Part shown: positions 1 to 24,442 of the stretch, one piece after another | How the letters are laid out: every line of letters begins with the position of its first letter | Numbering within the stretch: the stretch's first letter is position 1 | From: a virus | DNA: 24,442 bases | IMG/VR virus record: IMGVR_UViG_3300028422_001985 | Coordinates: 1 to 24,442 of that record | Strand: one strand, 5' to 3' | Translations under genes and position numbers: made by a program | Notes under the pieces: model-generated | Told to the model about the DNA's origin: nothing | The model's database searches: none | The model's input: the letters and a program-made list of their open reading frames with translations, nothing else

Positions 1-411
1 TCACCTCTTGGCATTACGCGCCCCGTTTCGCTCAAGCGTCGAAAGGAATCCGTTTATCCTCCGAAGCTCCTGATCTGTGCAATCCTCGATCCTTTCTTTA
101 CCCATTTTTGCCAGGAATCCTGAAAGCCTATTCATAGATCCAAGTACCTTCTCGGCCCGTTTTTTCGTTGACCAGGTGAAAGGGGAAGTCCATACGTTTG
201 GGTTCCCCATGGGTTCCTTTCCCTGTTTTATCAGCACCGCGTTCAAGGATGAAATAACGGCCGAAAATTGGGTCTGCGTTTGGATCTGTGAGGCTGAATC
301 TACTTGAGCTGATTCAATCAGAATCGACACGTAGGCTTCATCGTCAAGATCAGCTGCGCGTTTCTGGGTATGGATCAAGGCAAGCATTTTGTTTCTAGTT
401 GCGTTGGTCAT
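1..411 (-). CDS. gemA: GemA / Mu gp16-like protein (DUF1018)
   Basis: This 136-aa protein begins with the pattern typical of the Mu gp16/GemA family: a basic N-terminus, then a segment equivalent to 'LIHTQKRAADLDDEAY' and later a conserved 'GNPNVWTSP' stretch. GemA modulates host gene expression and DNA topology in Mu, but its molecular action is not firmly established. I chose the ATG at 411 because it overlaps the stop of the upstream four-cysteine peptide (ATGA), which indicates coupled translation. An ATG at 438 has no ribosome-binding site and would read through that peptide. The stop codon is bases 3-1, so the gene is complete. It is the last early gene visible; in Mu the activator gene mor follows, which would lie beyond the window. 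Confidence 0.85.
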   Translation of the reverse strand: MTNATRNKMLALIHTQKRAADLDDEAYVSILIESAQVDSASQIQTQTQFSAVISSLNAVLIKQGKEPMGNPNVWTSPFTWSTKKRAEKVLGSMNRLSGFLAKMGKERIEDCTDQELRRINGFLSTLERNGARNAKR

Positions 412-506
412 TTCTTGTACACTCCCGTGTAAGTGCATGCTTTACATGCCGGTCGGCCATAGTGGGCGCATTTCACGCACCTCGAAGGTCGGTAATTCTT
501 ATCCAT
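408..506 (-). CDS. 32-aa four-cysteine (zinc-ribbon-like) peptide
   Basis: A short reading frame (MDKNYRPSRCVKCAHYG...) contains two CxxC knuckles, CVKC and CKAC, nine residues apart, as expected for a miniature zinc ribbon. It starts 3 bases after the stop of the DUF7694-like gene and ends in an ATGA overlap with gemA, so it fills the gap between two early genes exactly. No strong Shine-Dalgarno is present, only a weak GAGAA run, so translation may depend on coupling. Function is unknown. Small zinc-binding phage proteins are often nucleic-acid binders or adaptors, but that is inference here. Confidence 0.6.
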   Translation of the reverse strand: MDKNYRPSRCVKCAHYGRPACKACTYTGVYKK

Positions 507-509
507 GGC

Positions 510-905
510 TTATTTCTCTGGTACGTAAACAGGAATGATGCCTTCCGGAAATACGAATAACCAATAGACGTTAGCTTCATCGATCAAGGATGATTCAGGC
601 GGGAAATACTGAATGGCCATGGCTTCTTCGCCGAAGATTTCATTCTTGATGCGCTGCAAGTCTTTCCAAAAAACTTCCCGCCCAGCATGGAAAGGAACGA
701 TGTATGCGAGCTTCGCGATGCACTGTGAAGTTATGGCGTTATCGTTGATCATCACCGTAAAGTGATTGTTTACGAAAATCCGCGTCGCCCAATAAGGTCG
801 AGCCTCTCTTTGTTCTCGTATTTCCTCGGGAGTAAGCTGCTTCAATGGAACATAACCAAGCTTAGCCCGACCGCGTGCAAGGGCTTTACGTTGTGATTTA
901 TTCAT
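510..905 (-). CDS. DUF7694-like early protein
   Basis: This 131-aa protein has a basic N-terminus followed by a compact domain. The core pattern (tryptophan, 'DLQRIKNEIFG', then 'YFPPESSLIDEANVYWLFV') resembles the DUF7694 family of small phage proteins, in which a W-x-x-L-Q-x-I-K motif is followed by an acidic 'P...lvDeaN.yhLwv' motif. The biochemical role of the family is unknown. The start ATG at 905 overlaps the stop of the membrane-protein gene upstream (TAATG), placing it firmly in the leftward early operon. No membrane segment or signal peptide is visible. Confidence 0.6.
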   Translation of the reverse strand: MNKSQRKALARGRAKLGYVPLKQLTPEEIREQREARPYWATRIFVNNHFTVMINDNAITSQCIAKLAYIVPFHAGREVFWKDLQRIKNEIFGEEAMAIQYFPPESSLIDEANVYWLFVFPEGIIPVYVPEK

Positions 906-1174
906 TATTCTTCCTCCCTGTATTTCACTAAACCTTTTTTCTTCGCATAGAACAAGGAAAATGGATAAATGATAATTGTGATTACTGAGAACAGTGCCTT
1001 TCCGGTAGCGACGAGGACGTCAACACCACATGCAGAATAAAATCCATCCCCTATAAGCCAAACTTTTAGGAGAGAAAACAAATGTTTGAATCGTAATGCG
1101 GACGCTATAAGAACCTTTTTCCACGAAGGGTTGATAACTTCGTAATCTTCATCATCGTTCTCTGATAACGGCAT
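905..1174 (-). CDS. small early membrane protein, unknown function
   Basis: This 89-aa protein has an acidic N-terminus (PLSENDDEDYEV), an amphipathic middle, and a strongly hydrophobic segment around residues 55-80 (ALFSVITIIIYPFSLFYA) followed by a basic tail (KKKGLVKYREEE). One C-terminal membrane span is likely and a weaker one is possible near the middle. I placed the start at 1174 because AGGGGGG lies seven bases upstream; an ATG at 1204 would overlap the end of the MuB gene and lacks such a site. The gene follows MuB directly. I recognise no family. A role in excluding other phages or in lysis control is possible but unsupported. Confidence 0.6.
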   Translation of the reverse strand: MPLSENDDEDYEVINPSWKKVLIASALRFKHLFSLLKVWLIGDGFYSACGVDVLVATGKALFSVITIIIYPFSLFYAKKKGLVKYREEE

Positions 1175-1187
1175 CGGTTGGCCCCCC

Positions 1188-2069
1188 TTACGCCAGCTGC
1201 TCAAGCATGGCAGGCGTGATGGTGTTGAGTCCGGACGCGCGGCCGATCTTGGCGAGAGCGTTCGAATCGTTGGCTACGGTGCGGAATCCGCCGCGGGCTC
1301 GGCGCGCGAGGGTTTCGGCGGTGTGGCGATCAATGGCGATACCGCAGGCGGCCTGATAGTAGGCGGCTACGTCAACATCCTTGACCGGCTCGAAAAGAAC
1401 GATGGGCTTGCGGATCCGGGATTTGAGTCGTGGCACGTTTTCCATCTTGCTTTTCAGGCCTTCCTCTCCTACGAGCAGGAAGGGAACCTCGCAGCGCTCG
1501 TTTATTCCCCGGATCATTTCAAGGTGGGGAATCGGGCACTTATCGGCTTCGTCGATGATGATAAGGCGGCGGGAGAAGCGGCACGTTGCTTCAATGGTCG
1601 CGATGCATTGGCCGAAGCTGTAGGGGCGCACGTTGGCGATCGCGTCGCAAATGTCGCGGAGAAGCTGCACCTTCGTGGTTCCGTCTACGTAGAGCACGTA
1701 GGCCGCGATTTCGTTATTCTGGACGTACCATTTCGAGGCGTGTGTTTTTCCGCGCTCGGCCGTACCGATCGCCATGCCGAGGGAAGAACTCAACGAATTC
1801 TCCGGATCGGAAAGATCGTCGGCGAGGGACGTGAACTCGGACACGCTTTTCGTGGTCACCAGCACGTTGGTGTTTACGGTGAATGAATCGGGTATACTGA
1901 TGTTGTATCCGGCTTCCGCGAGGAGCTTGATTATCTCGTCTTCCTTTTGCTCCCAGGCGGGGTATGTCTGGGAGCATACTTTTGATATGGTCGATTTGTC
2001 GCAATTCGCGATCTTCGATGCGTCGCCCATTGATAGCTTGTTCGATGCAAGAATTACTGCAAGACTCAT
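1188..2069 (-). CDS. B: MuB-like AAA+ ATPase, transposition target selector
   Basis: This 293-aa protein has an N-terminal helix-turn-helix (about residues 5-35, 'GDASKIANCDKSTISKV') and an AAA+ core. The Walker A motif is GTAERGKT (102-109) and the Walker B motif is LIIIDEAD (169-176). MuB-type proteins bind DNA in an ATP-dependent way, deliver target DNA to the transposase, stimulate strand transfer and give target immunity. GGAGG lies five bases upstream of the ATG. The gene starts 12 bases after the transposase stop, the standard A-B order. Its length is close to Mu B (about 310 aa). Confidence 0.93.
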   Translation of the reverse strand: MSLAVILASNKLSMGDASKIANCDKSTISKVCSQTYPAWEQKEDEIIKLLAEAGYNISIPDSFTVNTNVLVTTKSVSEFTSLADDLSDPENSLSSSLGMAIGTAERGKTHASKWYVQNNEIAAYVLYVDGTTKVQLLRDICDAIANVRPYSFGQCIATIEATCRFSRRLIIIDEADKCPIPHLEMIRGINERCEVPFLLVGEEGLKSKMENVPRLKSRIRKPIVLFEPVKDVDVAAYYQAACGIAIDRHTAETLARRARGGFRTVANDSNALAKIGRASGLNTITPAMLEQLA

Positions 2070-2081
2070 TCTTTCCTCCGT

Positions 2082-4022
2082 TTAGCTTTTATTGAACCTG
2101 ATGAACGATTCCCAATACTGGGTTTCGCTTTCGGTCATTCCCGCCTCGTAGGTTCTCCTGAAGGTGGAATCGATTTCGCTTATCCTGTCGCCGTTGATGA
2201 AAGCGAGAAGGATTGCCTGGTACCGGTCGCGCGGGCTTTTATAGACCACGCGGGCCAGCGTTTTCGTTTGCGATTCGGTCTTGATTAGGGACGATACCTC
2301 GGCGTTGAACTCGGCATCGGTTTTCTTTGGTTCCGATTCAGCCATGGTGAGCTGCTTGGTGGTGACTTCCGAAGCGGCGGTCACTGCGGCCGAGGCTTCA
2401 AGTTCCCTGCGCTTACCGAAATCGTTCACGACGCGGCCAGGGAGTACCGGGGCGACGAACTCCTTATAGGCTGACCGGACCGGGTGCATATTCGCCCGCT
2501 TGTTTGCGATCGCCTTCGCACCCGCTTCCTCGTCGAACATCGCGACCTTTTCCACCTGGGTGAGGAATATCGTTTGTTGGTCCCTGGGATCGATAGCCCA
2601 TATTCCGCCGCCAGATTCAACGTCGTCCGGATCATAGCGCAGTTCCACCGTTTTTTTGTCGAGGGATACAAGGTTTCCCCGGTTGGCCCTAATCATCTCG
2701 GTCGTGAGGTTCGGACCAACGAAAAGACGGTTCATGAGCTGCACCCGGTCACCGCGTACCTTCGCGTTATCTTTCTCCAGGAAGATGTACTTCACGTCGG
2801 CCTCTGGAATACGCGTCGCGGTGAAGCCTTCGATGGCCACGGCATAATCTAGCTCGGCAACGGGCGAGCGCTTGAGCGTTCCGTGCTCGCGTTCGTGGTA
2901 GATCCTGATCGCCTCCATGACCTTCATGGCGAATTCTTCCACGTTCAGGATGTACCCATTCGACTTCTGCCAATTCAGTCGCCTGGTAGCTTCCTCTTCC
3001 TCTGGGGCGCTCATGCCCATTTCCCGGATATATCCGGGAAGGCACAGGTCGCGCAGGATCTGCTCGATGGTCGAGAAGAATCGCTCAATAGGTTTGGTCT
3101 TCGCGTTCTTGACGGCGGCGAATATGCGACGATGGCGCTTTTGCCACTCTACGCGCGAGGGAACGATGTCGAGCGTGTTGCCGAATTCATCCTCTACAAC
3201 GTACTGGCTGTCCCCGGTATTGAAGGCCTCTGCTTCGTCCTGAAAACGCATGCCATACATGAGGAGCTGCTCTACCACGTGATCGGCGAGTGCCGACTTT
3301 TCGGAAGAACCGTTATCGTTGTAAGTGCACTCGAACTTGCCGTAGAGCATGACCCCCATCCGAAGCGCCCGGAGTACGGTCCTGGTGTTGTAGTTACGGT
3401 CGAAGGCGATGCCATAGACAAGGCGAGTTCGCATGTCGAGCCAGAGATAGCATTCCGGCCGATAGAACGAACCATCAACGTCCTGGACCCAAAAGTCAAA
3501 ACGGTGCTGGTCTCCTACCACCATCTGGAAAGGCCTGAGCTTGGAGAGGTCGCGGGCAATGTAGAACATGTTGTCAAGCGCCCGATTCCCGCCGGTAGCG
3601 TACTTGATCAAGGCCGGGTTTATATCCCGCGCATGACCGTAGGCTGACGCTTCCTGCCCGATCTTCCAGCCCATTTCATTCGCCTTTCGAACGGTCTCCC
3701 GGTAGGCGTTCCTGACCGTGCATGCCCCTACCTCGCGGATAGCAGCAAGAAAGAAGGCTCGAAAGTAGTCCACGGCTTCCTGATCCCAGGCATAGAGCCC
3801 TCGACCGGACTTCCGTTTCGCCCGCGGGCTGTATCCGTACCGGCCGATTTCCTCTACGTACCGCTTAACGGTGCTCGCCGACACCCGAAATCTCTCGCCA
3901 ATTTCACCATAGGCCTGTTCCTTCGACAGAAGCAGGTCGCGGCCTTTCCAGGCATCGTACACCGCTATCTTAATCGCGTGTTTCCGGTTCCCGGAAAGCG
4001 CGAATCCGTCGAATCCTTCCAT
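2082..4022 (-). CDS. A: MuA-like DDE transposase
   Basis: This 646-aa protein matches the length and architecture of Mu A. An N-terminal winged-helix/HTH region (about residues 30-60, 'IGERFRVSASTVKRYV') should bind the phage ends. The RNase H-fold catalytic core carries the DDE triad, which I place at Asp171 (MVVGDQHRFDFW), Asp236 (TYNDNGSS) and Glu313 (KPIERFF). A beta-barrel region and a C-terminal tail that would contact MuB follow. It catalyses end cleavage and strand transfer during integration and replicative transposition. Its ATG overlaps the stop of the gene before it (TAATG). All three catalytic residues are present and the frame is intact, so the enzyme should be active. Confidence 0.95.
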   Translation of the reverse strand: MEGFDGFALSGNRKHAIKIAVYDAWKGRDLLLSKEQAYGEIGERFRVSASTVKRYVEEIGRYGYSPRAKRKSGRGLYAWDQEAVDYFRAFFLAAIREVGACTVRNAYRETVRKANEMGWKIGQEASAYGHARDINPALIKYATGGNRALDNMFYIARDLSKLRPFQMVVGDQHRFDFWVQDVDGSFYRPECYLWLDMRTRLVYGIAFDRNYNTRTVLRALRMGVMLYGKFECTYNDNGSSEKSALADHVVEQLLMYGMRFQDEAEAFNTGDSQYVVEDEFGNTLDIVPSRVEWQKRHRRIFAAVKNAKTKPIERFFSTIEQILRDLCLPGYIREMGMSAPEEEEATRRLNWQKSNGYILNVEEFAMKVMEAIRIYHEREHGTLKRSPVAELDYAVAIEGFTATRIPEADVKYIFLEKDNAKVRGDRVQLMNRLFVGPNLTTEMIRANRGNLVSLDKKTVELRYDPDDVESGGGIWAIDPRDQQTIFLTQVEKVAMFDEEAGAKAIANKRANMHPVRSAYKEFVAPVLPGRVVNDFGKRRELEASAAVTAASEVTTKQLTMAESEPKKTDAEFNAEVSSLIKTESQTKTLARVVYKSPRDRYQAILLAFINGDRISEIDSTFRRTYEAGMTESETQYWESFIRFNKS

Positions 4023-4807
4023 TACTCCACCGCCTCACGACTTTGATCCTGCATGTCGTACTCCGTAAGCTCGTTGACCAGGTCTTTGATCGCCATGCTC
4101 AGGTTATAGGCAACCTTGAGCCGGTTTTCGGGATCGTTGAACGTGAAGAAAAACGACTTGACCGTGCTTTGAAGGTCAGCTTCGAGAATCTGCTGATCGG
4201 GGGTCATGGAGAATCGGCGCAAGGTCTTCGTATTTTTCGCGACTTCGGAAAGGTAGTCGCGCTTGGGCTTTATCGAACCGATGCGGCGGCTATGCATTTC
4301 CATGGCGAGCTTGTGGATCCGCTCGTTGGCGAGACGTTTCCGTAGCTCTATTTCGTCCTCGTCGGTCCAGCCCTCGGGCTTTGTGCCCGTCGCGCGGTAG
4401 GACGCTATTCTTTCCTCTCGGGCATAGCGTTCGGCTGCGATTTGCTCGGCGTCTTGCGCTGGAGGCCGCTGATCCATCAGGATATCCTCTCCTGAGTCGG
4501 AAAGCTCAGCCGGTACGAACATGGACAGCCATCCGTTAGCGGTTCGCTTCGATACGCCGATCGCGTCGCAATAGTCGGCCCAGGTATGCTGGATATAATC
4601 CGGGGCGTCCGGGTCTTTGCGTTGGCCGGATTGCCCATTCAACGCGTCGCGGGCCAAGTACAGTTCCCTGGCGATCTCTACGGTAAGTCCCTTCCATTTC
4701 ATAACCTTGGGCGTAATCTGGCGGACCGACGTGTCGTATTTCCACTTCCCTACCGCGACGACCAGCGCGGTACTGTTTTCTTCGTTCGGGGCGATTTTGT
4801 TTGGCAT
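4022..4807 (-). CDS. early protein of unknown function upstream of MuA
   Basis: This 261-aa protein is soluble and charged. Residues about 40-100 contain 'TVEIARELYLARDAL' followed by 'TWADYCDAIGVSKRTANGWLSMF', an arrangement that looks like an HTH-like segment and faintly recalls DUF3102/ParB-type proteins. The C-terminal half is helical with many Arg/Lys/Glu residues and ends 'LTEYDMQDQSREAVE'. It is translationally coupled to MuA by a one-base overlap, so a role in transposition or replication is plausible. An accessory regulator is the other obvious option. I cannot assign a family with confidence. Confidence 0.7.
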   Translation of the reverse strand: MPNKIAPNEENSTALVVAVGKWKYDTSVRQITPKVMKWKGLTVEIARELYLARDALNGQSGQRKDPDAPDYIQHTWADYCDAIGVSKRTANGWLSMFVPAELSDSGEDILMDQRPPAQDAEQIAAERYAREERIASYRATGTKPEGWTDEDEIELRKRLANERIHKLAMEMHSRRIGSIKPKRDYLSEVAKNTKTLRRFSMTPDQQILEADLQSTVKSFFFTFNDPENRLKVAYNLSMAIKDLVNELTEYDMQDQSREAVE

Positions 4808-4810
4808 TCC

Positions 4811-4924
4811 TTAATTCCTTGCGAAATCGATGATTCTGAACGCGAACGTGATCAGGAAATTACATTTCATGCGTTCGCCCAGTTCCTTGATTGCTATTCC
4901 CGTCCGATAAAAGAATCCTTTCAT
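4811..4924 (-). CDS. 37-aa basic peptide in the early operon
   Basis: A short frame reads MKGFFYRTGIAIKELGERM and continues to 37 residues, ending 3 bases before the next gene's ATG at 4807. Of two in-frame ATGs (4933 and 4924), the second is better placed relative to the AAAGGA sequence. A start at 4933 would add three residues. The sequence is amphipathic with a hydrophobic patch (CNFLITFAF). It fills an otherwise empty 176-base gap in a tightly packed operon, which supports it being real. Function is unknown. Confidence 0.45.
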   Translation of the reverse strand: MKGFFYRTGIAIKELGERMKCNFLITFAFRIIDFARN

Positions 4925-4983
4925 GGTGTTCATCCTTTCCCGGAGCCGGACGTCCAGATCGGCCCCGGATGATCTGGAATGGT

Positions 4984-5595
4984 TTACAGCTTGGCGATGT
5001 CGAGGTTAATGAGTTCGTACTCGCCATCTTCGTTTCGTTCGTAAGTTCTGATGTACTCTTTGCTGTCGATGCGTTGTATCGAATCGGAAATAGCGTCCAT
5101 TGCCTTTGCCCATCTTTTATCCTTGATTTCAAGGCGGCGGAGTCCGAGTATTCTCGAAGTATTGATCTTTCCCGATTTGCCAACGTAGAAAGCGTCGTTT
5201 ACGAGAACCTTAACCTCGTCGCGGGACCCCCCAACCCAATCTTGAATACATTCGTCAATGAGAGCCTTCGCGACTTGTAAGCGCTCGTCGAATGAAATTG
5301 ATTCATTGACCGCTACCAGCACACGGTATTTTCCGTCGTAGGAAGTAAGCTGGAGATTTCCTTTACTTCCCCCGAAGGATATGCCGTATTTCTCGGCGCT
5401 CAGATCGCAGAAAGCGCGGATATCGTTGAACATGGCACGCTTGAGTAGTACCAATGATTCAGATATCGTTTTCGTTTTTTCGATGATCTCGTTCACCAAA
5501 TCATCTCGTGCGAGATCGATTTCCTTGATCATTGTCTCGGGATCGAAACCGCCTTTACTGTTCCTCCGGTAACCTGCCGGAACGTTCATTTCCAT
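4984..5595 (-). CDS. DUF3164 family early protein
   Basis: This 203-aa protein has the hallmark N-terminus of the DUF3164 family found in Mu-like early regions: 'VPAGYRRNSKGGFDPETMIKEIDLARDDLV'. A long helical part and a conserved beta-rich middle ('GNLQLTSYDGKYRVLVAVNE') follow. Members always sit with transposition genes, but their biochemistry is not established. AGGAG lies six bases upstream of the ATG at 5595. The C-terminus ('EYIRTYERNEDGEYELINLDI') is also typical of the family. The gene lies nine bases after the DUF4406 gene in the same operon. Confidence 0.88.
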   Translation of the reverse strand: MEMNVPAGYRRNSKGGFDPETMIKEIDLARDDLVNEIIEKTKTISESLVLLKRAMFNDIRAFCDLSAEKYGISFGGSKGNLQLTSYDGKYRVLVAVNESISFDERLQVAKALIDECIQDWVGGSRDEVKVLVNDAFYVGKSGKINTSRILGLRRLEIKDKRWAKAMDAISDSIQRIDSKEYIRTYERNEDGEYELINLDIAKL

Positions 5596-5604
5596 AAGAG
5601 GCTC

Positions 5605-6108
5605 CTATTTCTCGATATATTCGAACCCGTGCGGGTCCAGAAACCTGTTGGTGATTTCGACGAGGGAACGATCATTCGCGACCTCGTCGGAAACTTCGAT
5701 TACGGCCCATTTCGAGCAGAGTTTGGTCCAATAGCGGTATATCTCCGCGTTGGCCGCTTCCAGGCACACGATGTCGAGTTCGTTTACCGGGGCTTCCATG
5801 TGGACGATGGGGATACCGAGGGCGTCGGCGATCATCAGTTCGATGCGCGAGCCGCGTGAGCACTGCCAGCCAGAGAGGACTGCGAGGCCGTCGCAGGTGA
5901 TCAACTCGGCTATGCAGGACTTCATGTAGTCGGACCATTTCGGGGCTTCCAGATGGTCGAGGCGTAGCGAGGTAGGATTAAAAAACGAGAATTCCATCCC
6001 ATTGGCGCAGGCTCGGCCCCTGATGTTCGATTCGACCGTCGCGAAGTGCAGGCGGTATTCGTCTTTTTGTCTGCCCGTAATAGGGCCTGAAAGGTAGATT
6101 TTCTTCAT
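5605..6108 (-). CDS. DUF4406 / nucleoside 2-deoxyribosyltransferase-like protein
   Basis: I begin this 167-aa protein at the ATG of 'MKKIYLSGPITGR', the signature N-terminus of DUF4406 proteins, which share the fold of nucleoside 2-deoxyribosyltransferases. Matching downstream motifs are 'FFNPTSLRLD', 'WSDYMKSCIAELITCDGLAVLSGW', 'SRGSRIELMIADALGIPI'. The Glu in 'SRIELMIA' corresponds to the catalytic glutamate of the superfamily. An extension of about 50 residues follows the core. A longer frame to 6249 exists but overlaps the upstream gene and encodes low-complexity sequence, so I reject it. The ribosome site is poor, with AGGAG 13 bases upstream. The substrate is unknown; nucleotide or NAD-related chemistry is only inference. 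Confidence 0.75.
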   Translation of the reverse strand: MKKIYLSGPITGRQKDEYRLHFATVESNIRGRACANGMEFSFFNPTSLRLDHLEAPKWSDYMKSCIAELITCDGLAVLSGWQCSRGSRIELMIADALGIPIVHMEAPVNELDIVCLEAANAEIYRYWTKLCSKWAVIEVSDEVANDRSLVEITNRFLDPHGFEYIEK

Positions 6109-6118
6109 GGCGAGGTTT

Positions 6119-6349
6119 TTACTCCTGGAAAAGTTTTTTGTTGAACCCGGCGTCCATTTCGGCAAGGGTTTCATCGATGAACGAGGGGGAATGCCCGGTG
6201 CGCGTGGCGAAGGTGAGCCCAAGAGCCGCGGCCATCTGCAATCCGTCAAAGGACATAGAGGCCACGGCTTGTGTTATCTCCTCGGCAACAAGCGCCCTGG
6301 ACGATCGGTCCATGAAAGCAGGGCGTTTGCCCATTTTATAGACGCTCAT
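6119..6349 (-). CDS. small early protein, unknown function
   Basis: This 76-aa protein starts 'MSVYKMGKRPAFMDRSSRALVAEEITQAVASM' and is mostly helical and soluble. The ATG at 6349 overlaps the stop of the zinc-ribbon gene (ATGA), so I prefer it to an ATG at 6382 inside that gene. It ends 10 bases before the DUF4406 ATG. I recognise no motif. Position and coupling support it as a real early-operon gene. Confidence 0.65.
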   Translation of the reverse strand: MSVYKMGKRPAFMDRSSRALVAEEITQAVASMSFDGLQMAAALGLTFATRTGHSPSFIDETLAEMDAGFNKKLFQE

Positions 6350-6768
6350 TCCAGTACATCCTCGTTCATTATTTTGAGGCAATCGGAAACAATCGTTTCA
6401 GATAGTTCCGCTTCTATGGCAAGATTCTCAACGCATTTTGAAACATCGAGTAAATCAAGTGATCGTTGGGCTCCTATCACGCTCCAAAGTTGATTCGGTG
6501 TAACCTGGTATTTTGAACCGGGAACTGACTCATCTCCGTCAAGCACGTGAAAATGGTTTATGGGGTCCTCTCCATGTTCGAGACACCAGCGAATAAACTC
6601 GCGTTGAGTTGAAAGGATTGCGTCATCACCGCACCAAGGGCAGAAACTCAGTTTTGCGTCAGGTATGACAGAAGTATCGATAGAAAAGAACTGTCCACAG
6701 GATGAGCAGAAGTATTCGTATCCGTTGGCGAAGGGCTTCGCCCAGGGGTCTTTCGGAGCTTCGTTCAT
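6346..6768 (-). CDS. zinc-ribbon early protein
   Basis: This 140-aa protein has an N-terminal zinc ribbon: Cys21-x2-Cys24 (FCSSCGQFF) and Cys43-x2-Cys46 (FCPWCGDD). The C-terminal part is helical and acidic and ends 'LKIMNEDVLE'. The gene is more AT-rich than the DUF4406 and DUF3164 genes that follow. Its ATG overlaps the stop of the HTH gene (ATGA) and its stop overlaps the next start, so it is coupled on both sides. Zinc ribbons of this kind bind nucleic acids or act as protein adaptors; the specific role is unknown. Confidence 0.75.
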   Translation of the reverse strand: MNEAPKDPWAKPFANGYEYFCSSCGQFFSIDTSVIPDAKLSFCPWCGDDAILSTQREFIRWCLEHGEDPINHFHVLDGDESVPGSKYQVTPNQLWSVIGAQRSLDLLDVSKCVENLAIEAELSETIVSDCLKIMNEDVLE

Positions 6769-7088
6769 GACGCCCTCCGTTTGGTCCTTGCGGTTGACCG
6801 GGGAACGGCATGGGCGAACTCACGAGAAGCGGCACGGGCTTCGGAAACAACGTCGTTCCATGAAGGCTTGCCAAGAAGGCGGGCTATCTCGGCTTCGATG
6901 CGAGCGGAGCGTCGACGACCGGACACAACAAGGCTTATTGTCCCGCTTGTAACAGAAAGATTCCGTTGAATATCAACTAACTTGAATCCTTCACGATTTA
7001 ATAGGAATCGAATATAGATTCCTTCCTTTGAAGACGAGCGAAGGCGTAATTTCGCCTTGCTAGTTGGGTTAATCCCTGATAAACTCAA
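6765..7088 (-). CDS. Ner/BcepMu gp16-like HTH regulator, TTG start
   Basis: This is the first gene of the leftward early operon. The 107-aa product contains a helix-turn-helix (about residues 22-60: 'IRFLLNREGFKLVDIQRNLSVTSGTISLVVSGRRRSARIEAEIARLLGKPSW' in pieces) that resembles the BcepMu gp16/Nlp/Ner family, and ends in an Arg-rich tail. In Mu, Ner represses early and repressor transcription after infection. I start it at TTG 7088 because a perfect AAGGAGG stands six bases upstream (7094-7100). The alternative ATG at 7136 would translate the hairpin region and has no such site. Its stop overlaps the next start. Confidence 0.8.
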   Translation of the reverse strand: MSLSGINPTSKAKLRLRSSSKEGIYIRFLLNREGFKLVDIQRNLSVTSGTISLVVSGRRRSARIEAEIARLLGKPSWNDVVSEARAASREFAHAVPRSTARTKRRAS

Positions 7089-7114
7089 AATAGCCTCCTT
7101 AACCGGGGTTGTCT

Positions 7115-7160
7115 GGAATCGGGCTGGTTCCGCCAAGAAGTAAGCCCGATTCCTTTTTTA
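7115..7160 (+). terminator. 11-bp hairpin plus T-tract in the early leader
   Basis: GGAATCGGGCT (7115-7125) pairs perfectly with AGCCCGATTCC (7143-7153) around a 17-base loop, and the plus strand continues with six T residues (7154-7159). Read rightward it is a textbook intrinsic terminator just before the repressor operon. Read leftward it becomes a stable structure in the 5' leader of the early mRNA, upstream of the TTG start. It could insulate the repressor from antisense readthrough, control the early leader, or both. Confidence 0.7.
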
Positions 7161-7166
7161 TCTACT

Positions 7167-7186
7167 CAAGCAAGTTTCCTTGCTTG
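7167..7186. promoter_or_regulatory. perfect 8-bp inverted repeat, candidate operator
   Basis: CAAGCAAG and CTTGCTTG flank a 4-base spacer (TTTC), just downstream of the predicted start of the leftward early transcript. A perfect dyad of this size between divergent regulator genes is a good candidate binding site for the repressor or the HTH protein. Two degenerate copies occur inside the repressor gene. Confidence 0.55.
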
Positions 7187-7197
7187 CCGATGTTCTG

Positions 7198-7226
7198 ATT
7201 ATCGGACAATATATGTCTTACGTCAA
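7198..7226 (-). promoter_or_regulatory. leftward early promoter (sigma-70 type)
   Basis: On the minus strand TTGACG (7226-7221) is followed after exactly 17 bases by GATAAT (7203-7198), a near-consensus -35/-10 pair. Transcription should begin near 7190, giving a leader of about 100 bases before the TTG start of the HTH gene. It is embedded in dyad sequences, as expected for the repressed lytic promoter. Confidence 0.7.
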
Positions 7227-7244
7227 GCATATTTTGTCTAATAA
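7199..7244. promoter_or_regulatory. inverted-repeat operator region over the early promoter
   Basis: TTATCGGACAATATATGT (7199-7216) and the reverse complement of 7227-7244 agree at 14 of 18 positions. The pair brackets the -35 box of the leftward promoter and covers its -10. Within the left arm GACA and TGTC form a smaller dyad (7205-7217). The region ends just before the repressor's ribosome site, so one protein bound here could control both divergent transcripts. The rightward repressor promoter must overlap it: TCTAAT at 7237-7242 is a possible -10, without a convincing -35. Confidence 0.5.
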
Positions 7245-7263
7245 ACAGAAAAAAGGACATTGC

Positions 7264-7983
7264 ATGGCTGAAACAAAAACTAGACTGGCCATTTTCAGGG
7301 AAACACTCGGTATTAACCAAACTGAACTTTCCAAGAAAATAGGAATTCATCAACGAAATTGGTCAAGATATGAGAGTGGCGATGTATCACCACCAGAAGA
7401 TGTCTTATTAAAACTTGCATCTTTAGGGTTAAATTTACATTGGTTACATACAGGCGATGGCGAAATGATGTCAGAAAATAACAAGCAAACTTCTTTGCCT
7501 TTTGCTATGCAGTTTTTTCCCACCAAAAAGCAAACTTCCTTGCCTATTAAAAACGAAGCATTCGGAGATATGCCGATAATAGAGGGTGATGTTCCTCGTG
7601 GACTTGTTATCCCCATCCTAGATCAGGCTGTGTCTGCTGGATACGGTAAGGGGCTTGAAGACGAGGGATTCCCAGACAGATTTATTACCGTTCCGAGAGA
7701 TTTGGCACGGTTTAAGGCCCTGAAAGCACTTCCTGTCCAGGGTGACAGTATGTCGCCTACCCTCCATGAAGGTGATCTGGTAGTCTGCGACTCAGGAGGC
7801 TGGAGCGGGGATGGTATCTACGTTATAAAAACGCAGGAATCGGCCTACGTAAAACGTGTCGTGCTTACATCGAAGGGATACACTGTTATTAGCGACAACA
7901 AGGCGTACCCTACCTACTCCGAAAGCAAGGAAGACGTGGATATAGTCGGAAAGGTGCGCTGCGCGGTCGTAAGATTGAAATAA
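7264..7983 (+). CDS. S24/LexA-type phage repressor
   Basis: This 239-aa protein has an N-terminal HTH_3 domain (about residues 5-62, 'GINQTELSKKIGIHQRNWSRYESG') and a C-terminal S24 peptidase-like domain. Candidate catalytic residues are Ser162 (VQGDSMSPTLHEGD) and Lys197 (AYVKRV). An Ala125-Gly126 pair in 'AVSAGYGKG' sits where LexA/CI proteins self-cleave, so the lysogen may be SOS-inducible. The linker holds an imperfect repeat (KQTSLP at 74-79 and again at 89-94) encoded by operator-like DNA. The start is the ATG preceded by AAAAGGA; the longer frame to 7180 would run through the operators. It opens a rightward operon with the next two genes. Confidence 0.93.
   Translation: MAETKTRLAIFRETLGINQTELSKKIGIHQRNWSRYESGDVSPPEDVLLKLASLGLNLHWLHTGDGEMMSENNKQTSLPFAMQFFPTKKQTSLPIKNEAFGDMPIIEGDVPRGLVIPILDQAVSAGYGKGLEDEGFPDRFITVPRDLARFKALKALPVQGDSMSPTLHEGDLVVCDSGGWSGDGIYVIKTQESAYVKRVVLTSKGYTVISDNKAYPTYSESKEDVDIVGKVRCAVVRLK
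7482..7546. repeat. two operator-like repeats inside the repressor gene
   Basis: Two 20-base segments, 7482-7501 and 7527-7546 (45 bases apart), each match the perfect dyad at 7167-7186 at 15 of 20 positions, sharing the core AGCAA....TTGC. They also match each other closely and encode the duplicated KQTSLP peptide. They may be auxiliary operators for repression at a distance, or simply a small duplication in a flexible linker. Confidence 0.45.
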
Positions 7984-8001
7984 AATAGAGGAGATCAAAA
8001 G

Positions 8002-8661
8002 ATGAAGAAAATTACTCTGGTATTTATAATGGTAGCCGTAGGAGTCTTAGCCTTCTGCGCAGGGAACAAAGAGCAAAAGCCGTACGAAATTAGCTTAGGC
8101 GGAGATCTAAACACTTTCGCAGAAGCTGGTACTGTTAATGACCAAGCCCTTGCAGCTGGCTTCTCATCTATTGGGCTACACCTCCAAACCTCTCAGTATT
8201 TTACTGATAGCAACTGGGGATTTGATCTTCATGCAGCTTTTCTTTTCCCCTACTCAATGTCATTATCTGATGGTAAAACGACGATAACGACTGATACTTC
8301 AGATTTTAAGAGCATCTTTGGATCAACATTGGTTCTTGGATTCCCTTATTACTTCATGAAAAACGATACCATATCGATCGGAATAGGTCCTGCCATTAAT
8401 TACTCGATGTTCTCAATGACATCTGATTATTTCGCTGGTGTGGGGTATTACTTTGGCGCAGGGTTACAACTCAATTCGCAGATAAGATTAGCAGACAATT
8501 GGTTCTTTAACGCCGGAGCCTTTGGCCTATACGATTTCTATCAGTTCTCCCTAATGAAAACGGCGTATGAATCGACATCGTCTTCTGGTAGGACTACCAG
8601 TATCCAGTGGAATCCCTATATAGGGATTGGGTACCGGATGTATAACAGGAAGGAGAACTAA
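8002..8661 (+). CDS. outer-membrane beta-barrel protein, lysogenic-conversion candidate
   Basis: This 219-aa protein has a clear N-terminal signal sequence (KK then a hydrophobic run to about residue 20). Cleavage could occur after 'FCA', or Cys19 could be lipidated by a relaxed lipobox. The mature part alternates polar and aromatic/hydrophobic residues in strand-like stretches ('YEISLGGDL', 'WGFDLHAAFLF', 'SIGIGPAINYSMF') and ends 'WNPYIGIGYRMY', which fits a small barrel of about eight strands. GAGGAG lies eight bases before the ATG, only 18 bases after the repressor stop, so it should be co-transcribed with the repressor and made in the lysogen. The DNA is AT-rich compared with the structural genes, suggesting separate acquisition. 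The exact family is unknown; surface remodelling or receptor masking is inference. Confidence 0.75.
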   Translation: MKKITLVFIMVAVGVLAFCAGNKEQKPYEISLGGDLNTFAEAGTVNDQALAAGFSSIGLHLQTSQYFTDSNWGFDLHAAFLFPYSMSLSDGKTTITTDTSDFKSIFGSTLVLGFPYYFMKNDTISIGIGPAINYSMFSMTSDYFAGVGYYFGAGLQLNSQIRLADNWFFNAGAFGLYDFYQFSLMKTAYESTSSSGRTTSIQWNPYIGIGYRMYNRKEN

Positions 8662-8662
8662 A

Positions 8663-9583
8663 ATGGAAGAATTGGTTATAAGGAACTATTCAGAAGTTAT
8701 ACCTTACTTTCGACATCTTTCTGAAAACGTATCATGGTTTGATGATAAAGAGGTTAGGCTCGATGAACACCTCGGTGGATTAAAGATTCACTTGAAAGGA
8801 GAACCATTTGACTCAACAATAACAACAGGATTAATGAGGGCTGTTCTCGGAATCCAAGATGCTATTTATGATGCCTATTCCTTGTATTGTTACGGTACAA
8901 TAAAACGGTTATCAGATGAAGAACGAAGAATGCTTGAGCTTCGAGTTAAAATTGAACCGGGCTCATCTATTCTTGAAGTCTTTGTTAATGAAGTCGCCAA
9001 GGCGGCGGGAGATAGAATAAGATCTATGAATCCAAAACATGCTATTGCAACAGTTGCTACTATCGCAATTATTACAGCAGCAAGTGTTAATGTAAGTAAA
9101 TATGTTGACGCAAAAACAGAGATAGCGCGTCTTAAAGATCAGCGAGCCTTGGTGACAGATGTCCAGAAAAATACTAGCGATGCATTAATTTCAGCACTGG
9201 AAGCTCAATCAGGTTTCTATCGTACCGTCGCAAAACAAAATTATACGGCCCTTGAAATTAATGACGAAACTATAACTCCGACTGAAATCGCCTCAATGAC
9301 AAAAATTGTTCGTGAAAAGAGGCCACTTGAAAACAAGGTCTATAAAGGGCAATTCATTCTAACTGATATTCACTTTGAAGATGATACAATCTATTTGGAT
9401 GTAAAAGATTCTACGACAGGTACAATAATTAAATATGTAAATGTGTTCAAAGAAATAATTTCTGAGGATGATTATAAGTGGTTTAAGGATTCAACAAATC
9501 GTCAAGCTATTGATCTCACAATAGTAACCACCGAAAAAAAAGGTAAAATAGAAAGCGCTTTTCTCCAAAGCTTCAAAAAGTAA
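8663..9583 (+). CDS. conserved accessory membrane protein, unknown function
   Basis: This 306-aa protein starts at ATG 8663 with AGGAG seven bases upstream, one base after the barrel gene's stop. Residues about 40-80 carry a conserved-looking motif, 'LKIHLKGEPFDSTITTGLMRAVLGIQDAIYDAYSLYCYG', here split: GEPFDSTITTGLMRAV then LGIQDAIYDAYSLY. A GSSILEVFVNEVAK segment precedes a single membrane span (about residues 130-146, 'AIATVATIAIITAASV'). The C-terminal half is soluble, with helices then strands ('GQFILTDIHFEDDTIYLDV'). I recall similar proteins as scattered accessory genes in bacteria but cannot name a function. The gene is AT-rich and co-transcribed with the repressor and barrel genes. 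Candidate roles are superinfection exclusion or phage defence. Confidence 0.7.
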   Translation: MEELVIRNYSEVIPYFRHLSENVSWFDDKEVRLDEHLGGLKIHLKGEPFDSTITTGLMRAVLGIQDAIYDAYSLYCYGTIKRLSDEERRMLELRVKIEPGSSILEVFVNEVAKAAGDRIRSMNPKHAIATVATIAIITAASVNVSKYVDAKTEIARLKDQRALVTDVQKNTSDALISALEAQSGFYRTVAKQNYTALEINDETITPTEIASMTKIVREKRPLENKVYKGQFILTDIHFEDDTIYLDVKDSTTGTIIKYVNVFKEIISEDDYKWFKDSTNRQAIDLTIVTTEKKGKIESAFLQSFKK

Positions 9584-9596
9584 TATTTTCGTAAAC

Positions 9597-9626
9597 AGCC
9601 CCGGATAACGCCGGGGCTTTTCTTTT
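9597..9626 (+). terminator. intrinsic terminator of the lysogeny operon
   Basis: AGCCCCGG (9597-9604) pairs perfectly with CCGGGGCT (9611-9618) around a 6-base loop, followed by TTTTCTTTT. It lies 13 bases after the stop of the accessory membrane gene and separates the repressor operon from the lysis genes. Confidence 0.9.
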
Positions 9627-9632
9627 ATCGGG

Positions 9633-9653
9633 TACCCTCAATATCAGGGGGTA
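9633..9653 (+). promoter_or_regulatory. dyad overlapping the endolysin ribosome-binding site
   Basis: TACCC (9633-9637) and GGGTA (9649-9653) form an inverted repeat, and the right arm overlaps the AGGGGG ribosome site of the gene at 9658. It could be an activator site at the start of the late region or an RNA hairpin that hides the ribosome site. No sigma-70 promoter is evident here, as expected if late transcription needs a phage activator. Confidence 0.35.
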
Positions 9654-9657
9654 ACCT

Positions 9658-10296
9658 ATGAATAGAAAGAATAACTCCGCAGGCAAGGCGTACTACACCC
9701 AGCGAAACAACAAAATAAATCCGTCCGGGGCGTGCAATGTCACCGCCATGATCAATGCTCTTTCTTCCTCCGGTTGGCCGGTCGAAGAGCTTACCGAAGA
9801 TGGTGTACAGCCGGAAGATTCTCTACTCAGGTTTATCATTACCGATCCCGTGTGCGAGATCGAATGGAAGAAGCTCGACCCTTCCGGGAAATACCCGCCG
9901 AACGAATGGCATTCCATCCTCGCCCGTGGCGTAAACCGGTGGATTGCGCGTATCGAGAAATTCAAGTACGCCGGAATCGTGGCACGTTTCACCGAAAACG
10001 CCAATGGCGGAATGATCGCCGACCATATCGAAGGCGGCGGGAACGTCGTCGTATCTGGCGTGTTCAAGGAGAACGGCAAGGTATTAAACCACGTCTTCGC
10101 GCTGGTTGGACTTACGAGGACCGAGGGAGGCGTGCTCAACGGCTTCACCTGCGATGACTCGTGGGGCAATTTCAAGACGAACTTCCTGAACCAGAACGGC
10201 AACGACGTTGACATGTCCCTGGAGGAGTTCAACAGGATCGCCAAGTTCTGCGAAAGCGAACGCAAGATGGCGCATTTCATACGGAGGTATGCATGA
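9658..10296 (+). CDS. C39-like cysteine peptidase, probable endolysin
   Basis: This 212-aa protein has papain-like C39 features: Cys26 in 'GACNVTAM' as nucleophile, His145 in 'LNHVFALVGL', and an Asp pair (166-167) in 'CDDSWGN'. Peptidases of this type cleave peptide bonds, and here the target would be peptidoglycan cross-links. There is no signal peptide, so export would depend on the holin encoded immediately downstream. AGGGGG lies six bases before the ATG. The position at the start of the late region, followed by a holin-like and spanin-like genes, supports a lysis role. The assignment as endolysin is by context; the substrate is not shown by the sequence. Confidence 0.7.
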   Translation: MNRKNNSAGKAYYTQRNNKINPSGACNVTAMINALSSSGWPVEELTEDGVQPEDSLLRFIITDPVCEIEWKKLDPSGKYPPNEWHSILARGVNRWIARIEKFKYAGIVARFTENANGGMIADHIEGGGNVVVSGVFKENGKVLNHVFALVGLTRTEGGVLNGFTCDDSWGNFKTNFLNQNGNDVDMSLEEFNRIAKFCESERKMAHFIRRYA

Positions 10297-10538
10297 GCAC
10301 CGGCGTAAAGGACCTTTCCAAGTGGGGCGTAGTTATCGGTACAGTGCTCGTGGTAGCGCTTTCCATCCTCAAGGCTTTCTGGGGGCTATTTTCCTCGGCG
10401 TCGTTCGGCCTATCCATGACCGAGATTGTCATGGTCGGCGGTTTCTGCGTCGTGGCCTGGTCTCCGGTATACGTGTCCCTCTGGATCGACAAATTTACCG
10501 GCAAGAAGGAGGCCCCATGTGGCGCAGAACCGACTTGA
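10293..10538 (+). CDS. holin-like protein with two membrane spans
   Basis: This 81-aa protein has two hydrophobic spans (about residues 11-33, 'WGVVIGTVLVVALSILKAFWGLF', split by a short loop from 44-64) and a charged C-terminus (KFTGKKEAP). Length and topology match small class II-type holins, which open the inner membrane to release the endolysin. The ATG overlaps the peptidase stop (ATGA), so the two are coupled. Its 3' end overlaps the starts of both spanin-like frames. Confidence 0.75.
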   Translation: MSTGVKDLSKWGVVIGTVLVVALSILKAFWGLFSSASFGLSMTEIVMVGGFCVVAWSPVYVSLWIDKFTGKKEAPCGAEPT

Positions 10539-10972
10539 TCCGCTTCTTGGCATTGCTGTGTGCGCTTTTCTTTTCGTCGCAGGTCTTGCATGCGGATATT
10601 GTTTTGGCCGATTCGGAACTCAAGGCGATACGGCAGGAGCTGGCGGCTATGAGGACGCAAATCGCGTTCTTGAAGAGCGACTTGATAACGCTGGAAACGC
10701 AATCTCAGGAGTTGCGGGATCGGTTGGCGACGCTCGAAACGAGGTTGCAGGATACCGCTCTGAAGTTGGAGAACTCGGAAGCATCGCTGATACAATCAAT
10801 GCAGGACTTGGAGAAGATTCACGGAGACTTGGAAACCTTGAAGAAGGAATATCAAGCATTGAATCAATCCTTGACCAGGCAGAAAAAAGAAACGGGGATC
10901 TGGAGGACCGTCGCGATCGTTAGCGCAACGCTGGCCGCGATCTTCGGGGTGGCGACCTTCGCCGGGAGGTAA
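10517..10972 (+). CDS. spanin-like coiled-coil protein with C-terminal membrane span (frame A)
   Basis: This 151-aa protein begins with a signal-like segment (MWRRTDLIRFLALLCALFF, possible cleavage after VLHA). About 95 residues of Leu/Ile heptads form a coiled coil, and a membrane span (about 128-150, 'VAIVSATLAAIFGVATF') follows. That is the layout of a unimolecular-spanin-like protein bridging the envelope in lysis, although a classical lipobox is missing. AAGGAGG ends four bases before the ATG. The gene ends five bases before the next gene and supplies its ribosome site. Odd points: leucine is mostly TTG, unlike neighbouring genes, and a second good frame (frame B, 10519-10923) uses the same DNA. 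Confidence 0.7.
   Translation: MWRRTDLIRFLALLCALFFSSQVLHADIVLADSELKAIRQELAAMRTQIAFLKSDLITLETQSQELRDRLATLETRLQDTALKLENSEASLIQSMQDLEKIHGDLETLKKEYQALNQSLTRQKKETGIWRTVAIVSATLAAIFGVATFAGR
10519..10923 (+). CDS. Rz-like anchored coiled-coil protein in the alternate frame (frame B)
   Basis: A GTG two bases after the frame A ATG (sequence ATGTG) opens a 134-aa frame that lies entirely within the frame A gene (10517-10972). It encodes a short polar start, one membrane anchor (about residues 8-31, 'LLGIAVCAFLFVAGLACGYCFG'), a Gly-rich hinge, and a helical region with regular Leu/Ile spacing ('LGNLEEGISSIESILDQAEKR'). This is the layout of an inner-membrane Rz-type spanin. The shared AAGGAGG is six bases from the GTG, a better spacing than for frame A. 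Leucine codons here are mainly CTT, as in neighbouring late genes, which argues that this frame is or was translated. Cys24 follows a weak lipobox-like GLA, so a lipoprotein is an alternative. Confidence 0.5.
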   Translation: MAQNRLDPLLGIAVCAFLFVAGLACGYCFGRFGTQGDTAGAGGYEDANRVLEERLDNAGNAISGVAGSVGDARNEVAGYRSEVGELGSIADTINAGLGEDSRRLGNLEEGISSIESILDQAEKRNGDLEDRRDR

Positions 10973-10977
10973 AAATC

Positions 10978-11268
10978 ATGGGCGATGTTGTTTCCTTGGC
11001 AGTAGGCGGAACTGCTATTTGCGGTTTCATCGCCATCTGGATCAGGATGGGAATACATAAAGGCGCTTCTGATGCCAAGATCAAGGAAACCGAGGGACGC
11101 GTCACTAAACTCGAAACACAGGTGGAAACCATGCGCGAGGAGAAACACGCTTTCGAGAAAGAGATAGTCGAAATAATGGCGGAGGTTCGCACCAAGATCG
11201 GATTCATCTTCCAGGGGATCGCTGAACTCAAGGATAAACAGGAGAAAAACGATGCCCAAACGAAGTGA
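10978..11268 (+). CDS. membrane-anchored coiled-coil protein (DUF2730/XhlA-like layout)
   Basis: This 96-aa protein has an N-terminal membrane span (about residues 5-24, 'SLAVGGTAICGFIAIWIRMG') and a long coiled coil (KETEGRVTKLETQVETM onward). The layout matches Mu-type DUF2730 (gp25-like) proteins, which sit just before the gp27 gene, and also XhlA-type lysis accessories. GGGAGG stands eight bases before the ATG. Its 3' end overlaps the DUF3486 gene by 17 bases. Confidence 0.65.
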   Translation: MGDVVSLAVGGTAICGFIAIWIRMGIHKGASDAKIKETEGRVTKLETQVETMREEKHAFEKEIVEIMAEVRTKIGFIFQGIAELKDKQEKNDAQTK

Positions 11269-11782
11269 TCTCATTCAGCAGAAACTCGTAACCCGCGTAA
11301 TCGAGATGTACCACAAGGATAACATGAAGGTTGTCGACATCGCCGACCAGCTCAGGGCCGAGGGTTACAAGACCAGTAAGAGCGCTGTGGGCCGGGCGAT
11401 CAAGCAGCATGCCGAATACCTGAAGGAAATCGAGGCGGCACGGCGAGAAGCGGAAGCCATCATCGAGGCGACCAAGCAAACCCCCGGCATGGAAATCGCC
11501 GACGCTACCATGCAGATCACGATCACCAAGCTCCTGGCCGAACTCAAATCAATCGAGGACTTCGAAGACCTTGAGACCGAGCAGGTATTAAACGCCATAT
11601 CCAAGATATCCCGCGCCCAGGGCTACCTTGCCAAGGTAAAGCTCGATTACGCGAAAGGCTACCGCAAAGGGCTTTTCGACGCTGATCGCGCGGTCGGCGA
11701 GAAAATGAAAGCCCTTGGAATATCCAAGGAAAATGCCGACGCGATACGGGCTACCATTCTGGGGCTCAACGATGGAAAATGA
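11252..11782 (+). CDS. DUF3486 family protein (Mu gp27-like, small-terminase candidate)
   Basis: This 176-aa protein has an N-terminal HTH (about residues 27-50, 'VVDIADQLRAEGYKTSKSAVGRAIK') and a helical C-terminal part. The pattern and position directly before the large terminase gene match the DUF3486/Mu gp27 family. These are thought to act as the DNA-recognition (small) terminase subunit. GGAG lies seven bases before the ATG, and the gene overlaps both neighbours by a few bases. Confidence 0.85.
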   Translation: MPKRSDLIQQKLVTRVIEMYHKDNMKVVDIADQLRAEGYKTSKSAVGRAIKQHAEYLKEIEAARREAEAIIEATKQTPGMEIADATMQITITKLLAELKSIEDFEDLETEQVLNAISKISRAQGYLAKVKLDYAKGYRKGLFDADRAVGEKMKALGISKENADAIRATILGLNDGK

Positions 11783-13253
11783 TATTGATAAAGTCCTCCT
11801 TCCGTTTCAGAAGAAATGGATTGAGGACGAGTCAAAACTAAAAATATGGGAAAAATCCCGTCGCATAGGCGCTTCATGGACCGAAGCGCTTAACGCAGTT
11901 TTGCATTCCATGATCGAAAACGGAACGTCGACCTATTACATGTCCTACAATAAGGATATGACCAGGCAGTTTATAGACGACTGTGTTTTCTGGTGCCGTA
12001 ACCTTCAGATAGCGGCCATCGAGCTTGGTGAGGAAATAATCCGAAGGGAAGACGAAGACTTCACCGTATTCCGCATTCGGTTCGCGAGCGGTTGCGTCAT
12101 AGAGGCGCTTCCGTCTCGCGCCTATTCCCTGAGATCCAAGCAGGGCCGTATCGTTCTGGATGAAGCTGCCTTTACCGACGAATTCACCGAGGTGATAAAG
12201 GCCGGTCTTGCGCTCCTGATCTGGGGCGGCTCCCTTACCATCCTTTCGTCCCATAACGGCGACGATAACCCTTTCAATCTTCTCGTGAAGGATATCCGGG
12301 AAGGAAAAGAAAAGGGATGGAGTATTCACCGGGTCACCTTCCTGGAGGCGGTAGAGCAGGGACTCTATCGGCGTATTTGCCTGAAATCGAAGCCCCGGAA
12401 AGAATGGGATTCCGAGGAAGAAAAAGAATGGATTGCGGAAATCCGCGGGATCTACAAGGATAACGTCGAGGAAGAGCTTGACGTGATCCCCCGTCGGGCC
12501 GGAACCAAGTATTTCCCGCGGGCGATGCTCGACCAGTGCATCGATGCCGGTGTTGAACTCGTTCGTCTTAACTGTCGGGACGATTTCATGTGGGAACGCG
12601 TTGAGAAACGGGAAAAGTTCGTGCGCTCATGGTTCATGACCGAAGCCGCTCCCATTCTGCGGTCCCTTGAAGGGCGTGTCTTTTTCGGGCAGGACTTTGC
12701 CCGCTCCGGTGACCTTTCATTTATCTGGCTTGCCGAGGAAGCGACCCTCAAGGACCTTGATACCCGACTCCTCTTTGAGCTGCGGAACGTTCCGTATGAT
12801 CAGCAGTGGCAGATTATACAACTTATAGTAGAAACCGTGAAAGAGTTCGGCGGCATGGCGCTAGACGGACGGGGAAACGGCCAGGCCCTTGCGGAGATCG
12901 CGAGCCAGCAGTATCCCGGATCAGCCGTGTGCGTGATGCCTTCGCGACCCTGGTACGCCGAATGGTTCCCGAAGCTCAAAGGCAGGATCGAGTCACGTGA
13001 GTGGATCATACCGGACGACGAATATATCCTCGGAGACTTCGGGGCTGTATCGTACAAGAACGGGGTTCCGATGATCGTTGATCGCGTATCCGACCGTACC
13101 AAAGCGGAAGGTGGAGCCGGTGGAGCCCGGCACGGTGACGGCGCGATCGGCGCGGTGCTGTGCCTTCACGCCTGGATGGAGTGCTCAGCGCTGGCCGCCC
13201 CCGTCGTCGTTCCGGGCACAAGAAGCCGGGCTAATATGTTCCGTGGTTACTGA
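11772..13253 (+). CDS. large terminase subunit (Mu gp28-like)
   Basis: This 493-aa protein has the Mu gp28 signature. A Walker A-like 'KSRRIGAS' (residues 28-35) and a Walker B 'RIVLDEAAF' (126-134) form the packaging ATPase. 'FFGQDFARSGD' (Asp308) begins the RNase H-like nuclease domain, and 'ALDGRGNGQAL' follows. It pumps DNA into proheads and cuts the headful. I start at ATG 11772, which overlaps the end of the DUF3486 gene by 11 bases; an upstream in-frame ATG at 11715 would add residues unlike the family N-terminus. Confidence 0.93.
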   Translation: MENDIDKVLLPFQKKWIEDESKLKIWEKSRRIGASWTEALNAVLHSMIENGTSTYYMSYNKDMTRQFIDDCVFWCRNLQIAAIELGEEIIRREDEDFTVFRIRFASGCVIEALPSRAYSLRSKQGRIVLDEAAFTDEFTEVIKAGLALLIWGGSLTILSSHNGDDNPFNLLVKDIREGKEKGWSIHRVTFLEAVEQGLYRRICLKSKPRKEWDSEEEKEWIAEIRGIYKDNVEEELDVIPRRAGTKYFPRAMLDQCIDAGVELVRLNCRDDFMWERVEKREKFVRSWFMTEAAPILRSLEGRVFFGQDFARSGDLSFIWLAEEATLKDLDTRLLFELRNVPYDQQWQIIQLIVETVKEFGGMALDGRGNGQALAEIASQQYPGSAVCVMPSRPWYAEWFPKLKGRIESREWIIPDDEYILGDFGAVSYKNGVPMIVDRVSDRTKAEGGAGGARHGDGAIGAVLCLHAWMECSALAAPVVVPGTRSRANMFRGY

Positions 13254-13263
13254 GGAGTAAAGT

Positions 13264-14469
13264 ATGGCACGGACCGCAAACATCAAGTCGCGCGTTATCG
13301 ATATTAACGTTTTCCGCTCGATCGTTTCCCATCTTGAGGATACGGACGCGTGGCTTTCTTCCGTAGGGGAAAGCCAGTCGGTATTTACCGCGATGATGGA
13401 CGACCCGAAGGTTGAATCCCTCGTAAACAACCGGAAGGACCGGGTGCTTCAGATGCAGGGATCGTTCACCGACACGAAAAACAAGATGGTAAGCGAAGCG
13501 TGCGCGAAGCACCTCGGCTTCAATACCTTCCAGAAACTCAACCGGGTCCTTCTCAACGCCATCCCGTTCGGTATCGCCCTTTGCGAAGTGAACTGGGAGC
13601 TGAAGGACGGATTATACGTTCCCGAGTCTTTTACTCCAATCCCGAGAACCGCGATTTCATTTCCCAATTACGCATCCGATCCCTTCACCCCATGGCTTTC
13701 GGCCACGAGTAAGCCGCTCAGTGATCCTTTCAAATTCATGGTTCACCGGAACGATGCCGGAGACGGTAACGTATGGGGGCGCCCGGCCATTCGCTCATCG
13801 TACTGGGCGTGGAAGTTCAAGCGCCTCGGTTTCAAGTTCTGGATTATGGCTGCCGAGCGAATCGGCGTTCCTTCCATCCTCGCCATCTTCGAAGCCCGTA
13901 CCGACACTGACGCGGATGCCCGCGCAAAGACCCTGAACAATCTGATGGCCGAAATTGGCAGCGGGAGCACCGGAGCCCTCGGCAACGTGAAGGATATCAA
14001 GGTGGTGGAAAGCGCCATCGCTGACTTTGAAAAGATCGTGGATACCTGTAACGCCGAAATCGCCTATGGCATTACCGGACAAACCCTGACCACCAATCAG
14101 GCAGAATACGGCACGAAGGCGCAAGGGGAGCTTCACAGCAAGACCTATGATTCCACTACCTTCGGTGACGCATACCTCCTCCAGGAGACGGACCAGCGCC
14201 TGGTTGACTGGTTCTGCGAGATCAACTTTCCCGGCGAAGAGGTTCCGACCTATGATATAGATTCGACCGACTACGCCCCATGGGAAATCGTCAGGGACGC
14301 GATTGACCGCGGGGTGCCCGTTTCCCTTTCGTCGCTCTACGAGAAGAACCATCTTCCCAAGCCGAAAAACGAAGCCGATACCTTCTTGAAACCTGCGGGT
14401 TCCCCTGCGCCGATGTTCAGCGACCGAGGGAGCAACCGGGATTCTTTTTTTTTTCGGACGAGGCGGTAA
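13264..14469 (+). CDS. portal protein (DUF935, Mu gp29-like), 3' end at a poly-T tract
   Basis: This 401-aa protein matches the DUF935 portal family: an N-terminal 'DPKVESLVNNRKDRVLQMQGSF', a central 'NRVLLNAIPFGIALCEVNWEL', and 'AYGITGQTLTTNQAEYGTKAQGELH' in parts. Portals form the dodecameric DNA gate of the head. GAGGAG lies six bases before the ATG. The frame ends abruptly after a 10-T run as FFFRTRR. Family members are normally about 80-100 residues longer, and the missing C-terminal sequence is encoded at once in the -1 frame. The protein is therefore truncated by an indel or extended by frameshifting. Confidence 0.88.
   Translation: MARTANIKSRVIDINVFRSIVSHLEDTDAWLSSVGESQSVFTAMMDDPKVESLVNNRKDRVLQMQGSFTDTKNKMVSEACAKHLGFNTFQKLNRVLLNAIPFGIALCEVNWELKDGLYVPESFTPIPRTAISFPNYASDPFTPWLSATSKPLSDPFKFMVHRNDAGDGNVWGRPAIRSSYWAWKFKRLGFKFWIMAAERIGVPSILAIFEARTDTDADARAKTLNNLMAEIGSGSTGALGNVKDIKVVESAIADFEKIVDTCNAEIAYGITGQTLTTNQAEYGTKAQGELHSKTYDSTTFGDAYLLQETDQRLVDWFCEINFPGEEVPTYDIDSTDYAPWEIVRDAIDRGVPVSLSSLYEKNHLPKPKNEADTFLKPAGSPAPMFSDRGSNRDSFFFRTRR
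14445..14454 (+). other. 10-T tract, candidate -1 frameshift site
   Basis: Ten consecutive T residues are read in the portal frame as TCT TTT TTT TTT. A -1 slip on T-TTT-TTT (14448-14454) would continue at TCG 14454 into a 576-codon open frame. An SD-like AGGGAG (14427-14432) lies about 15 bases upstream, a position known to stimulate -1 shifts in bacteria. The zero-frame stop comes 12 bases after the tract. Confidence 0.55.
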
Positions 14470-16184
14470 AGAGCGAGATCGCTAAAGCTGACCGACTCGA
14501 CTCTATCGACGATCACGCTCGGACGTTCGTATCCGGGAGTTTCGCGCGGAGACTCCGGGGCTTTATCGATCAGATTATAGAAAAACCTGACTTGCTCGAT
14601 TCGGTTGAAGCGCTTCCGGTTGACTGGGAAGCAGCGATCGCTACGGCCGACCTTTTTACCCGATCGATTCTCATGGGCATCGATCACGCTCTTCCCACTT
14701 CACATAACTTTGCCGAGGATATCCCGGTGGAAGTGCTTTCATTCGAGGAAGCGGTCAAATACATGCGATCCCGTCTACCGCTTTCAGCTCGCGAGTACTA
14801 TGAACTCGACGACAAGATGCGGTACCGTGCCTTCGCCGTTTCCCGGCTTGCCGACGCCGATGCCGTAGCCCAGGTAAAAAAGTACCTTCAGAAGAGCCTT
14901 GACGAAGGCGGAACGCTCGATGACTTCCGTAAGTTCACCAATGAAGAGCTGCTTGACGCGACCGGGCTCGGCCAAACCGCCGGATGGTACTGGGAAACGG
15001 TATACCGCACCAACGTGCAGACGGCTTACAACGTCGGCCGGGCAATCGGTTTCGATTCGGCGCACCCCATCGCCCTTGAACTCATCGGCGTAAACGACCT
15101 CAGGCAAACCGAATTTTGCCGAAGTGTGACCGATCCACCGTTCCGCCGACCCTATGGGGATACAGTATGGGAAACCATGTGGCCGCCCTTTCATTTCAAC
15201 TGCCGCACGACAGTTCGGGGGATTTATGACCAGGAAGAGATTGACGGAGAGGGTGGTCCTGACAGGTTCTACACGATCGCTGGACAAGATGCCCCGGAAC
15301 CAGGATGGGGTTCAAACCCGCTCGACGGATCAGACTGGTGGGAGATGACCCCGGCCATGAAGAAGCGGGCCAAGAAAGCGAAGATCGACAAGGAAATCAA
15401 GAAAGCCCGTGAAGTCCTTGTGGAACAGCCGAAAAAGCTGGAATACCGGGAATCCCGGACGATCGCCGAGGCGAACAAGTTCGCGCGTAACGACCTTGGT
15501 CTGACCGGTTCCAGTTACTCGGGTTGCCACGTAGAAGCCGCGAATGAATGGAACCGGTCCCTTGTCAAGAACCTGAACCAGTTCCCGGAAGTCCAGGGCT
15601 TGCGCTACGTGGGATCCTTCGCCGATGCGAAAAAGAAATATACCGCTGCAAGAACCGAGACACTATTGGAGAAACTGAAAGCAGATTATCCAGGGTTCAG
15701 TGAAGAGACGCTGCGAAAGAGCGCCAAGAAGATGGCCAGGAAAGCGGCGGAACAGACCTATGTTTCATCGGCCCATGGACTGATGTATTACGGTGACATT
15801 GACGAGATCAAAGGTATCGCGCTCAATGACCGTCTTGCCTCAAATCCGGAATGGCACCGAATGCTGCGTAAACGAGAGGTCAATAATAGGTACAAGGTCA
15901 TCGGAGGGGATAGCATCGGGGCGATCGCAGATCATGAGTTTGGGCACGTTCTGGACAACTGGCTCGACATCAGCGATAATTCCGATGTGCAGCGAATTTT
16001 CTCCAAGCTCAAGGCCGATGACGGCGTGGAGTTGCTTTCGGGTTACGGGACTTCAAACATTCATGAAATGATTGCCGAAAGCTGGGCAGAATGGCGGAAC
16101 AATCCGGTACCGCGAGAGACGGCAACGAGCGTCGCAGAAATAATCTTGAGGAGGTACGCCGAATGGAAAAAGCAGAATTCATAG
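14454..16184 (+). CDS. portal C-terminus + MuF head protein + C-terminal metallopeptidase toxin-like domain
   Basis: This open frame has no good start of its own; its first start-like codon is TTG 14592 without a ribosome site. The first 75 or so codons encode the DUF935 C-terminal region ('RRLRGFIDQIIEKPDLLD'). Next comes a MuF/gp30 domain: 'TLDDFRKF', 'TVYRTNVQTAYNVGRAIGF' and 'WPPFHFNCR'. The last 230 residues form a separate domain with HEFGH (bases 15933-15947; residues 448-452 counted from 14592), a zinc-peptidase motif, and 'IHEMIAESWAEW', a likely third ligand (Glu492 or Glu496). MuF proteins with C-terminal toxin domains are a known polymorphic-toxin class of temperate phages. A -1 shift would give a portal-MuF-toxin fusion of about 973 aa. 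A true gene split, with an undetected internal start, is the alternative. Confidence 0.8.
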   Translation, partial: SDEAVKSEIAKADRLDSIDDHARTFVSGSFARRLRGFIDQIIEKPDLLDSVEALPVDWEAAIATADLFTRSILMGIDHALPTSHNFAEDIPVEVLSFEEAVKYMRSRLPLSAREYYELDDKMRYRAFAVSRLADADAVAQVKKYLQKSLDEGGTLDDFRKFTNEELLDATGLGQTAGWYWETVYRTNVQTAYNVGRAIGFDSAHPIALELIGVNDLRQTEFCRSVTDPPFRRPYGDTVWETMWPPFHFNCRTTVRGIYDQEEIDGEGGPDRFYTIAGQDAPEPGWGSNPLDGSDWWEMTPAMKKRAKKAKIDKEIKKAREVLVEQPKKLEYRESRTIAEANKFARNDLGLTGSSYSGCHVEAANEWNRSLVKNLNQFPEVQGLRYVGSFADAKKKYTAARTETLLEKLKADYPGFSEETLRKSAKKMARKAAEQTYVSSAHGLMYYGDIDEIKGIALNDRLASNPEWHRMLRKREVNNRYKVIGGDSIGAIADHEFGHVLDNWLDISDNSDVQRIFSKLKADDGVELLSGYGTSNIHEMIAESWAEWRNNPVPRETATSVAEIILRRYAEWKKQNS

Positions 16185-16330
16185 AGAAAGCCGGAGCGGC
16201 TGGTGCCGACCAGGAGTTTATCGATTGGGCTATCAAGTTCCACGAGGAAGACGGGGGCGAAGGTTTTCATATGCCCTACGAGATCATCCTTGATGAATAC
16301 CAAGCGACCAAAAAAACATATGTTTCCTGA
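16163..16330 (+). CDS. 55-aa acidic protein overlapping the MuF gene, immunity candidate
   Basis: A strong GAGGAGG (16148-16154) eight bases before ATG 16163, inside the last codons of the MuF gene, starts a 55-aa acidic protein (MEKAEFIEKAGAAGADQEFIDW...). It overlaps the MuF stop by 22 bases and is followed seven bases later by a terminator. Small acidic genes coupled to the 3' end of toxin genes are often immunity proteins. Here that is inference from position, size and charge; no known family is recognised. Confidence 0.65.
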   Translation: MEKAEFIEKAGAAGADQEFIDWAIKFHEEDGGEGFHMPYEIILDEYQATKKTYVS

Positions 16331-16336
16331 CGATCT

Positions 16337-16362
16337 ACCGGCTGCCTTCAGCCGGTTTTTTT
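16337..16362 (+). terminator. intrinsic terminator after the MuF unit
   Basis: ACCGGCTG (16337-16344) pairs perfectly with CAGCCGGT (16349-16356) around CCTT, followed by seven T residues. It closes the lysis-packaging-MuF transcription unit. Confidence 0.92.
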
Positions 16363-16620
16363 ATGCCCAAACCGGGGCAACCCCGGAAAATCATCTTTTC
16401 GGCCTCACCTGACGGCTGGGATATCAAGCAAATACCCCCTTTTCAACGATAATTCACCGTTGAATGGCAATTTTCCGTCAAAATGCGTCCATCCGGGCGT
16501 TTTGCTTCCTGACCCCCTCTTAAAATCCATTTTCGGAATTTTACCTTTTCCCTCATTTCTCCCCAGAAAAGCCCGTCATGCACCCCCTCGTGAGAAAGTA
16601 TCTACGAGGAGGTTGAGACG
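16363..16620 (+). promoter_or_regulatory. non-coding region before the I protease, candidate late promoter (PI-like)
   Basis: No convincing gene lies in these 258 bases; one 29-codon frame at 16363 lacks a ribosome site. The region contains a CCGGGG-CAA-CCCCGG hairpin (16372-16386), an inverted repeat TTCAACG/CGTTGAA (16442-16464) and three copies of ACCCCCT (16434, 16512, 16582). TAAAAT at 16521-16526 could be a -10 box and has no -35. In Mu the activator-dependent promoter PI sits at exactly this point, before gene I. Confidence 0.45.
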
Positions 16621-17538
16621 GTGAGAAAACTCAGAACCCTGCAGCTTGCCCGCGTGGGAAAGTTCGGGCAGGACGGAGCGGAAATTACCAAGGCCGACCT
16701 CGCGGAAGTAGCCGAAACGTTCACCCCGAAGCGCCCGGTCACGGTCGGGCATGACGGCGCGAAGACGGATATGGAGCCGAAGTTCGGCGACGTGTTCGCG
16801 GTCGCGCTTGCGGAAGGCGGGAACGTACTCAACGGCGAAGTCGCTTTCCGCCCCGAGGTGGAGGGGCTTTATTCCGACGGGTACTACGACGGGTGGTCGG
16901 TTTCGATCCCCCGACGCGCTTCCGACGGGAAACGGTATCTTCACCATCTCGCGATTCTCGGCGCTACCCCGCCGAAGATTCCGGGGCTGGAAGAACTGTC
17001 CGCGGTCGACATCAACTACGGCGACGGCGATGTCGTCGCGAACTTTCAGTTTTCGGGCAAGATCCCGGAGGAGGAAGAAAAAGTGGATCCTAAAGACAGA
17101 AGGATTGCTGATCTGGAGGCTGAAAACGCAGCCCTCAAGAAGAAACCCGCCGAGGTGGCACCGGTTGCGACTCCGGCGGCAGAATCGGCGTCTGCCGCTG
17201 ACGCTACCAAAGACGCGGCGTTCGCTGACCAGATGAAGAAGATGTCGGGTGAGCTGCTGGAAAGCCGCGTGAACAACTTCGAAGGACGGATCAAGGACAA
17301 GGTGCCCGCCGGGATACTCCCCAAGGCGCGGGAGCTTGCCAAGCGGATCGGTGATTCCGATGCATTCGAGTTCGCCGACGGCGACAAGAAACGCAGCGCT
17401 CGGCCCATCGAGGTTCTGGAGGAAATCCTTTCCGCCTGGCCCCAGATGAATCTCGGCCCGAGCGACAACGACTATTCGGACGCGAAAGGCCCCGACGGGA
17501 AGCCGATCGACTGGAACGCGCTCGCCGCCAAGGCGTAA
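16621..17538 (+). CDS. Mu I-like prohead protease with C-terminal scaffold
   Basis: This 305-aa protein matches the Mu gpI protease family. His44 in 'VTVGHD' and Ser93 in 'YDGWSVSI' are candidate catalytic residues, and 'YLHHLAILGATPPKIPGL' is the family's conserved strand. After residue 155 the sequence changes to a charged helical, Ala/Pro-rich stretch typical of internal scaffolds. The protease matures the prohead and removes the scaffold. The start is GTG with AGGAGG eight bases upstream, after a non-coding gap likely to hold its own promoter. Confidence 0.85.
   Translation: MRKLRTLQLARVGKFGQDGAEITKADLAEVAETFTPKRPVTVGHDGAKTDMEPKFGDVFAVALAEGGNVLNGEVAFRPEVEGLYSDGYYDGWSVSIPRRASDGKRYLHHLAILGATPPKIPGLEELSAVDINYGDGDVVANFQFSGKIPEEEEKVDPKDRRIADLEAENAALKKKPAEVAPVATPAAESASAADATKDAAFADQMKKMSGELLESRVNNFEGRIKDKVPAGILPKARELAKRIGDSDAFEFADGDKKRSARPIEVLEEILSAWPQMNLGPSDNDYSDAKGPDGKPIDWNALAAKA
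17083..17538 (+). CDS. nested scaffold protein, in-frame internal start
   Basis: GTG 17083 lies in the protease frame, eight bases after AGGAGG in a purine-rich run (17067-17077). It would yield a separate 151-aa C-terminal product (DPKDRRIADLEAENAALKKK onward) made of coiled-coil and low-complexity sequence. Mu Z (inside I) and lambda Nu3 (inside C) are scaffold proteins made this way. The acidic linker EEEEK that the site encodes is compatible with both roles, so chance is not excluded. Confidence 0.6.
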   Translation: MDPKDRRIADLEAENAALKKKPAEVAPVATPAAESASAADATKDAAFADQMKKMSGELLESRVNNFEGRIKDKVPAGILPKARELAKRIGDSDAFEFADGDKKRSARPIEVLEEILSAWPQMNLGPSDNDYSDAKGPDGKPIDWNALAAKA

Positions 17539-17555
17539 GGCGATAAGGAGGAATC

Positions 17556-17942
17556 ATGGTAGCTTACGAAAACACGGAAACCGCCGCAGGCGATCGCGGC
17601 GTGGTCGCACCGGGGCATCCCCCCATGCTGGATACTATCGTCCTTACGGACGAGACGGCAGTATTCAACGCTGGTACGGTCTTGCGAAAGTCGACCGGCG
17701 TCGATACCTACGAGGCGGCGGCTCCGGCCGATACCTTGGTCGAGGGCGCGACGTGCGTTCTCATCCAGGATACCGACGGTAAGAACCCGGAGTACCAGGG
17801 CCTTTTCCACGGCATGGTCGTTTCCGGCCGCCTCATCGACGCGAGCGGAGCCGATCCGGTCGCGGCGGGGGACACGCTCAAGGGGAAACTCCCCGCCATC
17901 GGCATTCACCTTACCCAGCTTTTCGTTGGGGAAGAGCAGTAG
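17556..17942 (+). CDS. head decoration protein-like (lambda gpD type)
   Basis: This 128-aa protein lies between protease and major capsid genes, the usual place of the decoration protein. It is beta-rich with a run of short strands ('TIVLTDETAVFNAGTVLRK', 'CVLIQDTDG', 'GMVVSGRLIDASG') similar in type to lambda D-like proteins that trimerise on the capsid surface. AAGGAGG precedes the ATG. Length agrees with the family (about 110-130 aa). Confidence 0.72.
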   Translation: MVAYENTETAAGDRGVVAPGHPPMLDTIVLTDETAVFNAGTVLRKSTGVDTYEAAAPADTLVEGATCVLIQDTDGKNPEYQGLFHGMVVSGRLIDASGADPVAAGDTLKGKLPAIGIHLTQLFVGEEQ

Positions 17943-17952
17943 GAGATAGAAC

Positions 17953-18903
17953 ATGCCCATCATCATTAAACCCGAAGACGTCGCCCGAGTGATCAGTGCT
18001 GCCGCCCCGGAAACTTCGAACGCCCGCAAGTATTTCACCAGGGCGATCAACCGGAACTCGACCCAGATCGCGATTTCCGACATCAAGAAGACCGTGGGGA
18101 ATATCCCGGTCATCGCCCGCGGCGGAAACGGCGTTCGCCCGACCCACCGCGCCGACGTTACCGCCGTGATCCCCATGGCGATCGAGATCGACGACGTGCT
18201 CACCGCCGTCCAGATGGACGAGTACGAACGCGCCACCGGGCTCGGCAAGCAGCAGGTTATCGATACCCTTCTCGGGTACTGGTTCGAAGTCGTTCGCCGC
18301 ACCACCCGCGCTCTTTGCGCCCAGGCTCACAAGGGAAGCATCGATTACATGATGCAGGCCGGTGACGAGATGGTACGGTACCAGGTCGAATACGGCACCG
18401 TGACCGGTAAAACCGACGCGACGGCGGTCGCGAGCCTCAAGGCTGGCCAGATCATCACGGCGATGGAAAGCCTGATCGACGTGATCAACGGGAACGGAAT
18501 CGGCGGGGACGTAGAGTTCGTGGCCGAATCGTCGGTCTACTCCCAGCTCATCGAGGTCGCCTCGGCCCAGAAGAGCCTCCCCGTGACCATGGGTAGCGGG
18601 TTCATCGATTTCGGCGGATACCGGGTCATGCGCGACAACGACGTATGGCAGGATATCGCGGAGAACGGCACCAAGAGCACCAAGCGTATGCTCGCTACCG
18701 GCGAACTCCTCGCCCGCGCGGTCAACGCCGGTCAAGAGCTGGATTTCCTCCGCGTGGACGACACTGTCGCCCGCGAGGCCATGCCCATGTACTCCTTCAC
18801 CAAGGAACGGAACGACCAGCGCGGTACCGACCTCTACGTGAAGTCGAAGCCCTTCCCCCTCGTGAACGTGAAGGGGCTCGCGGTCATGAAGTTCGGCGCG
18901 TAA
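17953..18903 (+). CDS. major capsid protein (phage E-type)
   Basis: This 316-aa protein has the features of the HK97-fold major capsid proteins of the GpE class: N-terminal arm, 'RADVTAVIPMAIEIDDVLTAVQ' in parts, 'SGFIDFGGYRVMRDN', and a C-terminal 'REAMPMYSFTKERNDQRGTDLYVKSKP' region, split here. It forms the icosahedral shell. It starts with AGGAG before the ATG. Codon usage is strongly GC-ending, as expected for a highly expressed gene in this phage. Confidence 0.88.
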   Translation: MPIIIKPEDVARVISAAAPETSNARKYFTRAINRNSTQIAISDIKKTVGNIPVIARGGNGVRPTHRADVTAVIPMAIEIDDVLTAVQMDEYERATGLGKQQVIDTLLGYWFEVVRRTTRALCAQAHKGSIDYMMQAGDEMVRYQVEYGTVTGKTDATAVASLKAGQIITAMESLIDVINGNGIGGDVEFVAESSVYSQLIEVASAQKSLPVTMGSGFIDFGGYRVMRDNDVWQDIAENGTKSTKRMLATGELLARAVNAGQELDFLRVDDTVAREAMPMYSFTKERNDQRGTDLYVKSKPFPLVNVKGLAVMKFGA

Positions 18904-18922
18904 CTGGACGCGTACATAACAA

Positions 18923-18952
18923 GGCCGTCCGCCGTCATCCTGGCGGGCGGTC
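18923..18952 (+). terminator. GC-rich hairpin after the capsid gene (attenuator-like)
   Basis: GGCCGTCCGCC (18923-18933) pairs with GGCGGGCGGTC (18942-18952) with G-U wobbles, around an 8-base loop, in the 76-base gap after the capsid gene. There is no T-tract, only CAATTTC, so it is probably a partial terminator, or protects the capsid mRNA 3' end, rather than a full stop. Confidence 0.4.
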
Positions 18953-18979
18953 AATTTCAAATCGAATGAGGAAAACTAC

Positions 18980-19396
18980 ATGAATACCCTTTTTGCCTTC
19001 CTTGCCATCGTTATCACCACTTCAATCTTCGTGATCGCCTGCATTCAGGTTGCGAACAAACTCGGCCCTGTTTTTTCCAGGGGCGAAAGAATTGCCGGAA
19101 CGCTCTTGGATACTAGGACTTCCAACGCGATCGAAACCGATCCGATTCAGGATCAGTTGACGGCCCTGGCCGACCGGCTCGATCATCTTACCGAACTATT
19201 GGTCGCCGTTCTCGATATGGCGAAAATCGAGGAACAGGCAGAACAAGCCGCCGTGGCGTCACCTCCCGTTTCTTCCGCTCCGAAAGCTGCGAAGGGAGCA
19301 GGACAGGCTATTCGGCGCAGACCCGCACCGGCCCCCGCCCGTGTCGGTAACGGAAGGCGAAAAATTACCGCGCCCACGGAAGGCGCTCCCGCGTGA
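18980..19396 (+). CDS. membrane-anchored protein of unknown function between capsid and connector genes
   Basis: This 138-aa protein has an N-terminal membrane segment (about residues 3-25, 'LFAFLAIVITTSIFVIACIQV'), a helical section ('LTALADRLDHLTELLVAVLDM') and a long Ala/Pro/Arg-rich tail likely to be disordered. GAGG stands eight bases before the ATG, and a terminator follows. No family is recognised. A membrane protein here is unusual for a head-assembly block, so it may be a late cargo or lysis-related gene. Confidence 0.7.
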   Translation: MNTLFAFLAIVITTSIFVIACIQVANKLGPVFSRGERIAGTLLDTRTSNAIETDPIQDQLTALADRLDHLTELLVAVLDMAKIEEQAEQAAVASPPVSSAPKAAKGAGQAIRRRPAPAPARVGNGRRKITAPTEGAPA

Positions 19397-19414
19397 AAGA
19401 CGCGGCATAGAATG

Positions 19415-19447
19415 GGGATGGCCAGTAAAAGGCCATCCCTTTTTTTT
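19415..19447 (+). terminator. intrinsic terminator in the head region
   Basis: GGGATGGCC (19415-19423) pairs perfectly with GGCCATCCC (19431-19439) around AGTAAAA, followed by eight T residues, an A and four more T residues. It separates the capsid unit from the connector/tail genes. Confidence 0.93.
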
Positions 19448-19479
19448 ATTTTAAGCTGGCGATGAAAAGGACGGTGACT

Positions 19480-19758
19480 ATGACCGGAAGAAGGATAGCC
19501 GACCGCGAGGACGGTCGATTGGACGGAATCGAACCGGGAGACTATTGGCGGAATACCATGAACGGAAAATTTTACGCCGCCTGCCCGGTCCGTGATTCGA
19601 ATGGAGGCTTGGTGCTCGGCGGGCTCGGAAAGCATCAGATCACGGAGCACGAAGACGGAACTATTACCGTTTCTCCGTCCATCCTGGTTATGGGCGGACC
19701 TGGATTAACCGAGGAACTATACCATGGTTTCCTGGAACGTGGCGTCTGGAGGAATTAA
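19480..19758 (+). CDS. small protein, weakly DUF6527-like, unknown function
   Basis: This 92-aa protein has 'GKFYAACPVRDSNGG', 'EDGTITVSPSILV' and a C-terminal 'LYHGFLERGVW'. The pattern (CP..., then H..tisPSI, then HGFI.nG.w) recalls DUF6527-type phage proteins, but only one cysteine is present, so a metal site is doubtful. I prefer ATG 19480, eight bases after AAAGGA; ATG 19462 adds six residues and has no site. It follows a terminator, so it needs readthrough or its own promoter. Confidence 0.65.
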   Translation: MTGRRIADREDGRLDGIEPGDYWRNTMNGKFYAACPVRDSNGGLVLGGLGKHQITEHEDGTITVSPSILVMGGPGLTEELYHGFLERGVWRN

Positions 19759-19776
19759 TCCGGGGAGGATGAAGAA

Positions 19777-20157
19777 ATGGCATTAACGGTCGATGACGTA
19801 AAAAAGGAACTGCCCCCGCAGGACTACCGCACGATGACCCTGGGCGACGACTCAGTGGCGGAACGCTGCCTTACCCGTGCGACGCTTTGGGTTAAGGGAA
19901 AGGTTGCTTCGACTGGAACGGAGTTTAACGAGGAAGACGTGATCGTCATGGAATGCATATTGAAGCGCGCCGTGTACGAGCTGTTTTCGTTCGTGGGTCA
20001 GGAATCGCGGGCCAAGATGAAAGAGCGCGACGTGGAAGACCTCATCGAATCTTACTTCGGCGATATCAAAACCAAGAACGACACGGCCACTGCTTCCGGT
20101 TCAGGACCAGCGGCGGGGTATATTTCAAAACCGTCGGTTCCAAGGTATGGGCGTTAA
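19777..20157 (+). CDS. gp36-like head-tail connector (DUF1320)
   Basis: This 126-aa protein begins 'MALTVDDVKKELPP', has a helical core ('ECILKRAVYELFSFVGQESRAKMK' in two parts) and a C-terminal Gly/Pro-rich tail. Pattern and position match the Mu gp36/DUF1320 family of adaptors that join portal and tail. GGGAGG precedes the ATG, and it overlaps the next gene by 11 bases. Confidence 0.82.
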   Translation: MALTVDDVKKELPPQDYRTMTLGDDSVAERCLTRATLWVKGKVASTGTEFNEEDVIVMECILKRAVYELFSFVGQESRAKMKERDVEDLIESYFGDIKTKNDTATASGSGPAAGYISKPSVPRYGR

Positions 20158-20749
20158 GGTAGTCCATCGCCCGGCTTCTTATGCCCTGAAGCTCAAGGGC
20201 GGCCTTGGCGAAACGATGCGGGAAGCATCCCTTTACCTACAGGGAAGCGCCAACCGGAAAATCAATCGCGGAATCGGGCCTGAAAACGCGCCGCTTACTC
20301 AGGCTGTCAAGCGTGGTTCAAAGACGCTCCGGGATTCCAACGATATGGCTTCGAGCATCGCGCCTCATAACGGATCCCTTTGGGCAGACGCGAGCACGAA
20401 CAAGAAACAGGCTCGGATCCTCCAGGAAGGGGGGACGATCAAGTCGAAGGGCAAAGGCTTATGGATCCCGGCAGGGTATAAAACCCGCCAGCTGATGCGC
20501 CAATTCAATGCGACCGGCCCCGGAGACCTTATCCAGAAGATGAAAGCTGCTGGATACGAAACCTTCTATACGCCGCTTTCGAAAGTGTTTTGCGCGCAAA
20601 ACGGCCGACGCGGGAAACCATTCGCGCTATTCATCGTGAAATCTTCCGTGCGGATACCAGCACGGCCTTTCCTCTATATAGACGCCACGGACGAAAAATA
20701 CCTCGTAAACCTTGTCCGTAAGGCCGTCATGAATAAATTGAAGGAGTAA
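20147..20749 (+). CDS. Mu gpG-like virion morphogenesis / tail completion protein
   Basis: This 200-aa basic protein resembles the Phage_tail_S/Mu gpG family: 'NRKINRGIGPENAPLTQAVKRGSKTLRDS' (in parts) near the N-terminus, a central 'ASTNKKQARILQEGG' and a C-terminal 'IPARPFLYID' motif, the family's most conserved part. It acts in tail completion or head-tail joining. It overlaps gp36 and is followed within two bases by the next gene. Confidence 0.85.
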   Translation: MGVKVVHRPASYALKLKGGLGETMREASLYLQGSANRKINRGIGPENAPLTQAVKRGSKTLRDSNDMASSIAPHNGSLWADASTNKKQARILQEGGTIKSKGKGLWIPAGYKTRQLMRQFNATGPGDLIQKMKAAGYETFYTPLSKVFCAQNGRRGKPFALFIVKSSVRIPARPFLYIDATDEKYLVNLVRKAVMNKLKE

Positions 20750-20751
20750 TC

Positions 20752-21204
20752 ATGCAACGAATTCTTGACGCTCTTGCCGCTGGAATTCTCGCGCTCGATA
20801 TCGAGCCGGTCTATATCCCGCAAACCGCGAAAACGACGAAGCCCCGGATGGAACTTTTATTCGCTGGCATTGAAGGAGCTGGCCAAGTCCGGGGAATAGC
20901 AAGCGCCCAAGGGTGGGAAAAGATCACCTTCCAGGCGCTTTTTCTGTCTGATGGAACGCACGACGCCTGGCTTATCAATACGATTCTGGCTTCACGAAAT
21001 CTTGTGCAATTCGAAACCAATCCCATGCCGATTACCGTCGATACGGATAAGAGGTGGGATCTGAAGGCCCACTGGAAACGGCTACAGCCCGGACGCTTCG
21101 AGTATCCTGATGAAGAGGCGGGCTCCATGCCCGTGTCTTATAACGAAACGTGGCAGGTGGAACTTTCCTATCCTGCCGAAATCGTCGGATGGTTTCCGGC
21201 GTAA
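20752..21204 (+). CDS. tail terminator-like protein (gp37 position)
   Basis: This 150-aa protein sits between gpG and the tail tube gene, where Mu-like phages encode the gp37/DUF1834 or tail-terminator protein. It is alpha/beta with a C-terminal 'NETWQVELSYPAEIVGWF'. AAGGAG, which overlaps the gpG end, precedes the ATG. Function is assigned by gene order and general character, not by a clear motif. Confidence 0.6.
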   Translation: MQRILDALAAGILALDIEPVYIPQTAKTTKPRMELLFAGIEGAGQVRGIASAQGWEKITFQALFLSDGTHDAWLINTILASRNLVQFETNPMPITVDTDKRWDLKAHWKRLQPGRFEYPDEEAGSMPVSYNETWQVELSYPAEIVGWFPA

Positions 21205-21213
21205 GGGGGAAAT

Positions 21214-21894
21214 ATGAGACCTGGCGGAAAAGACGGAACGCTTTACAGCATCGCGCGCGGGGCGGCAATCGTCGGCGGCGCTGCTACTACTATCCCGGCT
21301 GACGGGTGGTATCAGATCAAAACGAAGGCTTCGTCGGGAAGCGGATTCCCGGCGAAGGCGGGCGCGACCGGCCGCGATCTTGCCGTCGGTGACGTGTATT
21401 TCGCGAAGGCGGGACAGACAATCGTGGCCGGGGACTCGGTCGTTCCATTCGCCCTCGGCGTAATCAGCTTCGTGACCGACTCCTCGGACCAGGCGCAGGG
21501 CCAGTCCTTCGACGTAACCACGCAGGCCGATATCGCTTCCGGGGCGAGGAGCTATATTCCGAGCGCGTTCAAGGAACGGTCCGGCACAATCAACGGCTTC
21601 GTGGACGTTGACTCGCCCGAGCAAAAAACGCTCCTTAACGAGTACCGGAAGATCATCGAGGACGACGGAACGAACGTGACCGTAAACGACGCCAAGAGCG
21701 CCGACCTCGAATATATGCTTTCCAAGCGCGAGACCACCACCGTTGGCGAAACCGAACTCTGGGAATATCTCCCGGTAGTGAGCGAGTCCATCAATACCTC
21801 GAAGCCCCTCGACGGCGCGCAGCCTTTCAGCTTCAACTATAAGGTGGACGGACAGCGGAAGCCGTGCGCGTATTACCGCACCATAACGGCGTAA
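21214..21894 (+). CDS. major tail tube protein (siphovirus type)
   Basis: This 226-aa beta-rich protein ('GQSFDVTTQADIASGARSYIP', here in parts, and 'RSGTINGFVDVDSPEQKTLLNEY') has the character of non-contractile tail tube proteins. It is directly followed by a frameshifted chaperone pair and the tape measure. There is no sheath gene beside it, which marks a D3112/B3-like siphovirus tail rather than the contractile Mu tail. AGGGGG lies before the ATG. Confidence 0.78.
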   Translation: MRPGGKDGTLYSIARGAAIVGGAATTIPADGWYQIKTKASSGSGFPAKAGATGRDLAVGDVYFAKAGQTIVAGDSVVPFALGVISFVTDSSDQAQGQSFDVTTQADIASGARSYIPSAFKERSGTINGFVDVDSPEQKTLLNEYRKIIEDDGTNVTVNDAKSADLEYMLSKRETTTVGETELWEYLPVVSESINTSKPLDGAQPFSFNYKVDGQRKPCAYYRTITA

Positions 21895-21904
21895 GGGGTA
21901 TTTC

Positions 21905-22315
21905 ATGAAGCTTACCGCAAAGCCGAGATACTGGTTTACGCCCAACTGGAAGGGGAACGCTGACTTACCCGACGGGGAGCGCGTTGAGGTAGAAATCATT
22001 CGTCCTAAGGCCGAAGACCGGGCAAACCTGGTCTTTGCCGAGACGGTACAGGAAATCGGTACCGCCGCGGGCGGAAAGGACTCTTTTGTCCGTTCCGTTT
22101 CCATCAGGACGAAGTTCAATGTACGGGAAATTCTCAACAACAACGTCGGCGGGGTGAAGAACCTGTCCGTTGACCAGGACGGAACCGAGGTTAAGCTCGA
22201 AACCGGCGCTGCCATTTCGGTAAGTACTGCCTATGGCCTCTCCAGGCTCATTGACCTCATCTGCGCTGAGGTAACCTCCGACATTCTCACGGATACGGAA
22301 AAAAAAAGTTCCTGA
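21905..22315 (+). CDS. tail assembly chaperone, short form
   Basis: This 136-aa protein lies between tail tube and tape measure genes and ends at a 9-A run (TEKKSS, stop). Position, size and the slippery end match the G protein of the lambda G/GT system. The chaperone coats the tape measure while the tube polymerises. GGGG lies upstream of the ATG. Confidence 0.85.
   Translation: MKLTAKPRYWFTPNWKGNADLPDGERVEVEIIRPKAEDRANLVFAETVQEIGTAAGGKDSFVRSVSIRTKFNVREILNNNVGGVKNLSVDQDGTEVKLETGAAISVSTAYGLSRLIDLICAEVTSDILTDTEKKSS
22299..22307 (+). other. 9-A slippery tract, programmed -1 frameshift site
   Basis: The zero frame reads GAA AAA AAA AGT TCC TGA. A -1 slip on A-AAA-AAA (22300-22306) continues with AAG TTC CTG into the next open frame. 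The zero-frame stop follows six bases after the run. This is the expected site for the tail chaperone fusion. Confidence 0.85.
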
Positions 22316-22611
22316 TCGGCTTTAATCTCGTCTATTACGGGTGGGCCGGGGAGACCTGGAATCCGGTATACGACGAGAAAAAAGAAATGATCGGAGATCA
22401 TGTCCTCAGGCGATCGGAGTTCAGGGAATACCTGGACTCCGATTTTTTTACCGCTTTCCGGCTATGGACCAGGTGCGACCGTTACGGTCTTCCCCATGGG
22501 GCTTCCGGCTGGCTTGAGGAGCCGGGTGCAGTGATTGAGCTGGTAGAATTGTTTGACGGGGAACGCGACCGGCTCAATTTGAAGGAGAGAAAGCGCAATG
22601 CAAATCAGTGA
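22306..22611 (+). CDS. tail assembly chaperone -1 frameshift extension (T part of GT)
   Basis: This 101-codon frame runs from the slippery site to a TGA that overlaps the tape measure start. It encodes 'FLIGFNLVYYGWAGETWNPVYDEKK' (in parts) and ends with a charged helix 'ERDRLNLKERKRN'. An internal ATG exists at 22387, but no ribosome site precedes it, and the open frame continues upstream to the slip site. The fused product would be about 235 aa, a normal GT size, and recruits tube subunits to the tape measure. Confidence 0.8.
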   Translation, partial: KFLIGFNLVYYGWAGETWNPVYDEKKEMIGDHVLRRSEFREYLDSDFFTAFRLWTRCDRYGLPHGASGWLEEPGAVIELVELFDGERDRLNLKERKRNANQ

Positions 22612-24442
22612 CGAATTGAGGGTCATCGTTGAGGCGGAAGTCGAGAAGGCTATCGCCAACATGCGAAAGCTTGATGAATCGATCGGCAATACCGAGAAGC
22701 GGTCGAACTCCCTTTCCGACGCGATCGACGGTATCGCCGGTAAATCCATGATCCTTTCGGCGGCCGTCGGCGGGGCCGGGATCGCGGCAATCAAGTTCGC
22801 CGGGGATATCGAAAGTACGCAAGCAAGCCTTGAAGTTCTTCTCAAAGACGGTGACGCCGCTTCCAAGATGTTCAGGGATTGGCAAACCCTCGCCGCTGAA
22901 ACGCCGTTTTCTTCAACTGACATCGATTCGGCCGGAAAGAAACTTCTCGCGTTCAATATAGAAGCCGACAAGGTTACCGATACGCTCAGGCGTATTGGCG
23001 ACATTTCTGCTGGTGTCGGTTCAAGCATTTCAGACATTGCCGATATTTACGGCAAGGCTAGAGTTCAGGGTCGTCTTTTCGCGGAGGATATAAACCAGTT
23101 CCAGGGACGCGGTATTCCCGTGGTTCAGGCTCTTGCGGACGTGCTCGGTACGACCGAGGCCAACGTTAAAAAGATGGTTGAACAGGGCAAGGTTGGTTTT
23201 CCCGAACTTGAGAAGGCATTTGAAAATATGACAGGTCCCGGAGGTCAATTTGAAGGCATGATGGAAATGCTTTCCACGAAGACCCTCGGGAAATTCTCCA
23301 CGGCAATGGATAACGGCAGGATGGCCATCGCGTCATTCGGCGAGATCATGCTCCCGACGGCAAACGATGTGCTTGACGTTGCGACCGAGGTATTCCAGGG
23401 TTTTTCCGACCTTGACGACGGCACGAAACGGTTCATTATTACCATGGGGGGCGTGGTTGCCGTATCTGGTCCGACAATCCTCGCGATTAAGGGTATAAAT
23501 GTCGCCTTGGCGGCCATGGCCGCGAACCCCATGATTTTGGGTATAGCAGCGACCGTCGCGGGCATTGCGCTTATCGCCGCAGAGGTAAATAAACAGGCTC
23601 ACGCGTATGAGGACCTTACGAACAAAATTAAAAAACAAGACGCGGAGGCACAATCGCTCATCGAGAGCTATAGTAAGGGAAATGACGCGAAGACCCTGGA
23701 CAAGGAAACGACCGACAGGCTTATAAAGCTTTATCCAGAACTAACCGGACTTCTCAAATCGTACGGCGTAGAGGCAGGTGCGGCGGCGAAAGCCGTTGAC
23801 CTTCTCAACCAGAAAAAAATGGAAGAGGCGAATAATAAGGAACTTGAACGTCTTCGCGCTAAGGCTGAAGCGATTGAGGATTATAAGAAACAATATGCCG
23901 ACGCTCAAAAAGAGCTTGACGATTATTATTCACGCGTTGAGGCTGGTAGCCAAAAACCGCTTCAGGATGTTGAGGTTAACCGATATAAGGAAAATATCGA
24001 AGAAACGAAGCGGTACGTATCAGAGCTTCAAGGCACATATGATGAATACTTTACGACCTTGAGCGGAAACCTGAATGCGTTGGGATATAAGCTTACCGAA
24101 GATCTTCACGTGGTTAAGATTCCGGTTGAGGTAGATATATCGACTCCCGGTAGCGGAACTGGAGGTAACAACGATACCCTCAAGAAGCGCTGGCAACAGT
24201 GGTTCGAGGAAATCGCAAAAGTTGCCGAGAAAGAGTTCGGAACAAGCGGGAATAAAGCAGGAACCCTTTATATATCAGGTATCGAAACGGCTGCCGACCA
24301 GGCGAAGACAATTGCCGCAGCTCTTGGAGAAGACTTTGATATTTCCGGGGCGCTCAAGTCACAGCAGGACGAGATACGTAAAACGCTCACCAATCTCCTT
24401 TCAATCGATCCGAATGATATCGATTCCGCTTTTACTGTAGCC
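22598..24442 (+). CDS. tail tape measure protein (partial, runs off the window)
   Basis: At least 615 codons are open from ATG 22598 (GGAG ten bases upstream) to the window edge with no stop. Residues about 60-220 match the tape measure N-terminal domain: 'IESTQASLEVLL', 'ARVQGRLFAEDINQFQGRG' and 'EQGKVGFPELEKAFENMT'. Hydrophobic spans follow (about 285-335, 'VVAVSGPTILAIKG', 'GIAATVAGIALIAA'), then long coiled-coil sequence. It sets tail length and passes through the membrane during DNA entry. It overlaps the chaperone extension by 14 bases. Confidence 0.92.
   Translation, partial: MQISDELRVIVEAEVEKAIANMRKLDESIGNTEKRSNSLSDAIDGIAGKSMILSAAVGGAGIAAIKFAGDIESTQASLEVLLKDGDAASKMFRDWQTLAAETPFSSTDIDSAGKKLLAFNIEADKVTDTLRRIGDISAGVGSSISDIADIYGKARVQGRLFAEDINQFQGRGIPVVQALADVLGTTEANVKKMVEQGKVGFPELEKAFENMTGPGGQFEGMMEMLSTKTLGKFSTAMDNGRMAIASFGEIMLPTANDVLDVATEVFQGFSDLDDGTKRFIITMGGVVAVSGPTILAIKGINVALAAMAANPMILGIAATVAGIALIAAEVNKQAHAYEDLTNKIKKQDAEAQSLIESYSKGNDAKTLDKETTDRLIKLYPELTGLLKSYGVEAGAAAKAVDLLNQKKMEEANNKELERLRAKAEAIEDYKKQYADAQKELDDYYSRVEAGSQKPLQDVEVNRYKENIEETKRYVSELQGTYDEYFTTLSGNLNALGYKLTEDLHVVKIPVEVDISTPGSGTGGNNDTLKKRWQQWFEEIAKVAEKEFGTSGNKAGTLYISGIETAADQAKTIAAALGEDFDISGALKSQQDEIRKTLTNLLSIDPNDIDSAFTVA

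What the first reader, a model, noticed from the sequence alone, without database searches (positions are those of the whole stretch)
14427..14469. Poly-T tract would join the portal and MuF proteins by a -1 frameshift
Seen: the portal frame ends 12 bases after ten T residues, while the -1 frame from the same tract is open for 576 codons and begins with what looks like the missing portal C-terminus, then MuF. No convincing start for MuF exists downstream. An SD-like AGGGAG lies about 15 bases upstream. Known: -1 slippage on U-UUU-UUU and upstream SD stimulation occur in bacteria, and this same phage has a -1 site in its tail chaperone gene. Inference: most chains would be a short portal, and a minority a portal-MuF-toxin fusion of about 973 aa, fixing a low copy number per virion. 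Length variation in the tract could also act as a phase switch.
Basis: partly seen in the sequence, partly recalled or inferred. Interest (0 to 1): 0.8.

Follow-up and report, generated by a model that had tools for sequence, protein, structure and literature searches.

The report
Slippery run fusing portal to MuF
A run of ten T's in this Mu-like phage genome of a Treponema-type bacterium appears to make the cell's reading machinery slip, so that one gene gives both a plain portal protein and a portal joined to the head protein MuF; a similar run, of T's or A's, sits at this spot in many related phages.

Summary
T10 (14445-14454) lies 12 nt before the portal stop. The -1 frame continues into MuF for 576 codons with no plausible start.

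Relatives make this a conserved recoding site. Of 168 clusters (90% DNA identity) of portal-MuF loci, 130 have MuF in -1 behind an in-register A or T run of 7-10. A further 13 keep a run with MuF fused in frame 0, three have MuF in +1, and 22 have no run. Outside the junction, 356 kb of the same genes hold one run of 9 or more.

In 10 alphaproteobacterial-type clusters the polarity is mirrored: frame 0 gives the fusion, and a -1 slip meets a stop after 2-10 codons. Both products therefore seem to be wanted.

The frame-0 product looks like a complete portal ring subunit. The -1 frame adds what matches the portal C-terminal tail (significant only in the alphaproteobacterial-type relatives) and MuF.

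Ribosomal -1 slippage is the best reading; transcriptional slippage is a live rival for runs of 9-10, this window included. My library searches found no published account of portal-MuF frameshifting, but the RcapMu GenBank record notes a 'possible +1 frameshift'. Nothing has been tested by experiment.

The parts
13264..14469 (+). Portal protein, frame-0 (short) product, 401 aa
   Evidence: Pfam Portal_Mu PF06074 207 bits, cut-off 23.9, aa 39-361; AlphaFold model (mean pLDDT 71) matches JBD30 portal 8rka_A, Z 21.5, rmsd 8.5 over 331 residues, and Mu portal 9knu_A, Z 20.7, rmsd 9.5 over 320
14427..14432 (+). AGGGAG, SD-like possible stimulator, 12 nt before the run
   Evidence: sequence; best 8-mer duplex with a recalled anti-SD -7.9 kcal/mol
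14445..14454 (+). T10 slippery run; in-register T_TTT_TTT heptamers at 14445-14451 and 14448-14454
14467..14469 (+). Frame-0 stop TAA of the short portal
14454..16184 (+). -1 frame: portal-tail-like segment, MuF and C-terminal domain; no evident start of its own; stop 16182-16184
   Evidence: phrog_220 minor head protein E 1.7e-28; Phage_Mu_F 28.5 bits, just under cut-off 29.6
14490..14690 (+). Segment in the place of the canonical portal C-terminal tail (predicted helical)
   Evidence: same position as in alphaproteobacterial-type relatives, where it matches Mu gp29 at about 430-510 with E 4.6e-8; spirochaete set alone E 0.074, not significant; helices in the model; borders approximate
14871..15215 (+). 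MuF (Phage_Mu_F) domain
15435..16163 (+). C-terminal domain, variable among relatives; HEFGH zincin-like motif at 15933-15947
   Evidence: phrog_324 match, aa 328-570 of the -1 protein; no Pfam match; motif read from the sequence, its family name recalled

Best explanation
The T run is a programmed slippage site. Most likely elongating ribosomes, perhaps helped by the AGGGAG just upstream, slip -1 on T_TTT_TTT. Ribosomes that do not slip add four more codons, stop, and release a 401-aa portal that looks like a complete ring subunit. Those that slip go on to make a 973-aa portal - portal-tail - MuF - C-terminal-domain protein. Shown by comparison: the conserved -1 relation, the conserved in-register run, the lack of an evident MuF start, and the mirror polarity in relatives. 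Inferred: that ribosomes rather than RNA polymerase slip here, that both products enter the same 12-subunit portal, and that the slip rate thereby sets how many MuF domains each head receives at the portal.
For: 92 of 100 spirochaete-type clusters and 38 of 68 alphaproteobacterial-type clusters have MuF in -1 with an in-register A/T heptamer. Elsewhere in 356 kb of the same genes one run of 9 or more exists. In codon terms: in all 44 T-type clusters the codon before TTT TTT ends in T (18 of 18 Asp are GAT, against 510 of 1,203 elsewhere) and both Phe codons are TTT (455 of 895 elsewhere); this restates the run but shows the synonymous choice. All 11 T7 clusters have the exact T_TTT_TTT in the only phase that gives a full heptamer and an SD-like signal (mean -4.6 against control -0.4 kcal/mol) ending 7 nt before it. 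In 10 mirror clusters a -1 slip meets a stop after 2,2,2,2,2,3,4,4,4,10 codons, control median 19, 0 of 20,000 resamplings as short. The run's base changed at least 3 times on the tree, and polarity changed at least 6 times in the alphaproteobacterial-type clade, while a run stayed. Of 130 clusters, 13 have any ATG/GTG/TTG in -1 within 25 nt of the stop, 3 have ATG, none with an SD by my pattern. The frame-0 product spans the modelled part of solved Mu-type portals.
Against: No expression, peptide or reporter data. The SD signal of the T7 clade is weaker by a stricter measure (best 8-mer 4-15 nt upstream at -5 or lower: 36% against 27% in control); it is 29% against 24% in the T8-T10 group and depleted in the A groups (6% against 21%, 2% against 24%). 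No downstream RNA structure stands out. Runs are mostly 9 (102 of 130), longer than a heptamer needs, which suits RNA polymerase slippage. Five alphaproteobacterial-type clusters inside the slip clade have an ATGA/GTGA start instead of a run, so covalent fusion is not always needed. Three clusters have MuF in +1, and of three spirochaete-type clusters fused in frame 0 only one (L144) has a close -1 stop (-1 distances 3, 11, 17).
Confidence: 0.66

Rival explanations
1. Same two products, made by transcriptional slippage: RNA polymerase inserts one U on the T10 run, and translation of the 11-U mRNA reads straight into MuF.
For: Nine A or T is the length at which selection against slippage is seen in a large proportion of bacterial genomes, and conserved 9A/9T runs in homologues are taken as a sign of purposeful slippage (PMC1088944, passages). 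102 of 130 clusters have exactly 9 and 15 have 10. The long-run groups lack SD-like or structural stimulators as groups.
Against: 11 T7 clusters and two of length 8 (T8; RcapMu's A8) fall below that length and keep the -1 arrangement, although the same paper says shorter runs may slip in some bacteria. In mirror loci the -1 frame is closed within 10 codons while the +1 frame, which single-base deletions would enter, runs 1-98 codons.
Confidence: 0.25
2. MuF is made as its own protein by re-initiation near the portal stop, or from a start inside the -1 frame; the run is incidental.
For: Five alphaproteobacterial-type clusters without a run do have an ATGA or GTGA overlap. Mu and the other canonical phages looked at have separate genes.
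Against: 117 of 130 run-bearing clusters have no ATG/GTG/TTG in the MuF frame within 25 nt of the stop, and none of the other 13 has an SD by my pattern. In the window the first candidate is TTG 14592 with no SD.
Confidence: 0.05
3. The run length is a sequencing error, or the gene is a decayed or phase-variable fusion that is simply broken in this copy.
For: Homopolymers are error-prone; L050, L059, L073, L101 and L200 look one base longer or shorter than their near relatives.
Against: The same -1 arrangement recurs in independent assemblies, including Treponema bryantii strain B25 (L035), single-contig genomes (G041, G050, G042) and the phages RcapMu, RcWaterboi and RR1-B. Both frames stay open.
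Confidence: 0.03

Closest known systems
Lambda gpG/gpGT-type tail chaperone frameshift
   Same: One gene gives a short and a -1-extended protein in a set ratio; this phage seems to have such a site too (A9 at 22299-22307)
   Different: In lambda neither product stays in the mature virion (PMC5009743, passages); here the gene is the portal and the extension is a head protein
Frameshift-extended capsid proteins (T3/T7 gene 10, Lactobacillus phage A2)
   Same: A slip adds a C-terminal extension to some copies of a structural protein (PMC5009743, passages)
   Different: Coat or other major virion proteins, not the unique-vertex portal
Portal-MuF single-gene fusions of Microbacterium phages (subclusters EA3, EA5, EA8; cluster EB)
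   Same: Portal and MuF joined in one chain (PMC7302621, passages)
   Different: Described as fused genes; the passages seen mention frameshifting only for the tail chaperone
Rhodobacter phage RcapMu record NC_016165
   Same: GenBank note: short Mu gp29-like portal, 'possible +1 frameshift would allow readthrough'; MuF 'lacks a good ribosome-binding site'. A8 run and -1 MuF frame found here
   Different: A note on one phage; names no site and no second product
dnaX of E. coli and of Thermus thermophilus
   Same: Two proteins from one gene; Thermus uses transcriptional slippage on A9 (PMC1088944, passages). The E. coli AGGGAG plus A_AAA_AAG arrangement is recalled
   Different: Cellular DNA polymerase gene
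SPP1 gp6 portal and gp7 MuF
   Same: gp7 binds the portal and is present in one or two copies per capsid (PMC5576092, passages)
   Different: Separate proteins (recalled: separate genes)

Membership tests
-1 programmed ribosomal frameshifting | In-register X_XXY_YYZ heptamer in the overlap of the two frames | tested here: met
   T_TTT_TTT at 14445-14451 and 14448-14454; 130 of 130 clusters with a run and MuF in -1
-1 programmed ribosomal frameshifting | Conserved -1 relation and site among homologues | tested here: met
   92 of 100 spirochaete-type clusters
-1 programmed ribosomal frameshifting | Stimulator: upstream SD-like element or downstream structure (frequent, not universal) | tested here: inconclusive
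   SD-like in the window and, clearly by one of two measures, in the T7 clade; not in other groups; no structure signal
-1 programmed ribosomal frameshifting | Fusion product made from unedited mRNA | not testable with these tools
   needs protein and RNA data
Transcriptional slippage | A or T run of about 9 or more | tested here: met
   T10 here; but 11 clusters of length 7 and two of length 8 in the same set fall below
Transcriptional slippage | mRNAs of mixed run length | not testable with these tools
   no RNA reads available
Mu-type portal (PF06074) | Profile match above cut-off and portal fold | tested here: met
   207 bits against 23.9; Z 21.5 to 8rka_A, rmsd 8.5 over 331 residues; model mean pLDDT 71
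MuF / Phage_Mu_F (PF04233, TIGR01641) | Profile match above curated cut-off | tested here: inconclusive
   PF04233 28.5 bits against 29.6; TIGR01641 26.7 against 39.65; phrog_220 minor head protein E 1.7e-28
MuF / Phage_Mu_F (PF04233, TIGR01641) | Encoded directly after the portal | tested here: met
MuF polymorphic toxins | C-terminal domain that varies between relatives and includes known toxin domains | tested here: inconclusive
   Of 9 C-termini scanned, one match above cut-off (Gln_amidase, L057) and three below (Peptidase_M91 L036, CdiA_C L033, SAS-6_N L047); five without a match, the window among them

The most novel reading that the evidence does not exclude
Two clades of Mu-like phages keep a slippage site at the portal-MuF boundary so that the 12-subunit portal is built deliberately unequal: mostly short subunits plus a few that carry the portal tail, MuF and its cargo domain inside the head. 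The slip rate would be the device that sets MuF copy number per virion. It is kept with either base and in either polarity.
Probability: 0.5. Interest if true: 0.8.

Novelty: new variant of a known kind. Interest (0 to 1): 0.7.

Why it matters
How phages place one or two MuF molecules at a twelve-fold portal is not obvious from ordinary gene expression. A conserved slip that fuses MuF to a fraction of portal subunits would explain it, and it can be tested in culturable phages such as RcapMu. It would also mean that portal and MuF genes of these phages are mis-annotated: in the RcapMu record, for example, MuF is given a start that the annotators themselves doubted, and the joined product is not listed.

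Tried and rejected
Downstream RNA structure as stimulator: mean z-scores of 60-nt windows after the run (-0.06 to -0.80 by group) do not differ clearly from control windows. SD as a general stimulator: one of two measures shows it clearly in the T7 clade; it is present in the window and depleted in A-type groups. Phase variation: rejected as main reading; by eye 5 of 168 clusters are one base off their near relatives, and assembly error is not excluded. Portal tail in the spirochaete set: right position, not significant (E 0.074; 0 of 94 segments by BLASTP, against 22 of 48 alphaproteobacterial-type). Fold search of the MuF model: 0 matches at E 0.001 or better. First scans with the single portal sequence in genome and viral contigs confirmed no relative; scans with alignment A1 did. 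The viral scans were capped: best 80 of 101 and best 80 of 94, so distant relatives are under-counted. Rows dropped before counting: L029, L031 (no portal match), L027, L087, L219, L249, L271 (portal runs off the locus), L199, L216 (no MuF match, although run and stop are visible); 253 loci were left, the window included. For the 22 clusters without a run the frame relation was not interpreted, because the MuF queries contain the tail segment and can match the portal itself. L086's cluster was left out of the tree for a short portal. Clusters at 90% identity are not phylogenetically independent, so naive probabilities overstate the strength.

Full report
What is there. The portal ORF (13264-14469, 401 aa) runs into T10 at 14445-14454 and stops at 14467-14469. 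The -1 frame is open from 14307 to 16184 and carries MuF. AGGGAG lies 12 nt before the run. In the -1 frame the first possible starts after the run are TTG 14592 and ATG 14673. The window sits in G000:C57.

Relatives. A search of 194 genomes, the window's own included, found the portal in 34. Those loci, with 56 from named genomes and 79 from viral contigs, show the same order again and again: portal, homopolymer, portal stop, MuF in -1. At 90% DNA identity there are 100 spirochaete-type clusters. Of these, 92 (the window included) have MuF in -1 with a run: A9 38, T9 28, T7 11, A10 10, T10 4, T8 1. Three are fused in frame 0, two have MuF in +1, and three have no run.

A second group. Among the named phages looked at, Mu, KS10, AFS-2018a, Mushu, martha 12B12, a Helicobacter prophage and Y8A have separate genes and no heptamer. 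RcapMu, RcWaterboi, Rhizobium RR1-B and EBPR siphovirus 4 have A8 or A9 shortly before the portal stop and MuF in -1. The RcapMu record already notes a short portal and a 'possible +1 frameshift'. Queries with RcapMu and RR1-B portals brought 93 further loci, some from the same contig. With the four phages, and after dropping five rows, they form 68 clusters: 38 with a run and MuF in -1, 10 with A9 and MuF in frame 0, one with A8 and MuF in +1, 19 without a run. 'Alphaproteobacterial-type' is my label after the named hosts; most members are unnamed viral contigs.

Mirror polarity. In the 10 frame-0 clusters the run reads AAA AAA AAA or, once, GTA AAA AAA AAC in the fused frame, and a -1 slip meets a stop after 2,2,2,2,2,3,4,4,4,10 codons. 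The +1 frame runs 1-98 codons. Random positions in the same ORFs give a median of 19 for -1; 0 of 20,000 resamplings were as short. So where the fusion is the default, the slip would give the short portal. This is the strongest sign that both products are wanted. The three spirochaete-type fused clusters do not show it as a group (-1 distances 3, 11, 17; +1 distances 5, 6, 8).

Selection on the run. Outside the junction, 356 kb of the same genes (143 clusters) hold one A/T run of 9 or more and 93 of 7 or more. In all 44 T-type clusters the codon before TTT TTT ends in T, and both Phe codons are TTT. Asp there is GAT in 18 of 18, against 510 of 1,203 elsewhere; Phe elsewhere is TTT in 455 of 895. 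On a FastTree tree of 174 portals the two slip clades are separated by phages with separate genes. Slip versus separate needs 4 changes. Among rows with a run, the base needs 3 changes and the polarity 6 in the alphaproteobacterial-type clade. Several deep forks are weak and long branches meet, so I do not claim the number of origins.

Ribosome or RNA polymerase. For the ribosome: T7 loci carry the exact T_TTT_TTT heptamer in the one useful phase (11 of 11) and an SD-like signal ending 7 nt upstream (mean -4.6 against -0.4 kcal/mol); the window has AGGGAG (-7.9). Against it: by the stricter measure only 36% of T7 clusters have a strong SD, against 27% of control windows, and the A groups are depleted. 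No structure signal was found. For RNA polymerase: 102 of 130 runs are exactly 9 and 15 are 10, a length linked to transcriptional slippage (PMC1088944, passages). I put the ribosome first for this window, with polymerase slippage as a serious rival. Slippage by one or the other I hold at about 0.9.

What the two products are. The frame-0 product matches Portal_Mu over nearly the whole profile. Its model (mean pLDDT 71; five stretches under 50, among them 380-401) matches JBD30 portal residues 41-409 and Mu 39-401. Those portals are 526 and 512 aa long, but the structure chains hold only 405 and 369-383 residues. So the short product seems to cover the ordered ring, and the canonical C-terminal hundred residues seem largely unmodelled (inference from those lengths). 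The segment right after the slip matches that tail in the alphaproteobacterial-type set (E 4.6e-8; 22 of 48 by BLASTP) but not significantly in the spirochaete set (E 0.074; 0 of 94). MuF and a variable C-terminal domain follow. Of nine C-termini scanned, one has a Gln_amidase domain above cut-off and three have matches below cut-off; the window's has a HEFGH motif and no Pfam match.

How it would work. SPP1 MuF binds the portal and is present once or twice per capsid (PMC5576092, passages). A minority of portal-MuF chains in a twelve-subunit ring would give such a number directly. The ratio, the mixed ring and the purpose are inference. Against a strict need for fusion, five alphaproteobacterial-type clusters inside the slip clade have no run and an ATGA or GTGA overlap from which the tail-MuF protein could start.

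Known or new. Eight searches of the open library for combinations of portal, MuF, frameshift and related words (one search listed 20 of 46 papers) and passages of twelve papers showed no description of portal-MuF frameshifting; most papers listed were not opened. 'Portal' does not occur in the held part (first 300,000 of 475,107 characters) of a main review (PMC5009743). Portal-MuF fusion as one gene is known in Microbacterium phages (PMC7302621, passages). I did not see the original RcapMu paper. So: a new variant of a known kind.

Noticed in passing
22299-22307: Gene 21905-22315, in the place of a tail chaperone, has A9 with an in-register A_AAA_AAA, and the -1 frame leads into 22387-22611: a likely second, classical frameshift site in the same phage, on A rather than T.
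   Followed up: partly
16163-16330: Small ORF (55 aa) overlapping the end of MuF, no Pfam match; its position would fit an immunity or accessory protein for the variable C-terminal domain.
   Followed up: partly
L191, L239, L241, L242, L261 at the portal stop: Alphaproteobacterial-type phages inside the slip clade without a run, with an ATGA or GTGA overlap from which the tail-MuF protein could start.
   Followed up: partly
L059 and L062: Two contigs of one metagenome bin carry sister copies that differ by one A in the run (A10 fused, A9 slip).
   Followed up: no
G042 contig C1: One single-contig genome holds four portal copies with the same score and identity, suggesting several copies of the same Mu-like prophage.
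   Followed up: no
PHROGs phrog_113 and phrog_220: The two profiles are 1,272 and 1,338 positions long, which may mean that portal-MuF fusions are mixed into them.
   Followed up: no
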